From the NCBI RefSeq assembly GCF_000155635.1, contig NZ_DS990556.1, positions 2,124,052-2,188,051 on the forward strand: DNA of 64,000 bases. Reading direction: 5' to 3'. Each line of letters opens with the position of its first letter. Within the stretch, counting starts at the first letter, position 1. A program made the position numbers and the translations under genes. Below, in pieces: positions 1 through 64,000 of the stretch. The DNA is from Cyanobium sp. PCC 7001. GTDB lineage: Bacteria > Cyanobacteriota > Cyanobacteriia > PCC-6307 > Cyanobiaceae. Below the pieces are notes generated by a model, which did no database searches, was not told the origin of the DNA, and saw only the letters and a list, made by a program, of their open reading frames with translations.

Positions 1-768
1 CCCAGTGACGCCCTGGAGGATGCGCCGCTGCGCAGGATCTGGAACGAGCTGGCGGAGGAGTGGCTGGCGCGGGTGGAGCAGCTGCCGATCGAGCTGCGGC
101 GCCGGCTGGGCAACTACTCCAACGCCGACTGGGAGCGCCGCCAGCGCACCCTGGTGAACCAGGGCATCAGCCCCGAGGTGCTGCGCCAGCTGGTGTCGGG
201 CAGCGCCCAGAACCTCCTGCCGGGCCGCTCGGGAGCGTCGATCCCGGCGGAGCCCTTCCGCCAGCTCTGGTATGCCGCCGCCGAGCAGATCCTCGCCACC
301 GTGCAGATCGAGGCCATCCAGGCCCAGCCCGGGCAGACCCAGGTGGTGTCGGCAGCGGTGGACGCCGGCGGTGCCCGCCTGTTTCCGGTGCGGCTCAGTC
401 CCGGCAACCGGCTGGTGCTGGGGGTGAACGGCTCACCGCTGATGCAGATGAGCGTGTTCGCGGCCGATGGCAGCCTGCTGGAGCCGAAGGGAGCGCTGCG
501 GGTGGTGAGCCTGCCGGCCCAGGCCAAGTCACCGGTGCAGCTGCTGGTCACCAACGACGGCGTGGCGCCGGCGATGATCACCCTCTCGCTGCGGGCGGAT
601 CCCCCGGCGGCGGTGCCCGTGCCGGATCCGCCCCAGCCGGTGGCGCCGGATCAGCCCTCCCAGCCCCAGCCGCAGGACCCGATCCGCCGTCCCGCTCCCG
701 GCGCCGATGCCGACCGGCCGGGCGATCCCGACACTCCGCCTGAGCCGCTGCCGCCCCTGCCGAACTGA
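1..768 (+). CDS. C-terminal part of an unidentified protein
   Basis: The reading frame is open from the first base, so this is the last 255 residues of a longer protein. I do not recognise the family. The visible part begins with a helical, charged stretch (about residues 1-70), followed by a beta-rich region that could be a sugar- or ligand-binding-like fold, and ends in a Pro/Asp/Gln-rich tail of about 55 residues, which looks like a disordered or surface-exposed terminus. A methionine (GTG) start at 73 is possible, but the frame clearly continues upstream with similar composition. It ends 11 bases before the convergent smpB stop. Function unknown; a regulatory or envelope role would be a guess. 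Confidence 0.6.
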   Translation, partial: PSDALEDAPLRRIWNELAEEWLARVEQLPIELRRRLGNYSNADWERRQRTLVNQGISPEVLRQLVSGSAQNLLPGRSGASIPAEPFRQLWYAAAEQILATVQIEAIQAQPGQTQVVSAAVDAGGARLFPVRLSPGNRLVLGVNGSPLMQMSVFAADGSLLEPKGALRVVSLPAQAKSPVQLLVTNDGVAPAMITLSLRADPPAAVPVPDPPQPVAPDQPSQPQPQDPIRRPAPGADADRPGDPDTPPEPLPPLPN

Positions 769-779
769 GCGGGGCCGTT

Positions 780-1280
780 TCAGTATCGGGCGATGGCAGC
801 CCGCGTCTCGCGGGCATCCTGCTTGCGGCGCTCCTCCTGGCGTTTGTCGTGCAGCTTGCGGCCCTTGCCCAGCCCCAGCGTCACCTTGATCCAGGAGCCC
901 TTCAGGTGCAGGTTCAGGGGGATCAGGGTGAGGCCCTTCTGGTCGAGGGCGCCGCGCAGCTTGTCGATCTCGCGGCGGTGGGCCAGCAGCTTCCGCACCC
1001 GCAGCGGGTCGTGGTTGAAGTAGGCGCCGGCGTGGCTGTGGGGCGAGATGTGCACGTTGTGCAGCTGCAGCTCGCCGTTCCTGATCAGGCAGAAGCCGTC
1101 GCGCAGGTTCACCTGGCCCGCCCGGATCGACTTCACCTCGGTGCCGAGCAGCTCGATGCCGGTCTCGAGGGTGTCGAGGATCTCGTACTGGTGGCGCGCC
1201 AGCCGGTTGTCGGCCAGCAGGCGGTTGGCGGCGTCCCGCCGGGCGCGGGCGGCGGCCTTCTTTGCTCCGCCCTTGGCCAT
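780..1280 (-). CDS. smpB: SsrA-binding protein SmpB
   Basis: SmpB binds tmRNA and delivers it to stalled ribosomes during trans-translation in the cytoplasm. The 166-residue product has the usual SmpB order: a basic N-terminus, the beta-barrel core with the family-typical GTEVKSIR and DGFCLI stretches, the histidine-containing [14 protein letters not shown] segment, and a C-terminal basic tail with [11 protein letters not shown] chose the ATG at 1280 because the product then starts MAKGGAKKA, as in other cyanobacterial SmpB proteins, and has normal length; the longer open frame upstream is low-complexity and runs into the divergent ruvB gene. It is transcribed divergently from ruvB with a 68-base gap that must hold both promoters. 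No tmRNA gene was seen in the window. Confidence 0.95.
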
Positions 1281-1348
1281 GCCGTTCCGCCCTCTGGTTC
1301 CGATCCGCTCGACTCCCGACCCTAGGCAGAGGCCGGTACCCTCCAGGG

Positions 1349-2430
<1,082 letters not shown>

Positions 2431-2434
<4 letters not shown>

Positions 2435-3303
2435 CCCGCCGTTCGCCCCTGCCCACCCGCACGCCTCCGGCCGCGCAACGCCGGCCGGCCCGGATCGTCC
2501 GGATGCTGCTGAGCGGCCTGCTGGCGCTGGCCCTGCTGCTGGGCGTGGGCGTGGGAGTGGGCGTGGGCCTGGGCACCGGGGCCGCCCTGGCGGCCGAGGC
2601 CGCCGACCATCAGCGGCTGTTCGAGCAGGCCCTCGAGGCCAGCCGCCAGGGCCGTTTCGCCGAGGCCCTGCCCCTCTGGGATCAGGTGCTCGCCCTCGCC
2701 CCCGACGACGCGGCGGCCTGGAGCAACCGCGGCAACGTGCGGCTGGCCCTGGGGGATGCGGAGGCGGCCATCGCCGACCAGAGCCGCGCGGCCGAGCTCG
2801 ATCCCTCCAGCCCCGACCCCCACCTCAACCGCGGCACCGCCGAGGAGGCCCTGGGCCGCTGGGACGCCGCCGCCGCCGATTACGCCTGGATTCTGGATCG
2901 GGATCCCGGCGACGCCTCGGCCCTCTACAACCTGGGCAACGTGCGCGGCTCCCAGGGGGACTGGGCCGCGGCCCGGGCCAGCTTCGAGGCGGCCGCAGCG
3001 GCCCGGCCGGGTTTCGCCATGGCCCGCTCCAGCGCGGCGCTGGCCGCCTTCCAGCTGGGGGACCTGGCCAGCGCGGAGCAGGCGTTGCGTTCCCTGATCC
3101 GTCGTTATCCGCTGTTCGCCGATGCCCGCGCCGGCCTCACGGCGCTGCTGTGGCACCAGGGCTCCCGCGGCGAGGCGGAGAGCAACTGGGCCGCCGCCTC
3201 CGGCCTCGATCCCCGCTACCGCCAGGAAGAATGGTTGCGGCAGACGCGGCGCTGGCCGCCGGGTCCGGTGGAGGCTCTGCGCCAGTTTCTGGCTCTCGCC
3301 TGA
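2431..3303 (+). CDS. Exported or membrane-anchored TPR-repeat protein
   Basis: The 290-residue product has a basic N-terminus, a hydrophobic segment at about residues 26-50 with an uninterrupted run of V/G pairs, and an ALAAEAAD junction that looks like a signal-peptidase site. The mature part is a series of about five tetratricopeptide repeats, for example [19 protein letters not shown] and [20 protein letters not shown]. Such proteins act as scaffolds in the thylakoid lumen or periplasm, often in photosystem assembly in cyanobacteria; the partner here is not evident. The ATG overlaps the ruvB stop by four bases. The repetitive GTGGGC codons in the hydrophobic segment are a low-complexity stretch that could slip during replication. 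Stop codon is followed by a 27-base gap to the M20 gene. Confidence 0.75.
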
Positions 3304-3330
3304 GCCCCGCTCCTGCGTTGATCTGACCCC

Positions 3331-4591
3331 ATGACCCTCAGTCCTCCCGTTTTCAGCCCCGGTGCCGGCAGCTCCAGCCTCAGCTGGCAGGCCCTGGGGC
3401 TGGAGCAGGAGCTGGACGGGATGCTGCCGGAGCTGATCCAGCTGCGGCGCCATCTGCATCGCCACCCCGAGCTCAGCGGCCACGAGCAGCAGACGGCGGC
3501 CTTGGTGGCCGGGGAGCTGCGCCGCTGGGGCTGGCAGGTGCGCGAGGGGGTGGGACGCACCGGGGTGGTGGCCGAGCTGGGTCCCGCCACCACCCCGGGC
3601 GGGAGATCCCTCGCCCCTGGTGGCCCTGCGGGTGGACATGGACGCCCTGCCGGTGGAGGAGCGCACGGGGCTCGATTACGCCTCCACCGTGCAGGGTCTG
3701 ATGCACGCCTGCGGCCACGACCTCCACACCGGTGTGGGACTGGGGGTGGCCTGGTTGCTGAGCGCGGTGGCACGGCGCCATCCCGAGCATCTGCGCACCC
3801 GGGTGCGGCTGCTGTTCCAACCCGCCGAGGAAACGGCCCAGGGGGCGGCCTGGATGAAGGCGGAGGGTGCCACCGACGGGGTGGATGCCCTCTTCGGCCT
3901 GCACGTGTTCCCCAGCATTCCCGTGGGCTGCATCGGGGTGCGCAGCGGCAGCCTCACGGCCGCGGCCGGCGAACTGGAGGTGGAGGTGCTCGGCGAGGGC
4001 GGCCATGGCGCCAGGCCTCACCAGAGCACCGATGCGATCTGGATCGCCGCCCGGGTGGTGAGCGGGCTGCAGGAAGCCATCTCGCGGCGGCTCGACGCCC
4101 TGCATCCGGTGGTGGTGAGCTTCGGCCGCATCGAGGGGGGCAAGGCGTTCAACGTGATCGCCGATCACGTGCGCTTGCTGGGCACCGTGCGCTGCCTGGA
4201 CAACGACGTGCACGCCCAGCTGCCGGGCTGGATCGAGGAGACGGTGCATGCGCTCTGCCGCGGCCATGGCGGCGAGGCCCGGGTGCGCTACCGCTGCATC
4301 TCGCCGCCGGTGCAAAACGATCCGGCCCTCACCCAGCTGGTGGCCGCCGCCGGCTGCGAGCTGCTGGGGTCCGAGCGGGTGCTGTGGCTGGAGCAGCCCT
4401 CCCTCGGGGCGGAGGACTTCGCCGAGCTGCTCGACGGCACCCGCGGCACCATGTTCCGGCTGGGGGTGGCGGGCCCCCAGGGCTGCACCCCGCTGCACAG
4501 CAACACCTTCGCCCCCGATGAGGGCGCCCTGGCGGTGGGGGTGCGGGTGCTCACCCTGAGCCTGCTGCGCTGGATGGAGCAGCCCCGATGA
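3331..4591 (+). pseudogene. M20-family amidohydrolase, frameshifted in this sequence
   Basis: The protein is an M20D-type metal-dependent amidohydrolase (hippurate / N-acyl-amino-acid hydrolase-like). The first part reads in the frame of 3331 (ELIQLRRHLHRHPELSGHE, WQVREGVGRTGVVAELG). From about 3602 the conserved body continues one frame over: VALRVDMDALPVEE, the metal-binding HACGHDLHT, LLFQPAEE, GGHGARPH of the dimerisation domain, and SLGAEDFAE near the end. Reading past one G in the run at 3597-3604 (ccgggcggga) joins the two frames smoothly, giving about 419 residues, the normal family length. All metal ligands are intact, so either a single-base sequencing or assembly error or a very recent inactivation fits. 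Its stop overlaps the next ATG by four bases. Confidence 0.85.
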
Positions 4592-4839
4592 GTCCGGTGG
4601 CCACCACCCCATCGCGGCGTCTGCTCAACACCCTGCTGGCGCTCTCCGCCCCACTGCTGCTGCTGGTGGCTCTGGTGGTGCTGCTGCAGCGCCGCGGGCC
4701 CGACAGGATCCAGGCCGTGCCGGCCCTGGCGATCGGTGGAACCCTGCTCGGCACCAGCCTCCACAGCCGCCGGCGCCGGCGCCGCCGCCTGCTGGCCGCC
4801 CTGCGCAGCGGCACACCATCGGGCAGGCTGGACCCATGA
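4588..4839 (+). CDS. Small membrane protein, DUF3188-like
   Basis: This 83-residue protein has two hydrophobic segments (about residues 13-32 and 41-54) separated by a short basic loop QRRGPDR, followed by a strongly arginine-rich stretch of seven consecutive arginines in the C-terminal third. By the positive-inside rule both the loop and the tail would face the cytoplasm. Size, layout and the QAVPALAIGG segment resemble the short cyanobacterial family DUF3188; I assign it from memory of the pattern only. It is coupled by four-base ATGA overlaps to both neighbours, the M20 hydrolase upstream and the HEAT-repeat protein downstream, so the three are very likely one transcript. No function is known. 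Confidence 0.6.
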   Translation: MSPVATTPSRRLLNTLLALSAPLLLLVALVVLLQRRGPDRIQAVPALAIGGTLLGTSLHSRRRRRRRLLAALRSGTPSGRLDP

Positions 4840-5483
4840 GCGATTCCCCCCCCCCACCCGCCGATCCCGGTTCTGTGGACCTGCAGGCCCTCGAGGCGGC
4901 GATCCTCTCGGGCGACCCGGCCCGCTCCATGCCGGCCCTGGTCGCCCTGCGCGATCTGCCGGCCGAGCGGGCGGTGCCCCTGCTGCTGCGCGGCCTGGAG
5001 CAGTCGGCCTTCATCGTGCGCTCCCTCAGCTGCGCTGGTCTGGGCGTGAAGCAGACCGAGGCCGGCTGGACGGCCCTGGTGGAGGCGGTGCGCCACGACG
5101 AGGACGCCAACGTGAGGGCCGAGGCCGCCAATGCGCTGGTGAGCTACGGGCTGGCGCGGGCCTGGCCGGTGGTGCTGGAGGCCTTCCGCGCCGACAGCCA
5201 GTGGCTGCTGCGCTGCAGCGTGCTCTCGGCGGTGGCCGAACACCCGGAGGCGCAGCCGGCGGACCTGCTGGAACTGGCGGAGCTGGCCCTGGCCGATGCC
5301 GACGACACCGTGCGGGTGGGCGGCACCGAGATCCTGGGCCGGCTGGCCCAGCAGGGCGGCAGTGCCGGCGCCGATGCCGCCGATGCCGGCGTGGTGGAAC
5401 GGGCCCGGACCCTGCTGCGGGGCCTGCAGCAGGATGCCGACCATCGGGTGGTGGCGGCCGCCCTGAACGGCTTGCAGGGCTGA
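4836..5483 (+). CDS. HEAT-repeat protein
   Basis: The 215-residue protein is built from about five HEAT/Armadillo-like helical repeats, seen as recurring alanine/leucine helices with conserved V-R-x-x-A turns: SFIVRSLSCAGLGVKQ-like, DANVRAEAANALVSYG, QWLLRCSVLSAVAEH and DTVRVGGTEILGRLA. In cyanobacteria this architecture is found in phycobilin lyases and phycobilisome-degradation factors as well as in generic scaffolds; nothing here proves a bilin role. The N-terminus is a short acidic, proline-rich leader with no signal peptide, so a cytoplasmic location is expected. It overlaps the upstream small membrane protein by four bases and ends about 60 bases before the thiC riboswitch. Confidence 0.7.
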   Translation: MSDSPPPPADPGSVDLQALEAAILSGDPARSMPALVALRDLPAERAVPLLLRGLEQSAFIVRSLSCAGLGVKQTEAGWTALVEAVRHDEDANVRAEAANALVSYGLARAWPVVLEAFRADSQWLLRCSVLSAVAEHPEAQPADLLELAELALADADDTVRVGGTEILGRLAQQGGSAGADAADAGVVERARTLLRGLQQDADHRVVAAALNGLQG

Positions 5484-5541
5484 GACGCGGCTGGGGCTGA
5501 CCGCGGGCCGGTCTCCGGCCAGGCTTGCTAGGTTTTCGGAG

Positions 5542-7093
<1,552 letters not shown>

Positions 7094-7240
7094 GCGCGGT
7101 TCCTGAGGTTGGGTCCGCTGAGGGGCGGGCCCTGCTTCCGTACAAGGCACAGAGTTCGTGTCTGGCCAGGGCAGATCCGCAGCGTCTCTCTGTCCCCTGA
7201 AAGCCACTGTTGTCGTCTGATCGCCCCTGGTCTGGGCCGT

Positions 7241-7804
7241 CTAGTCCTCCGCTTCGTCGTCCGCCTCGAACAAGCGGCGCCACGCCTGTTCCTGCAGCAC
7301 CGCTTCCGGTGTTCCTTCGGCGGGGAACTGGAGCAGAAAATCCTTGTCAGAGGCGGGCTGGTAGGGGCCCTGCTTCAGCTCGAACATCACCGCATCGGGG
7401 CTGAGGGCCACCAGGGTGTGGAACTGGCCTTCAGCCAGCTCGATGCCTTTCAGCGGTCCGCTGGCCTCCAGCCGTTCCCGCTGGATCACGTCCCCGCTGG
7501 CATCCAGCACCAGCAGGCCGATGGCGCCCTGCAGCACCACGAAGCATTCGAAGCCGCTGCCGTCTCCATCACGCCGGTGGCGGTGGGGGCGCACGTAGGT
7601 GCCGGGCTGCAGGCCATTGAGAAAGCGCTGCACCCGATCGGGCAGCTGGTGCAGGTTGTGGTTGCGGCGGCGCCGCGGCGCCTGGCTCGCCTGGGCGCTG
7701 AGCTGATCGAGCAGGGCCTGATCGATCCGTTGCAGGCAGGGCCGGGGCGTGGCCGGCGGTTCAGGATGGGGGGAGTCTTCAGGGCACACGACGGGCGGCG
7801 GCAT
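7241..7804 (-). CDS. WbuC-family cupin protein
   Basis: The 187-residue product contains a small cupin fold typical of WbuC-family proteins: a helical N-terminus (LLDQLSAQASQAPRRRRNHNLH), the metal-binding cupin motif RPHRHRRDGDGSGFECFVVLQG-like region with His and Glu ligands, the GIELAEGQFHTLVAL second motif with His, and a C-terminal ASDKDFLLQFPAEG. WbuC proteins occur in O-antigen and capsule loci, but their reaction is not established. The start is uncertain: the ATG at 7804 is used; a GTG at 7789 and one at 7828 are also possible. The ATG at 7804 shares two bases with the ATG of the divergent Mpo1-like gene, an unusually tight arrangement. Confidence 0.75.
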   Translation of the reverse strand: MPPPVVCPEDSPHPEPPATPRPCLQRIDQALLDQLSAQASQAPRRRRNHNLHQLPDRVQRFLNGLQPGTYVRPHRHRRDGDGSGFECFVVLQGAIGLLVLDASGDVIQRERLEASGPLKGIELAEGQFHTLVALSPDAVMFELKQGPYQPASDKDFLLQFPAEGTPEAVLQEQAWRRLFEADDEAED

Positions 7805-8114
7805 GGGCAGCGACCGGCAGTTCACCACCTTCGCCGACTTCTATCCCTTCTATCTGGGCGAGCACACCAACCGCATCTCCCGCCGGCTCCATTTCCTCGG
7901 CGCCAATCTGGCCATCCTGCTGCTGGCGGCGGCACTCCTGAGCCGGCAGTGGTGGCTGCTGCCCCTGGCCCTGGTGCAGGGCTATCTGTTCGCCTGGGCC
8001 GGCCACTTCTTCTTCGAGCTGAACCGTCCGGCCACCTTCCGCTATCCCCTGTTCAGCTTTCTGGGCGACTGGTGCCTCTGGTGGGGGATCGTCACCGGCC
8101 GGATCCGCCTATGA
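7803..8114 (+). CDS. Mpo1-like / DUF962 membrane protein
   Basis: This 103-residue protein fits the DUF962 / Mpo1-like family, membrane proteins with several short transmembrane helices and conserved histidines. Seen here: FADFYPFYLGEHTNRISRRLHFLG with two conserved His, hydrophobic segments at about 36-50 and 54-66, then HFFFELNRPATFRYPLFSFLGDW, the family's C-terminal signature. Yeast Mpo1 is a dioxygenase acting on 2-hydroxy fatty acids; whether this bacterial homologue does the same is not known. The start at 7803 gives the normal family length. It is divergent from the cupin gene with overlapping start codons and overlaps the convergent sugar dehydrogenase by six bases at the 3' end. Confidence 0.85.
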   Translation: MGSDRQFTTFADFYPFYLGEHTNRISRRLHFLGANLAILLLAAALLSRQWWLLPLALVQGYLFAWAGHFFFELNRPATFRYPLFSFLGDWCLWWGIVTGRIRL

Positions 8115-9428
8115 CGCTGCTGCGGGGCGCTCCGCCGGTCGCACCCGCAGCAGGCGGCCGCGGGGCTCATCGGTGAGCACGTAGAGCTCCCCATCCGGCC
8201 CCTGCCGCACATCCCGCACCCGTGCTCCGATCGGCAGCACCGATTCCCCGATCACGGCTCCCTGCCCATCGAGCTGCAGCCGCCGCAGCCCCTGGGCCAC
8301 CAGGCCCCCCACGAACAGGTTGCCCTGCCACTGCGGCACCCGATCACCCTGGTAGACGGCCAGTCCTGAGGGGGCGATGGTGGCCATCCAGACCCGCCGT
8401 GGGTCGATGAAGCCCGGCGCCGAGGTGCTGCCGGCCACCGGTTGGCCGCTGCTGTATTCCCTGCTGTGGGACACCACCGGCCAGCCGTGGTTGGCGCCGG
8501 CCCGGATCAGGTTGAGTTCATCGCCGCCTCTTGAGCCATGCTCCGTGGCCCACACCCGCTGGTGCACCGGGTCGTAGGCCAGGCCCTGGATGTTGCGGTG
8601 GCCGAGGCTCCACACCGCCGGATCGGCCCCCTTCTTTCCCACCAGAGGGTTGTCGGGAGGAATGGAGCCGTCGTCGTTCAGACGCACCACCTTCCCCAGG
8701 TGGCTGGCCGGGTTCTGGGCCTGGAGACGGATCCAGTCGCCGTCGAGGCTCACGGGCGGGTTGCCCCCATCGCCGATCGACACGAGCAGGGTGCCATCCG
8801 GCAGCCACACCAGCCGCGAGCCGAAGTGCTGCCCGCCGCTCTTGCTGCGATTCACCCGGAAGATCACCTCCCAGTCGCGCAGCGCGCGGCCATCGAAGCG
8901 GGCCCGGGCCACGCGGGTGCCGTTCGCGTCCCGGGACCCATGGGCATAGCTGACGTACACCCAGCCGTTTTCGCTGAAGCGGGGATGGGGGGCGATGTCC
9001 AGCAGGCCCCCCTGGCTGGAGGCGAAGAGCTGGTCGGCCTTCACATCGGCGGCCACGGGGGCCACGCCCGGCACCGGCGCAGGATCGAGCCGGCCGGAGC
9101 GGAGGATCCGCAGCCGCCCTGGCCTCTCGGTGATCAGCAGCGTGCCGTCCGGCAGCCAGGCCATGCCCCAGGGGTGCTCCAGGCCCTTCGCCACCGTGGT
9201 GAGCATCACCGGCTCCACGGGCAACCCGGCGGGATCGGGGCTGAGCAGCGCCACCGGCGCGCCACCGCCGGCGTCTCCGCCGATGGCGCCGGAGTGGGTG
9301 GGAGTGCCGGGTTGCACCGAACAGTGTCCGATCCCCGCCGTGAAGGCCACCACAGCCGCGCAGCGGATCCCGAGGCCGAGCCACCAATGGGGCGACACGG
9401 GGCGGCAGCGCGGAGATGGGGCCAGCAC
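8109..9428 (-). CDS. Exported PQQ-type sugar dehydrogenase
   Basis: The 439-residue product belongs to the soluble glucose/sorbosone dehydrogenase beta-propeller family. Visible marks are GLEHPWGMAWLPDGTLLITERPG at the start of the propeller, GGLLDIAPHPRF, the LVSIGDGG calcium-site region, SLGHRNIQGLAYDP, EHGSRGGDELN and a C-terminal RVRDVRQGPDGELYVLTDE. A hydrophobic segment at about residues 15-34 after a basic N-terminus indicates export to the periplasm. A cysteine follows (GIGHCS), but His precedes it, so it is not a good lipobox. Family members oxidise sugars with PQQ or have lost activity; the substrate is unknown and no pqq genes are in the window. Its 3' end overlaps the Mpo1-like gene by six bases. 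Confidence 0.88.
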   Translation of the reverse strand: MLAPSPRCRPVSPHWWLGLGIRCAAVVAFTAGIGHCSVQPGTPTHSGAIGGDAGGGAPVALLSPDPAGLPVEPVMLTTVAKGLEHPWGMAWLPDGTLLITERPGRLRILRSGRLDPAPVPGVAPVAADVKADQLFASSQGGLLDIAPHPRFSENGWVYVSYAHGSRDANGTRVARARFDGRALRDWEVIFRVNRSKSGGQHFGSRLVWLPDGTLLVSIGDGGNPPVSLDGDWIRLQAQNPASHLGKVVRLNDDGSIPPDNPLVGKKGADPAVWSLGHRNIQGLAYDPVHQRVWATEHGSRGGDELNLIRAGANHGWPVVSHSREYSSGQPVAGSTSAPGFIDPRRVWMATIAPSGLAVYQGDRVPQWQGNLFVGGLVAQGLRRLQLDGQGAVIGESVLPIGARVRDVRQGPDGELYVLTDEPRGRLLRVRPAERPAAAS

Positions 9429-9472
9429 GGAGTGGAGGGTGGCGATGTCCAGTCTGCCGAGCGCCCGGGCAC

Positions 9473-9498
9473 AAAAAAGCCCCGCCTTCAGGCGGGGC
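9473..9498 (-). terminator. Rho-independent terminator after tkt
   Basis: On the minus strand an 8-bp perfect stem GCCCCGCC / GGCGGGGC with a four-base loop (TGAA) is followed by six T residues. It lies 11 bases past the tkt stop and separates tkt from the sugar dehydrogenase gene. Confidence 0.95.
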
Positions 9499-9509
9499 AG
9501 GGGGTCAGA

Positions 9510-11534
9510 TCAGCCCAGGGCCTTGGCCTTGGCCACCACGTTCTCCACGGTGAAGCCGAACTGCTCCATGCACACCGGGCCGGGAGCCGAGGCACCGAAG
9601 CGGTCGATGCTCACGCTGCCGCCGTCGAAGCCGGTGAACTTGTGCCAGCCGAAGGAGCTGGAGGCTTCCACCACCAGCCGTTTGCGGCAGGCGGCGGGCA
9701 GCACGCTCTCGCGGTAGGCGGCGTCCTGCTCCTCGAACAGCTCCACGCAGGGCATCGACACCACCCGCACCTTCCTGCCCTCGCCGCGGAGCTCGGCGGC
9801 GGCCTTGACGCACAGATCCAGCTCGGTGCCAGTGCCGATCAGGATCAGATCGGGGTTGCCGTCGCTGTCCTCGAGGATGTAGCCGCCCTTGGCGACTGCG
9901 GCCGCGGTGGAGTTGGCCTGGTTGGCCATGCCCTGGCGGCTGAGGATCAGGGCGGTGGGGCGGTGCCGGTTGGCGATCGCCACTTGGTAGGCGCCCGTGG
10001 TTTCGTTGCCGTCGCCGGGGCGGATCACCAGCAGGTTGGGCAGGGCACGCAGGCTGGCGAGGGTCTCGATCGGCTGGTGGGTGGGGCCGTCTTCGCCCAG
10101 GCCGATCGAATCGTGGGTGAGCACGTAGATCACACCCAGATCGCTCAGGGCCGAGAGGCGGATGGCGCCGAGGGCATAGCCGGCGAACACGGCGAAGGTG
10201 CCGCCATAGGGAATCAGGCCGCTGCCGTGATAGGCGATGCCGTTGAGCACGGCCGCCATGGCGTGCTCCCGCACCCCGAAGTGGAGGTAGCGGTTGGCTT
10301 CACCGCCCTTCTGGAAGCTGGCCTCGCCCTTGATGTCGGTGAGGTTGGAGTGGGTGAGGTCGGCGGAGCCGCCGATCAGCTCGGGCAGCTTCGGGCCGAT
10401 GGCGTTGAGGCAGTTGTAGGAGTGCTGGCGGGTGGCCAGGCCCTTGTCGGCGGGGGTGTAGCTGGGCAGATCCGCATCCCAGCCCTGGGGCAGTTCGCCA
10501 CGCAGCATCCGCTCGAACTCGGCGGCCTCGGCGGGGTACTGGTTGCGGTAGCTGGCCAGGACGGTGTTCCACTCGGCCTCGGCGGCCTCGCCGCGGCTGA
10601 TGGCCTGGCGCCAGTGGTCGTAGGCCTCCTGGGGCACCTCGAAGGCGCCGTAGCTCCACTCCAGGGCCTTGCGGGTGAGCTCGGCCTCGTCGGCCCCGAG
10701 GGCCGCGCCGTGCACGCCGGCGGTGTTGGCCTTGTTGGGGGAGCCGTAGCCGATGGTGGTGGTCACCTTGATCATCGAGGGCCGGTCGGTGACGGCCTTG
10801 GCCTCCTCGATCGCCCGGGCGATGGCGGCCACATCGGTGTTGCCGTCGGGCACGTGGATGGTGTGCCAGCCGTAGGCCTCGTAGCGCTTCAGCACGTCCT
10901 CGGTGAAGGACACCGCGGTGTTGCCGTCGATGGTGATGTGGTTGTCGTCGTAGAGGGCGATCAGCTTGCCCAGGCCCAGGTGACCGGCCAGGGAGGCGGC
11001 CTCGCTGCTCACGCCTTCCTGGTGACAGCCGTCACCCATGATCACGTAGGTGTAGTGGTCCACCAGCTCGGCGCCGGGCTTGTTGAAGCGGGCGGCCAGA
11101 TGGGCTTCGGCGATCGCCAGGCCCACGGCGTTGGAGATGCCCTGGCCGAGGGGGCCGGTGGTGACCTCCACGCCCGGGGTCTCGAAGGTTTCGGGGTGGC
11201 CGGGGGTCTTGGAGCCCCACTGGCGGAACTGCTTGATGTCGTCGAGGGTCACCGACTCGTAGCCGGTGAGGTGCAGCAGCGCGTAGAGCAGCATGCAGCC
11301 GTGGCCGGCCGACAGCACGAAGCGGTCGCGGTTGAACCACCTGGGGTTCTTGGGGTTGTGCCGCAGCGCCTTGTCCCACAGGGCGAACGCCATGGGGGCA
11401 CAGCCCATGGGCAGGCCAGGGTGCCCCGAGTTCGACTTGTTGATGGCGTCGATCGCCAGGAAGCGGATGCTGTTGATGCAGAGCGTTTCCAGCTGGCTGG
11501 CGGACGTCATGGACGGGGTGGGGGTGGCGACCAT
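9510..11534 (-). CDS. tkt: Transketolase
   Basis: Transketolase transfers two-carbon ketol units between sugar phosphates in the Calvin cycle and the pentose phosphate pathway, using TPP. The 674-residue product contains [13 protein letters not shown] at the N-terminus, the TPP/metal motif with [31 protein letters not shown], the PYR-domain GIAYHG and [18 protein letters not shown] catalytic region, and a C-terminal domain ending in [12 protein letters not shown] took the ATG at 11534 (MVATPTPS), which places the conserved [19 protein letters not shown] about 14 residues in; an internal ATG at 11510 is also possible and the frame is open to 11576. It is followed by a strong terminator and lies 96 bases downstream of fabF on the same strand. 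Confidence 0.97.
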
Positions 11535-11630
11535 CGGGGAAGAACTAGGGGTAAGGGTGGAAGGGGGTGTACGCAACAGGCGCGACCGGCCGGTGGAGCG
11601 AACGGGCCTGGGAGCTAACGGACCATCAGC

Positions 11631-12878
11631 TCAAGGCAGGCGCCGGAAGGCCAGACAGACGTTGTGGCCGCCGAATCCGAAGGAATTGGAGAGAACCACA
11701 TCGAGTGTCCGTTCGCGGGCCTGGTTGGGCACCACATCCAGATCACAGGCCGGATCCGGATTTTGATAATTGATGGTAGGCGGCACCACGCCATGCTTCA
11801 TCGCCAGCACCGCGGCGACCGCCTCGATGCCGCCGCTGCCGCCCAGCAGGTGACCCGTCATCGACTTGGTGGAGCTCACCGGAATCCGATGGGCATGGTC
11901 GCCGAGGACGCCCTTGATGGCGGAGGTCTCGTTGCTGTCGTTGGCCTGGGTGCTGGTGCCGTGGGCATTGATGTAGTCCACGGCCTCAGGCTCCAGTTCC
12001 GCGTCGGCGAGGGCCAGGCGGATGGCCTGGGCACCGCCCACGCCTCCGGGGGAGGGGGCGGTGATGTGGTGCGCATCGCAGCTCATGCCGTAGCCCACCA
12101 CCTCCGCCAGCACCGTGGCACCGCGGGCTTCGGCATGGGTCAGGCTTTCCAGCACCAGCACACCGGCCCCTTCACCGATCACGAAGCCATTGCGCTCCGC
12201 ATCGAAGGGGCGGCTGGCGGTGGCGGGATCGTCGTTGCGGAAGGAGAGGGCCTTGGCGCTGGCGAAGCCGGCCAGGCCCAGCGGCGTGATTGCCGATTCG
12301 GCACCGCCGCACACCATGGCGTCCGCCAGCCCAAGCTGAATCAGGCGGTAGGCGTCGCCGATGGCATTGGAGCCGGCGGCGCAGGCGGTGGCCACGGCGG
12401 AACTGGGCCCCTTGGCGCCCAGGGCGATGGCGGTGAGCCCCGTGGCCATGTTGGGGATCATCATCGGCACGCAGAACGGGCTCACCCGGTCGGGCCCACG
12501 GTCGGCCAGCACATGGGCCTGGGTCTCCATCATCAGGAGGCCCCCCACCCCGGACCCGATCGAGGTGCCCACCCGGTGGGCATTGCTGGCGTCGATGGTG
12601 AGGCCGGCATCGGCCAGGGCCTGCTTGGCGGCCACCACGCCGAACTGGCAGAAGCGGTCCCAGCGTTTGGATTCCTTGGGCTCCAGCCAGCCGCTCGGGT
12701 CGAAGTTCTTCACTTCGGCGGCGAAGCGGCAGGCGTGGCGGCTGGCATCGAAGAGGGTGATGCCGGCCACCCCGTTGCGCCCGCTGCTCAGACCTTCCCA
12801 GTAGCTGGGAACGTCATTGCCGATCGGAGTGACTGCGCCGAGGCCGGTGATGACGACCCGCTGGAGACCCTGGACCAT
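11631..12878 (-). CDS. fabF: 3-oxoacyl-ACP synthase II (KAS II)
   Basis: FabF condenses malonyl-ACP with acyl-ACP in fatty acid elongation. The 415-residue product has the thiolase-fold catalytic triad: the nucleophilic Cys in ATACAAGSNAIG, His in YINAHGTSTQAND and His in STKSMTGHLLGGSGG. The N-terminal RVVITGLGAVTPIGN and C-terminal LSNSFGFGGHNVCLAF are also typical of KAS I/II, and the size and QANDSNET region favour FabF over FabB. It begins eight bases after the acpP stop, and the two are nearly always neighbours in bacteria, so an acpP-fabF transcript is expected, possibly reading on into tkt. Confidence 0.97.
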   Translation of the reverse strand: MVQGLQRVVITGLGAVTPIGNDVPSYWEGLSSGRNGVAGITLFDASRHACRFAAEVKNFDPSGWLEPKESKRWDRFCQFGVVAAKQALADAGLTIDASNAHRVGTSIGSGVGGLLMMETQAHVLADRGPDRVSPFCVPMMIPNMATGLTAIALGAKGPSSAVATACAAGSNAIGDAYRLIQLGLADAMVCGGAESAITPLGLAGFASAKALSFRNDDPATASRPFDAERNGFVIGEGAGVLVLESLTHAEARGATVLAEVVGYGMSCDAHHITAPSPGGVGGAQAIRLALADAELEPEAVDYINAHGTSTQANDSNETSAIKGVLGDHAHRIPVSSTKSMTGHLLGGSGGIEAVAAVLAMKHGVVPPTINYQNPDPACDLDVVPNQARERTLDVVLSNSFGFGGHNVCLAFRRLP

Positions 12879-12886
12879 GGAGCGGT

Positions 12887-13129
12887 TCAGGCCTGCTTGT
12901 CCTGGATGTACTTGACGGCATCGCCGACGGTGGTGATCCCCTCGGCGGCCTCATCGGGGATTTCGATGTCGAAGGCTTCCTCCAGGGCCATCACCAGCTC
13001 GACGGTGTCGAGGGAATCGGCCCCCAGATCGTTCTGGAAGTTGGACTCGGGCTTCACTTCGGCCGCGTCGACGCTGAGTTGCTCAGCAACGATGGAGCGC
13101 ACTTTCTCGAAGATCGCTTCCTGGGACAT
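12887..13129 (-). CDS. acpP: Acyl carrier protein
   Basis: The 80-residue acidic protein carries growing acyl chains on 4'-phosphopantetheine attached to the serine of the [17 protein letters not shown] motif. The four-helix layout is complete: [14 protein letters not shown], the DSL helix, [13 protein letters not shown] and [13 protein letters not shown]. The ATG at 13129 gives the standard length. It leads the acpP-fabF pair and is divergent from psaC; the 191-base space between the two starts must contain both promoters, though I see no convincing consensus boxes there. Confidence 0.98.
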
Positions 13130-13212
13130 GGCCGCTGTGTGGGTCGATGCACTCTACGGGTCGCCCTGTCAGCCCTTCCCAGGGCCTGGCCACCATCGCC
13201 GGGCGGCCCTGA

Positions 13213-13566
<354 letters not shown>

Positions 13567-13656
13567 GGCCCTCCCGGCCCGGAGCCACTGCGGCACCACG
13601 TTTCACCCCGGTGCCACTGGTCATGCCGGCACCACGGCTCACCTCTCATAAGCTCG

Positions 13657-13681
13657 GCCCGGCCCTCGCCGGGCTTTTTTG
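13657..13681 (+). terminator. Rho-independent terminator between psaC and glmS
   Basis: A perfect 7-bp stem GCCCGGC / GCCGGGC with a four-base loop (cctc) is followed by six T residues. It ends only 14 bases before the glmS start codon, so it closes the psaC transcript but leaves almost no space for an independent glmS promoter. Confidence 0.93.
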
Positions 13682-13694
13682 TTGCTCCTGCCCT

Positions 13695-15620
<1,926 letters not shown>

Positions 15621-15651
15621 ACCGTGGAGTGAGGGGCGGAGTGAGCGGACC

Positions 15652-17163
15652 TCAGCTGCGCAGGGCCATGTCGCTGCGGCCGTAGCGGTCCTCGAAGCGC
15701 ACGATGTCGTCCTCGCCCAGGTACGAGCCGCTCTGCACCTCGATCATCTCCACAGGGATCTTGCCCGGATTGCTGAGCCGGTGCCGGGCCCCCAGGGGGA
15801 TGTAGGTGCTCTGGTTCTCGCCCACCAGCTCCTCGACCCCGTCCTTCTCCACCACCGCCGTGCCCTTCACCACCACCCAGTGCTCGGCGCGGTGGTGGTG
15901 CATCTGCAGCGACAGGCTGGCGCCGGGATTCACCACGATCTTCTTCACCTGCCAGCGCTCCCCCTCCACCACGCCGTCGTAGGAGCCCCAGGGCCGGTAG
16001 ATCTTCCGGTGCGCACGGCTCTCCGGTGCTCCCACCCGCTCCAGCAGGCCCACCACGGTCTTGACGTCCTGGGCCCGGTCGCGGTGGGCCACCAGCACCA
16101 CGTCGTCGGTTTCCACCACCACCAGATCCTCCACACCCAGCCCCACCACCAGGCGGTGTTCGCTGCGCAGGTAGCAGTTGCGGCTCTCCTCGCTGATCAC
16201 CCGGCCCCGCAGCACGTTGCCGGCGGCGTCCTGGTCGGCCGTTTCCCACAGGGCGCTCCAGCTGCCCACATCGCTCCAGCCCGCCTGCAGCGGCAGCACG
16301 CTGCCCAGCTCCGTCCTCTCCATCACGGCCACGTCGATCGCCACGCTCGGGCAGCCGGCGAAGGCCTCCCGCTCCAGCCGCAGGAAATCGAGATCGGCGG
16401 CATCGTGCTCCAGCGCCGCGCGGCAGGCGCTCACCACCTCCGGCGCCAGCCGCTCCAGTTCCGCCAGCACCGCACTGGCCCGGAACAGGAACATGCCGCT
16501 GTTCCAGGTGAACCGGCCCGAGGCCAGGAAGCCCTCGGCCGTGGCCCGGTCGGGCTTCTCCACGAAGCGGGCGATCGGCACCGCCCGCGGAGGGGCGTCG
16601 GCGTCTGCCGCCAGGGGTTCGGCCGCCTCGATGTAGCCGTAGCCGGTCTCGGGGGCGGTGGGCACGATGCCGAAGGCCACCAGCCGCCCGGCCTCCGCCG
16701 CGGCAAGCCCGGCCGTCACGGTCTGGCGGAAGCGGGCCGGATCGCGCACCAGATGGTCGGCCGCCAGCACCAGCAGCAGGGGATCGTCGCCCTTGGCCGT
16801 GGCCTGCAGCGCTGCCACCGCCACCGCCGGGGCGGTGTTGCGGCCGATCGGTTCGAGCAGGATGCCGGCCGGCTCCACGCCGATCTGCCGCATCTGCTCG
16901 GCCACGATGAAGCGGTGGTCCTCGTTGCAGATCAGCAGCGGCGGCGCCAGACCGGCCAGCCCGTTGAGGCGCTGCACCGTCTGCTGCAGCAGGGTTTCGT
17001 CGCCACTGCCCCCCAGGGCCCAGTACTGCTTGGGATAGCTCGCCCGCGACAGGGGCCACAGGCGGGTGCCCGTGCCGCCGCAGAGAATCACGGGAACCAG
17101 GGCGGTGCCGCCCAAGGAGGTGGTGTTGCTGCTGGGGCTGCTGCTGCTGGGACTGGTGCTCAT
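15652..17163 (-). CDS. manC: Mannose-1-phosphate guanylyltransferase / mannose-6-phosphate isomerase
   Basis: This bifunctional enzyme type makes GDP-mannose from mannose-1-P and GTP and can isomerise fructose-6-P to mannose-6-P, feeding polysaccharide synthesis. The 503-residue product has the nucleotidyltransferase signature VILCGGTGTRLWPLSR followed by YPKQ, then EPIGRNTAPA and RFVEKPDRATAEGF, and a C-terminal cupin isomerase domain (about residues 370-503) with YRPWGSYDGV, SLQMHHHRAEHW and a YIPLGARHRLSN stretch. The N-terminus is a Ser/Pro/Thr-rich low-complexity leader of about 20 residues; the ATG at 17163 is preferred over 17190, but the real start may lie even closer to VPVILCGG. Its stop is 31 bases from the convergent glmS stop. 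Confidence 0.93.
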   Translation of the reverse strand: MSTSPSSSSPSSNTTSLGGTALVPVILCGGTGTRLWPLSRASYPKQYWALGGSGDETLLQQTVQRLNGLAGLAPPLLICNEDHRFIVAEQMRQIGVEPAGILLEPIGRNTAPAVAVAALQATAKGDDPLLLVLAADHLVRDPARFRQTVTAGLAAAEAGRLVAFGIVPTAPETGYGYIEAAEPLAADADAPPRAVPIARFVEKPDRATAEGFLASGRFTWNSGMFLFRASAVLAELERLAPEVVSACRAALEHDAADLDFLRLEREAFAGCPSVAIDVAVMERTELGSVLPLQAGWSDVGSWSALWETADQDAAGNVLRGRVISEESRNCYLRSEHRLVVGLGVEDLVVVETDDVVLVAHRDRAQDVKTVVGLLERVGAPESRAHRKIYRPWGSYDGVVEGERWQVKKIVVNPGASLSLQMHHHRAEHWVVVKGTAVVEKDGVEELVGENQSTYIPLGARHRLSNPGKIPVEMIEVQSGSYLGEDDIVRFEDRYGRSDMALRS

Positions 17164-17230
17164 CGGACCCGAAGCCTCGACCCCATTCAACGGCAGCCCG
17201 CCAGGGCGATGCTGCTCACCGTGCCGGGGC

Positions 17231-17749
17231 TCAGAGCTCCAGCAGCCCCGGCGGCGGCGTGATGCCGATCCACCCCTCGGCCAGCTTCACCTCGGGCACG
17301 ATCGCCGCCACGAAGGGAATCAGCAGCTGGCGATCGCCGGCGGCCACCGCCAGCAGATCGTTGCCGGCGTGGATCAGGTCGGTCACGGTGCCCACCACCT
17401 CGCCGCTGGCCAGCAGCCGCACCTCCAGCCCCACCAGGTCGAGCAGATGGAACTCCCCCTTGGCCAGCCTGGGCCGGTCGTCGGAGCGCACCAGCAGCTC
17501 CTCCCCCACCAGCGCTTCGGCCGCATCCCGGCTCTCCACCCCGGCCAGGCGCAGCACGAACAGCTCCTTGCCCGGTAGTTGGCGCCCGGTCAGCAGCTCC
17601 ACCTCCCGGGGCTCGGCGCCGCGCCGCTGCAGCCAGCGGCGGCCGGGCCGGGTGAAGCGCTCGGGAAAGTCGCTCATCGGCAGCACCCGCACCTCACCGC
17701 GTAGACCCTGGGCCGCCACCACCTTGCCCACCACCAGGAGGTTGTTCAT
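17231..17749 (-). CDS. rimM: Ribosome maturation factor RimM
   Basis: RimM assists assembly of the 30S head by binding ribosomal protein S19. The 172-residue product has the N-terminal RimM barrel beginning [27 protein letters not shown] and the C-terminal PRC-barrel domain with [37 protein letters not shown] split across it, ending [21 protein letters not shown], all characteristic. It starts at an ATG at 17749, 60 bases from the divergent ndhS start, and is on the same strand as, and 67 bases upstream of, manC. In many bacteria rimM sits with trmD and rplS; here it does not. Confidence 0.96.
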
Positions 17750-17808
17750 TCCGATCAGGCCCGATCAGGCTGCTGCCGCCGATAATGGCGCCACGCCGAT
17801 TTCCCCCC

Positions 17809-17988
17809 ATGGCCGACCTGCCGATCCTGCCGGGCACCACCGTGGTGGTGCGTGACGTGCGCTCGATCTACAACGGCTACAAGGGTTTCGTGCAGCGGAT
17901 CAGCGGCAGCCGCGCCGCCGTGCTGTTCGAGGGCGGCAACTGGGACAAGCTCGTGACCATGCCGATCACGACCCTCCAGCAGATCTGA
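17809..17988 (+). CDS. ndhS: NAD(P)H dehydrogenase-like complex subunit NdhS
   Basis: NdhS is the small SH3-like subunit of photosynthetic NDH-1 that helps dock ferredoxin for cyclic electron flow. The 59-residue product matches the family pattern: LPGTTVVVRDVRSIYNGYKG, then VQRISGSRAAVLFEGGNWDK and LVTMPITTLQ; the AAVLFEGGNWDKLVT segment is the strongest mark. I chose the ATG at 17809 because it yields the usual length; an ATG at 17785 would add eight residues. Its 3' end overlaps the convergent rnc gene by 23 bases. Assignment is by remembered pattern, not a database search. Confidence 0.82.
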   Translation: MADLPILPGTTVVVRDVRSIYNGYKGFVQRISGSRAAVLFEGGNWDKLVTMPITTLQQI

Positions 17989-18703
17989 TCCAGGCCAGGG
18001 CCTGACGGGCGGCATCCTGCTCCGCCGCCCGCCGGGACGGACCCCAGCCATCCCAGCTCTCGTTTCCTGCCCCCAGCGTGAGCCTGCAGGAGAAGCGGCG
18101 GGGATCGGCGTGCAGCGTGCTGCGCTCCTCGCAGCTGTAGCTGGGCAGCCCCAGCCCCTGGCCCTGGGTCCATTCCTGCAGGGCCGATTTCCAGTTGTGG
18201 CGGTCGGGATCGGCCAGCAGCTCCTGGCTGGCCTGCTGCCAGTGGGGCGTGAGCCAGGTGAGCACCGGCTCGAGGGAGTCGCCCCAGCAGCGGTAGACCG
18301 CTCCGATCAGCGCCTCGCACAGCTCAGCGCGCACGGTGGCGATGCCGGCCCGATCGCCGCGGGCCATCGGCCCGATGCGCCACACCGTCTCCAGACCGCA
18401 GCTGTCCGCCAGCTCGGCCAGCCAGCGGTCGCTCACCAGCTGGCTGCGCAGGGCCGACTGGCTGCCCACGCCGAGCTGGGGGTGATGGCGGTGCAGGTAT
18501 TCCGAGGCGGCCAGCCGCAGCACGGCATCGCCGAGGAACTCCAGCCGCTCATGGTTGCCGCGCTGGCGGGCCGAGGTGTGGGTGAGGGCCTCCTCGATCG
18601 GGGCCAGCAGGGCCGGGTCGTCGCCCGGGCCCCCGGGGTGGAGGGGATCGATGCCGAGGCTGGCCAGGAAGGCCACCAGTTGGCGACGGCGATCGGGGTT
18701 CAC
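17966..18703 (-). CDS. rnc: Ribonuclease III
   Basis: RNase III cleaves double-stranded RNA in rRNA maturation and mRNA decay. The 245-residue product contains the catalytic signature ERLEFLGDAVLRLAASEYL, the second acidic site ELCEALIGAVY, and a C-terminal double-stranded RNA-binding domain (about 165-240: NWKSALQEWTQGQGLGLPSY and SRRAAEQDAARQALAWI). The product starts MNPDRRRQLVAFLASLGI. Its C-terminal helix is encoded antisense to the end of ndhS for 23 bases. Upstream, only about 40 bases separate it from the 3' end of rnpB on the same strand, so the two RNA-processing genes stand in tandem. Confidence 0.96.
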   Translation of the reverse strand: MNPDRRRQLVAFLASLGIDPLHPGGPGDDPALLAPIEEALTHTSARQRGNHERLEFLGDAVLRLAASEYLHRHHPQLGVGSQSALRSQLVSDRWLAELADSCGLETVWRIGPMARGDRAGIATVRAELCEALIGAVYRCWGDSLEPVLTWLTPHWQQASQELLADPDRHNWKSALQEWTQGQGLGLPSYSCEERSTLHADPRRFSCRLTLGAGNESWDGWGPSRRAAEQDAARQALAWIRSAGGS

Positions 18704-18744
18704 GGGACGCTCGGGAACGGGGGTGGGGCGGCACCGAAGGGGGG

Positions 18745-19204
18745 AAAGCAGGACGTAAGCCGGGTTCTGTTCCGGGTGGGGCGGACCCTGCCCGGGGTGA
18801 TCATCTGTCTGGGACCGCCGTCTCCGGCGGCCTCGAGCGGCGCACTTGGGGCGGGACCGGTGTCATGGCCAACCGTTGGTCCCTGGGCCTTGCTCCCGGC
18901 CGGGGTTTACCGAGCCAGCACCTCTCGATGCTGCTGGTGCGCTCTTACCGCACCTTTGCACCCTTGCCTGTGCTCGTCTCCACCGCAGCGGAAGCGGAGC
19001 CATCGGCGGTGTGTTTCTGTGGCACTCTCCTCACGGTCACCCGCACTGGGCGTTACCCAGCAAGCCTGGCCATTGGGGAGCCCGGACTTTCCTCAACCGG
19101 GCTGGGGCGCGGCCCGCAGGCCTGCCTCACCCGATCGCGATCACCTCGCCTGCTTTCGGTCTCCATGATGCCTGCCGGGCTGTTGGGAGGACCCAGCCGG
19201 GGGC
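18745..19204 (-). ncRNA. rnpB: RNase P RNA
   Basis: Read on the minus strand, the region contains the universally conserved RNase P RNA blocks in the right order: GAGGAAAGTCCGGGCTCC (19077-19094), the GTGCCACAGAAAC segment, GCAAGGGTGCAAAGG, and the 3' ACAGAACCCGGCTTAC (about 18752-18773). The RNA is the catalytic subunit that cuts the 5' leader from pre-tRNAs. Length of about 450 nt is normal for cyanobacteria. Ends are approximate: the 3' end is taken just after the conserved helix-P1 strand and the 5' end about 8 nt downstream of a -10-like box. The divergent tRNA-Arg starts 23 bases from its 5' end. Confidence 0.96.
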
Positions 19205-19211
19205 CGGTCGC

Positions 19212-19217
19212 ATAATG
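19212..19217 (-). promoter_or_regulatory. Putative -10 box of rnpB
   Basis: CATTAT on the minus strand is the only A/T-rich hexamer in a very GC-rich stretch and lies about 8-10 bases before the expected 5' end of rnpB. Any -35 element would lie in the tRNA-Arg gene; none is clear. Confidence 0.45.
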
Positions 19218-19226
19218 GCGGCGCCG

Positions 19227-19300
<74 letters not shown>

Positions 19301-19393
19301 TGAATGCTGCCCTGTCGCTGGTCCGGTAGTGGACGCTACGGGTAGTGCCATGGCGATCCCGTCCACTGCCGCTAGCGTAGTGCCAGTCGCGGG

Positions 19394-19723
19394 ATGCCGA
19401 TGACGCCCCTGCATGATCTGCGCCTGCGCCTGCTGGTGCAGCAGGAGAGCGAGCGCCTGGCGGATGGCCAGCTCGATGAGATCGATCTCTCGGTGGTGCA
19501 GGCCCGCTGCCTCTGCTGGCTGGCCCTGCTGGCCGAGGCCCACGAGGAGCAGGCCGGCGATGCGGAACGCCGCGGCGACACCGAGCAGGCCATGGGCTGG
19601 TTCGCCGACTCCATGCGCCTGCGGGATGTGATCCAGGTGGTGAGTTCGATCGAGATCCCCCTGCCCGCCGCCTGCGACGACGACGGCGATGCAGGCGAGG
19701 GCGGCCGGAACCTGGCGGCCTGA
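19394..19723 (+). CDS. Small conserved-looking protein of unknown function
   Basis: A 109-residue acidic, mostly helical protein: LHDLRLRLLVQQESERLADGQ..., then a helix pair QARCLCWLALLAEAHEEQAGDAERRGDTEQAMGWFADS that resembles a single TPR-like hairpin, and an acidic Asp/Gly-rich tail. No signal peptide or membrane segment. The start could be 19394 or 19400 (two in-frame ATGs). Codon use is like the neighbours, and the frame is free of stops over its full length, which argues that it is real. It stands alone between tRNA-Arg and the next gene, both on the same strand. Function unknown. Confidence 0.6.
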   Translation: MPMTPLHDLRLRLLVQQESERLADGQLDEIDLSVVQARCLCWLALLAEAHEEQAGDAERRGDTEQAMGWFADSMRLRDVIQVVSSIEIPLPAACDDDGDAGEGGRNLAA

Positions 19724-19789
19724 GGCCCGCCGGGCCACCCTCCCTGGCCCTCGGTGTCATGATGGGGATTGACTTCCCTGGGGAGCGCG

Positions 19790-20272
19790 GTGCCCGAAGA
19801 GCCCTGCCAGTGCCCTGATTGCCAGCGGTTCTATCGGGAACACGACCGATTGATCCGTGAGAATCCCACCTTGCGGCAGCAGCAGGAGCTCAACTGGGCT
19901 GCGCTGCAATCGTTCCGTACCCTGGCGGGCCGGGTGATGGAGGAGCTCCAGAAACAGGCCGATGCCTCCGGTGACGGTGCGGCCCAGGGGGCCTCATCCA
20001 CCGCCGAGGCGGGTGGCGCCGCCGTGGTACCCGATGGCCCCCCCGAACCGGATTCGCTTCAGCAGGCCATGGCCGACCTGGAGAACATCAACGCCCACCT
20101 CTTCTCGATCGAGGCGCTGATGGAGCGCATCTTCGATGTGCGCATGCCGGAGGAGGTGGAGCAGAAGTTCCGCGAGGTGGCAGGCGAGCTCGCTCCCGAT
20201 CCCCTCAATGCCGACCGCCTGCGGCTCAACCGGCTGCTGCACCAGACCCCGGATCTGCCCGATCGCAGCTGA
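19790..20272 (+). CDS. Unknown protein with an N-terminal Cys cluster
   Basis: The 160-residue product starts MPEEPCQCPDCQRFYREHD; the CxCxxC motif at residues 6-11 could bind a metal such as zinc. It is followed by a long predicted helical region (about 20-65), a Gly/Ala/Ser-rich linker (about 66-92), and a second helical region QQAMADLENINAHLFSIEALMERIFDVRMPEEVEQKF likely to form a coiled coil. I chose the GTG at 19790 because a GGGGAGCG ribosome-binding sequence lies just before it; a TTG at 19769 would add seven residues. Family not recognised with certainty. It ends 17 bases from the convergent glgP stop. Confidence 0.6.
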   Translation: MPEEPCQCPDCQRFYREHDRLIRENPTLRQQQELNWAALQSFRTLAGRVMEELQKQADASGDGAAQGASSTAEAGGAAVVPDGPPEPDSLQQAMADLENINAHLFSIEALMERIFDVRMPEEVEQKFREVAGELAPDPLNADRLRLNRLLHQTPDLPDRS

Positions 20273-20289
20273 GCCGAGTGCAGCTGGGC

Positions 20290-22820
<2,531 letters not shown>

Positions 22821-22824
<4 letters not shown>

Positions 22825-25262
22825 GCCTCGGGGGTGCTCCAGCGCCAGTTGGTGATTTCAGGGGCATCCATGCCGTGTTCATGGGCATGGGCGCGGTTCG
22901 CCAGGATGGCGTTCTTCATGCGTTCCTTCACGTGGGCCGCTCGTGAGCCCAGGGATGGCACGCGGTCGATCACATCGATCACCAGATTGAAGCGGTCGAT
23001 CTGGTTGTTCATTGCCAGCTCCAAGGGTGTGTTGATGTTGCCCTTCTCCTTGTAACCGCGCACGTGGAAGTTGCGGTGGTTGGTGCGGCGGTAGGTGAGC
23101 CGGTGAATCAGCCAGGGATAGCCGTGGAAATTGAACATCACCGGCCTGTCGGTGGTGAACAGGCTGTCGAAATCCCGATCGCTGAGGCCATGGGGATGCT
23201 CGCTGGGTTCGGTGAGGGCGAACAGCTTCACCACGTTCACCACCCGGATCTTCAGCTGCGGGCACTCCCTCCGCAGGATCTGCACCGCCGCCAGCGTCTC
23301 CTTGGTGGGGATGTCGCCGGCGCAGGCCATCACCACATCGGGGTCATCGGGCTCGGTGCCGTGGTCGTCGTTGCTGGCCCAGCTGATCAGGCTGATCCCC
23401 TTGGCCACGTGGCGACGGGCCTCCTCCAGGCTGAGGTACTGCAGGTGCTTCTGCTTGTCGCTCACGATGATGTTGCACACGTTCGTCTCCAGCAGCGCCT
23501 CCTCGGCCACCGCCAGCAGGGTGTTGGCGTCGGGCGGCAGATACACCCGCACCACCTCGCCGCTCTTGTTGCCGGCCAGGTCGATGAAGCCCGGGTCCTG
23601 GTGGGTGAAGCCGTTGTGGTCCTGGCGCCACACCGTGGAGGAGATCAGGCAGTTCCACGACCCCACCGGAGCCCGCCAGGGGGCGTGGTGGATGCAGCTC
23701 TCCAGCCACTTGGCGTGCTGGTTGAACATCGAGGCGATCACGTGGGCGAAGGCCTCGTAGGTGTGGAAGAAGCCATAGCGGCCGGTGAGCAGGTAGCCCT
23801 CCATCATCCCCACGAGGGTGTGCTCGGAGAGCATCTCCACCACCCGCCCCTCCCGGGCGAGCTCGCTGCCGTTCATGTCCTCCGGCAGGAAGTCCTCCAT
23901 CCACACTTTCTTGCTCACCGCGTAGATGGCCTGCAGCCGGTTCGAGGCCGTTTCATCGGGCCCGAACACCCGCAGGGAATCGGGGTTGCGGGCGATGGTG
24001 TCGCGCAGCAGAGCCCCCAGCGGGGCCGTGTTCTCGTGCTCGCCATGGCCGGGCTGGTCCACCGCCACCGCATAGGTTTCGATCGGAGGCAGGCGAAGGC
24101 TGCGGCGCAGCTGGCCGCCGTTGGCATGGGGGCAGGAGCCCATCCGCCGCGGCCCCTCGGGGGAGAGGGCCTGCAGCTCCGGCAGCAGGGTGCCCTCGCC
24201 ATCGAAGAGCTCCTGCGGCCGGTAGCTGCGCATCCAGCCCTCGAGCATGGCCAGCTGCTCGGCGTCGTGCTTCGGCCCCGGCAGCGGCACCTGGTGGGCA
24301 CGCCAGAAGTTCTCCAGCTTCTGGCCCCGCAGGTCATGGGGGCCGGTCCAGCCCTTGGGGGAACGCAGAACGATCATCGGCCAGGCCGGCCGCACCGCCT
24401 CGCCGCTGGCGCGGCACTGCCGCTGCACCCGCTGGATCGCGTCGACGGCCTGGTCCATGGCGGCGGCCATGGCGCGGTGCATGGCCATCGGCTCATGGCC
24501 CTCCACGAAGATCGGCTCCCAGCCGTAGCCCCGCAGCAGGCTGGCCAGCTCATCCCGCGGGATTCTGGCCAGCAGGGTGGGGTTGGCGATCTTGTAGCCG
24601 TTCAGGTGCAGCACCGGCAGCACGGCGCCGTCGCTGATCGGGTTGAGGAACTTGTTGATGTGCCAGGAGGTGGCCAGGGGCCCGGTTTCCGCCTCGCCAT
24701 CCCCCACGCAGGCCAGGGCGATCAGCTCGGGGTTGTCGAACACCGCGCCGCAGGCGTGGGAGAGCACGTAGCCGAGCTCACCGCCCTCGTGGATCGAGCC
24801 GGGGGTCTCCGGGGTGCAGTGGGAGCCGATGTGGCCCGGGAAGGAGAACTGCTTGAAGAAGCGGCGCATCCCCTCGGCGTCGAGGGAGATGTCGGGGTAC
24901 ACCTCGCTGTAGCTGCCGTCGAGATAGGTGGGTGCCAGCACCCCGGGGGCGCCGTGGCCGGGCCCGGAGAGGTAGAGCATCTCCAGGTCCCGCTGGCGGA
25001 TCACCCGGTTGGCGTGGGCCCAGATGAAGGCCTGGCCGGGGCTCGAACCCCAGTGGCCGAGCAGGCGGTTCTTGATGTGCGCGCTCTGGAGCGGCTCGGT
25101 GAGCAGGGGATTGTCCTGCAGGTAGATCATCCCCACCGCCAGGTAGTTGGCGGCCCGCCACCAGCGGTCGATCAGCTCCAGCTCCTGCTCCGAAGGGGTG
25201 GAGGAGGGGGCCGGCAGGCTGCTCGCGAGAAGGGGGATGGCGGTGTCGGTGAGCTCGCCCAT
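22821..25262 (-). CDS. xfp: Phosphoketolase
   Basis: Phosphoketolase splits xylulose-5-P or fructose-6-P with phosphate to acetyl-phosphate plus a shorter sugar phosphate, using TPP. The 813-residue product has the family features: [16 protein letters not shown] near the start, [49 protein letters not shown], the TPP motif [43 protein letters not shown] and [15 protein letters not shown]. It is first in a two-gene unit with glgP (four-base overlap). A 131-base gap separates it from the divergent antiporter gene and must carry the promoters of both. In cyanobacteria this route supplies acetyl units and helps recycle carbon in the dark. Confidence 0.96.
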
Positions 25263-25393
25263 CGCTCTCAGCTCGCTCCAACGGCGTCATCGGACGGTAG
25301 CGATGGTTGCCACGCCCAAGGGCATGCGCTGCCTAGGTATCTGCGTCCGAACACAGGCAGCGGCGGTACCGTCGGCGCCATCCGCAGACCCCC

Positions 25394-26749
25394 ATGACCG
25401 TGCCAGCCCTGTTGCTCGAAGTGGGCAGCCACCAGCTCGAGGTGGCCGAAACCCTGATCTCCGTCGGCGAATTCCTCGTGATCTTCGTGGCGGCGCGCAT
25501 CCTGGCGGAGCTGATGGTGCGCATCCAGCTGCCCACGATCCTGGGGGAACTGGTGGCCGGCGTGCTGATCGGCGTGTCGGGCCTGCACCTGATCGTGCCT
25601 CCCGACACCCAGGCCCAGCTGAGCGCCTGGGGCCTGTCGCTGCTGGGGTCCCTCTCGGATCTCACCCCGCAGGCGGTGCAGGGGCTCTACGAGGAAACCT
25701 TCCCCAACCTGCAGGCGGTGTCGGAGATCGGGCTCTATGCCCTGCTCTTCCTCACCGGCCTCGAGAGCGAACTCGATGAGCTGGTGGCGGTGGGGGCCCA
25801 GGCCACCACGGTGGCGGTGACCGGGGTGGTGCTGCCCTTCGCCCTGGGCACCCTGGGGCTCTACTACCTCTTCGCTGTGCCGCTGATCCCGGCGGTGTTC
25901 GCCGGGGCGGCGATGACGGCCACCTCGATTGGCATCACCGCCAGCGTGTTCGGCGAGCTGAAGTTCCTCAAGACCCGCGAAGGGCAGACGGTGATCGGTG
26001 CCGCCGTGCTCGACGACATCCTCGGCATCGTGATCCTGGCGGTGGTGGTGAGCCTGGCGGGCGGCGGCGGCTTCAGCCTCGGCCCGATCCTCAGCCTGGT
26101 GGTGGCCGCCGGCGTGTTCGTGGCCGCGGCCCTGTTCCTGAGCCGCACCGCCGCCCCCGCCTTCGACTGGATGCTGGATCGGCTCAAGGCACCGGGAGAG
26201 GTGGTGGTGGCCTCGTTCGTGGTGCTGTCGCTCTCCTGCTTCGCCGCCCAGGCGATCGGCCTGGAGGCGGCCCTGGGGGCCTTCGCCGCCGGCCTGATCC
26301 TGAGCGGCTCCAAGCACAACCACGCCATCCAGGGCACGGTGCAGCCGCTGGTGGCCCTGTTCGCCACGATCTTCTTCGTGCTGATCGGCACCGGCATGGA
26401 CCTCTCGGTGCTCAACCCGCTCGAGCCCGCCAACCGGGAGGGGCTGATCATCGCCGCCTTCCTGCTCACGGTGGCGATCCTGGGCAAGGTGGCCGCCGGC
26501 TGGAGCTACCTGAGCAAGGAGAAGACGAACCGGCTGGTGGTGGGTCTGGGGATGATGCCCCGCGGCGAGGTGGGTCTGATCTTCCTGGGCCTGGGCAGCC
26601 AGGCCGGCCTGCTGAGCAAGCCGCTGGAGGCGGCGATCCTGCTGATGGTGATCGGCACCACCTTCCTGGCTCCGGTGCTGCTCAGACTGGTGCTCGGCGG
26701 CCAATCCGGAGGACCTGACCTTGACCCCCTCGCCGAAATCCCCACCTGA
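25394..26749 (+). CDS. Cation/proton antiporter, CPA2 type
   Basis: The 451-residue product is a multi-pass membrane protein with about 12 hydrophobic segments of the sodium/hydrogen exchanger family (Kef/NapA-like CPA2). Characteristic stretches are LPTILGELVAGVLIG, LYALLFLTGLESELDEL, AAMTATSIGITASVFGELK, the ion-binding AAVLDDILGIVILA with two adjacent Asp, AAQAIGLEAALGAFAAGLILS and MMPRGEVGLIFLGLG. The double Asp suggests electrogenic exchange. It lacks the C-terminal TrkA/RCK domain found in many Kef proteins. The ion is probably sodium or potassium. The gene's 3' end overlaps the start of the next gene by 29 bases. Confidence 0.9.
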   Translation: MTVPALLLEVGSHQLEVAETLISVGEFLVIFVAARILAELMVRIQLPTILGELVAGVLIGVSGLHLIVPPDTQAQLSAWGLSLLGSLSDLTPQAVQGLYEETFPNLQAVSEIGLYALLFLTGLESELDELVAVGAQATTVAVTGVVLPFALGTLGLYYLFAVPLIPAVFAGAAMTATSIGITASVFGELKFLKTREGQTVIGAAVLDDILGIVILAVVVSLAGGGGFSLGPILSLVVAAGVFVAAALFLSRTAAPAFDWMLDRLKAPGEVVVASFVVLSLSCFAAQAIGLEAALGAFAAGLILSGSKHNHAIQGTVQPLVALFATIFFVLIGTGMDLSVLNPLEPANREGLIIAAFLLTVAILGKVAAGWSYLSKEKTNRLVVGLGMMPRGEVGLIFLGLGSQAGLLSKPLEAAILLMVIGTTFLAPVLLRLVLGGQSGGPDLDPLAEIPT

Positions 26750-27293
26750 TCGCTCCCCCGCCCCAGGCCAGCTGCTGCAGCGCTGGGGCCTCACCTGGGC
26801 CGGCTGGCGCGACAACCGCCGCGGCGAGTGGTGGCTGCTGGCCCAGGTGCTGCTGATCGCCGCCCACCTGCTGCCCCCCTGGCCGGCGCCGGGGGCCTGG
26901 GGCTACGCCTGGCCCCTGCCCGTGGCCATCGGTGGCGCGGTGCTGTTCCTGGTGGGGCTGGTGCTGGCGCTCCAGGGCTTCCTGAACCTCGGCCCCAGCC
27001 TCACGCCCCTGCCCGAGCCGATGCCGGGCGCCGAGCTGGTGACCAGCGGCGCCTACGCCCGCTGCCGCCACCCCCTCTACCAGGCGGTGCTGCTCTGCTC
27101 CCTGGGGGTGACCCTGGCCCTGGGCAGCCTGCTGCACCTCGGCCTGCTGCTGGCCCTGGCGGCGGTGCTGGGCGGCAAGGCCCGCCGCGAGGAGCGCGCC
27201 CTGGCCGCCGTGCATCCCGACTACGCCGCTTACCGCGCCACCACGCCGGCGATCATTCCTCGTCTTCCCTGGCTCGACTGGCGAACGCTGTGA
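26721..27293 (+). CDS. ICMT/PEMT-like membrane methyltransferase
   Basis: The 190-residue protein has three or four hydrophobic segments and ends with the signature of the isoprenylcysteine carboxyl methyltransferase / phospholipid methyltransferase superfamily: LVTSGAYARCRHPLYQAVLL (the RHPxY block), then EERALAAVHPDYAAYRATTPAIIPRL. The substrate is unknown; bacterial members methylate diverse thiols, phospholipids or isoprenoid compounds. I used the TTG at 26721 because a GGAGGA ribosome-binding site lies seven bases before it (26708-26713); this places the start inside the antiporter gene, a 29-base overlap in another frame. Its 3' end overlaps a convergent small membrane-protein gene by 41 bases. 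Confidence 0.8.
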   Translation: MTPSPKSPPDRSPAPGQLLQRWGLTWAGWRDNRRGEWWLLAQVLLIAAHLLPPWPAPGAWGYAWPLPVAIGGAVLFLVGLVLALQGFLNLGPSLTPLPEPMPGAELVTSGAYARCRHPLYQAVLLCSLGVTLALGSLLHLGLLLALAAVLGGKARREERALAAVHPDYAAYRATTPAIIPRLPWLDWRTL

Positions 27294-27555
27294 ACAGGCC
27301 CCACACCACGGCGATCAGGCCGAGGCTGGAGGCCCAGCTCGGCCCCAGCGCCAGGCCCAGCGCCAGCTCGGTGAGAACGCCGAGCGCCAGGGCCAGGGCC
27401 AGGCTGGCCACCACCAGCAGCAGCTGCTGCACCCCGTCCGGCAGGGAGCCGGCCGCCAGCACCTGCTCCAGGCGCCCCAGGGGCAGGTAGAGGGCCAGGG
27501 CCCAGAGGGCGATGCCCGGGGCCAGGGCGATCCAGTCGACGCTGGTGTAGGGCAA
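27253..27555 (-). CDS. Small membrane protein of unknown function
   Basis: A protein of about 100 residues with three hydrophobic helices: WIALAPGIALWALALYLPLG, LLLVVASLALALALGVL and SSLGLIAVVWGLFTAF, ending in a charged ASRAREDEE tail. No in-frame ATG exists near the start of the hydrophobic part; the TTG at 27555 (PYTSVDWIALAPG) is the most economical choice, but the frame is open to 27753. The pattern resembles short photosynthetic-membrane hypotheticals in cyanobacteria, but I cannot name a family. The last 41 bases overlap the convergent methyltransferase gene. Confidence 0.5.
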   Translation of the reverse strand: MPYTSVDWIALAPGIALWALALYLPLGRLEQVLAAGSLPDGVQQLLLVVASLALALALGVLTELALGLALGPSWASSLGLIAVVWGLFTAFASRAREDEE

Positions 27556-27601
27556 TGGGAACCGGCAGGGCTCCCTAGCATCGACCCTTCCCTGCCCACC
27601 T

Positions 27602-28594
27602 GTGGTGCCCGACCAGCCGACAGCCCCTCCGACGGTCCTGCCGACGGCCCAGCCCTGGAGCCACCGGGGCCACTCCGTGCACGCCGTGGTGGCGGCGCCG
27701 GAGCAGCCGCAGGGGCCGGCGGTGCTGCTGGTGCACGGCTTCGGCGCCTCCACCGACCACTGGCGCTACAACATTCCCGCCCTGGCCGCCAGCCATGAGG
27801 TGCATGCCGTGGATCTGCTGGGCTTCGGCCGCAGCGCCAAGCCGGTGGGGCTGCCCTACGGCGGCACCCTGTGGCGCGATCAGCTGATGGCCTACGTGGC
27901 CGAGCGCATCGGCCGGCCCACGGTGCTGGTGGGCAATTCCCTGGGAGGCTTCGCGGCCCTGGCGGCCGGAGCGGCCCTGGGGGAGCGGGCGGCCGGGGTG
28001 GTGCTGCTCAACGCAGCTGGACCCTTCAGCGATGAACAGGCGCCGCCCCGCGGCTGGGGGGCGATCACGCGGCAGACGATCGGCGCGGCCCTGCTCCGCA
28101 GCCCGGTGCTGCAGAGGCTGCTGTTCGAGAACCTGCGCCGGCCGGCCACGATCCGCCGCACCCTGAACCAGGTGTACCTGGACCGCACCAACGTGGATGA
28201 CGCCCTGGTGGAGGCGATCCGGCGGCCCTCCCTCGATCCGGGTGCCTTCGGGGTGTTCCGCACCGTGTTCGACATCCCGCGCGGCCAGCCGCTCGATGAG
28301 CTGTTCGCCGAGCTGGGCTGCCCGCTGCTGCTGCTCTGGGGCATCCGTGACCCCTGGATCAACGCGCCCGGTCGCCGCGCCGCCTTCCAGCGCCATGCCC
28401 CGGCGGGCACCACCGAGGTGGTGCTGGAGGCGGGCCACTGCCCCCACGACGAGGTGCCCGCTCAGGTGAACGCTGCCCTGCTGCAGTGGCTGGCGGGGCT
28501 CAACCCGCCGGCTGCGGAGCCTGACCCCCAGGCGGTGCCACGCCCGGCAGACGACCCCTTGCCAGCTGCTGCTTCGGATCGAACTGCCGCTTGA
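27602..28594 (+). CDS. Alpha/beta-hydrolase
   Basis: The 330-residue product is a typical alpha/beta-hydrolase fold enzyme: oxyanion HGFGASTDHWRYN, the nucleophile elbow VLVGNSLGGFAAL (Ser), a helical cap, the acid in LLLWGIRDPWIN and the catalytic His in EAGHCPHDEVP. Related cyanobacterial and chloroplast proteins include esterases and pheophytinase-like enzymes; the substrate here is unknown. The start is one of two adjacent GTG codons at 27602/27605. The catalytic core is complete by about residue 303, and the remaining 27 or so residues are a Pro/Ala/Asp-rich tail encoded antisense to the end of glcE, giving a 95-base convergent overlap. Confidence 0.85.
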   Translation: MVPDQPTAPPTVLPTAQPWSHRGHSVHAVVAAPEQPQGPAVLLVHGFGASTDHWRYNIPALAASHEVHAVDLLGFGRSAKPVGLPYGGTLWRDQLMAYVAERIGRPTVLVGNSLGGFAALAAGAALGERAAGVVLLNAAGPFSDEQAPPRGWGAITRQTIGAALLRSPVLQRLLFENLRRPATIRRTLNQVYLDRTNVDDALVEAIRRPSLDPGAFGVFRTVFDIPRGQPLDELFAELGCPLLLLWGIRDPWINAPGRRAAFQRHAPAGTTEVVLEAGHCPHDEVPAQVNAALLQWLAGLNPPAAEPDPQAVPRPADDPLPAAASDRTAA

Positions 28595-29720
28595 CGGCCT
28601 CGATCAGCGGCCGTGAGGGGGCATCGAGCCAGGCCGGCAGGGCACAGCCGGCCGGCTGGCGCAGCACGGTGACCATCCCACCGGCGGCCTGGCAGTGGCG
28701 CCGCAGGGCTTCCACCCGGTGAGCGGGCACGGCGTCGGATCCCCAGGCGTAACCGAGGCCGCTGCCAGCGCCCAGCACCAGCTCCAGACCCGCCAGGGCC
28801 GGTGTGGCCATCAGGGCGGGCACCTGATCGGGGCGCACGCCGAGCCGCAACAGCCAGGCCGGGGCGGAATCGCGCTCATTTCGGGAGCCGCCCCGGGCAC
28901 CCGGGGTGGTGGCCACCGCCAGGTCCTCCGCCCCCAGGCGGCTGCAGGCCAGGTTCGGGCCGGCCTTCTCCTCGATGCAGGCGATCTGCTCCTGCAGGGT
29001 CTCGGCGCTGATGCTGGCCAGGCTCACCAGCAGGCTGCCGCTGGCTGGATCGCCTGCGGGGCCGGCGCTCGTCTGGCGCTCCCAGTCGACGCGCTCCGGG
29101 CTGAGGCTGGAGGCCAGCAGCCAGCGGCTGAGGTCGGCCAGGGCCGTGCCGCTGCCGTGGAGCCGCAGGCCCTGGCGGTGGGGCGGGATCGGCTGGGTGC
29201 GCAGGGTCACGGCGGTGATCAGGGCGAGGGAGCCCCAGCTGCCGCACAGCAGCCGCATCAGGTCGTAACCGGCCACGTTCTTCACCACCTTGCCGCCGGC
29301 GCGGGCGGCCACGCCGTCGCTGCGCAGCAGGTGAATGCCGATCAGCTGGTCGCGCACACCCAGGTAGCGCTGCCGGTAGCCGCCGGCCTGGCCGCGGGCC
29401 ACCAGGCCGCCGATCGAGCCGGACCCCTCGCCGGCCGGGCCGCTGCCCCAGGGCCAGTCCACGGGCAACCACTGCCCATGGTGGGCGAGGGCCTGCTGCA
29501 CCGCCACCAGTGGTGTGCCGGCCTCCACCGTGATGGTGAAGTCACCGGGGTTGTGCTCGAGGATCCGGTTCAGCCGCGCGCAGCTCAGGGCCGTGTGGGA
29601 GGGATGCACTGGCGGCCCCCAGTCCAGCCGGCTGCCGAGCCCGGCGGGCAGCCACGGCAGATTGCGCTCGTGCAGGTCCTGCACCAGCTGCGGTAGCTCG
29701 CGGGTCTCGGGGGTGATCAC
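28500..29720 (-). CDS. glcE: Glycolate oxidase/dehydrogenase FAD subunit GlcE-like
   Basis: GlcE is the second FAD-binding subunit of the GlcDEF glycolate dehydrogenase. The 406-residue product has a PCMH-type FAD domain: LPAGLGSRLDWG, ALSCARLNRILEHNPGDFTITVEAGTPLV, GSIGGLVARGQAGG, RYLGVRDQLIG, and the hallmark ARAGGKVVKNVAGYDLMRL. The C-terminus ends KRQFDPKQQLARGRLPG plus a short proline-rich tail. I chose the GTG at 29720 (MITPETRELPQLVQDL); the open frame upstream of it is antisense to the DUF1537 gene. Start codons of the two divergent genes are only 14 bases apart. The partner glcF is about 15 kb away, and no glcD is seen in the window. Confidence 0.85.
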   Translation of the reverse strand: MITPETRELPQLVQDLHERNLPWLPAGLGSRLDWGPPVHPSHTALSCARLNRILEHNPGDFTITVEAGTPLVAVQQALAHHGQWLPVDWPWGSGPAGEGSGSIGGLVARGQAGGYRQRYLGVRDQLIGIHLLRSDGVAARAGGKVVKNVAGYDLMRLLCGSWGSLALITAVTLRTQPIPPHRQGLRLHGSGTALADLSRWLLASSLSPERVDWERQTSAGPAGDPASGSLLVSLASISAETLQEQIACIEEKAGPNLACSRLGAEDLAVATTPGARGGSRNERDSAPAWLLRLGVRPDQVPALMATPALAGLELVLGAGSGLGYAWGSDAVPAHRVEALRRHCQAAGGMVTVLRQPAGCALPAWLDAPSRPLIEAVKRQFDPKQQLARGRLPGVAPPGGQAPQPAG

Positions 29721-29734
29721 GGCACGATGGTGCC

Positions 29735-31162
29735 ATGAAGGTTGTGGTGCTCGACGACGACCCCACCGGATCGCAGACGGTGCATGGCTGCCCGCTGCTG
29801 TTGCGCTGGGATCCGGCGACGCTGCGGCGGGGTCTGGCCCACCCCTCGCCCCTGCTGTTCGTGCTGGCCAACACCCGCGCCCTGGCACCGGCCGCGGCGG
29901 CGGAGCGGGTGGCTGACATCTGCCGGGCGTTGCGCCAGGCCGTGGCGGCGGAGCAGGCCGATGGCCGCTGCCACCACTGGTTGATCGTGAGCCGGGGCGA
30001 CTCCACCCTGCGCAGCCACTTCCCGCTGGAGTGCGACGTGATCGCCAGGGAGCTGGGCGGTGAGGGCGGCGGGCCTCCGCAGGGGTTCGATGCCACGTTC
30101 CTGGCGCCCACGTTCCTGCCGGGGGGCCGCACCACCGTGAACGGCGTGCATCGGCTGAACGGGGAGCCGGTGCACACCACCGCCTTCGCCCGCGACGGGC
30201 TGTTCGGCTACCACAGCAGCGATCTGGCGGCCTGGGCGGAGGAGAAGAGCGGGGGCCGGATCCCGGCGACCAGCGTGGAGCGGCTGGGCCTGGCCGAGCT
30301 GGACGCGGCGTCGGCATCGGCCGGGGGCCACAGGGCGCTCTGCGCCCGGCTGGCGGCGCTGGAGGGCAACCGGCTGGTGGCGGTGGATGCGGAGCGGCCG
30401 CGGCAGCTGGCGGCCCTGGGAGCCGCGGTGCGGGAGCTCACGGCGCCATCCGCTTCCAGGCGCTGGGGCCGGCCGCGGTGGTTCCTGTTCCAGTGCGCCG
30501 CCAGCCTGCTCAACGGCCTGGTGGAGCTGCCCCCCCAGCCCCTCGATGCCGCCGGCCTGGCCGCCCTGCGGCGTGAAGGGCCCGAGGGCCCCCTGCCGGG
30601 GCTGGTGCTGGTGGGCTCCCATGTGCCCCTGGCCGATGCCCAGCTGGAGGAGCTGCTGAAGGAGCCGCACTGCGCGGCGGTGGAGCTGCCGGTGGCCCGG
30701 CTGGCTCGGGTGCTGGAGGGTCCGGCGCCGCGGGAGCTGCTGGCCTCGCTGGAGCGGGCCTGGCACGAGCAGCTGGAGGCCTGCCTGGCGGCCGGCCGTA
30801 CGCCGGTGCTGCACACCAGCCGCGGCGAGGTGCGCTGCGCCAGCGCCGCCGAACGCAGGCGGCTGGGCACGGCCCTGGCCGCCCTGATGGCCCGGCTGGC
30901 CGGGGCCCTGGCGCCGCGGCTGGGCTACGTGATCAGCAAGGGGGGCATCACCACCCAGGCGCTGCTGGGCGAGGGGCTGGACCTGGCGGCCGTGGAGCTG
31001 CAGGGCCAGCTGCTGCCGGGCCTCTCTCTGGTGCTCACCCCTGACGGTGCCGCGGCGGCGCGGCTGCCGGTGCTCACCTTTCCGGGCAATCTCGGGGAGG
31101 CGGGCACGCTGCGGCAGGCGTTTAGGCTGATGGAGCGGCTTCCACGTCCCGGCGGGGAATGA
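29735..31162 (+). CDS. Four-carbon acid sugar kinase family protein (DUF1537)
   Basis: The 475-residue product matches the OtnK/DtnK/DUF1537 family that phosphorylates four-carbon sugar acids such as D-erythronate or D-threonate. Visible are the N-terminal VVVLDDDPTGSQTVHGCPLLL (DDxTG block), TRALAPAAAAER, LIVSRGDSTLRSHFPLE, FLAPTFLPGGRTTVNGVHRL, and the C-terminal nucleotide-binding domain with LVLVGSHVPLADAQ, LGYVISKGGITTQALL and a final TFPGNLGEAGTL. The usual partners (PdxA2-like dehydrogenase, aldolase) are absent nearby; instead it is divergent from glcE with a 14-base gap. The last 41 bases overlap the convergent amino-acid permease gene. Confidence 0.9.
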   Translation: MKVVVLDDDPTGSQTVHGCPLLLRWDPATLRRGLAHPSPLLFVLANTRALAPAAAAERVADICRALRQAVAAEQADGRCHHWLIVSRGDSTLRSHFPLECDVIARELGGEGGGPPQGFDATFLAPTFLPGGRTTVNGVHRLNGEPVHTTAFARDGLFGYHSSDLAAWAEEKSGGRIPATSVERLGLAELDAASASAGGHRALCARLAALEGNRLVAVDAERPRQLAALGAAVRELTAPSASRRWGRPRWFLFQCAASLLNGLVELPPQPLDAAGLAALRREGPEGPLPGLVLVGSHVPLADAQLEELLKEPHCAAVELPVARLARVLEGPAPRELLASLERAWHEQLEACLAAGRTPVLHTSRGEVRCASAAERRRLGTALAALMARLAGALAPRLGYVISKGGITTQALLGEGLDLAAVELQGQLLPGLSLVLTPDGAAAARLPVLTFPGNLGEAGTLRQAFRLMERLPRPGGE

Positions 31163-32477
31163 GCAGGCCCACGGCGGCCAGGGCGAGGGCGGCGAGGCTG
31201 TTGGTGGTGTCCTGCAGCAGGGCCGTGGCCAGGAAGGCCGCCGACACCAGGGCGATCAGCAGCGGCGCCAGCGGGTAGGCGGGCAGGTGGAACGGCCGGG
31301 CCAGCCCCGGCTCCCGCAGCCGCAGGGTGACCAGGGCCGCAATGCCCACCAGGGGCAGGCACACGTAGAGAAAGGCGGCCATGGCCAGCAGGTGCTCGAA
31401 GGAGCCGGCCAGCACCAGCACGGCGGTGAGGCCCAGGGTGAGGCCGAGGGCGCCGGTGGGGGTGCCGCCCGGGTTCACCGCCAGGGCGGTGGTGGGGAAG
31501 AGGCCGTCGCGGCTGAGGCCGTAGAGGATGCGCGGGGCGGCCATCACCACGGTGTTGATCAGCCCCAGCAGGGCCACCAGGGCCACGCCGGTGATCAGCA
31601 ACCCGCCGCCGGCGCCCGCCAGCAGCCGGGCGGCATCCGCCGCCGGCAAGGCGGAGCCCGCCAGCTGGGCGGGCGTGAGCACGTGCAGCAGGGCGCCGTT
31701 GATCAGCAGGTAGAGCGCCAGCACCGCCAACACGCCGCCGATCAGGGAGCGGGGCAGGTCCTGGGCGGGATCGGTGAACTCCTCCGAGAAATAGATCGGG
31801 CTGGCCCAGCCGTCGTAGGTGGTGATCACCGGCTGCAGGGCGGCCAGCAGGGCCAGGCTGAGGCCGCCCCAGGCCAGAGGCGGCGGCGCCGGCCCTGGCA
31901 CGGCGGGATCGAGCACGGCCTCCGCGCCCGAGAGGCCGGCGCCGCTGGGCAGCAGGAAACAGGCCAGCACCAGGGCCAGGAAGGCGGCCGCCTTGGCCAG
32001 GCTGAGCAGTTCCTGGCTGGCGCTGCCGGCCTTCACACCGCGCCACTGGATCAGGCCGAAGGCGGCGATGGCCAGCAGGCTGATCAGCTGGGATGGCAGC
32101 GTCACGGCGGGCAGCAGCAGGGCCAGCAGCTCGCCGGTGGTGGTGGCCACCCAGGCCAGGCCGATGCAGTGGGCCACCCAGTCGGTCCAGCCCACCAGGC
32201 CGCCGGCCCGCAGGCCGAAGGCCCGCTCGGCGTACACATACCAGCCGCCGGCCCTCGGCAGGCTGCTGGCCAGCTCCGCCACGCACAGGGCTCCGAGCAC
32301 GGCATAGAGCCCGCCCAGCAGCCAGGCGCCCAGGATCAGCCAGGGGGCGCCCAGCTGGGCCGCCACCAGGCCGGGCGTCACGAGGATGCCGGCGCCGATG
32401 GTGCCGCCCACGGCGCCGGCCAGCCCGAAGCCCAGGCCCAGCACCTGCTGCAGCTTGCCGGGGGCGGGGGAGGTCAT
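31122..32477 (-). CDS. APC-family amino-acid permease
   Basis: The 451-residue product has about 12 transmembrane segments and the APC-superfamily helix-1 motif GAVGGTIGAGILVTPGLVA with the unwound glycine-rich substrate site, followed by APWLILGAWLLGGLYAVLGALCVAELASSLP, another family mark. GGWYVYAERAFG lies in the conserved loop, and an EFTDPAQDLPRSLIGGV segment precedes helix 7. Transport of an amino acid into the cell is expected, but the substrate cannot be read from the sequence. Its stop region overlaps the DUF1537 gene by 41 bases; the start at 32477 is an ATG, 17 bases from the stop of the small exported protein gene on... the same strand's downstream neighbour lies upstream of it. 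Confidence 0.9.
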   Translation of the reverse strand: MTSPAPGKLQQVLGLGFGLAGAVGGTIGAGILVTPGLVAAQLGAPWLILGAWLLGGLYAVLGALCVAELASSLPRAGGWYVYAERAFGLRAGGLVGWTDWVAHCIGLAWVATTTGELLALLLPAVTLPSQLISLLAIAAFGLIQWRGVKAGSASQELLSLAKAAAFLALVLACFLLPSGAGLSGAEAVLDPAVPGPAPPPLAWGGLSLALLAALQPVITTYDGWASPIYFSEEFTDPAQDLPRSLIGGVLAVLALYLLINGALLHVLTPAQLAGSALPAADAARLLAGAGGGLLITGVALVALLGLINTVVMAAPRILYGLSRDGLFPTTALAVNPGGTPTGALGLTLGLTAVLVLAGSFEHLLAMAAFLYVCLPLVGIAALVTLRLREPGLARPFHLPAYPLAPLLIALVSAAFLATALLQDTTNSLAALALAAVGLLIPRRDVEAAPSA

Positions 32478-32493
32478 GCGGAGGGCAGCCGGC

Positions 32494-32793
32494 TCAGTAG
32501 AGCTTCGTGCAGGTGGGGGTGGGCGTGAGCTTCATCAGCGACCACAGCGCCCCGTACTGCGCCGCGGACATGGCGAGTTCCTCCTGCATCCGTTGGCCCA
32601 TCGGGGAGCCGGGAGCGGCGGTGGCGCCCAGCTCGTCGTTGATGAGGGCGAGCCCCTGGCACATCTGCTCGATGTCCGGGTTGAGGTCGTTGGCGGCAAG
32701 CGCGGCGGACGGTCTCAGGGCCGCTGGGGCAAGGGTGAGGGCCAGGCCCACTCCCAGAGCGAGGGCGTGAAGGCGTGGGCTGGTGGGGGTCAT
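32494..32793 (-). CDS. Small exported protein of unknown function
   Basis: A 99-residue product starting MTPTSPRLHALALGVGLAL has a signal peptide (hydrophobic residues about 9-32) with a likely cleavage at SAALAAN. The mature part of about 67 residues, NDLNPDIEQMCQGLALINDELGA..., is helical with two cysteines (in EQMCQGLA and PTCTKLY) that could form a disulfide. The ATG at 32793 places the signal peptide at the N-terminus; the frame is open upstream, but that part is antisense to nothing useful and is low-complexity. It lies between the permease and the duplicated exported protein, all on the minus strand. No family recognised. Confidence 0.65.
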   Translation of the reverse strand: MTPTSPRLHALALGVGLALTLAPAALRPSAALAANDLNPDIEQMCQGLALINDELGATAAPGSPMGQRMQEELAMSAAQYGALWSLMKLTPTPTCTKLY

Positions 32794-32809
32794 CAGGAGG
32801 TGGAACGGC

Positions 32810-33406
32810 TCAGTCCAGCCGCTCCACCCTCTTGTAGCGGCCCTTGGAGCCGAAGCGACATTCGAAGGCCTGCAATGTCTTGCCGGACACGGGGCGGGCA
32901 ATGGCCCGCACGGTGTAGCTGTCGTTGCGCTGCTTCTGCGCCTCCTCCACGGAGATGGCGCGGGGGTTGAGCTGGAACTCCTCAGCCACCATCCGGCGGC
33001 AGAAGCCGGGCATGGCCGATGGCGCCATCGATCTGGAGCGTCCGGTCCCGCTGGCGCGTTGGTCCGATGTGGGGCTCACGCCGGTCAGACGGCGCCCGTT
33101 GTCGAAGCTGCACACGAAGAAGCGGGCGGAGCCGTCCCTGGGCGATGTCTGCCCGTACATCACGTAGCCGCGGCCGGGCCGGCGCTCCACCGGCAGGGTG
33201 CGGATGTCTCTGGAGCGCACCTTGAAGGTGGAGGCCGCTTCCTCCTGGCAAGTGCGCTCCATGTCGGCGGGCTGGGCAGGCAGCGGAGCCGCCGAAGCGG
33301 CGGACGGCACGGCCAGGGCCAGCCCCACCAGCACCACCCCGAGGGCCGGTGCGGCTGGGACCGACCGCGCCGGCGGCTGAAGCGGGGAACGGCTGGGCTG
33401 GGGCAT
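32810..33406 (-). CDS. Exported protein with an internal duplication
   Basis: The 198-residue product has a signal peptide (hydrophobic residues about 18-39, cleavage near SAASAAP). The mature part contains two copies of a module of about 50 residues: copy 1 from Cys53 to Phe101 and copy 2 from Cys136 to Phe185. Each begins with C-(Q/R)-x-x-(A/V)-(A)-x-x-F, passes an R-x-I segment, a central Y-x-(V/M) strand, and ends F-x-C-x-F with cysteines at 53/99 and 136/183, so each module could be closed by its own disulfide. A Ser/Gly/Arg-rich linker joins them. No family recognised. It sits 16 bases upstream of the small exported protein on the same strand. Confidence 0.7.
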   Translation of the reverse strand: MPQPSRSPLQPPARSVPAAPALGVVLVGLALAVPSAASAAPLPAQPADMERTCQEEAASTFKVRSRDIRTLPVERRPGRGYVMYGQTSPRDGSARFFVCSFDNGRRLTGVSPTSDQRASGTGRSRSMAPSAMPGFCRRMVAEEFQLNPRAISVEEAQKQRNDSYTVRAIARPVSGKTLQAFECRFGSKGRYKRVERLD

Positions 33407-33629
33407 CGCGGCCGGAGGGCGAACAGCTGAATCGCCTCACCCTGGCATCGCTCCTCCGGCGCAGTGGCGGCCGTGGCGCAGAGAGGCGTCCGTCCCTCAC
33501 GCAGCTGGGGGCGAAGGGCAGCGGCGAAGGGCAGCGGCGGAGGGCTGAGGCGCTGGACACCGGTGGGCCTCGCCTTTCCGGGGCATCCTGGTTGCATCCG
33601 TCCGGCGACTCCTTGGGAGTGCCGTTGTC

Positions 33630-34955
33630 ATGCGCACCGCAACGCTCCACGCCTTCAACTGGCGGTATCAGGAGATCATCGACAATCTGGAGTCGATCCG
33701 CAGCAGCGGCTACGGCGCGATTCTGATTCCGCCGCCGCTGTATTCCGATCCGGATGGAGACGCCTGGTGGCAGCGCTATCAGCCCAAGGACTACCGCGTG
33801 CTGCTGTCGCATCTCGGCGGCAAGCGGGAGCTTGAGCAGCTGATCGCGGCCTGCCATGCGGGCCCTGAGCCGATCCGGGTGTATGCGGATCTGGTGATCA
33901 ACCACATGGCGAACGAAGCGCGCCACGACAGGCTGACCTTTCCGGGTGATGCGGAGCTGGAGCGCTACCGCCGGGAGCCCGATCGGTTCGAGCGCAATCG
34001 GATCTATGGCGATCTGAGCGTGGGCCTGTTCTCTCCCTGGGATTTCAACCAGGCCGGAGAGATCGAAGGCCATGAGTGGAGCGACCGCGGTGCCGTGCAG
34101 TATCAGAACCTCTCCGGCCTGCCCGATCTGCAGGATTCCGCCTGGGTGCTGCAGCAGCAGCACGCGATGGTGAGTGCGCTGGTGGCGATGGGCTTCGATG
34201 GCTTTCGGGTGGATGCCATCAAGCACATCACCGAGCGGATGGTGGACAACCTGGCCGACAGGCCCGAGGTGAGAGATAAGTTCTGGTTCGGGGAAGTGCT
34301 CACCGGCAGTGACCACGACGAGCGGATCTTTCTGGAGCCCTTCCTGCGGGAAACCTGGATGTCGGCCTACGACTTCCCGCTGTTCACCACGCTGCGGGAG
34401 GCGTTCGGCTTCGGCGGTTCCCTGCGGGCGCTTGTGGATCCTGCTGCTGTTGGCAATGCCCTGTCCTGGCACCGGGCTGTGACGTTCGTGGTGACGCACG
34501 ACATCCCCCACAACGACGGCTTCCGCTACCTGCTGCTCGACCCGCAGGATGAGCACCTGGCCTATGCCTACGTGCTGGGCCGCGATGGAGGCGTGCCGCT
34601 GATCTATTCCGATCACAACGAATCCGCCTACGCGGAGGATCGTGATCGCTGGCTGGAGGCCTACAAGCGGCCGGATCTGGTGGCGATGCTCCGCTTCCAC
34701 AACGCCGTGCACGGCGCGCCGATGGCGGTGCTCCATGAGAGCGACACGCTGCTGATCTTCCGCCGGGGCGATCGCGGCATCGTGGCGATCAACAAGGCCG
34801 CCACGGAGCAATGGGCGACGTTCAGCACCTGGGGGCTCACCAATCCGGGCCGGTACCAGGAGCTGATCCACGGCCATGCGCTCACCCTCTCGGGCGATCG
34901 CTTCAGCCTGTATGTGCCGCCACGCACCGCCCAGATGTGGTTGCTCGCGCCTTAG
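33630..34955 (+). CDS. Cytoplasmic GH13-family alpha-glucan enzyme
   Basis: The 441-residue product is an alpha-amylase superfamily (GH13) TIM-barrel enzyme. Conserved regions are DLVINHM (87-93), GFRVDAIKHI with the nucleophile Asp195, FGEV with the acid/base Glu222, and the transition-state Asp291 in VVTHDIPHND, where the usual NHD is replaced by THD. A short C-terminal beta domain follows. There is no signal peptide, so it probably acts on intracellular glucans such as glycogen or maltodextrins. The exact reaction (hydrolysis or transfer) cannot be decided. The ATG at 33630 is preceded by a 223-base gap from the divergent duplicated-protein gene; the stop is 16 bases from the convergent methyltransferase stop. 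Confidence 0.88.
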   Translation: MRTATLHAFNWRYQEIIDNLESIRSSGYGAILIPPPLYSDPDGDAWWQRYQPKDYRVLLSHLGGKRELEQLIAACHAGPEPIRVYADLVINHMANEARHDRLTFPGDAELERYRREPDRFERNRIYGDLSVGLFSPWDFNQAGEIEGHEWSDRGAVQYQNLSGLPDLQDSAWVLQQQHAMVSALVAMGFDGFRVDAIKHITERMVDNLADRPEVRDKFWFGEVLTGSDHDERIFLEPFLRETWMSAYDFPLFTTLREAFGFGGSLRALVDPAAVGNALSWHRAVTFVVTHDIPHNDGFRYLLLDPQDEHLAYAYVLGRDGGVPLIYSDHNESAYAEDRDRWLEAYKRPDLVAMLRFHNAVHGAPMAVLHESDTLLIFRRGDRGIVAINKAATEQWATFSTWGLTNPGRYQELIHGHALTLSGDRFSLYVPPRTAQMWLLAP

Positions 34956-34971
34956 TGCTCCTCCCCGCGGG

Positions 34972-35982
34972 CTACTTCACACCGATCACCATGGCATCGG
35001 GTCCCACCAGCGGCTCCACCCGGGTGGAGGAGAAGCCGGCCTCGCGCATCCAGCCCATGCAGTCGGCGCCGCTGTAATCGAAACCACCGCTGGTTTCGAT
35101 CAGCATGTTGAGGCTCATCAGCAGGCCAAACGCATTCCTGGAGCGGTCGTCGTCGATGATCGCCTCGTACACCACCAGGGCACCGCCGGGGGGCAGGGCG
35201 TCATAGGCCTTGCCGATCAGCATGCGCTTGGTGGGCAGGTCCCAGTCGTGCAGGATGTGGCCCATCAGCACCACATCGGCGCTGGGAAGAGGCTGCTGGA
35301 AGAAATCGCCGGCGGTGAACTGCAGCCGTTCGCCGAGGCCGTGACTCTCCACATAGCTGGTGAAGACCGGCTCCACGGGCGGTAGATCGAAGCCGATGCC
35401 ACGCAGGTGCGGCTGGGCCAGGGCGATCTGCACCGCCAGATCCCCCTGGGCGGTGCCCACATCCACGAAGGTGCGGTAGGGCTGCCAGGGGAAGGTGCGG
35501 GCGATCGTCTGGTTGGCGCCGCGGCTGATGCCCGACATGGCGGCGAGGAATTCCTTCAGGGCCTTGGGATCGGCGTAGAGCACCTCGAACAGGCCGGGGC
35601 CGCCGCTCTTCAGCTCGTTCTGGGGCTCGCCGCTGCGCAGTGCCTCGCTGAGGTGGCCCCAGGCGGGATAGAGCCGGTGGTTGGCCATCTCCAGCAGGCC
35701 GCCCACGTAGGTGGGCTTGGCGCGATCGAGGAAGAGGGCGGTGTCCGGGGTGTTGGCGTAGCCCGAGGCGTCGCGGCTGAGGAAGCCCAGGGCCACCAGG
35801 GCATCGAGGAAGTCGCGGGCGGAGCGGGGATGCAGGGCCAGCCGGGCCATCAGCGCCTCGAGCGGCAGCGGCCCGTTCGCCAGTTCGCTGAACAGGCCCA
35901 GCTCCACGGCACTCAGGAGGGTCTTCGAGGCCCAGAACGCCAGGCCGGTCTGGAGGATGGCTTCGGGGCTGAGCGGTGGCAT
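34972..35982 (-). CDS. SAM-dependent O-methyltransferase, winged-helix type
   Basis: The 336-residue product has the plant-type/CrtF-like O-methyltransferase layout: an N-terminal winged-helix dimerisation domain (about 5-95: [40 protein letters not shown]) and a Rossmann methyltransferase domain with [18 protein letters not shown] as the SAM-binding glycine motif, [33 protein letters not shown] with the family's catalytic HDW, and [15 protein letters not shown]. Substrates are typically hydroxylated aromatics, polyketides or carotenoids. I chose the ATG at 35982 (MPPLSPEA); 36003 is also possible. It lies 28 bases downstream of the VOC gene stop on the same strand. Confidence 0.85.
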
Positions 35983-36010
35983 GGGGGAGTGGGGAAGGAT
36001 CAAGGATCGG

Positions 36011-36331
36011 CTATGGACAGTGGTTGGCCTCCGGCCAGAGCTGCCGGATCTCCTCCGCCTGCTGCCGGGCCGTGAACCGCTCCCAGGTGATTCCGTTCAC
36101 ATCCACGTCCTGTGTGAAGGCAGGAGCCTGGGGGTCTTCCCAGCCAAGGTGCCGGAGTTCGCCTGGCGGGCCGGATGCGGCCTGGCGGATGGACAGGTTC
36201 AAGGTGTCAGTCCGCCAGAGGGCGTACTGCCCCTGGATCACCACAGAGGGCTCAGAACCAAGCCGCTGGCTGTAGTCGCGCACCGAGGCTTCGATGCTGT
36301 GGGTGGAGAGCGCGATGTGCAGTTTCTTCAT
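36011..36331 (-). CDS. VOC/glyoxalase-fold protein
   Basis: The 106-residue product begins [25 protein letters not shown], the first beta-alpha-beta module of the vicinal-oxygen-chelate fold, as in CadI/ArsI- and glyoxalase-like proteins, followed by [15 protein letters not shown] and [10 protein letters not shown]. His5 and His/Glu positions in later strands could bind a metal. The ATG at 36331 overlaps the stop of the upstream methyltransferase by four bases, so the two are coupled; the longer open frame upstream is the methyltransferase read in another frame. Codon use is less GC-biased than in core genes nearby. Substrate unknown. Confidence 0.75.
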
Positions 36332-37071
36332 CGCTGTCGCGGTGGGTGGGGTGGGGCCAGGGGGCTGATCCGCGCGCCGATGAAGAGGATCGCCGCCGGT
36401 CGGAACGTGTTGGGATGGAGCGGTTCCCTGATGTCCGTGATGGCGAAGCCGTTGCGAACGAAGAGCCTGATCCAGCTTGCGATGGTTCGAAAGAACCACG
36501 GTGCTGGATCGCTGAAATCGCCAGGGATTCCGTCCCAGGACCCCGGCCGCCAGCCATCGGCATAGGGGAGATCGCCGCGGCACAGCACCGGATGCATGGT
36601 CTGCACGATCAGGGCGCCGCGGGGGGTGAGCAGCGCTGGAACTGCCTGGAAGAGATCCTCCACGCCCTGCTGGCCCAGCAGGGAAAAGTTGGCGATGGCC
36701 ACATCGAAGCGTTCTTGGATGGCGCCCTTGGCGATCGCGTCATAGGAGGCCAGCTGAAACCGGCCCTTCCCCCGGGTCTTGGCGGCCTCGATCAGGGCCG
36801 GCACCGCATCCGTGCCGAGCGCATCGATCCCATGCCCGGCGAGGCGATGGGTCAACCAGCCCTCGCCACAGCCCAGATCCAGGGCCGATCGGGGAGCCCG
36901 GCTCCAGACCGCCTCCAGAATCGCCCTGTTGGTCACCAACCGGCGACTCTCGATCCGATCCTCGCGGATCGCCTGCGTCCACGCGGCGGCGTGGCGCTGC
37001 CAGCTTTCCAGGATCTGCTCTTCGAAACGAGCCTGGTCGGCCGTGGGCGGATCGCCTGGGTGGTGGGCCAT
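36328..37071 (-). CDS. Class I SAM-dependent methyltransferase
   Basis: The 247-residue product has a Rossmann methyltransferase core: ALDLGCGEGWLTHRLAGHG (motif I), ALGTDAVPALIEAAKTRG (motif II), RFDVAIANFSLLGQQGVE (motif IV region) and LLTPRGALIVQTMHP. It resembles UbiE/Methyltransf_11-type enzymes acting on small molecules. The N-terminal 50 residues are helical and charged. It is followed, with a four-base overlap, by the VOC protein gene, and then by an O-methyltransferase gene, giving a compact three-gene unit that could modify one metabolite. Its start lies 26 bases from the S8 fusion gene's stop on the same strand. Confidence 0.85.
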   Translation of the reverse strand: MAHHPGDPPTADQARFEEQILESWQRHAAAWTQAIREDRIESRRLVTNRAILEAVWSRAPRSALDLGCGEGWLTHRLAGHGIDALGTDAVPALIEAAKTRGKGRFQLASYDAIAKGAIQERFDVAIANFSLLGQQGVEDLFQAVPALLTPRGALIVQTMHPVLCRGDLPYADGWRPGSWDGIPGDFSDPAPWFFRTIASWIRLFVRNGFAITDIREPLHPNTFRPAAILFIGARISPLAPPHPPRQR

Positions 37072-37096
37072 AGAGTGCAGCCGGCTGGCCTGGGGC

Positions 37097-39490
37097 TCAG
37101 GTGTGCAGCAGCATCTTGGAGAGGTTGGGCAGGCCCGCCCCCTGGTGGTAGCGGTCGCGGTGGAGGTCGGTGCAGTGCTGCAGCAGGATCTGTTTCACGC
37201 GCTCGGGATAGCCGATTAACTCGGTGCGCACCGAGAGGAAGGCGGCCAGGAGGCCGGAGATGTGGGGCGCGGCCATGCTGGTGCCCGAGAGGGCCACATA
37301 GAGCTCATCCACGCTCTTGGCCCTGTCGCGCTCCGGGGTGCGGCTGGGGTCGCTGCTGCTGCGGCAGGAGAGGATCCTTTCCCCGGGGCCCACCACATCG
37401 GGCTTGAGGCGGCCATCGGCGGTGGGGCCCCGCGAGGAGAAGTAGGAGGTGCCGTAGCGGTGGGGCAGGGTGGGGTGCACCGAGCCCACGGCGATCGCCT
37501 CTTCCAGGTTGGCCGGATCACCGATCGAGAGGTCGAAGGAGCGGGTGGAGCTGAAGCCATCCACCACGATCTCGCCGCTGCCCTCGTTGCCCGCGGCCAG
37601 CACCACCAGCACGCCCTGGCGCACCAGGCGCAGCAGGGAGGCGCACAGCGGTGAATCGCCGCAACCGAAGCTGGCCGGATCAAAGGACCCACCCAGGCTG
37701 AGGTTCACCCCCTGAATCGCCAGGCGCCGGCCGTTCTGGTTCTGCTGCCAGATGTGATCGATCGCCTTGATGATCCAGGCGTCGTAGCCGCTGCCGTTGT
37801 CGGCCAGCACCTTGTAGGTCACCAGCCGGGCCCGGGGCGCCATGGCGAGCATGTCCGGCCCAGCCGGATCCCCCAGCGCCTGCAGCCCTCCGGCGATCAC
37901 GCCCGCCACATGGGTGCCGTGCCCGTTGGCGTCGTTGCCGCTGCCGGGTTGCACCGGGCCTCGGGCGGTGCAGTCCCACTCGGCGGCGATCGTGCCGTCC
38001 GGGGCGAAGGCGGGGTTGTGGAAATGGGGATGGTGCCGGTCGATGCCCGTGTCGAGCACGGCCCAGGTGATCCCCTGGCCATAGGCGTTGTAGCCGAGCT
38101 GGGCGGTGCGGGCCTGCACGGTGTGGATCGAATCGCGGATCAGGGCCCGCTTCCTGCTGTTGCTGAACATCCGGTACACCGCCGGCGAGGATGCGCCGTA
38201 GTGCCGGCTCATCGCGGCCGCCAGGCGTTCCACCTCGGCGCGGTTGAGGTTCACCGCCACGTAGCGATCGAGCTGATCCTCCAGATGCACCGTGTCGGCG
38301 GTGATTGGATCCTGGGTGATCAGATCCTTGCTGCCTTTGGGGCTGAGCACATTGGTGTGGATCCACTCGAGCACGGTGCTGCGGGCGTCCTGCAGGGTGT
38401 CGCTGCCGCTGGCCGCAGCGGGGGAGCGGTCCACCAGTTCGATCAGCACCGGCACCCGGGCGGTGGCCTCCGCATCGAGCGCTTCGGCCAGGTTGCGGGT
38501 CACCGTCACCGGGCTCACCGGCTGGAAGCGGGCGCGATCCACCGCGGTCATCACGGTGGTCTGGGTGGCGGTGCGCGACAGGTAGCGACTCGCCGCGTGG
38601 GCCTTGCTGGGCGGCCACACGATTCCCTGCAGCCGTTCATCGCGGATGGGTGGCTTGCCGGTGGCGCTGTACTCGTCGGCCAGGCTCTGGTCGAGGCACA
38701 CGATGTCGCCGTCCTGGGCGATGTTCACCCAGCGCTTCACTCCCGGCGGGATCGGCAGCTTCGTCCCTGTTTTGCCGTGCCACGTCTGCAGCACGTCCGT
38801 CACCTGGGGGAGTCCCAGCGGCGAGCCGATGGTCACGTAGAGATCCACCTCCAAGGTGGTGCCCAGTTCCATCAGGGCCTGGTAGGTCACCATGCTGCCC
38901 TGGCTGTGGCCGATCACCACAAACGGGCCGCCGCCGGTGGTCACACGGTCTTTCACCGTCTGCACCATCCTCTGGCGCTTGGTCTGGTTGAACAGGAAGT
39001 CGTTCACGTCGGCCATGAACACCTTGGTGAACATCGCCGTCACCGGGCTCCACAACCCCTTGGCCTCCATGGAGAGCGCTGCAGCTCCACCCATCGGGGC
39101 GCCGCGCTGGGCCGCCGAGAGGGCTGCCGCCTCCAGCTCCTGGGTGAGCGCGGCCACGAACGCTGCCGATTCCTCCGGTGCGTCACTGGCCTGGATCGAG
39201 GCTTTCAGGAGCATGTCCGACCCCGGCAGAAGCTGGGCCCGGTCGTCGCCGATGGCCCGGGTGGAGATGCCGGCCGCTTCCGGGTAGCGCTCCCGGTCAA
39301 CCCAGTAGGCCATGCGGGTGCGCTCGCCCTGGTCGGCACCGAAGAGGGCACGATCCCACTCCGATCGCAACACACCCTCCGGGGGCATGTTCGAGATCCC
39401 GTGGCAGTAGATCACCGTGCGGGCTCTGCCGGGACGGGCAGGGGGATCGCCGGGGGTGTTGGAGGCTGACGCTCGCTTCGAGGTGGCCAT
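37097..39490 (-). CDS. Alpha/beta-hydrolase fused to a subtilisin-like S8 protease
   Basis: The 797-residue product has two enzymatic halves. Residues about 20-330 look like a lipase-type alpha/beta-hydrolase: TVIYCHGIS (25-33), nucleophile elbow IGHSQG with Ser196, acidic NIAQDGDIV (Asp260/262) and a plausible catalytic His298. Residues about 345-460 resemble a protease propeptide/linker (VAVNLNRAEVERLAA). Residues about 470-790 are a complete S8 peptidase: Asp480 (AVLDTGID), His524 (NGHGTHVAG), oxyanion Asn635 (AAGNEGSG) and Ser738 (SGTSMAAPH). There is no signal peptide, which is unusual for a subtilase and points to a cytoplasmic role or non-classical export. It borders the attC-cassette array. 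Function unknown. Confidence 0.9.
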   Translation of the reverse strand: MATSKRASASNTPGDPPARPGRARTVIYCHGISNMPPEGVLRSEWDRALFGADQGERTRMAYWVDRERYPEAAGISTRAIGDDRAQLLPGSDMLLKASIQASDAPEESAAFVAALTQELEAAALSAAQRGAPMGGAAALSMEAKGLWSPVTAMFTKVFMADVNDFLFNQTKRQRMVQTVKDRVTTGGGPFVVIGHSQGSMVTYQALMELGTTLEVDLYVTIGSPLGLPQVTDVLQTWHGKTGTKLPIPPGVKRWVNIAQDGDIVCLDQSLADEYSATGKPPIRDERLQGIVWPPSKAHAASRYLSRTATQTTVMTAVDRARFQPVSPVTVTRNLAEALDAEATARVPVLIELVDRSPAAASGSDTLQDARSTVLEWIHTNVLSPKGSKDLITQDPITADTVHLEDQLDRYVAVNLNRAEVERLAAAMSRHYGASSPAVYRMFSNSRKRALIRDSIHTVQARTAQLGYNAYGQGITWAVLDTGIDRHHPHFHNPAFAPDGTIAAEWDCTARGPVQPGSGNDANGHGTHVAGVIAGGLQALGDPAGPDMLAMAPRARLVTYKVLADNGSGYDAWIIKAIDHIWQQNQNGRRLAIQGVNLSLGGSFDPASFGCGDSPLCASLLRLVRQGVLVVLAAGNEGSGEIVVDGFSSTRSFDLSIGDPANLEEAIAVGSVHPTLPHRYGTSYFSSRGPTADGRLKPDVVGPGERILSCRSSSDPSRTPERDRAKSVDELYVALSGTSMAAPHISGLLAAFLSVRTELIGYPERVKQILLQHCTDLHRDRYHQGAGLPNLSKMLLHT

Positions 39491-39545
39491 GGCGATTGGG
39501 AGGAATCCGGATCAGTGCTTCCTCTTTAGCCAGAGCAGACATCTC

Positions 39546-39575
39546 TGCAATTCGTCCTTGAGCGAATGGTTAGTC
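39546..39575 (-). other. Half attC site at the array end
   Basis: After the GNAT gene the minus strand reads GACTAACCATTCGCTCAAGG, closely matching the R''-L'' half of class-1-integron-type attC sites (consensus like TCTAACAATTCGTTCAAG). The matching right half (L'-R') is not recognisable before the S8 fusion gene starts at 39490, so the site looks truncated where the array ends. Confidence 0.65.
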
Positions 39576-40061
39576 TGGCCCGGCCAGAGTGCGAGAGAAG
39601 ATCACTTTTGCCTCGCCCACTGCATAGAAATCCGGAACGCGGCCACGCTCCCTGTACCCTCGCTTGACGTAAAATTCTCGTGCCCGCGTCAGCGGAGGCT
39701 GGTCGCTGGTCTCGATTACCACCACCCTGGCACCAGCCTTGCTTGCCTCAGTCTCGACATGAGAAAGCAGGGCGCTGCCAACACCGCGGCCGTGCTGCGG
39801 AGGGTCTGCGCCGATCCACCAGACATTGAGAACACCCTCGGCGTACGGATCCGGTGCGAAGTAAGACCAACCAAGGGCCTTTTCGCCTGTTGAAGCTCGG
39901 CACGCCACAGCTGCATGCCCCTCTGGGAGCTCTTGGGCAGACAGTGTGTCCAGCACGCCACCCAACAAGCCCTCAGCGTCTGAAGGTGAGAAGAGTCCTG
40001 TCCTCACTGCCAGATCAAGGAGGTCTTGCCTTTCGCTCGCTTGAATCGGGGTGATGATCAT
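39570..40061 (-). CDS. GNAT-family acetyltransferase (cassette gene)
   Basis: The 163-residue product has the GCN5-related N-acetyltransferase fold. The acetyl-CoA pyrophosphate loop is QHGRGVGSALLSHVE (motif A), preceded by the strand VLNVWWIGADPP and followed by ARVVVIETSDQPPLTRAREFYVKRGY, the usual motif B. It probably acetylates a small molecule or protein N-terminus; many integron cassettes encode such enzymes. The ATG at 40061 lies about 26 bases after the core end of attC A, and its TAA stop is within the attC-type sequence GACTAAC. Base composition is less GC-rich than in host genes. Confidence 0.88.
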   Translation of the reverse strand: MIITPIQASERQDLLDLAVRTGLFSPSDAEGLLGGVLDTLSAQELPEGHAAVACRASTGEKALGWSYFAPDPYAEGVLNVWWIGADPPQHGRGVGSALLSHVETEASKAGARVVVIETSDQPPLTRAREFYVKRGYRERGRVPDFYAVGEAKVIFSRTLAGPD

Positions 40062-40086
40062 TGTTGACGAGTGAAGTTGGTGGGCG

Positions 40087-40177
40087 GCCTACTGCTGCCC
40101 CTGAATGGCAGGCAGGGGGCGTGATTGGCGCAGCTGAAAGACCGTGGTGGCCTGTCCACTCGAGAGGCTGGTTATGT
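40087..40177 (-). other. attC site A
   Basis: On the minus strand it begins ACATAAC (stop codon of the upstream cassette gene inside) and ends in AGTAGGC, a degenerate GTTRRRY core. The two arms are imperfectly complementary (ctgcccctgaatggcaggc against gcctgtccactcgagaggc). It shares both arm blocks with attC B, showing common origin. Length 91 bases. Confidence 0.7.
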
Positions 40178-40774
40178 GGGGTCTCCGCTGGTCTCAGATC
40201 GTATCGAGTCCAGCAGTGCCTCACCACGCGGCGATAGACGGTAACCCGTCCCGAGACTCTCGGTAAGCCCGAGATTCTTCAGCTTCCGAACATGAAGCTT
40301 GAACCGCTCCTTGTCCTGGCCGACAACACCACACACCTCGCCAGCGCGAACTCCCGGATGCGAGCTGAGGGCTTGCAATGTGCGAAACGTCCACGCCCCA
40401 TACGGCCCTCGTGTATCCAATTGACTCAGCCGGCTTTGCAGAGCCTGAAGTTCCGCCTCTGTATCCGCCGGCTTCTCGCGCAGCGTGACTCGGGGATCTG
40501 GAAGGACTGGTCCAAGTTCAATGCGATAGAGCGTACCCTCGGGCCGACGCTGCAATTCTTTCAGTAATGCCTCCCTTGAGACGTGTCCAGCGCGCTGAGC
40601 CTCTTCTACCGTGATCTGGTTTGGGGACACTGGCTCGACTGACTTGATCTTGATCTGCCCGACAGGAGTGAGCAACGTGCCACCCGCTCGTACGGATGGC
40701 CGTCGCCAGCGCCGAAAAGCCAGCGTAACGTCACCTCTACGGATGCCTTCAAGGACCTCCTTTCGAAAGAGCAT
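40172..40774 (-). CDS. ASCH/PUA-like protein with C-terminal winged helix (cassette gene)
   Basis: The 200-residue product starts MLFRKEVLEGIRRGDVTLAF, followed by RRWRRPSVRAGGTLLTPVGQIKI; this is the pattern of ASCH-domain (PUA-like, RNA- or nucleotide-binding) proteins, covering about residues 1-100. After a helical linker (about 105-122) comes GPYGAWTFRTLQALSSHPGV and a likely winged-helix domain (about 125-195: RAGEVCGVVGQDKERFKLHVRKLKNLGL). The fusion suggests a nucleic-acid-binding regulator. The ATG at 40774 is preceded by AAAGGGTG; upstream in-frame codons fall within the attC B core. The TAA stop is inside attC A. No close family member is recalled. Confidence 0.65.
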   Translation of the reverse strand: MLFRKEVLEGIRRGDVTLAFRRWRRPSVRAGGTLLTPVGQIKIKSVEPVSPNQITVEEAQRAGHVSREALLKELQRRPEGTLYRIELGPVLPDPRVTLREKPADTEAELQALQSRLSQLDTRGPYGAWTFRTLQALSSHPGVRAGEVCGVVGQDKERFKLHVRKLKNLGLTESLGTGYRLSPRGEALLDSIRSETSGDPT

Positions 40775-40795
40775 CAGATCATCACCCTTTCGGCC

Positions 40796-40884
40796 ACGCA
40801 ACGCTGCCCCTGAGTGGCAGGCAGGGACAACTGAACGGAGCGGGAAATCGACGCTGGCCTATCCACTTGAAGGCCTTGTTAGGC
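40796..40884 (-). other. attC site B
   Basis: The best-preserved site. On the minus strand it opens with GCCTAACAAGG (perfect RYYYAAC, containing the TAA stop of the isochorismatase-like gene) and closes with GTTGCGT, one position off GTTRRRY. The arms gccttgaaggccttgttaggc-type and cgctgcccctgagtggcaggc can be paired with a few bulged bases, as expected for the extrahelical bases of attC hairpins. Length 89 bases. Confidence 0.82.
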
Positions 40885-41451
40885 GGTCAGTAGTGGAAAT
40901 GCGACAGCTCCAGCCGCCGTTGCCCAGTTCTTGACCAACTCGGCGACGATGGCGTTCGTGCTTGTGAGGCCAACCCCAGCCTTCTCCATCCGGCGCCACG
41001 ACATTTCCTCGGCAATCTGGTTGGTCGAGCCGCAAGCGTCGCAAACCACCTTGACCATGAAGCCATCGTCGACTGCGCTGATGGCAGGCGCGACCATGCA
41101 CACGTCGGTCGTGACACCGGCCATCACGAAGTTCTTTCTTCGCGTGTTGCGGCACGCCTCTGCGAAGGCTTCGTCATCCCAGGCATTCACAACCCCTTGC
41201 CGTTTGATGCGGGCCTCGAATGCCTCGGGAAGAATCTCCTGGAGCTCGGGCATCAGCGGTCCCTGAACATTGACGTTGGTTTCCTGGCTTGACGTGAGGA
41301 CCACCGGCATCGCTGTACCCTTCGCAAACTTCGCCAGGATGATTACGTTGCGCTGCAGCAGCGGTAGCGGCGTGGTGCTGGCCCAAGTATTCGTGCCGAC
41401 CTGGTGGTCGATCAGGATCACTGCCGTGTCGTCGGTATTGAAATCCTTCAT
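40879..41451 (-). CDS. Isochorismatase-like cysteine hydrolase (cassette gene)
   Basis: The 190-residue product belongs to the isochorismatase-like hydrolase fold (YcaC type). The catalytic triad elements are visible: Asp in TAVILIDHQVG, Lys in the KRQ region after EARI, and the nucleophile Cys in MAGVTTDVCMVAPAISA. Members hydrolyse amides and related compounds; the substrate is unknown. I chose the ATG at 41451 (MKDFNTDD) because AGGAG lies seven bases upstream; an ATG at 41490 would add 13 residues. The TAA stop is within GCCTAAC of attC B. Base composition is lower in GC than in the host genes. Confidence 0.88.
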   Translation of the reverse strand: MKDFNTDDTAVILIDHQVGTNTWASTTPLPLLQRNVIILAKFAKGTAMPVVLTSSQETNVNVQGPLMPELQEILPEAFEARIKRQGVVNAWDDEAFAEACRNTRRKNFVMAGVTTDVCMVAPAISAVDDGFMVKVVCDACGSTNQIAEEMSWRRMEKAGVGLTSTNAIVAELVKNWATAAGAVAFPLLTA

Positions 41452-41516
41452 GTCTTGTCTCCTGATGGGATGCCTGTGATTCTCGCTCATTATGCTTGTG
41501 CGCTGTGGTGGGAGCC

Positions 41517-41631
41517 GCCAAACGCTGCCGCTGAGAGCTACCGCTGAGAGGTGGACATGGGCAATCGGGAAGCGACATTCTTGGGACGCATCGAATTGAT
41601 GGCTCCCATCCATTGCAGCAGCATGTTAGAG
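41517..41631 (-). other. attC site C
   Basis: On the minus strand from CTCTAAC (containing the original TAA stop of the methyltransferase cassette) to GTTTGGC, one position off the core consensus. The arms ATGCTGCTGCA and its partner GCGGCAGCG pair imperfectly. Length 115 bases. A short repeat (ctgagag) within it suggests a small internal duplication. Confidence 0.68.
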
Positions 41632-42193
41632 TTTTGTTGCAAGAACGATGCCACTTCCCACAACATCGTTGTGACACCGAGTCTGCAATCGGCATCGAAG
41701 GAGTTAATTCAACCTTCAACCTTCAACCTTCAACCTTCAACCTTCAACCTTCAACCTTCAACCTTCAACCTTGGCGGCGTGGCCCTCAGGCTAGTTTGGC
41801 TGCGGAAGCCTATCGTCAATGATGGAACGGCCTCCAGGCTTAGCCAATTGAAGCGCCTCTTCAAGGTAGCGGCACTTTCCTGTCCATGGATCTGCAAATA
41901 GGAAAGTCATGATGCTCAACCTCTAGTGATTGCAAGTAAGAGTCGCCGTCGGCATGCCCAATTTCCTGGGGCGAATCAGAGCCAGGATGATATCTGAGAA
42001 TCCCGATGAGTGACTCATTGTTGTCCACTGTGATCAAAAATGAAGACTGATCCATGTCTTCAAGAATCCATGCGGTTGAACGACCAGTTCCACAGCCAAG
42101 CTCAAGACATCGAGCTGAAGGCCTTGAAGTCTCAGGAGTCCTCACTGGCGAGCCAGTCAGTGGGTCTGACGCCATCGCGAATCCTGCTGCCAC
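41626..42193 (-). pseudogene. Broken SAM methyltransferase (cassette gene)
   Basis: The minus strand encodes pieces of a class I O-methyltransferase in several frames. Intact first part: FAMASDPLTGSPVRT and ARCLELGCGTGRSTAWIL (SAM motif I), then ITVDNNESLIGI and HADGDSYLQSL. At about 41905-41912 one extra T in a TTT run shifts the frame; the other frame continues LFADPWTGKCRYLEEAL, AKPGGRSIIDDRLPQPN, the expected motif. The next codon is TAG where the family usually has Trp (before PEGHAAKVE). Then comes a 63-base heptamer repeat, and a last piece GSGIVLATKL ending in the TAA of attC C. So a frameshift, a nonsense codon and a repeat expansion all disrupt it. The start (GTG 42193 or ATG 42175) is uncertain. 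Confidence 0.8.
41708..41770. repeat. Nine tandem copies of the heptamer TTCAACC
   Basis: The heptamer TTCAACC (GGTTGAA on the minus strand) is repeated nine times without a mismatch. It lies where the methyltransferase pseudogene reads AAGGTTGAA (Lys-Val-Glu), so the repeat probably grew from gene sequence. Because 7 is not a multiple of 3, loss or gain of single copies would change the reading frame. Confidence 0.98.
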
Positions 42194-42266
42194 AGAATCA
42201 TTCCCTCTGTGCTCTACAGCATTGGATTCGTTCAGCCTGATGCTGAGGCATGAGCGTCGGTGTGTC

Positions 42267-42354
42267 GCTTAGCCCGCTGGACGGATGATGGGCAACACCG
42301 ATGCGAGGGCCACGTACCATGCCGGTGCGAGTCGGCTCCAGCGAAGGGTTAGGC
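42267..42354 (-). other. attC site D
   Basis: On the minus strand it opens with GCCTAACCCTTCGCTGG (perfect RYYYAAC, containing the TAA stop of the VOC gene) and closes with GCTAAGC, a degenerate core. The arm CGCTGGAGCCGAC pairs with GTCCAGCG near the other end. Length 88 bases, similar to sites A and B. Confidence 0.75.
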
Positions 42355-43020
42355 GGCGCCTCCAGGCTGGCCAAGCAGGCTGATTCCAAGTGAAGGGAAG
42401 TGCACGCGAATGGAAGCAGGAGAAGAGAACTCAACAACTAGCTCAGGTCTAGATGACTTGTGGATTCGTACCAGTCCGGAGTCTCGCGCCGCATGCATCG
42501 GCGCAGAGGGCTGTTCAACGTCTGAAAGCCCAACCGACACAGCGCTCACCGAGCGCAACGGCAGCTTGTGAGCCCTGGGTTGCGCGGCCACGGCGCCTGA
42601 TTGCCGGGGCCAGCTCAGAGCAACCATCTCAGGCTCAGACAGTGCAGTTCCTTCCGCGAAGTGGATCCGCTTGCCCTTGGGAAGATACGCCGGTTCATAA
42701 GCCCAAGATGCGAATGGCAATGGGTAATTGCTTTCCGATTGCGAGGTGAAGTAGATGCCGAACGGATTTGCATGCTTGTCGCGCCCTGACCAGCGCTCCC
42801 AAAGGCGCGTTGGTCGGGTTCGAGGGGACGTCGCCTCTTGCTCGTCGTGTACCCACAGGAGCTCCAGGAAGCCGTGGTCGAAGAAGAATCGACGATTGGA
42901 AGTTCCTTGACCTGTATGACCATTGCCCGTGCCCTCAACCAGTCCGGCGTCAAGCAGCAATGTCGCTTCTGGAGCGCAAACGGAGGTACAGACGAAGATG
43001 TGATCGAGGCTCAGAGCCAC
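42349..43020 (-). CDS. VOC/glyoxalase-like protein (cassette gene)
   Basis: The 223-residue product starts MALSLDHIFVCTSVCAPEA, the first strand of a vicinal-oxygen-chelate fold with a metal-ligand His in LDHIFV, followed by RRFFFDHGFLELLWVHD with the second-strand His and Glu. The rest (about 95-223) includes a family-typical YPLPFASWAYEPAYLP segment and a second, weaker beta-alpha module near VVEFSSPASIRVHFP. The GTG at 43020 is the only start near the conserved N-terminus and lies about eight bases after the core of attC E. Its TAA stop is within GCCTAAC of attC D. Role unknown; cassette VOC proteins include resistance enzymes, but nothing specific is seen here. Confidence 0.78.
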   Translation of the reverse strand: MALSLDHIFVCTSVCAPEATLLLDAGLVEGTGNGHTGQGTSNRRFFFDHGFLELLWVHDEQEATSPRTRPTRLWERWSGRDKHANPFGIYFTSQSESNYPLPFASWAYEPAYLPKGKRIHFAEGTALSEPEMVALSWPRQSGAVAAQPRAHKLPLRSVSAVSVGLSDVEQPSAPMHAARDSGLVRIHKSSRPELVVEFSSPASIRVHFPSLGISLLGQPGGAA

Positions 43021-43027
43021 CCGTGCA

Positions 43028-43054
43028 ACCTAACGCTTGAATGAACTGTTAGAC
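43028..43054 (-). other. Shortened attC site E
   Basis: On the minus strand GTCTAAC - 13 bases - GTTAGGT. Both ends match the attC consensus perfectly, and the middle (AGTTCATTCAAGC) matches the usual left-arm spacer and L'' box, but the central stem and L' are missing. It looks like a deletion derivative of a normal attC. Confidence 0.75.
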
Positions 43055-43055
43055 G

Positions 43056-43517
43056 TTAGTGCCCCTTGATAAATGACCAATACCACGTCAAAGCGCAGAG
43101 ACAACTGGCGACGAGCAACGGAATTGAATTTCTCCAGCTCGCCGATCGTATCAAGACGGCTTGACTCTTGTTTCTCGGGTTGTAGAAGGCCGTGGCTTCT
43201 TGGCCAGGGTGAAGACCGGTCAGAAGTTTCGTGGCGCGTCTAAAGCTGAGGCTAGACGATGGCTGATAGCTCAATCGAGTGGAAGTGTACGTGTCAGGGC
43301 CAATCCTGTAGGAGTATTGGACCTTCACTGAATAGCTGACCGAGTCGGCGCCATCCGGGTTTGAAATCGTATCTTCTTTGATCCATGCGCGGTGCACAAC
43401 ACACCTCACAGGCAACCAGCCCCTCGATACGAGTCCGAGATAAAGCTTCCAGCACTCCCATCCGAGGAAAACCATTGAGGAGGCGAATGCGACTATTGGG
43501 ATTAGCGAGGAACTCAT
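43056..43517 (-). CDS. DUF3592-like membrane protein (cassette gene)
   Basis: The 153-residue product has a hydrophobic helix near the N-terminus (about residues 6-26) and another near the C-terminus (IPLLVASCLCALTWYW), with a beta-rich domain between them: VSYSVKVQYSYRIGPDTYTSTRLSY and GQEATAFYNPRNKSQAVLI. The GPDTYTSTRLSY and YNPRNKSQA segments are typical of DUF3592 proteins. The function of the family is unknown. The TAA stop lies one base before the attC E end; the ATG at 43517 lies eight bases after the GTTAGAC core at 43525. It is the first cassette of the array in reading direction. Confidence 0.78.
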   Translation of the reverse strand: MSSSLIPIVAFASSMVFLGWECWKLYLGLVSRGWLPVRCVVHRAWIKEDTISNPDGADSVSYSVKVQYSYRIGPDTYTSTRLSYQPSSSLSFRRATKLLTGLHPGQEATAFYNPRNKSQAVLIRSASWRNSIPLLVASCLCALTWYWSFIKGH

Positions 43518-43524
43518 GTCTGAT

Positions 43525-43531
43525 GTCTAAC
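43525..43531 (-). other. GTTAGAC core site at the 5' end of the array (attC F candidate)
   Basis: A perfect GTTRRRY core on the minus strand eight bases before the first cassette gene. A possible partner end GTTGCAT on the plus strand at 43640-43646 would make a 122-base attC with weakly paired arms, but the left side is not convincing. Alternatively it is the remnant of an attI. The 230 bases up to 43761 hold no gene that I can support. Confidence 0.55.
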
Positions 43532-43761
43532 CCGTCATTGGACGCTTCCGGTAACCACGCCTGCCCCACTTCCTCTTTCTGATCATCCACAAGCCAGGTT
43601 CAGTCCCGGAATCATCGGGTCCTTCTGCTGGAAAGGACTGTTGCATGGTTCACCGCCATAGTGGCTGTGATTTATGGGTCAGATCACCACCTGTTCACGT
43701 CAAACTTCTCGGCAGTCGCCGGCGTTCTGCCTGCACATGCTTCGCCCAAGCACTGGGGGCT

Positions 43762-44496
43762 TCATCCTCCACGCAGCCGCACCGAAAGGTGCATCTGGGA
43801 GCTGCCCGGACTGATCGGCACCTCCTTCACGGCGAGATAGTTCTGGGCCTTCACCAGTTCGCTCAGCTTGCGGAAGCCGTAGTTGCGCGCATCGAACGAG
43901 GGATCGTTCTTCTGCAGCAGGCTGCCCACCATGCCCAGCGGCGCCCAGCCGTCGTCCTGGGTCACGGCGGTGATCGCCTCGCACAGGAACGGCTTCAGGG
44001 GTGGCGCGTCGCTGTCGCCCTGGCGGCCGCCGCCGCCGGAGCCGGAGCTGCCGCCGGAGCGCTTGAGGATGTCGGTGTAGAGAAACCGGTCACAGGCGGC
44101 CACAAACGCCTTGGGGGTCTTGCGCTCGCCGAAGCCGATCACCAGCAGCCCCTCCTCCCGGATCCGGGTGGCCAGCCGGGTGAAGTCGCTGTCGGACGAC
44201 ACCAGGCAGAAGCCCTCCACCCGGCCGCCATGCAGCAGATCCATCGCATCGATGATCAGGGCCGAATCGGTGGCGTTCTTGCCGCTCGTGTAGCTGAACT
44301 GCTGCACCGGCTGAATCGCATGCACGTTCAGCACCTCCTTCCAGCTGCTCAGCTGCGGTGTGGTCCAGTCGCCATAGGCCCGTTTCACCGTGGCGGTTCC
44401 CACCTGCGACACCTCCGCCAGCAGCTCGGAGATCACCGTGGCCTGGGCGTTGTCGGAATCGATCAGCACGGCCAGGTTCGGCGCTTCGCGGCTCAT
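43762..44496 (-). CDS. NYN-domain (PIN-like) protein with C-terminal OST-HTH-like domain
   Basis: The 244-residue product begins NLAVLIDSDNAQATVISELL, the first acidic site of a NYN-type (LabA/DUF88) nuclease domain, followed by TDSALIIDAMDLLHGG and EGFCLVSSDSDFTRLATRIREEG, the other catalytic acidic residues, and VIGFGERKTPKAFVAACDRFLY. After a Gly/Ser-rich linker (about 145-160) comes a small helical domain (LKPFLCEAITAVTQDDGWAPLGMVGSLLQ...) like the LOTUS/OST-HTH RNA-binding fold. An RNA-processing or RNA-binding role is likely. Its ATG overlaps the glcF stop by four bases. It is the first host-type gene upstream of the cassette array. Confidence 0.88.
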   Translation of the reverse strand: MSREAPNLAVLIDSDNAQATVISELLAEVSQVGTATVKRAYGDWTTPQLSSWKEVLNVHAIQPVQQFSYTSGKNATDSALIIDAMDLLHGGRVEGFCLVSSDSDFTRLATRIREEGLLVIGFGERKTPKAFVAACDRFLYTDILKRSGGSSGSGGGGRQGDSDAPPLKPFLCEAITAVTQDDGWAPLGMVGSLLQKNDPSFDARNYGFRKLSELVKAQNYLAVKEVPISPGSSQMHLSVRLRGG

Positions 44497-45863
44497 GCCG
44501 GATCCCCCGCGCGCCAGCTCTGATTCAGCAGCTGGATCGGGTGCTGCACCGGCAGCGCTGCGGCCTCCTCGCCATCGAGGTGGCGCCGCAGCTGCATCGT
44601 GCAGCCGATGTTGGCGCTGCTGACCAGCTCCGCGCCGGTGCCGGCCAGGTCGGCCGCCTTGATCCGGCCCAGCTCAGCCGCCTCCTGGGGCTGCACCAGG
44701 TTGTAGATGCCGGCGCTGCCGCAGCACACCCCCGCCTCCATCGCCTCCGCCAGCTGCAGGTGGGGGATGGCCCGCAGCAGATCGCGGGGCTGGGCGCTGA
44801 TGCCCTGGCCATGCAGCATGTGGCAGGCATCGTGGAACGCCACCGTGAGCGGCCGCTCGGCGCTGGCCGGGCTGCCATCGGCGTGGCTCAGGGGCTGCAA
44901 CTGGGCGCGGAAGCCCTCGCTGAGCCCCAGCTGCGCCAGGAATTCATGGATGTCGGCCACCGGCGCCGGGAAATCACGGCTGGCCAGCCGCGCGTAGGCC
45001 TTCATCGTGTGGCCGCAGCCCGACGCCGCCACCAGCACCGCATCGAGCGGTTCGGCGCCAGCCGGCCGTCCCGGCCCCAGCATCGCCTCAAAGCTGGCCA
45101 CCAGCGCATCGGCCAGGGCCCGGGTGTGGGCCTCCTCCCCCTGGTGGTGGGTCACGGCGCCGCAGCAGCCCTGCTCCGGCGGGATCACCACCTCGATGCC
45201 GTTGGCGCTCAGCACCCGCACCGCCGCCGCGTTCACCTGTGGATCGAACAGCCGCTGCACGCAGCCCAGCACCAGCCCCACCCGGGCCCGTCGCTGGCCC
45301 CTGGCCGGCACCACCGTGGGGAAGCCATCGCGGAAGGCCTCGGGGGCCAGCGGCGGCAGCAGCCGCTCCATCGCCTCCAGCTGGGGCCCCAGCAGGCGGG
45401 TGAGCCCGCTGCGGCGCAGCAGGCCCTGCAGCGGCGTGCCCGCATACGCCCGCAGCGGCGTGAGTGCCGCCCGCAGGCGCTTCGGGTAGGGCAGCAGGGC
45501 GAACAGCAGGCGCCGGAAGGTCTGGGCCGCCGGGCTGCGCAGCTCCGGGGCCTTGAGCTTCGGGCGGGTGGCCTCGATCAGTTGGTCGTAGCGCACCCCC
45601 GAGGGGCAGGCCGTCACGCAGGCCAGGCAGCCCAGGCAGCTGTCGAAATGGCGGGCCACCGTGGCATCGAGCTCCAGCTCGCCGGCCTCGATCGCCTTGA
45701 GCGCATGGATGCGGCCCCGCGGCGAATCCATCTCCGTGCCCAGCACCCGGTAGCTGGCACAGCTGGGCAGGCAGAAGCCGCAGTGCACGCAGGGGTCGGT
45801 GGCGGAGAGGGCCGCCTGGGGCGGAGCCGCGGAGGCGCTCCTTGGGGAGCCGGTGGCTGTCAT
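44493..45863 (-). CDS. glcF: Glycolate oxidase/dehydrogenase iron-sulfur subunit GlcF
   Basis: GlcF carries electrons from the flavin subunits in GlcDEF. The 456-residue product has two ferredoxin-type [4Fe-4S] motifs near the N-terminus, CVHCGFCLPSC (about 25-35) and CLGCLACVTACPSG (about 75-88), and two cysteine-rich CCG domains: GCVQRLFDPQVN...QGCCGAVTHHQGE and AFHDACHMLHGQG...VCCGSAGIYNLVQP. Glycolate oxidation is part of photorespiration in cyanobacteria. The gene starts with ATG at 45863, 18 bases after the icd stop, and is coupled to the NYN-domain gene by a four-base overlap. A glcE-like gene is about 15 kb away in this window. Confidence 0.93.
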   Translation of the reverse strand: MTATGSPRSASAAPPQAALSATDPCVHCGFCLPSCASYRVLGTEMDSPRGRIHALKAIEAGELELDATVARHFDSCLGCLACVTACPSGVRYDQLIEATRPKLKAPELRSPAAQTFRRLLFALLPYPKRLRAALTPLRAYAGTPLQGLLRRSGLTRLLGPQLEAMERLLPPLAPEAFRDGFPTVVPARGQRRARVGLVLGCVQRLFDPQVNAAAVRVLSANGIEVVIPPEQGCCGAVTHHQGEEAHTRALADALVASFEAMLGPGRPAGAEPLDAVLVAASGCGHTMKAYARLASRDFPAPVADIHEFLAQLGLSEGFRAQLQPLSHADGSPASAERPLTVAFHDACHMLHGQGISAQPRDLLRAIPHLQLAEAMEAGVCCGSAGIYNLVQPQEAAELGRIKAADLAGTGAELVSSANIGCTMQLRRHLDGEEAAALPVQHPIQLLNQSWRAGDPA

Positions 45864-45881
45864 GAGCCGAGTCTGCCCGGC

Positions 45882-47345
45882 TCAGCCCCCGAAGTGGCGC
45901 ACCACGGCCTCGGCGAAGCCCGAGCAGCTCACCGGCTCCACCGGCGGCTCCATCAGCCGGGCCAGGTCGTAGGTGACCTCCTGATTGGCGATGGCGGCGC
46001 TGATCCCCTCGGTGATCAGGTCGGCGGCCTCCTGCCAGCCCATGTACTCGAGCATCATCACGCCGCTCAGGATCACCGAGCCGGGGTTGATGCGGTCGAG
46101 GCCGGCGTGCTTCGGGGCGGTGCCGTGGGTGGCCTCGAAGATGGCGGCGTGGTCGCCGATGTTGGCCCCCGGCGCCATGCCCAGGCCCCCCACCACGGCG
46201 GCGGCGGCATCGGAGATGTAGTCGCCGTTGAGGTTGAGCGTGGCCAGCACCGAGTAGTCGGCCGGGCGGGTCTGGATCTGCTGGAAGATGCTGTCGGCGA
46301 TGCGGTCGTCCACCATCACCATCTGCTTCCACTGGCCGTTGCCGTGGCTGCTGCCGATCGCCTCCAGCACGCCCTGCACCTCGGCGCAGATCGCCTCTTT
46401 CTTCTCGGGGGTGAGCGCGTCGTAGCCGGGGTCCACCATGCGGGCGTTGGCCTCGATGCTCAGCCCCGGGTTGCGGTCGGCGTTGTCGAGGATCCAGCTC
46501 TCCCGCTCGGTGATGCACGCGGCGCGGAACTCGGTGGTGGCCAGCTCGTAGCCCCAGTCACGGAAGGCCCCTTCCGTGAACTTCATGATGTTGCCCTTGT
46601 GCACCAGCGTCACGTGGCGCTTCTTGCCCTCCATGCGCAGGGCGTGCTGGATCGCCTTGCGGATGTGGCGCTGGCTGCCGTGCTTGCTCACCGGCTTGAT
46701 GCCGATGCCGGCTCCGGTGGGGATGGTGCGCTTGCCGAGCTTGCCGTTGGCCGGAATCACCACGGTGTTGAGGTGCTCGATCAGCTCCACGCACACCGGA
46801 TCGGTGGCCTCCCACTCGATCCCCATGTAGATGTCTTCGGTGTTCTCCCGGTACACGATCACGTCCAGATCCTGGGGACGCTTGTGGGGGCTGGGGGTGC
46901 CGGCGTAGTAGCGGCAGGGCCGCACGCAGCAGTAGAGATCGAAGATCTGGCGCAGCGCCACGTTCAGGGAGCGGATGCCGCCGCCGATCGGGGTGGTGAG
47001 CGGCCCCTTGATCGCCACGCCGTAGGTGCGGATGGCGGTGAGGGTGTCCTCCGGCAGGTACTGATAGGTGCCGTAGAGGTCGCAGGCCTCATCGCCCGCG
47101 TACACCTTGAACCACTCGATCCGGCGCCGGCCGCCGTAGGCCTTCGCCACCGCCGCATCCAGCACCCGCTGGGTGGCGGGCCAGATGTCCACGCCCGTGC
47201 CGTCGCCGCGGATGAAGGGGATGATCGGGTCGTCGGGCACCACCGGCAGCCCCTCCTCGAACCGGATGGCGGTGCCGCTGCTGGGGGCGGTGAGCTTCTC
47301 GAAGGTCACGGGTTCGGTGGCCATGCTGGCTGGGCTGGTAGCCAT
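45882..47345 (-). CDS. icd: NADP-dependent isocitrate dehydrogenase
   Basis: Icd oxidatively decarboxylates isocitrate to 2-oxoglutarate, the carbon skeleton for nitrogen assimilation and, in cyanobacteria, a nitrogen-status signal. The 487-residue product shows IIPFIRGDGTGVDIWPATQRVLDAAV, IKGPLTTPIGGGIRSLNVALRQ with the substrate-binding Ser/Asn/Arg, YRENTEDIYMGIEW, KGNIMKFTEGAFRDWGYE, MVDDRIADSIFQQI and the nucleotide-binding GTAPKHAGLDRINPGSVILSG split over the end. Two start codons are possible, 47345 and 47324; the longer is given. A divergent small gene begins 69 bases away. Confidence 0.97.
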   Translation of the reverse strand: MATSPASMATEPVTFEKLTAPSSGTAIRFEEGLPVVPDDPIIPFIRGDGTGVDIWPATQRVLDAAVAKAYGGRRRIEWFKVYAGDEACDLYGTYQYLPEDTLTAIRTYGVAIKGPLTTPIGGGIRSLNVALRQIFDLYCCVRPCRYYAGTPSPHKRPQDLDVIVYRENTEDIYMGIEWEATDPVCVELIEHLNTVVIPANGKLGKRTIPTGAGIGIKPVSKHGSQRHIRKAIQHALRMEGKKRHVTLVHKGNIMKFTEGAFRDWGYELATTEFRAACITERESWILDNADRNPGLSIEANARMVDPGYDALTPEKKEAICAEVQGVLEAIGSSHGNGQWKQMVMVDDRIADSIFQQIQTRPADYSVLATLNLNGDYISDAAAAVVGGLGMAPGANIGDHAAIFEATHGTAPKHAGLDRINPGSVILSGVMMLEYMGWQEAADLITEGISAAIANQEVTYDLARLMEPPVEPVSCSGFAEAVVRHFGG

Positions 47346-47413
47346 TCCTGCGGCACTGGAGGCGCGGCGAGCCTAGGTTTTGGCACAGCGCGGTTCTGCT
47401 CAGGGGAAACGGC

Positions 47414-47881
47414 ATGAACGCCGCCGACCAGGCCAGAAATCTGGAACTGGCCCAGGCGATCGCCTCGGCGGCGGCCCTGTTCCGGGCCCAGTTCCCCGAT
47501 GCCCGCGCCAATCTCAAGCCCTGGCGCGACGATCCCTGCACCCGCGAGTTCGCCGATCAGGAGAGCGTGGACCTCTCCTTTCATCTGCCGGGCTGGAGTC
47601 CCCGCAGCCAGTGCCGCTCGTTTCTGGTGCAGCTGCGCCTCGACTGCGCTCCGGCCCGCCAGGGCAGCGGCGCCAACCGCGGGGATGCCGGGCGGCCGCG
47701 GCTGCTGGGCGTGCTGATCCGCGGCCTCACCTATGAATCGGAGCGCTGGCGCCTCGCCACCGTGGGCGACTGGCGTCCCACCGGCAGCCATCTGCCCGAT
47801 GCCGCTTCGGTGGCGAAACTGCAGCAGTTCTGCCGCAACCTGTTCGATCTGTTCGAAGTGAACGGCGCCTGCGCCGCGTAA
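47414..47881 (+). CDS. Conserved-looking protein of unknown function
   Basis: A 155-residue protein with no signal peptide: a helical N-terminus (ADQARNLELAQAIASAAALFRAQF), a beta-rich middle (ESVDLSFHLPGWSPRSQCRSFLVQLRLD), a Gly/Arg-rich variable loop, and LLGVLIRGLTYESERWRLATVGDW followed by a C-terminal helix LQQFCRNLFDLFEVNG. I do not recognise the family; the pattern looks conserved rather than random. It starts at an ATG divergent from icd and ends 79 bases before the ho1 start. Function unknown. Confidence 0.65.
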   Translation: MNAADQARNLELAQAIASAAALFRAQFPDARANLKPWRDDPCTREFADQESVDLSFHLPGWSPRSQCRSFLVQLRLDCAPARQGSGANRGDAGRPRLLGVLIRGLTYESERWRLATVGDWRPTGSHLPDAASVAKLQQFCRNLFDLFEVNGACAA

Positions 47882-47960
47882 CCCTTCGCAATCTTGAGGC
47901 CGCCCTGGCAAACACCACGCCTACGGTGGCTCTCTGCCCGTGTCGTGCTGCCGCCAGCTC

Positions 47961-48674
47961 ATGTCCGTTGCTCTCGCCTCCCAGTTGCGTGAAGGCACCA
48001 AGAAGGCCCACACCATGGCCGAGAACACCGGCTTCGTGAGCTGCTTCCTCAAGGGCGTGGTGGACAAGGCCAGCTACCGCACCCTGGTGGCCGACCTCTA
48101 CTTCGTGTACTCCGCCATGGAGGAGGAGTTCGCCAAGCTCCGCAGCCACCCCGTGGTGGGTCCGGTGGCCTTCCCCGAGCTCAACCGCCGCGAGAGCCTC
48201 GAGCAGGATCTCGCCTTCTACTTCGGGCCCGACTGGCGCACGGCCGTGAAGGCCACCCCCGCCGCCCAGGAGTATGTGGCCCGGCTGCACCAGGTGGCCC
48301 AGGAGAGCCCCGAGCTGCTGGTGGGCCATCACTACACCCGCTACATCGGCGATCTCTCCGGCGGCCAGATCCTCAAGAACATCGCCCAGAAGGCGATGAA
48401 CCTCGGCGATCACGACGGTCTGCGCTTCTACGAGTTCGACGCCATCCCGGACGAGAAGGCCTTCAAGGTGAACTACCGGGCCACCCTCGATCAGCTGCCG
48501 ATCGACCAGGCCACCGCTGATCGGATCGTGGCCGAGGCCAACCACGCCTTCCACCTCAACATGAAGATGTTCCAGGAGCTGGAAGGCAACCTGATCGCCG
48601 CCATCGGCAAGGTGCTGTTCGGCTTCCTCACCCGCCGCCAGCGCACCGGCAGCACCGAGGCCGTGGCCGCCTGA
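47961..48674 (+). CDS. ho1: Haem oxygenase
   Basis: Haem oxygenase opens haem to biliverdin IX-alpha with ferredoxin electrons, the first step to phycobilins. The 237-residue product has the proximal-His region LREGTKKAHTMAENTGFVSCFLKG (His near residue 17), YFVYSAMEEEFA, the distal-helix RYIGDLSGGQILKNIAQKA, and LPIDQATADRIVAEANHAFHLNMKMFQELE, all canonical for cyanobacterial HO1. The ATG at 47961 gives the normal length. It is on the same strand as the glycosyltransferase gene 18 bases downstream. Confidence 0.97.
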   Translation: MSVALASQLREGTKKAHTMAENTGFVSCFLKGVVDKASYRTLVADLYFVYSAMEEEFAKLRSHPVVGPVAFPELNRRESLEQDLAFYFGPDWRTAVKATPAAQEYVARLHQVAQESPELLVGHHYTRYIGDLSGGQILKNIAQKAMNLGDHDGLRFYEFDAIPDEKAFKVNYRATLDQLPIDQATADRIVAEANHAFHLNMKMFQELEGNLIAAIGKVLFGFLTRRQRTGSTEAVAA

Positions 48675-48691
48675 GGCCAGCGCCCGCCCCC

Positions 48692-49732
48692 TTGCGATCG
48701 CTTCGTGTTCTCGTGCCCGGCACCGGCGGCCGCCTGCGCGGTGGCGGTCTGCTGGTGGAGCTGCAGACGGCCCGCCTGCTGCAGCAGCTGGCCCCCACCG
48801 AGGTGGTGACCTACCGGCAGCGGGAGCCCGACCACCCCTTCCTGGCCGATCTGCTGCGGGCCGAACCGCCCGATGGCGCCGCCGCCCGCCAGATGCTCTG
48901 GATCGTGAGCTGGGGCTTCGAGGTGCCACGCCAGCTGCGAGCCCTGCGGGGCCGCGCCGTGGCCTACCACGCCCACAGCAGCGGCTACGGCTTTCCCCTG
49001 CCGGCCGGAGTGCCGGTGCTGGCCGTGAGCCGCAACACCCTCGGCTACTGGGGCCAGTGGGCCAGCCGCAACCCCTTGGCCCTCGTTCCCAACGCGCTCG
49101 ATCCCCGCTGGCTGCAGCGGGGCCGCCGCGACGGCACCGGAGAGCGCCCCATCGATGTGCTGGTGCAGCGGCGCAAGAGCAGCGCCTACCTGCTGGAGGT
49201 GCTGGTGCCGGCCCTGCGGCGGCGTGGGTTGCGGGTGGAGGTGCAGGCGGGCTGGGTCGACGACCTGGTGGATCTGTTCAACAGCGCCACCGTGGTGCTC
49301 TACGACTCCGCCGACCACTGGCGGGTGAGCGGGGTGAGCGAGGGCTTCGGCCTGCCGCCCCTGGAGGCCCTCGCCTGCGGCTGCGTGGTGTTCAGCAGCC
49401 TCAACCACGCCCTGGCCGACAGCCTCGATCCCGGCCGCCTCGGCCACCAGCTCGGTGCCGGCACCCTCAGCGCCGATCTGGAGCGGATCAGCGCCGCCGT
49501 GGCCGATCCGGCCGCCTGGCGCGCGCCAGCCGCCGAGCTGGATGCGCTGCTGGCGGCCAGCAGCGAGGCGGCCCTGCTGGAGCGCTGGCGTGAGGCCCTC
49601 ACCCGGGTGAACGACCACTGGGACCGTCTCCAGGCCGGTGAAGCGCCGCTGCAGGCCCCGCCGCTGTGGCGGCTGCGGCTTCGCCGCTGGCAGTCGCGGC
49701 TGCAGCGGGTGCTGGCGCGGCGCGGTGCCTAG
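48692..49732 (+). CDS. Glycosyltransferase, GT-B type
   Basis: The 346-residue product has GT-B features: an N-terminal GTGGRLRGGGLLVELQTARLL with a glycine-rich loop, a middle VAYHAHSSGYGFPLPAG, and the C-terminal donor-binding motif VSGVSEGFGLPPLEALACGCVVFSS, the EGFGLPPLEALACG block of GT4-like enzymes. It probably adds a sugar to cell-surface polysaccharide. I give the TTG at 48692, the first in-frame start-like codon before the conserved part; a GTG at 48713 is possible. It lies between ho1 and the helicase gene and ends 27 bases before the latter's ATG. Confidence 0.78.
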   Translation: MRSLRVLVPGTGGRLRGGGLLVELQTARLLQQLAPTEVVTYRQREPDHPFLADLLRAEPPDGAAARQMLWIVSWGFEVPRQLRALRGRAVAYHAHSSGYGFPLPAGVPVLAVSRNTLGYWGQWASRNPLALVPNALDPRWLQRGRRDGTGERPIDVLVQRRKSSAYLLEVLVPALRRRGLRVEVQAGWVDDLVDLFNSATVVLYDSADHWRVSGVSEGFGLPPLEALACGCVVFSSLNHALADSLDPGRLGHQLGAGTLSADLERISAAVADPAAWRAPAAELDALLAASSEAALLERWREALTRVNDHWDRLQAGEAPLQAPPLWRLRLRRWQSRLQRVLARRGA

Positions 49733-49759
49733 GGTGCGGAACGCATTCCTGGCCCGTGG

Positions 49760-52162
49760 ATGAGCGCCTTCCTGGCCGGCCTCAATGAAGCCCAGCGCAA
49801 GGCAGTGGACCACCACACCGGTCCGCTGCTGGTGGTGGCAGGGGCCGGCAGCGGCAAGACGCGGGCCCTCACCCATCGCATCGCCCACCTGATCGGCCAC
49901 CACGGCGCCGACCCAGCCGAGCTGCTGGCCGTGACCTTCACCAACAAGGCCGCCCGGGAGATGAAGGAGCGGCTGGAGCTGCTGCTGGCCCAGAAGCTGG
50001 CCCAGAGCCAGTTCGGCCAGCCCTGGAGCACCCTGCCGCTGCTGGAGCAGCGGCAGCTGCGCAGCCGCATCTACCGCGAGGTGATCAAGGACCTCTGGAT
50101 CGGCACCTTCCACGCCCTGTTCGCCCGGCTGCTGCGCTTCGACATCGACAAGTTCCGCGATCCCGAAGGCCTCAGCTGGACGCGCCAGTTCTCCATCTAC
50201 GACGAGGGAGACGTGCAGAGCCTGATCAAGGAGATCGTGACCCAGGAGCTGGGCCTCGACCCCAAGCGCTTCGAGCCCAAGAAGGTGCGCTGGGCGATCA
50301 GCAACGCCAAGAACCAGGGCTGGATGCCCGAGCAGCTCGAAGCCGATGCTGGTGGCCAGCGCGGCAAGCTGATGGCCGAGACCTACCGCCGCTACCGCCG
50401 CGCCCTGGCGGCCAACAACGCCCTCGACTTCGACGATCTGCTGCTGCTGCCCGTGCAGCTGCTGCGCCAGAACGACCAGATCCGCAACTACTGGCACCGC
50501 CGCTTCCGCCACGTGCTGGTGGACGAATACCAGGACACCAACCGCACCCAGTACGAGCTGATCAAGCTGCTGGTCACCGACGGCCAGGATCCCGAGGCCT
50601 ACGACAACTGGAGCGGCCGCTCGGTGTTCGTGGTGGGCGACGCCGACCAGAGCATCTACAGCTTCCGCGCCGCTGACTTCACCATCCTGATGGGGTTCCA
50701 GGACGACTTCGGCGACGGCGCCGCCGATGAAGCCACCCGCACGATGGTGAAGCTGGAGGAGAACTACCGCTCCACCGCCACGATCCTCGAGGCGGCCAAC
50801 GCCCTGATCGCCCACAACACCGAGCGGATCGACAAGGTGCTGCGGCCCACCCGGGGCGAGGGGGAGCCCATCACCCTCACCCGCTGCGACGACGAGGTCG
50901 CCGAGGCCGAGGCGGTGGTGCACCGGATGCGGATGCTCGACGCGGCCCACAGCGAGCTGCGCTGGGGTGACATGGTCGTGCTCTACCGCACCAATGCCCA
51001 GAGCCGAGCCATGGAGGAATCGCTCGTGCGCTGGGGCATCCCCTACATCGTGGTGGGGGGCCTGCGCTTCTACGACCGGCGCGAGATCAAGGACATGCTC
51101 GCCTACCTGAAGCTGCTGGTGAACCCGGCCGACACGGTGAGCCTGTTGCGGGTGCTGAACACGCCGAAGCGGGGCATCGGCAAGACCACGATCGAGCGGC
51201 TCACCGACGCCGCCAACCAGCTGGGCATTCCGCTCTGGGAGGTGGTGAGCGATCCCGAGGCGGTGCGCTCCCTGGGGGGGCGCTCGGCCAAGGGGCTGCT
51301 GCAGTTCCGCGAGCTGCTCAGCGATCTGCAGGCCCGCAGCCAGGACGCCCCCCCTTCGGAGCTGGTGCAGCGGGTGATGGAGCAGAGCGGCTACCTCGCC
51401 GAGCTGATCGCCGAGGGCACCGATGAGGCGGAGGACCGCCGCCGCAACCTCAATGAGCTGGTGAACGCCGCCCTGCAGTACCAGGAGGAGAACGAGGAGG
51501 GCTCGCTGGAGGATTTCCTCGCCTCCGCCGCCCTGGCCAGCGATGCCGACAGCAAGGACACCCAGCAGGACCGGGTGACCCTGATGACCCTCCACGCCAG
51601 CAAGGGCCTGGAATTCCCGGTGGTGTTCCTGGTGGGGATGGAGCAGGGCCTCTTCCCCAGCTACCGCTCCCTGGAGGATCCCGCCGCCATGGAGGAGGAG
51701 CGGCGCCTCTGCTACGTGGGCATCACCCGGGCGAAGGAACGCCTGTTCCTCTCCCACGCCAGCGAGCGGCGGCTGTGGGGTGGCATGCGCGAGCCGGCGG
51801 TGCCCTCGGTGTTCCTGGCCGAGCTGCCCGAGGAGCTGGTGCAGGGCGACATCCCCCGCAGCGGCGGTGCCGCGATCCGTCGCGAGCAGCGGCTCGACCG
51901 GCTCACCCGGGTGGACCGGGAGGAGAGCCGGCGGGTGGCGTCGGGGGGAGCCGGCGGTGCCCCCGCCAACGCCGTGCGCCGCCGCGGCGCCGGTGCCGGC
52001 AAGACCTGGGCCGTGGGCGACCGCCTGCGCCACAGCGCCTTCGGGGAGGGACACGTGACCCACCTGTTCGGCAGCGGCGAGAAGATCTCGATCGCGGTGA
52101 AGTTCGAGGGGATGGGCCCCAAGATCCTCGATCCGCGCCTGGCGCCGATCGAGCCGCTCTGA
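49760..52162 (+). CDS. pcrA: UvrD/PcrA-type DNA helicase
   Basis: The 800-residue product is a superfamily 1A helicase, acting in repair and removal of recombinase from DNA. Motifs: LNEAQRKAV (Q motif), GAGSGKTRAL (Walker A, about residues 28-37), VTFTNKAAREMKER (Ia), VLVDEYQDTNRTQYEL (II), VVGDADQSIYSFRAAD (III), LEENYRSTATIL (IV), LMTLHASKGLEFPVVFLVGMEQGLFP split (V) and CYVGITRAKERLFLSHA (VI). The C-terminal region ends in a KTWAVGDRLRHSAFGEGHVTHL segment typical of PcrA. The C-terminal linker (about 690-735) is Arg/Gly/Ala-rich. Confidence 0.95.
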   Translation: MSAFLAGLNEAQRKAVDHHTGPLLVVAGAGSGKTRALTHRIAHLIGHHGADPAELLAVTFTNKAAREMKERLELLLAQKLAQSQFGQPWSTLPLLEQRQLRSRIYREVIKDLWIGTFHALFARLLRFDIDKFRDPEGLSWTRQFSIYDEGDVQSLIKEIVTQELGLDPKRFEPKKVRWAISNAKNQGWMPEQLEADAGGQRGKLMAETYRRYRRALAANNALDFDDLLLLPVQLLRQNDQIRNYWHRRFRHVLVDEYQDTNRTQYELIKLLVTDGQDPEAYDNWSGRSVFVVGDADQSIYSFRAADFTILMGFQDDFGDGAADEATRTMVKLEENYRSTATILEAANALIAHNTERIDKVLRPTRGEGEPITLTRCDDEVAEAEAVVHRMRMLDAAHSELRWGDMVVLYRTNAQSRAMEESLVRWGIPYIVVGGLRFYDRREIKDMLAYLKLLVNPADTVSLLRVLNTPKRGIGKTTIERLTDAANQLGIPLWEVVSDPEAVRSLGGRSAKGLLQFRELLSDLQARSQDAPPSELVQRVMEQSGYLAELIAEGTDEAEDRRRNLNELVNAALQYQEENEEGSLEDFLASAALASDADSKDTQQDRVTLMTLHASKGLEFPVVFLVGMEQGLFPSYRSLEDPAAMEEERRLCYVGITRAKERLFLSHASERRLWGGMREPAVPSVFLAELPEELVQGDIPRSGGAAIRREQRLDRLTRVDREESRRVASGGAGGAPANAVRRRGAGAGKTWAVGDRLRHSAFGEGHVTHLFGSGEKISIAVKFEGMGPKILDPRLAPIEPL

Positions 52163-52171
52163 GGCCGCCGC

Positions 52172-53422
52172 TTGGACGTTCCCGGCATTCCCGAAGCGCT
52201 GGTGGGGGCCCTGGCCGCGGCCGCCCGGGCCGGTGGCCCGCCCCCCCAGCGGGTGGCCCTGGTGGGCGGTGCCGTGCGCGATCTGCTGCTGCACCGGGTG
52301 CACAACGACCCCTGGCGCGGCGTTCCCGACCTCGACCTGGTGGCGGAGGGCCCGGCCATCGATCTGGTGCGGCGGCTGGAGGCCCTGCTGCCGCCGGGGG
52401 CGCTGCGGGCGGCCCAGGAGCACGGCGCCTACGGCACGGTGGAGGTGGAGCTGCGGCTCGAGGGCCAGACCGTGCTGCTGGATGTGGCCACCGCCCGCTG
52501 CGAGACCTATCCGCAGCCCGGGGAGAACCCGAAGGTGGTGCCGGGCCTGCTGGCGGACGATCTGGCCCGCCGTGATTTCAGCATCAATGCCATCGCCCTG
52601 GATCTGGCCAGCGGTGAGCTGCTCGACCCCCATGGCGGCCAGGCGGATCTGCAGCGGCGGCAGCTGCGGCTGCTCCACCCCCACAGCCTGCACGACGATC
52701 CCAGCCGCCTGGTGCGCGGCGCCCGCTACGCGGCCCGGCTCGGCTTCCGGCTGGAGCCCGGCAGCCGCGAACAGGCGCGCCGCACCCTGGAAGCCTGGCC
52801 CTGGGCCTGGCACTCCGGCGAGCGGCCGGGCCAGGCGCCCGCGGCCCTGGGCACGCGGCTGCGGATGGAGTTCGAGCTGCTGCTGCTGCGGGAGCCCTGG
52901 CCCGCCGCCCTGGCGATCCTGCAGGACTGGGGCGGCCTGGCCTTGCTCGATGCCCGCCTCCAGGCCGACCGCCACTGGCGGCGGCGTCTCCACTGGGCCG
53001 GCCGCGCCGGTCTGCCGCTGATGGTGGCGCTCGTGGCCGGCGCCGCCGACCCCCTGGCCCTGGCGGAACGGCTGCAGCTGCCCCACCGCCAGCATCGTCT
53101 GCTGGCCCAGTGGCTGGAGCTGCGCCAGCGCCTGGCCGAGCTGCAGCAGCCCGCCGCCGAAGCCAACGGCGGACCTCCGACGGTGGCGGCCTGGTGCGCG
53201 GCCCTGGAGGCTCCGGGCGGTTCGCCGGAGGCGGTGCTGCTGGCCCTGGTCACCGGCACCGCTCCCCGCCGGCCCCTGCTGCGCTGGTGGCTGCGCTGGC
53301 GGCACCTGAAGGCGCCGGACACGGCCGCCGAGCTGATCGCCCGGGGAGTGAAGCCCGGGCCGGCCCTGGGGGAGGAGCTGCGGCGCCTGCGGGAAAGGCG
53401 GCTGGCCCAGGAGCGGCTCTAG
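52172..53422 (+). CDS. tRNA nucleotidyltransferase / poly(A) polymerase family protein
   Basis: The 416-residue product belongs to the class II nucleotidyltransferase family of CCA-adding enzymes. Motifs: VALVGGAVRDLLL (A, GGxVRD), GVPDLDLVAEG (catalytic DxD), AARDFSINAIALDL-like stretch RRDFSINAIA (B), GQADLQRRQLRLLHPHSLHDDPSRLVRGARYAARLGF split (C-D). Since no tRNA here encodes CCA, such an enzyme is needed; in some cyanobacteria the A-adding and CC-adding activities are split between two proteins, so the exact activity cannot be read from sequence alone. The TTG at 52172 is given as start, nine bases after the helicase stop. Confidence 0.88.
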   Translation: MDVPGIPEALVGALAAAARAGGPPPQRVALVGGAVRDLLLHRVHNDPWRGVPDLDLVAEGPAIDLVRRLEALLPPGALRAAQEHGAYGTVEVELRLEGQTVLLDVATARCETYPQPGENPKVVPGLLADDLARRDFSINAIALDLASGELLDPHGGQADLQRRQLRLLHPHSLHDDPSRLVRGARYAARLGFRLEPGSREQARRTLEAWPWAWHSGERPGQAPAALGTRLRMEFELLLLREPWPAALAILQDWGGLALLDARLQADRHWRRRLHWAGRAGLPLMVALVAGAADPLALAERLQLPHRQHRLLAQWLELRQRLAELQQPAAEANGGPPTVAAWCAALEAPGGSPEAVLLALVTGTAPRRPLLRWWLRWRHLKAPDTAAELIARGVKPGPALGEELRRLRERRLAQERL

Positions 53423-53457
53423 GGCACCCATAGGATCCGCCCAGCTCTGGGGCGCCT

Positions 53458-54234
53458 GTGTCGGATTCGGCTGTGGTGGTTGCAATCCCGGCCCGGCTGG
53501 CCTCATCCCGCCTGCCCGGAAAGGTGCTGGCCGACATCGGCGGCCGGCCGATGCTCCAGCATGTGGTGGACCGCTGCCGCCTGGCCAGGGGGGTGGACGC
53601 CCTGGTGGTGTGCACCGACAGTCCTGTGGTGGAGCGGGCAGCAGAGGCCTGGGGCGTTAAGGCCCTGCTCACCCCTCAGCACTGCAGCAGCGGCAGCGAG
53701 CGGCTGGCGGCCGTGATCCCGGCCTTGCTGGCGGCCGGTGGCGGAGCCGCCGAGCACACGCTGGTGATCAACGTGCAGGCCGATCAACCCCTGCTCGATC
53801 CGGCGATCATCGAGGGCATGGTGGCGCGTTTCTCTGCCCTGGGGCGTCCTGAGGTGATCACGCCGGTGTATCCCCTTGCCGCCACCAAGCTGCACGATCC
53901 CAACGTGGTGAAAGTGCTCCGCGCCGCCGATGGCCGGGCGATCACGTTCTCCCGCAGCGCCCTGCCCCACGTGCGGGACCTGACTCCTGAGCGGTGGGCA
54001 GAGCGCACCACCTACTGGGGCCATGTGGGCCTCTACGGCTATCGGGGTGATGTGCTCGCCGGGTGGAATGCCCTGCCCCCTTCCAGCCTCGAGGATCTGG
54101 AGAAGCTGGAGCAGCTGCGGCTGATCGAAGCGGCCATCCCCATCCACACCTTCGAGGTGGACCAGGACTGCCTCTCGGTCGACACCGCCGAGCAGCTGGA
54201 GCAGGCCCGGGCCCTGCTGGTCGGCCAGGCATGA
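53458..54234 (+). CDS. kdsB: CMP-Kdo synthetase KdsB
   Basis: KdsB activates Kdo as CMP-Kdo for lipopolysaccharide or capsule synthesis. The 258-residue product has the cytidylyltransferase signature VVAIPARLASSRLPGKVLADIGGRPM, VVCTDSPVVERAAEAWG, CSSGSERLAAVI, NVQADQPLLDPAII with the metal-binding Asp, and HVGLYGYRGDVLAGW, ending VDQDCLSVDTAEQLE. The start is a GTG at 53458. It is convergent with kdsC, whose stop is 41 bases away, so the Kdo genes form two facing transcripts. Confidence 0.96.
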   Translation: MSDSAVVVAIPARLASSRLPGKVLADIGGRPMLQHVVDRCRLARGVDALVVCTDSPVVERAAEAWGVKALLTPQHCSSGSERLAAVIPALLAAGGGAAEHTLVINVQADQPLLDPAIIEGMVARFSALGRPEVITPVYPLAATKLHDPNVVKVLRAADGRAITFSRSALPHVRDLTPERWAERTTYWGHVGLYGYRGDVLAGWNALPPSSLEDLEKLEQLRLIEAAIPIHTFEVDQDCLSVDTAEQLEQARALLVGQA

Positions 54235-54274
54235 AGGGCCGGGGTTCAGCTCGGCGGCCCTAGCAGCCCTGAGC

Positions 54275-54850
54275 TCAGCCGTTGCCCTCCCGCCAGCCGC
54301 TCCTGTGCAGCTCCTTCAGGGCTCCGCGACACTGCAGCAGGGCCTCCGCAAGTTCCCGCACGGCGCCGTGGCCCCCGGGGCTGCGCAGCACCCAGTCGGC
54401 GCGGCGGCGCAGGGCGCTGGCGGCATCCGCCGGGGCCACCAGCAGGGCCGTGGCCGGCCGCACCGCCAGGTCGTTGAGGTCGTCACCGATGAAGGCGGTG
54501 CAGGCGGCTGAGGCCCCCACCTCGGCCTGAAGCTCCTGCAGGCCCGCCAGCTTGTCGCCCACCCCCGCCCGGCAGTGCTGGATGTGGAGGTGGCGGGCCC
54601 GCTGCTCGATCGCGCCGCTGCGGCCGCCGCTGAGCAGGGCCACCTCGATGCCGGCGCGCTGCAGCATGCGGATCGCCAGGCCGTCGCGCACGTTGAAGCG
54701 CTTCACCACCTGGCCGGCCTGGTCGTAGTGGAGGCCGCCATCGGTGAGCACCCCATCCACATCGCACACCAGCAGCTGCACCGCCGCCAGCTTCCGGCCG
54801 GCGGCCAGCCGCTGCAGCCGGGAGCGCAGCGCGGGAAAGGGGGCAGGCAT
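54275..54850 (-). CDS. kdsC: Kdo-8-phosphate phosphatase KdsC
   Basis: KdsC hydrolyses Kdo-8-phosphate to Kdo. The 191-residue product is a HAD-superfamily C0-type phosphatase: LLVCDVDGVLTDGGLHYD (motif I with the nucleophile Asp), VVKRFNVRDGLAIRMLQRAG, ALLSGGRSGAIEQRA (motif II), GDKLAGLQEL (Lys of motif III) and AFIGDDLNDLAVRPA (motif IV). The ATG at 54850 gives the normal length. It starts 21 bases after the kdsA stop on the same strand, consistent with one kdsD-kdsA-kdsC transcript. Confidence 0.95.
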   Translation of the reverse strand: MPAPFPALRSRLQRLAAGRKLAAVQLLVCDVDGVLTDGGLHYDQAGQVVKRFNVRDGLAIRMLQRAGIEVALLSGGRSGAIEQRARHLHIQHCRAGVGDKLAGLQELQAEVGASAACTAFIGDDLNDLAVRPATALLVAPADAASALRRRADWVLRSPGGHGAVRELAEALLQCRGALKELHRSGWREGNG

Positions 54851-54870
54851 GGTGCTCGCTCCCGCTCCGC

Positions 54871-55692
54871 TCAGAGGGTGCTGACGGCCAGGCCGTCCTG
54901 CACCACGGCCCGCAGCTCCATCAGCTGGCGCAGCAGGGCCTCCAGCCGGTGCAGGGGCACCATGTTGGGCCCGTCGCTGAGGGCCTGGGGGGGATCGGGG
55001 TGCACCTCCATGAACAGCCCGTCGGCCCCCACCGCCACCGCACCCCGGGCCAGCGGTGCCACGAACTCCCGCTGGCCGCCCGAGGTGGTGCCCTGCCCGC
55101 CCGGCTGCTGCACTGCATGGGTGGCATCGAAGATCACGGGGCAGCCCAGCGCCTGCATCTGGGGCAGGCCGCGGAAATCCACCACCAGGGTGTTGTAGCC
55201 AAAGCTGGAGCCCCGCTCGGTGAGCCACAGCCGGCCGCTCTCGGCCTCCAGGCCGCTTTCGCGCAGCTTGTTCACCACCTGGGCCATGTCCCAGGGGGCC
55301 AGGAACTGGCCCTTCTTCACGTTCACCACCTTGTCGGTGCCGGCCACCGCCCGGGCGGCGGCCTCCAGCAGGTCGGTCTGGCGGCAGAGGAAGGCCGGGA
55401 TCTGGAGCACGTCCACCGCCTCGGCGGCCATGGCCGCCTGGTGGCTCTCATGGATGTCGGTGAGCACCGGGATCCCCAGCTGCTCGCGCACCTCCTGCAG
55501 GATGCGGAGACCCTCCTCGGGGCCGGGGCCGCGGAACGACTTTCCGGAGCTGCGGTTGGCCTTGTCGAAGCTGGCCTTGAACACGTAGGTGATGCCCAGC
55601 TCCTGGCAGAGCCCGCTCACCTGTTCGGCCACCTGCAGCACCAGATCGCGGCTCTCGATCACGCAGGGTCCGGCGATCAGGCGGAAGGTCAT
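54871..55692 (-). CDS. kdsA: Kdo-8-phosphate synthase KdsA
   Basis: KdsA condenses PEP with arabinose-5-phosphate. The 273-residue product has the family landmarks [75 protein letters not shown] with Cys as in metal-type Kds[14 protein letters not shown], and [13 protein letters not shown] followed by the substrate loop. The ATG at 55692 gives the expected N-terminus [10 protein letters not shown]. It lies 40 bases after the kdsD stop. Confidence 0.97.
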
Positions 55693-55732
55693 CGGAACGG
55701 GGCGAGGGGAATCAGGGTTGGGAAACGGGTCG

Positions 55733-56782
55733 TCAGCTCGGGGACGCCACCGAGGCGCTGAAGCCGGCCTGCACCAGATCATGCAGGCGCAGCAGCCCCT
55801 CCAGCCGGCGGGGGTCGTCCGGCGACACCACCGGCATCACCGAAATCGCCTGGCGCCGGTTGCGTTCCATTAGCTCCAGGGCCTCGGCTGCCAGCACATC
55901 GGGAGTCACGGTGATCGGGTCGGTGGTGGCCATCTCGGCGGCGGTGATCCGGTCCCAGTCGCCCGGCCCGTGACGCTGCAGGGTGCGGCGCAGGTCGCCA
56001 TCGGTGATCAGCCCGGCCAGCTGGGAGGGGTCGCTGCCGTGCACCCAGCTGGCACCGAGGCTGCCGCGCCCCGGGCTGCCCTGGGTGAGGTGGGCGATCA
56101 CCACCGGCAGGCGGGCCTCCGGGTGGAGCGGTTCGATCTCGCCGGCCGGCACCATCAAATCGCCCACGGTGAGGGTGAGGCGGCGGCCGAGGGAGCCGGC
56201 CGGGTGGTTGATGGCGAAGTCCACCGGCGAGATGCCGGCCCGCTCCATCCACACCGCGGCCAGGGCATCGCCGATCGCCATCGCCACCGCCGTGCTGGCG
56301 GTGGGGGCCAGGTTGAGCGGGCACACCTCCCGGTCCACGGCGGCGTCGAGCACCAGGTCGCAGCCGCGGGCCAGGCTCGACTCCACCCGGCCCACCAGGG
56401 CGATGCGGCTGGTGCCACGCCGCTTCAGGTGGGGAAGGATGGCGAGCAGTTCCTCCGTTTCGCCGCTGTTGGAGAGCAGCAGCGTCACGTCATCGGCGGC
56501 CACGATGCCGAGGTCGCCGTGCAGGGCGTCCACCGGGTTGAGGAACACCGCCGTGAGTCCGATCGAGGAGAAGGTGGCGGCGATCTTGCGGGCCACGATG
56601 CCGCTCTTGCCCACGCCGGTTACCACCAGCTTGGCGCGGCGCTGCCGGCAGCTCTCCAGCAGCTCCAGGGTGGCCTCCACCTGCTGGGAATCGAGGCGCT
56701 CGGCAGCTGCGGCGATGGCGGAGGCCTCCTCCTGCAGGCAGCGGGTGAGGGCGGACAAAGGCAGCACCGGGAGTGGCGTCAT
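55733..56782 (-). CDS. kdsD: Arabinose-5-phosphate isomerase KdsD
   Basis: KdsD interconverts ribulose-5-P and arabinose-5-P, the entry to Kdo synthesis. The 349-residue product has an N-terminal SIS domain ([25 protein letters not shown] split, [55 protein letters not shown]) and two C-terminal CBS domains ([13 protein letters not shown] and [20 protein letters not shown]). This is the full KdsD/KpsF architecture. The ATG at 56782 overlaps the stop of the SelD-fusion gene by four bases, so the Kdo genes are translationally coupled to it. Confidence 0.96.
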
Positions 56783-58944
56783 TCTTCCAGCACCTGCCCC
56801 ACCGCAGCGGCAGCGGGGAAGCCGGCCCGGCGCAGGGTCTCCAGGGCCGCAGCGGCGGCTGGGCCCGGAACGGCGGCCAGCAGGGGCCCGCAGGTCTGGG
56901 GGTCGATCAGCAGGCCCAGCAGCGGGCTTGTCGCTGCGCCTTGCAGCCGGATCGGGCCCTGCAGCAGCTCCAGGGCAGTGGCGTTGGCGGGAGCCAGGCT
57001 GCTGGCATGGCCTGCCTCCAGCAGCTCCAGAGCGCCGGGGAGGGCGGGAATGGCCGCTGCATCGAGCTCGACCCTGAGGCCCGCCGGGCTGGCCGCCACC
57101 ATCTCGCCCAGGTGGCCCAGCAGGCCGAAGCCCGTCACGTCGGTGCAGGCCGTGCAGCCGTGGCGCCGCAGCAGGGACACCAGGGACGCCTGGCTCTGCT
57201 GCATCTGGCTGAGGGCCTGATCGATCCAGAGGGGTTCGGCCGCCGCGGCCATGGCCGCGGCGAACAGGACGCCCGTGCCCAGGGGGCGGCTCAGCAGCAG
57301 GGCGTCCCCCGGCCGCAGCGGGCCCTTGGGCCAGTGCTGCGGCCGCTCCACACTGCCGTTCACGCTCAGGGTCACCACCAGTCCGCCCCCATCGCGGGCC
57401 TCCAGCGTGTGACCCCCCAGCAGTGGGGCGCCGTGGGCCTCGAGCACCGAGCGGATGCCGGCCAGGGTCTGGTGCAGCACCTCCTGCTGCAGCGATGCCG
57501 CCGCCTCGGGCACGGTCACCACCGCCAGGGCGCTGTGCAGCCTGGCGCCACTGGCCCACAGGTCGCTGCAGGCATGCAGGGCGGTGAGGCGGCCGTTGAG
57601 CCAGGGATCCTCCACCAGGGCAGGAAAGCCATCCACGCTCTGCAGCAGCACGGTGCCGTCGGCCATGGGTCCCACCGCGGCGGCGTCCTCGGCGCCGGGG
57701 CTCTGGCCGCTGGCGTGCAGCGCGGCCAAGAGCGGACCGGCGGGCAGCTTGGCGGCGCAGCCACGGCAGGCCATCGCCCCGCTGGTCGCCCCGCCCCCTG
57801 GCTCGGCGGGCCGGTTGGGTGGGGCCATGGCCCTGCCGGGCTGGAAGCGCTGCATGAACTGGCGATCGATGCGGTCCTTCCAGCGCCACAGCCAGCGGCT
57901 GGGCCCCACGGCCAGGGGCCCCCACAGGGCGATGGCCCCAGGCGGGGCCGGAGTGGCGCCGCCTCCGCCGGTGCCCCCATCCCCGAGCAGCTGCAGGGCC
58001 CAGCGCTGGGGCCGCCAATGGCGCAGCCGGCGTGGCAACCGGGCCGGACCGGCCTCCAGGCAGCGCTCCAGGTTCACCGCGAGGGTGGGGGCGGCCCGCA
58101 CCGCCCAGACGCCGGACGGGGGGCGTGGGGCCGCGGCGATCACGCCGCAGTCGCCGCAGACGAACAGGCGGGGATGCCCCTGCACCTGCAGGCTTGCGGC
58201 GCTGAGCACGCGTCCGTGTGGGTCGGTGGGCAGGCCGGCAGCCCCCAGCCAGGCGGGGGCGCGGCTGCCGGTGCAGGTCAGATCGGTCCGCTCGGTGCTG
58301 CCGGCGCCCCGCCGCACCTCCACCCTGGCGGCCTCGAGCAGCGAGTCCCCGAGGCGGTTGGCAGCGGGAGAGCCCAGATCCAGTTGCTGCCCCCGCAGCA
58401 GCAGACGCACCGGCAACGCGCGCCGGCGCAGGGCCAGGGCCAGTTCCACGCCGGCTGCACCTCCCCCGCGGATCCGCACGGGTGCATCGCGGGGGGGCAC
58501 GCCACCGAGCTGGTCCGCCCAGGCCAGGAACGGTTCCAGCGGTTTCACGGCCAGCGGCTCCGGCTGTCCGGCCGGCTGCTCCGGAACGGCGGTGACGGAT
58601 CCCACATCCAGGCTCAGCCAGTCCCAGCGCAGGGCCGGTCTGCCTTCCAGCAGCAGTGATTGCTCGCCGGGATCGAGCCCCACGATCTCCGCTTGGATGA
58701 AGGCCACCCCGGCACGCCGGCACAGCTGGCGCAGATCGATGGCTGCCTCGTGGTGGGCGTACAGCCCGGCCACCAGCCCCGGCACCATGCCGGAATAGAG
58801 GGCCGTGCTGTGGCGGCTCACCAGGCTCACCTCCCCGGGTCGGGGACGACGCCCCCGCCCCATCGCCCAGCGGTTCAGCAGCAGGGCGTGGGTGTGGCCC
58901 CCACCGGCCAGCACGAGATGGCCTGCGGGCCCATGGTTCTGCAT
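56779..58944 (-). CDS. selD: FAD oxidoreductase fused to selenide, water dikinase (SelD)
   Basis: A 721-residue two-domain protein. Residues 1 to about 370 are an FAD-dependent pyridine-nucleotide oxidoreductase (NDH-2/sulfide-quinone type): LVLAGGGHTHALLLNRW, IRGGGAAGVELALALRRR for the second Rossmann fold, and RLFVCGDCGVIA. Residues about 390-721 are SelD, which makes selenophosphate from selenide and ATP: MACRGCAAKLPAG with Cys393/Cys396 and Lys399, LQSVDGFPALVEDP, LGGHTLEARDGGG, and CTDVTGFGLLGHLGEM. Fusions of this type are known from cyanobacteria and marine bacteria. The ATG at 58944 is chosen as the first Met before the Rossmann fold. It overlaps kdsD by four bases. Confidence 0.92.
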   Translation of the reverse strand: MQNHGPAGHLVLAGGGHTHALLLNRWAMGRGRRPRPGEVSLVSRHSTALYSGMVPGLVAGLYAHHEAAIDLRQLCRRAGVAFIQAEIVGLDPGEQSLLLEGRPALRWDWLSLDVGSVTAVPEQPAGQPEPLAVKPLEPFLAWADQLGGVPPRDAPVRIRGGGAAGVELALALRRRALPVRLLLRGQQLDLGSPAANRLGDSLLEAARVEVRRGAGSTERTDLTCTGSRAPAWLGAAGLPTDPHGRVLSAASLQVQGHPRLFVCGDCGVIAAAPRPPSGVWAVRAAPTLAVNLERCLEAGPARLPRRLRHWRPQRWALQLLGDGGTGGGGATPAPPGAIALWGPLAVGPSRWLWRWKDRIDRQFMQRFQPGRAMAPPNRPAEPGGGATSGAMACRGCAAKLPAGPLLAALHASGQSPGAEDAAAVGPMADGTVLLQSVDGFPALVEDPWLNGRLTALHACSDLWASGARLHSALAVVTVPEAAASLQQEVLHQTLAGIRSVLEAHGAPLLGGHTLEARDGGGLVVTLSVNGSVERPQHWPKGPLRPGDALLLSRPLGTGVLFAAAMAAAAEPLWIDQALSQMQQSQASLVSLLRRHGCTACTDVTGFGLLGHLGEMVAASPAGLRVELDAAAIPALPGALELLEAGHASSLAPANATALELLQGPIRLQGAATSPLLGLLIDPQTCGPLLAAVPGPAAAAALETLRRAGFPAAAAVGQVLEE

Positions 58945-58972
58945 GGCGGGGCGGAAGGCCGTGACCGGCTGC

Positions 58973-59800
58973 CTAGAAGGGCAGAGGCATGAAGGCCTTG
59001 GCGGCCAGCGGCAGCAGGAACTGGATGGCGCCCATGGCGCCTCCCACCACCGCCGAGCCGATGCCGCTGCCACCGCCCTGGGGGTCGTCGGGAGAGGCAC
59101 TCACCTGCACGGCGGCCTCGCGCAGCTGGGCGGCCTGGGCCTCCTCACCGCCGGCGGCGTAGAGGCTGGCGGCGTAGTCGAAGTCGGTGGCGGCCAGCTG
59201 GGTCTTGCCCTGCTCGCTGCGGGTGAGGCCCCGGGCCACCCAGCTCACCGCCGCGGAGGGCTCGCGGCGGATGGCCGAACTGAAGTAGGCCTCGGCTTCG
59301 GGAAAGCGCCCCTGCTGGGCAGCCTGGACGCCGGCGTTGTGGAGTTCCCCGAAGCTGAGCTGTTCATGGTCCACGCCGCGAGCCCCCTGCCAGTGGGCCC
59401 GCGACAGAGCGCCGGGATCCAGCAGGGCGCCGGCCAGATCGGCCTGGCGCAGGTCGGTGCCTTCCAGCCTGGCGCCCCGCAGATCGGCGCCGCGCAGGGA
59501 AGCGCCCTGCAGGGTGGTGAAGCTGAGATCGGCGCCGCTGAGCCGGGCTCCGTCCAGCCGGGCCTGGCCCAGGTTGGCCCGCTGCAGCCGGGCCTGGCGC
59601 AGATCCACGTCCTCCAGCTTGGCGTGCACCAGATCGGCGCCGGCGAGATCGCAGCGGGGGCACTGGCGCTGCTCCATCAGCCGCAGCAGATCCTCGTAGC
59701 TGGTGGCCCCAGCGGGCAGGCACGCCAGGCCGCCTCCCAGGAGGAGGCCGCTGGCGGCGGCCAGCAGCCGATGGGGTTTCCACAACCGGAAGTGCGTCAT
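58973..59800 (-). CDS. Exported pentapeptide-repeat and TPR protein
   Basis: The 275-residue product has a signal peptide (about residues 11-32) followed by about 15 pentapeptide repeats of the A(D/N/R)Lxx type (about 45-130, for example LAGADLVHAKLEDVDLRQARL), which form a right-handed quadrilateral helix. Next is a TPR-like region (GVQAAQQGRFPEAEAYFSSAI and SWVARGLTRSEQGKTQLAATDF), and the C-terminus is hydrophobic and glycine-rich, ending FLLPLAAKAFMPLPF, which could insert in a membrane. A thylakoid-lumen or periplasmic scaffold is likely. Its ATG overlaps the tgpA-like stop by four bases. Confidence 0.82.
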   Translation of the reverse strand: MTHFRLWKPHRLLAAASGLLLGGGLACLPAGATSYEDLLRLMEQRQCPRCDLAGADLVHAKLEDVDLRQARLQRANLGQARLDGARLSGADLSFTTLQGASLRGADLRGARLEGTDLRQADLAGALLDPGALSRAHWQGARGVDHEQLSFGELHNAGVQAAQQGRFPEAEAYFSSAIRREPSAAVSWVARGLTRSEQGKTQLAATDFDYAASLYAAGGEEAQAAQLREAAVQVSASPDDPQGGGSGIGSAVVGGAMGAIQFLLPLAAKAFMPLPF

Positions 59801-61632
59801 GGCGTGGACCTACCTGGCTGCCTTATAGCGCTCCTGGAGGAGCGGTTCAGCTGGCGAAGGGCCAGCTTCCACAGCTGCCTGGCCCGCTCCGCCCCCCTGC
59901 CGTTCGGGGGCAGTGGGGCGAAGCGCAGCAGGGTGTGCTGCTCGGCCAGGGTCCCAAGCAAGTCGCTCAGGTGTGGTGCCCGCTCGGCCGCCCTGGTGCA
60001 CAGATCGCCCAGGTCCTCGCCGGGCCGCGGGGTGATCCCATGACGGCGCAGCACCCGCAGCAACGCCTCCAGATCGCGGCTGAGCCAGTCCTGGCGGGCG
60101 GTCGGGGCGGAGCTGCGCCGCAGCACTGCCACGCCGAGGGCCAGGGCCGCCGCCAGCGCCAGCAGCACCACCACCCCGAGCCAGGCGCGCTGATCGCCGA
60201 ACAGGCGTTGGAGCAGCGCTTCCTGGCCGGCCTGATCGAAGCCCAGCCACCAGCGGCTCCAGGCCACGTCCAGGCCCCACCACTGGCGCTGCAGCCACAG
60301 CAGCAGGTTCAGCTGCGCCCTGGCCCGGGCCCCCGCCTCCGCCGGTGTGGCCTCGCTGCCCGGGCTCCCCCCCGCCCAGCTGGTGGGGTCCACCCGTTGC
60401 CAGCCGGTCCCCGGCAGCCACACCTCACTCCAGGCATGGGCGTCGCTCTGGCGCACCTCCAGGAACGGGGTGCCGCCCAGGGGCACCACCCATTCGCCTC
60501 CCAGGTAGCCCGTCACCACCCGGGCGGGTACCCCGGCGGCGCGCATCAGGGCCGTGAAGGCGCTGGCGTAGTGCCCGCAGAAACCGGTGCGGGTGTCGAA
60601 CAGGAAGGTGTCCAGCCCGTCGCGCTCCGGCAGCGGGCCGGGGCGGGTGTCGTAGCGGAAGCCGTTGGTCAGAAACCAGCCGCGGGCAGCCTCCAGCCGC
60701 TGGCTGGGCTGCGGCAGCGCGGCCCAGCCCCGGGCCAGTTCCCGAAGCCGGGGATCCCCGGCCCTGGGCAGGAGCAGGTCGTTGACGCTGGGCGGGCGGA
60801 TGGGCCAGGCGGGCTCCCCCGGGCCTGGGCCGAGCTGGTAGGCCCGGGTTTCGCCGGCTGGCCTGCTCTCCAGCAGTTCGCCACGGGCATCGCTGCGCAG
60901 CTGCGCAGCGACGGGGAAGCTGCGGCCATCCCACGGCACCGCCTGAAATCGGCTGGGCTCCACCAGCCACAGCTGCTCCGCCCGGTCCGCCCGGGGGCTG
61001 GCGGGAAGGTCGCGGAAGGCCTGCTCCTCCCGCTCCCAGCGGCGGCCATCGAACTTCGGGTGCACCAGCACCCGCCAGTAGCGCTCCCCCTCAGGCGGGG
61101 GACGGTCATCCGCGAAGGCCACCCGGGCGGCCGGAGCGTCGTCCGTCGCCAGCTCGGCAATGGTGCCGGGATCCAGGGCGCCGCTCAGTCCCGTGCTGGC
61201 GCGGGGGCCATTCCGCCCGTCGGCCTGGCCGAAGGGCCCCAGGCGCGGCAGCAGCAGGAACAGCACCAGGGCGAAGGGCAGGCTGGCCGCCAGCACCCGC
61301 AGACTGCGGCGCAGCAGCAGGGACCAGGGCACCTGCAGGCCAGCCTCCAGGCCGAGCAGGCCGGCCAGGACCAGCAGCGTGGTCAGCAGCTGCAGCAGGC
61401 TGGGCAACAGCCCGGGCTGCTGGGCCGCCAGCAACCCGCAGGCGATCAGCTGCACCAGGGCCACCAGGCGGCGACTGGGCCGGCTGCGGGCCTCCCAGAG
61501 CTTCAGGGCCCCCGCCGCCACAAGGGCGAGGGTGAACCAGCTCAGCAGCCAGCCGAGGTCCAGGCCGATGCAGCCCACGGCCAGGCTGGCCTGGGCGCAC
61601 CACTGCAGGCGTCGGGACGGAAGGCGGCTCAT
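59797..61632 (-). CDS. TgpA-like membrane transglutaminase (DUF3488/transglutaminase/DUF4129)
   Basis: The 611-residue product has five to six transmembrane helices in the first 130 residues (DUF3488-like), a periplasmic segment, a transglutaminase core with the triad in TRTGFCGHYASAFTALMRAAGVPARVVTGYLGG (Cys) and SDAHAWSEVWLPGTGWQRVDPT (His, Asp), another transmembrane helix (about 490-510), and a cytoplasmic C-terminal domain of DUF4129 type. This matches TgpA-like proteins, with roles in cell-wall or exported-protein processing. The start at 61632 matches the first hydrophobic helix. It overlaps the DUF58 gene and the pentapeptide gene by four bases each. Confidence 0.9.
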   Translation of the reverse strand: MSRLPSRRLQWCAQASLAVGCIGLDLGWLLSWFTLALVAAGALKLWEARSRPSRRLVALVQLIACGLLAAQQPGLLPSLLQLLTTLLVLAGLLGLEAGLQVPWSLLLRRSLRVLAASLPFALVLFLLLPRLGPFGQADGRNGPRASTGLSGALDPGTIAELATDDAPAARVAFADDRPPPEGERYWRVLVHPKFDGRRWEREEQAFRDLPASPRADRAEQLWLVEPSRFQAVPWDGRSFPVAAQLRSDARGELLESRPAGETRAYQLGPGPGEPAWPIRPPSVNDLLLPRAGDPRLRELARGWAALPQPSQRLEAARGWFLTNGFRYDTRPGPLPERDGLDTFLFDTRTGFCGHYASAFTALMRAAGVPARVVTGYLGGEWVVPLGGTPFLEVRQSDAHAWSEVWLPGTGWQRVDPTSWAGGSPGSEATPAEAGARARAQLNLLLWLQRQWWGLDVAWSRWWLGFDQAGQEALLQRLFGDQRAWLGVVVLLALAAALALGVAVLRRSSAPTARQDWLSRDLEALLRVLRRHGITPRPGEDLGDLCTRAAERAPHLSDLLGTLAEQHTLLRFAPLPPNGRGAERARQLWKLALRQLNRSSRSAIRQPGRSTP

Positions 61633-62553
61633 GGGGCCAGGGCCAGGGCCTCGAGGCAGCGGTCCCGGTGCTGGCGGCCCTGGCCCGGGGCGATGCGCAG
61701 GTGGGGCAGCACCAGGCCGTAGGTCTCGCCCCGCTGGCTGCAACGGCAGATGCGCTCGCTGAGGTGCTCCAGCGCCCGCTCCTTGCCCACCCCGGCCGCC
61801 GGCGCCAGCTGCAGCGGATCGCGGCCGGGGTCATGGAACACCTTGCTGAGGCGGCCGCGGCCCTGGGCCAGGGCCTTCCACGCCAGGCGCGCCTGCCCGT
61901 CCTCGGCCCGGTGGGGGCGGAGGTCGTGCCAGGCGGCGCTGCCTTCGGGGCCGCCCTCGGCGGTGACGGCGGCCTGCTGGGCCTCTCCAGGGTTGCCCCC
62001 CGCCAAAGCCACGGGCCCCGGCAGGCGGCCGGGGTAGACGAGCTGGCGCGCCGGCGGATCCCAGCGGGTCCAGCAGATGAACAGCCCCAGCGGTGCCGTG
62101 CTGCTGAGCACCAGACGGCCCGGCCTGTGGGCTCCCCGCTGCAAGGGCGTCCAGAACAGCTCCAGGCAGGAGCTGCCTGCCGGGATGCGCTGGGGCTCGG
62201 CCACCGGCAGGGTGTGGACGGCGGTCCCGGGGCCGCCCAGCCACTGCAGCGTGATCCCCTCGCGGGGCAGGCTGCTGCGGGTCTGGATCGGGTAGCGCAG
62301 CACCCCGCCGACGAATCCCGGCGCCGGCGTGCCGCAGCGCAGGTCCAGGCCCTGCAGGTTGAACTGGGTGAGCAGCAGGGCCAGCAGGAGCAGCGCCAGC
62401 ATCAGGTAGCTGAGCAGCAGCGGCCCGTTGCGGAGGGTCTGGATGCCCACGGCGTAGAGGAGCACCGCTCCGCAGAGCCACAGCCAGCCGAAGCGGGTGG
62501 GAAGGATGTAGAGGTTGCGCAATCCCAGCAGCAGGTGATCGCCCTGCTGGGCC

Positions 62554-62567
<14 letters not shown>
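61629..62567 (-). CDS. DUF58 protein
   Basis: The 312-residue product has two transmembrane helices near the N-terminus (about 24-41 and 48-68) and a C-terminal DUF58 domain with a vWA-like core; RQLVYPGRLPGP, and the family mark GSAAWHDLRPHRAEDGQARLAWKALAQG (the D-x-R-P-Y/H block, here DLRPH) are present. DUF58 proteins partner MoxR ATPases in envelope-related complexes. It overlaps the MoxR gene by 14 bases and the transglutaminase gene by four, supporting a single operon. Confidence 0.88.
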
Positions 62568-63495
<928 letters not shown>

Positions 63496-63542
63496 CGGGA
63501 TTCTGGCGGTGTTCAGCTCGATCCCACGCCTAGGGTTCGCCC

Positions 63543-64000
63543 ATGGTGTGGGTGGATGCGGCCGGGCGTCACGAAGGTGCTGAGCGTCACGGGGGCAATC
63601 TGGCGGCAGCGGCGGCGCGTCTCGGCCGCTCTCCCCGCCGCCTCCTCGATGCCAGTGCCTCGCTGGTGCCCTTCGGGCCCCCCTGGGCCCTGCGGCGGGC
63701 CCTGCTGCGGGCGGTGTTCACGCCGGCGCTGCGCTCCTATCCGGATCGGGGCTGGGCCGACCTGCGCCGGTGTCTGGCCCGCTTCCACGGCCTCGAGCCC
63801 AGCCATGTGCTCCCTGGCAACGGGGCCGCCGAGCTGTTCACCTGGGCGGCACGGGATGCCGCGGCCACAGGGGTGAGCCTGCTGCCGGAGCCGGGCTTTG
63901 CCGACTACGCCCGGGCCCTCGCCTGCTGGGATGCCGCCCATCGGCCCCTCCCCCTGCCCCTGCAGTGGGGTCCGGACCTCCCCCAGCCCTTTCCGGCTTC
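63543..64000 (+). CDS. Threonine-phosphate decarboxylase-like aminotransferase, cut by window end
   Basis: From the ATG at 63543 a frame is open to the window end (152 residues, no stop). It reads ERHGGNLAAAAARLG, LLDASASLVPFGPPWALRRAL, LRSYPDRGWADLRRCLARFHGL and VLPGNGAAELFTWAARDA, the pattern of the PLP-dependent class I/II aminotransferase family of CobD/CobC-like L-threonine-O-3-phosphate decarboxylases (N-terminal HGG, SASLxPxGPP, YPD and GNGAAEL blocks). These supply aminopropanol phosphate for cobamide synthesis, though some homologues are histidinol-phosphate aminotransferases. The PLP lysine lies beyond the window edge. Confidence 0.78.
   Translation, partial: MVWVDAAGRHEGAERHGGNLAAAAARLGRSPRRLLDASASLVPFGPPWALRRALLRAVFTPALRSYPDRGWADLRRCLARFHGLEPSHVLPGNGAAELFTWAARDAAATGVSLLPEPGFADYARALACWDAAHRPLPLPLQWGPDLPQPFPA

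Follow-up and report, generated by a model that had tools for sequence, protein, structure and literature searches.

A conserved fusion of a lipase-like alpha/beta hydrolase and an S8 subtilase in Cyanobium and distant bacteria: a candidate one-chain protease and pro-effector

In the Hachiman, AVAST and canu systems, a protease cuts the gating loops of a partner pro-nuclease and thereby triggers defence (PMC12799240). This source names Hachiman HamM, AVAST Avs1, Lamassu, DRT and canu as protease-activated pro-nuclease pairs, and trypsins or caspases as the partner proteases of the MBL pro-nucleases. Alpha/beta hydrolases, in turn, stand beside caspases in predicted MoxR-vWA/VMAP and GTPase-centric conflict systems (PMC7159879), and a TPR-GreAB-C-PIN conflict system has also been described (PMC8195603).

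Here, we analyze a gene of Cyanobium sp. PCC 7001, located in a stretch of 64,000 nucleotides (the window), that encodes an alpha/beta hydrolase and an S8 subtilase on a single chain. It shares with the pro-nuclease pairs of PMC12799240 the direct coupling of a protease to a hydrolytic, here putative, effector, and five plasmid relatives of its S8 half lie beside MBL proteins that score as LmuA, Avs1a or RTasMBL. However, the protease is of the S8 type, the effector would be an alpha/beta hydrolase instead of an MBL nuclease, and both are part of one polypeptide; neither ‘subtilisin’ nor ‘subtilase’ occurs in the main text of that paper. The hydrolase-caspase systems of PMC7159879 likewise place a peptidase beside an alpha/beta hydrolase, and relatives of the fusion hydrolase abut caspases. 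The fusion hydrolase has the same triad and falls in the same tree as the ten caspase-paired hydrolases found here, a comparison made within our own set. In contrast to those systems, the fused partner is S8, and caspase, MoxR, vWA, GAP1 and STAND components were not found with the fusion.

Among systems that contain subtilases, the common point with IetAS is an S8 peptidase in a defence context, but the IetS models score 4e-11 against 4e-58 for a generic ‘subtilase’, and no IetA-like ATPase was found among the nine neighboring window proteins scanned. Foldseek matches the S8 half best to intracellular subtilisins (e.g. 6f9m, 2wwt), which the fusion resembles in having no signal peptide by eye; it differs in its long propeptide-like segment and its N-terminal hydrolase. 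Secreted subtilisins and lipases differ in that the fusion shows no visible signal peptide in residues 1-30. Our search of the open-access literature turned up no description of an S8-alpha/beta hydrolase fusion. The initial annotation had called the function undescribed, which agrees with that search for the fusion itself but not for its kind, as the hydrolase-caspase pairing (PMC7159879) and activated pro-nucleases (PMC12799240) are known. The fusion is real and conserved: protease-coupled effectors are known as a kind, and this S8-hydrolase version was not found described.

Architecture and conservation of the fusion

The gene spans window positions 37097..39490 on the minus strand, starts with an ATG at 39490 and encodes 797 amino acids. 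From the N terminus, the order is alpha/beta hydrolase, propeptide-like segment and S8 subtilase, with the following features:

38537..39418, minus strand: alpha/beta hydrolase domain, residues ~25-318 (sub-cut-off Abhydrolase_6 match, structure model, VIA, conserved residues)
39041..39280, minus strand: variable helical insert in the hydrolase, residues ~71-150, candidate lid or gate (model helices, dN/dS)
38903..38905, minus strand: Ser196 codon, hydrolase nucleophile in GHSQG (alignment)
38705..38707, minus strand: Asp262 codon, putative acid of the hydrolase triad (alignment)
38597..38599, minus strand: His298 codon, putative base of the hydrolase triad (alignment)
38096..38500, minus strand: propeptide-like segment, residues ~331-465, at the hydrolase-protease junction (low-confidence model, dN/dS)
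37133..38080, minus strand: S8 subtilase domain, residues 471-786 (PF00082; PADLOC subtilase PDLC03014)
38051..38053, minus strand: Asp480 codon, S8 catalytic (alignment)
37919..37921, minus strand: His524 codon, S8 catalytic (alignment)
37586..37588, minus strand: Asn635 codon, S8 oxyanion hole (alignment)
37277..37279, minus strand: Ser738 codon, S8 catalytic in GTSMAAPH (alignment)

The protease half belongs to the S8 family by its Asp/His/Ser triad, its oxyanion Asn and a significant match to Pfam Peptidase_S8 (PF00082, residues 471-786, E 2e-46). PADLOC ‘subtilase’ PDLC03014 matches it with E 3.9e-58, and the PADLOC IetS models match weakly (E 4e-11). The hydrolase half is recognized less readily by sequence: Abhydrolase_6 reaches E 0.0045 and 18.1 bits, with a cut-off of 26.3 bits. 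No further Pfam or NCBIfam domain was found in the fusion protein, and hence no sensor or oligomerization module was seen.

A model of the hydrolase (340 residues, mean pLDDT 72, pTM 0.76) features an alpha/beta hydrolase core and a helical insert with helices at 91-100, 105-128 and 136-143. VIA aligns it to alpha/beta hydrolases of the lipase/phospholipase type, with LCAT, lysosomal phospholipase A2, DDHD, thioesterase, cutinase and small lipase chains tied at Z 10.5-11.8, scores too close together to choose a substrate class; Foldseek returned nothing under E 0.001 for the hydrolase model alone. Together, the 797-residue reading frame, the significant S8 match and the modeled hydrolase fold confirm the open reading frame and fusion architecture that had been proposed from the sequence. 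The full-length AlphaFold model has a mean pLDDT of 56, with a poor S8 half because the underlying alignment is shallow, and was used solely for the order of secondary structure elements. In it, residues 346-443 form a beta-alpha-beta-alpha-beta pattern at pLDDT ~41-73. This pattern is in favor of the propeptide-like linker suggested initially, the low confidence and the missing Pfam I9 match in the segment against it. No signal peptide is visible by eye, as claimed before, and residues 1-24 contain no hydrophobic stretch; distant fusion relatives have basic Lys/Ala-rich tails in place of a signal peptide. The fusion protein looks cytoplasmic.

Both active sites are conserved. Thirty-seven fusion rows were aligned; leaving aside repeats (the window’s own copy and the cut-off copies L073 and L105), 34 are distinct. 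S196, D262, H298, D480 and H524 occur in every row. N635 and S738 are lost solely in L019, which is frameshifted, and in the two copies truncated by the end of their locus. The S8 residues are therefore kept as the initial annotation had listed them, and a degenerate site was seen in one frameshifted fusion among the 34. For the hydrolase, the proposed Ser196 and His298 stand; of the two acids suggested, Asp262 is retained and Asp260 is not conserved.

Median dN/dS values, taken over 18 cyanobacterial copies (153 pairs), are 0.04 and 0.19 for the two parts of the hydrolase core and 0.145 for the S8 domain. The helical insert (71-150), at 0.33, and the fast-evolving propeptide-like segment, at 0.385, have higher values. 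These values per segment indicate that both enzymes are maintained while the insert and the linker are under looser constraint.

Distribution and genomic setting

Within its own family the fusion is patchy. Some match to it was found in 76/300 same-family genomes, and the full-length fusion in 22/300, with 79-87% identity (100% for the window’s own copy). The other matches include a frameshifted copy (G194), a remnant (G005) and a two-gene relative (G111), the remainder being mostly different S8 proteins. In the genus itself, the fusion is present in 2/13 genomes among those listed. A search of the window’s own genome with PF00082 returned the window S8 as the sole match at E <=0.001.

A scan of GTDB contigs identified 25 loci. 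Cyanobium/Synechococcus relatives account for 21 of these, and the other four come from two Gemmatimonadota, one acidobacterial MAG and one Pseudoxanthomonas, whose fusions align over nearly the whole length with 42-44% identity. The pairing of the two domains, for which a search across genomes had been suggested, thus recurs in the family and in three distant groups. Searches with the hydrolase half detected the fusion in 2/244 genomes of the cyanobacterial phylum, in 1/349 of the phylum to which the Pseudoxanthomonas genome belongs and in 3/200 of that of a Gemmatimonadota genome, where each of the latter two counts includes the centre genome, a known carrier. Near-full-length conservation at 42-44% across phyla, together with purifying selection, makes the fusion more than a chance event.

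The fusion adjoins one common chromosomal gene block at 12 of 21 loci of its clade, and at several of these its 3′ side faces a variable stretch of small genes; the flanks differ in the window and at the remaining clade loci. From reading the sequences, we take the shared block to consist of accD, leuB, phosphoribulokinase and similar genes. It looks like a housekeeping block, not a defence neighborhood. A family scan of the window’s nine nearest proteins recognized no defence or immunity gene beside the fusion, the kind of neighbor for which the initial annotation had proposed to look. The same annotation had placed the gene next to a cassette array, an adjacency that explains nothing by itself. 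A strict scan for attC-like sites (RYYYAAC...GTTRRRY with paired ends) found no site in the window, where five shuffles gave a mean of 0.2, and few sites among relatives (L004, L017, L022); by eye no attC-like end lies in the 25 bp from the fusion stop to the next gene.

Two IMG/VR virus contigs, L168 and L169, contain the fusion, and we considered and rejected phage-borne copies. In L168, the fusion lies at the provirus edge, past a gene that reads as integrase-like (3960-5222) and a tmRNA (5327-5723), and for this reason is probably host DNA; in L169, the same integrase-like gene is found at 3972-5222. Both virus-contig copies are probably host flanking DNA.

Partners of the two halves

What the fusion does may be approached through the company its two halves keep elsewhere. 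A tree of 25 S8 rows, with long-branch warnings for L055, L053 and L173, groups the fusion S8 into an 18-row clade (support 100/99) that comprises, as sampled, nine fusions, six S8s beside hydrolase genes, two beside MBL genes and one TIR fusion. Nine two-gene or TIR-fused S8s entered this tree, while L175-L177 and most Rhizobium records were left out. Outside the clade lie five further S8s from the cyanobacterial family of the fusion, L052-L056, and two from Streptomyces.

The S8 search of plasmids gave 138 records, 78 of them unlisted, and second S8 places in some records (e.g. H107, H117, H118) were left out. Among the matches listed, 23 of the 24 plasmid records with an S8 identity of at least 35% feature an effector-type partner: an alpha/beta hydrolase gene in 17, an MBL protein in five and a fused TIR in one (L173). 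The exception, H126/L060, falls outside the S8 clade. In the best 17 records (Rhizobium, Sinorhizobium, Rhodococcus), the hydrolase gene lies directly 3′ of the S8 gene, with gaps of 10-20 bp at the plasmid loci read; as these 17/17 pairs come mostly from Rhizobium relatives, they amount to far fewer than 17 independent events. Plasmid pRHL1 of RHA1 carries three S8-hydrolase pairs, one adjoining a TIR protein, and the cyanobacterial two-gene relative G111 has an S8-hydrolase pair with a 145-bp gap. In L172, L174, L175, L176 and L177, an MBL gene follows 8-14 bp after the S8 gene, and in these five plasmid records LmuA is the best PADLOC model of the MBL protein, followed by Avs1a and RTasMBL. 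The S8-MBL pair of L174 is preceded by PycC, an E2 protein and PycTIR. In L172, the third gene is a Tle1-like phospholipase; a motif search did not find the catalytic-serine GTS motif in its S8.

The hydrolases fall into a fusion type (A3) and a two-gene type (A2). A common origin of the two was considered and not adopted: hhalign aligned 65 columns at the nucleophile elbow with a probability of 9%, and the families were kept separate. A2 hydrolases pair with S8, and on other plasmids CHAT or C25 genes follow A2, with one gene in between at two of these loci. For A3, we built a tree from 37 of 127 matches, after dropping weak, duplicate and short-flank rows; L160, L161 and L164 form long branches. 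S196, N256, D262, H298 and Y303 are common to 37/37 rows, whatever the partner, and H30 is kept, being doubtful solely in the partial row L165.

Partners are distributed along the A3 tree in a structured manner. The 12 S8 fusions form one clade (99/99), the three trypsin-paired rows another, and the eight rows for which phmmer with 13 protease queries detected no protease within 600 bp a further one, whereas the ten caspase-paired rows require three changes. The caspase partner was confirmed by Pfam for L135, L141, L157, L159 and L164, with L137 just below the cut-off; the label rests on record annotation and phmmer for L156 and L158 and on phmmer for L142 and L166, the latter without a Pfam match. 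Pfam also confirmed trypsin partners in L133 (with TPR-S), L162 and L167, a fused one in L160, and a NACHT-like/WD partner in L161. The L164 protein extends into a match to HTH_upst_double_PIN, with PIN-TPR-GreABC just under its cut-off, and resembles the TPR-GreAB-C-PIN system of PMC8195603.

How often A3 hydrolases stand beside a protease depends on the sample. On plasmids, 9/12 hydrolase regions contain one and the remaining three have NACHT or AAA neighbors, two by annotation only; this figure is biased upward, as the regions were picked among the listed matches (51 + 38 records), some by their caspase or serine protease annotation. In a less selected genome sample, 5/14 stand-alone hydrolases have an adjacent protease and nine do not; the 14 were taken from 34 non-fused matching genomes, mostly the best scoring, and include G567 with a broken frame and G651 on a 5-kb contig. 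The partnerless clade (0/8) and this sample (5/14) serve as internal controls for this frequency. The distance from D65 to S196, which is 131 residues in the window protein, ranges from 126 to 180 in protease-coupled and from 103 to 129 in partnerless hydrolases, a difference that overlaps slightly and is confounded by clade; in the NACHT/AAA rows it is 72, 111 and 122.

A proposed one-chain activation system and its alternatives

The S8 clade is coupled to several kinds of effector, and the hydrolase family to several kinds of protease; judged from these gene associations, the two couplings point to a protease-substrate relation. The simplest reading is a one-chain version of a protease-activated system, with S8 as the activator and the lipase-like hydrolase as the pro-effector. 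That the fusion is a single-chain protease and pro-effector of the conflict or defence type has, in our estimate, a probability of roughly 55%, which covers activation, substrate and anti-phage activity as presumed parts of the reading. The propeptide-like segment may hold the S8 subtilase in check as in a zymogen until a cue, such as infection or cell damage, unleashes it. The freed protease would then cut the linker, the helical insert above the hydrolase active site or both; no cleavage site could be named in the fusion. Such a cut could free or ungate the lipase/phospholipase-like hydrolase, which might attack the cell’s own lipids or esters and, by this toxicity, stop growth or phage production.

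Two suggestions of the initial annotation bear on this model. That the protease activates the hydrolase remains the best inference, with active sites kept across phyla and S8 relatives coupled to effector-type enzymes. The idea of a self-processing or defence protein gains from hydrolase relatives that pair with caspases or trypsins and loses from the lack of defence neighbors at the fusion. Also counting against the model are the conserved chromosomal block, the lack of a detected sensor domain, the partnerless hydrolase clade, the 5/14 figure of the genome sample, the rarity of the fusion outside its own family, the slow evolution of its catalytic cores, the GTS motif not found in the S8 of L172 and the probable host origin of the virus-contig copies.

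A broader version is tentative, and we would give it somewhat less than even odds. In it, the fusion is a subtilisin-based one-gene immune effector, and its S8 clade, on plasmids as well as chromosomes, is an interchangeable activator of alpha/beta hydrolase, MBL nuclease and TIR pro-effectors, which would add S8 to the trypsins and caspases already shown as partners. Should the finding hold, subtilisins would be a further group of proteases, along with trypsins and caspases, that switch on bacterial immune effectors inside the cell. The analysis names candidates: an alpha/beta hydrolase effector class, an S8 protease family and ready test cases, among which the fusion, as a single polypeptide, makes cis-activation directly assayable.

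The conserved gene block and the clade of hydrolases without a partner make a housekeeping or stress enzyme the main rival. In this reading, an intracellular S8 for protein turnover and an esterase for the turnover of a lipid, thioester or storage compound act jointly on membrane or granule material, with no role in conflict. The block conserved at 12 of the 21 loci would fit such an enzyme, as would purifying selection and the neighborhoods of the stand-alone hydrolases without a detected protease, which look metabolic by eye. We consider it unlikely nonetheless: the fusion is patchy, being present in 22/300 family genomes and in 2/13 of those listed in its own genus, with one frameshifted copy and one remnant, and its S8-clade relatives are repeatedly coupled to proteins with scores for defence effector families.

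More improbable is a two-enzyme toxin whose sites act independently, so that the fusion merely ensures co-production and the hydrolase is not processed. Both active sites are intact, and the relatives’ partners are separate genes whose order varies: the hydrolase gene precedes that of trypsin or C25 but follows that of caspase or S8. Cleavage therefore need not be strictly in cis. However, a single hydrolase family and a single S8 clade, each joined to several unrelated partners, are what an activator-substrate pair would be expected to show, and the protease-cut pro-nucleases of PMC12799240 set a precedent for processing.

IetS-like subtilases have a role in defence. An immunity regulator, with the hydrolase sensing or cleaving a lipid or ester ligand and thereby controlling S8 as the effector that cuts host or phage proteins, would accord with the weak IetS match but is very improbable, given that no IetA-like ATPase is among the nine scanned neighbors and that effector enzymes, not sensors, follow the S8-clade genes.

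Around the plasmid S8-MBL pairs, further genes were seen: patatin genes lie upstream in L175 and L177, and L176 carries an FRG gene upstream of its pair, with a SIR2 gene on the downstream side.

Small genes around the fusion gene

Upstream of the gene encoding the hydrolase-subtilase fusion, the window holds:

39570-43517, minus strand: run of small genes
41710-41772: CAACCTT tandem array, nine copies of a 7-bp unit

The run comprises GNAT, ASCH, isochorismatase, glyoxalase-like and DUF3592 genes and a methyltransferase piece, with GTTAGGC-like motifs visible by eye; a strict scan found no attC sites in the window. At five cyanobacterial loci with the fusion gene (L004, L006, L012, L017, L022), its 3' side carries variable small genes (by eye GNAT, SnoaL-like and cupin-like) followed by a conserved P450-like gene, a stretch reminiscent of a cassette hotspot.

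Broken copies and a provirus-like edge

The fusion gene is frameshifted in Synechococcus sp. WH 5701 (L019) and G194 (L049), two copies that look alike, and only a C-terminal remnant persists in G005 (L050); judging from these sequences, some lineages can do without it. A virus-database contig has a provirus-like edge:

L168, 3960-8313: integrase-like gene, then tmRNA, then fusion gene

This looks like a tmRNA insertion site adjoining a host copy. The edge of L169 resembles it, the tmRNA scan having covered L168 only.

Relatives of the peptidase and a second hydrolase family

On rhizobial plasmids, DUF3616 proteins recur close to the S8 clade of the fusion, and a conjugative Rhizobium plasmid combines peptidase and TIR domain:

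L057, 11598-12632: DUF3616 protein
L058, 2819-3724: DUF3616 protein
L176, 7148-8230: DUF3616 protein
L173, 4653-6611: S8 peptidase with C-terminal TIR domain, one ORF

In five regions, MBL proteins of the LmuA/Avs1a/RTasMBL type are encoded 8-14 bp downstream of S8 peptidase genes:

L172, 4164-8302: S8-MBL pair
L174, 350-7025: S8-MBL pair
L175, 2832-7099: S8-MBL pair
L176, 2614-10241: S8-MBL pair
L177, 1363-6965: S8-MBL pair

Across these pairs the neighbours are Pycsar, patatin, Tle1-like phospholipase or SIR2/FRG genes. We regard the five loci as candidate S8-activated pro-nuclease systems.

Separately, in plasmid loci L148-L151 and L153 the hydrolase gene belongs to a second alpha/beta hydrolase family, and downstream of it lies a gene for a peptidase of the CHAT, CHAT-nSTAND1 or C25 type; in L148 and L149 a single gene intervenes between the two.
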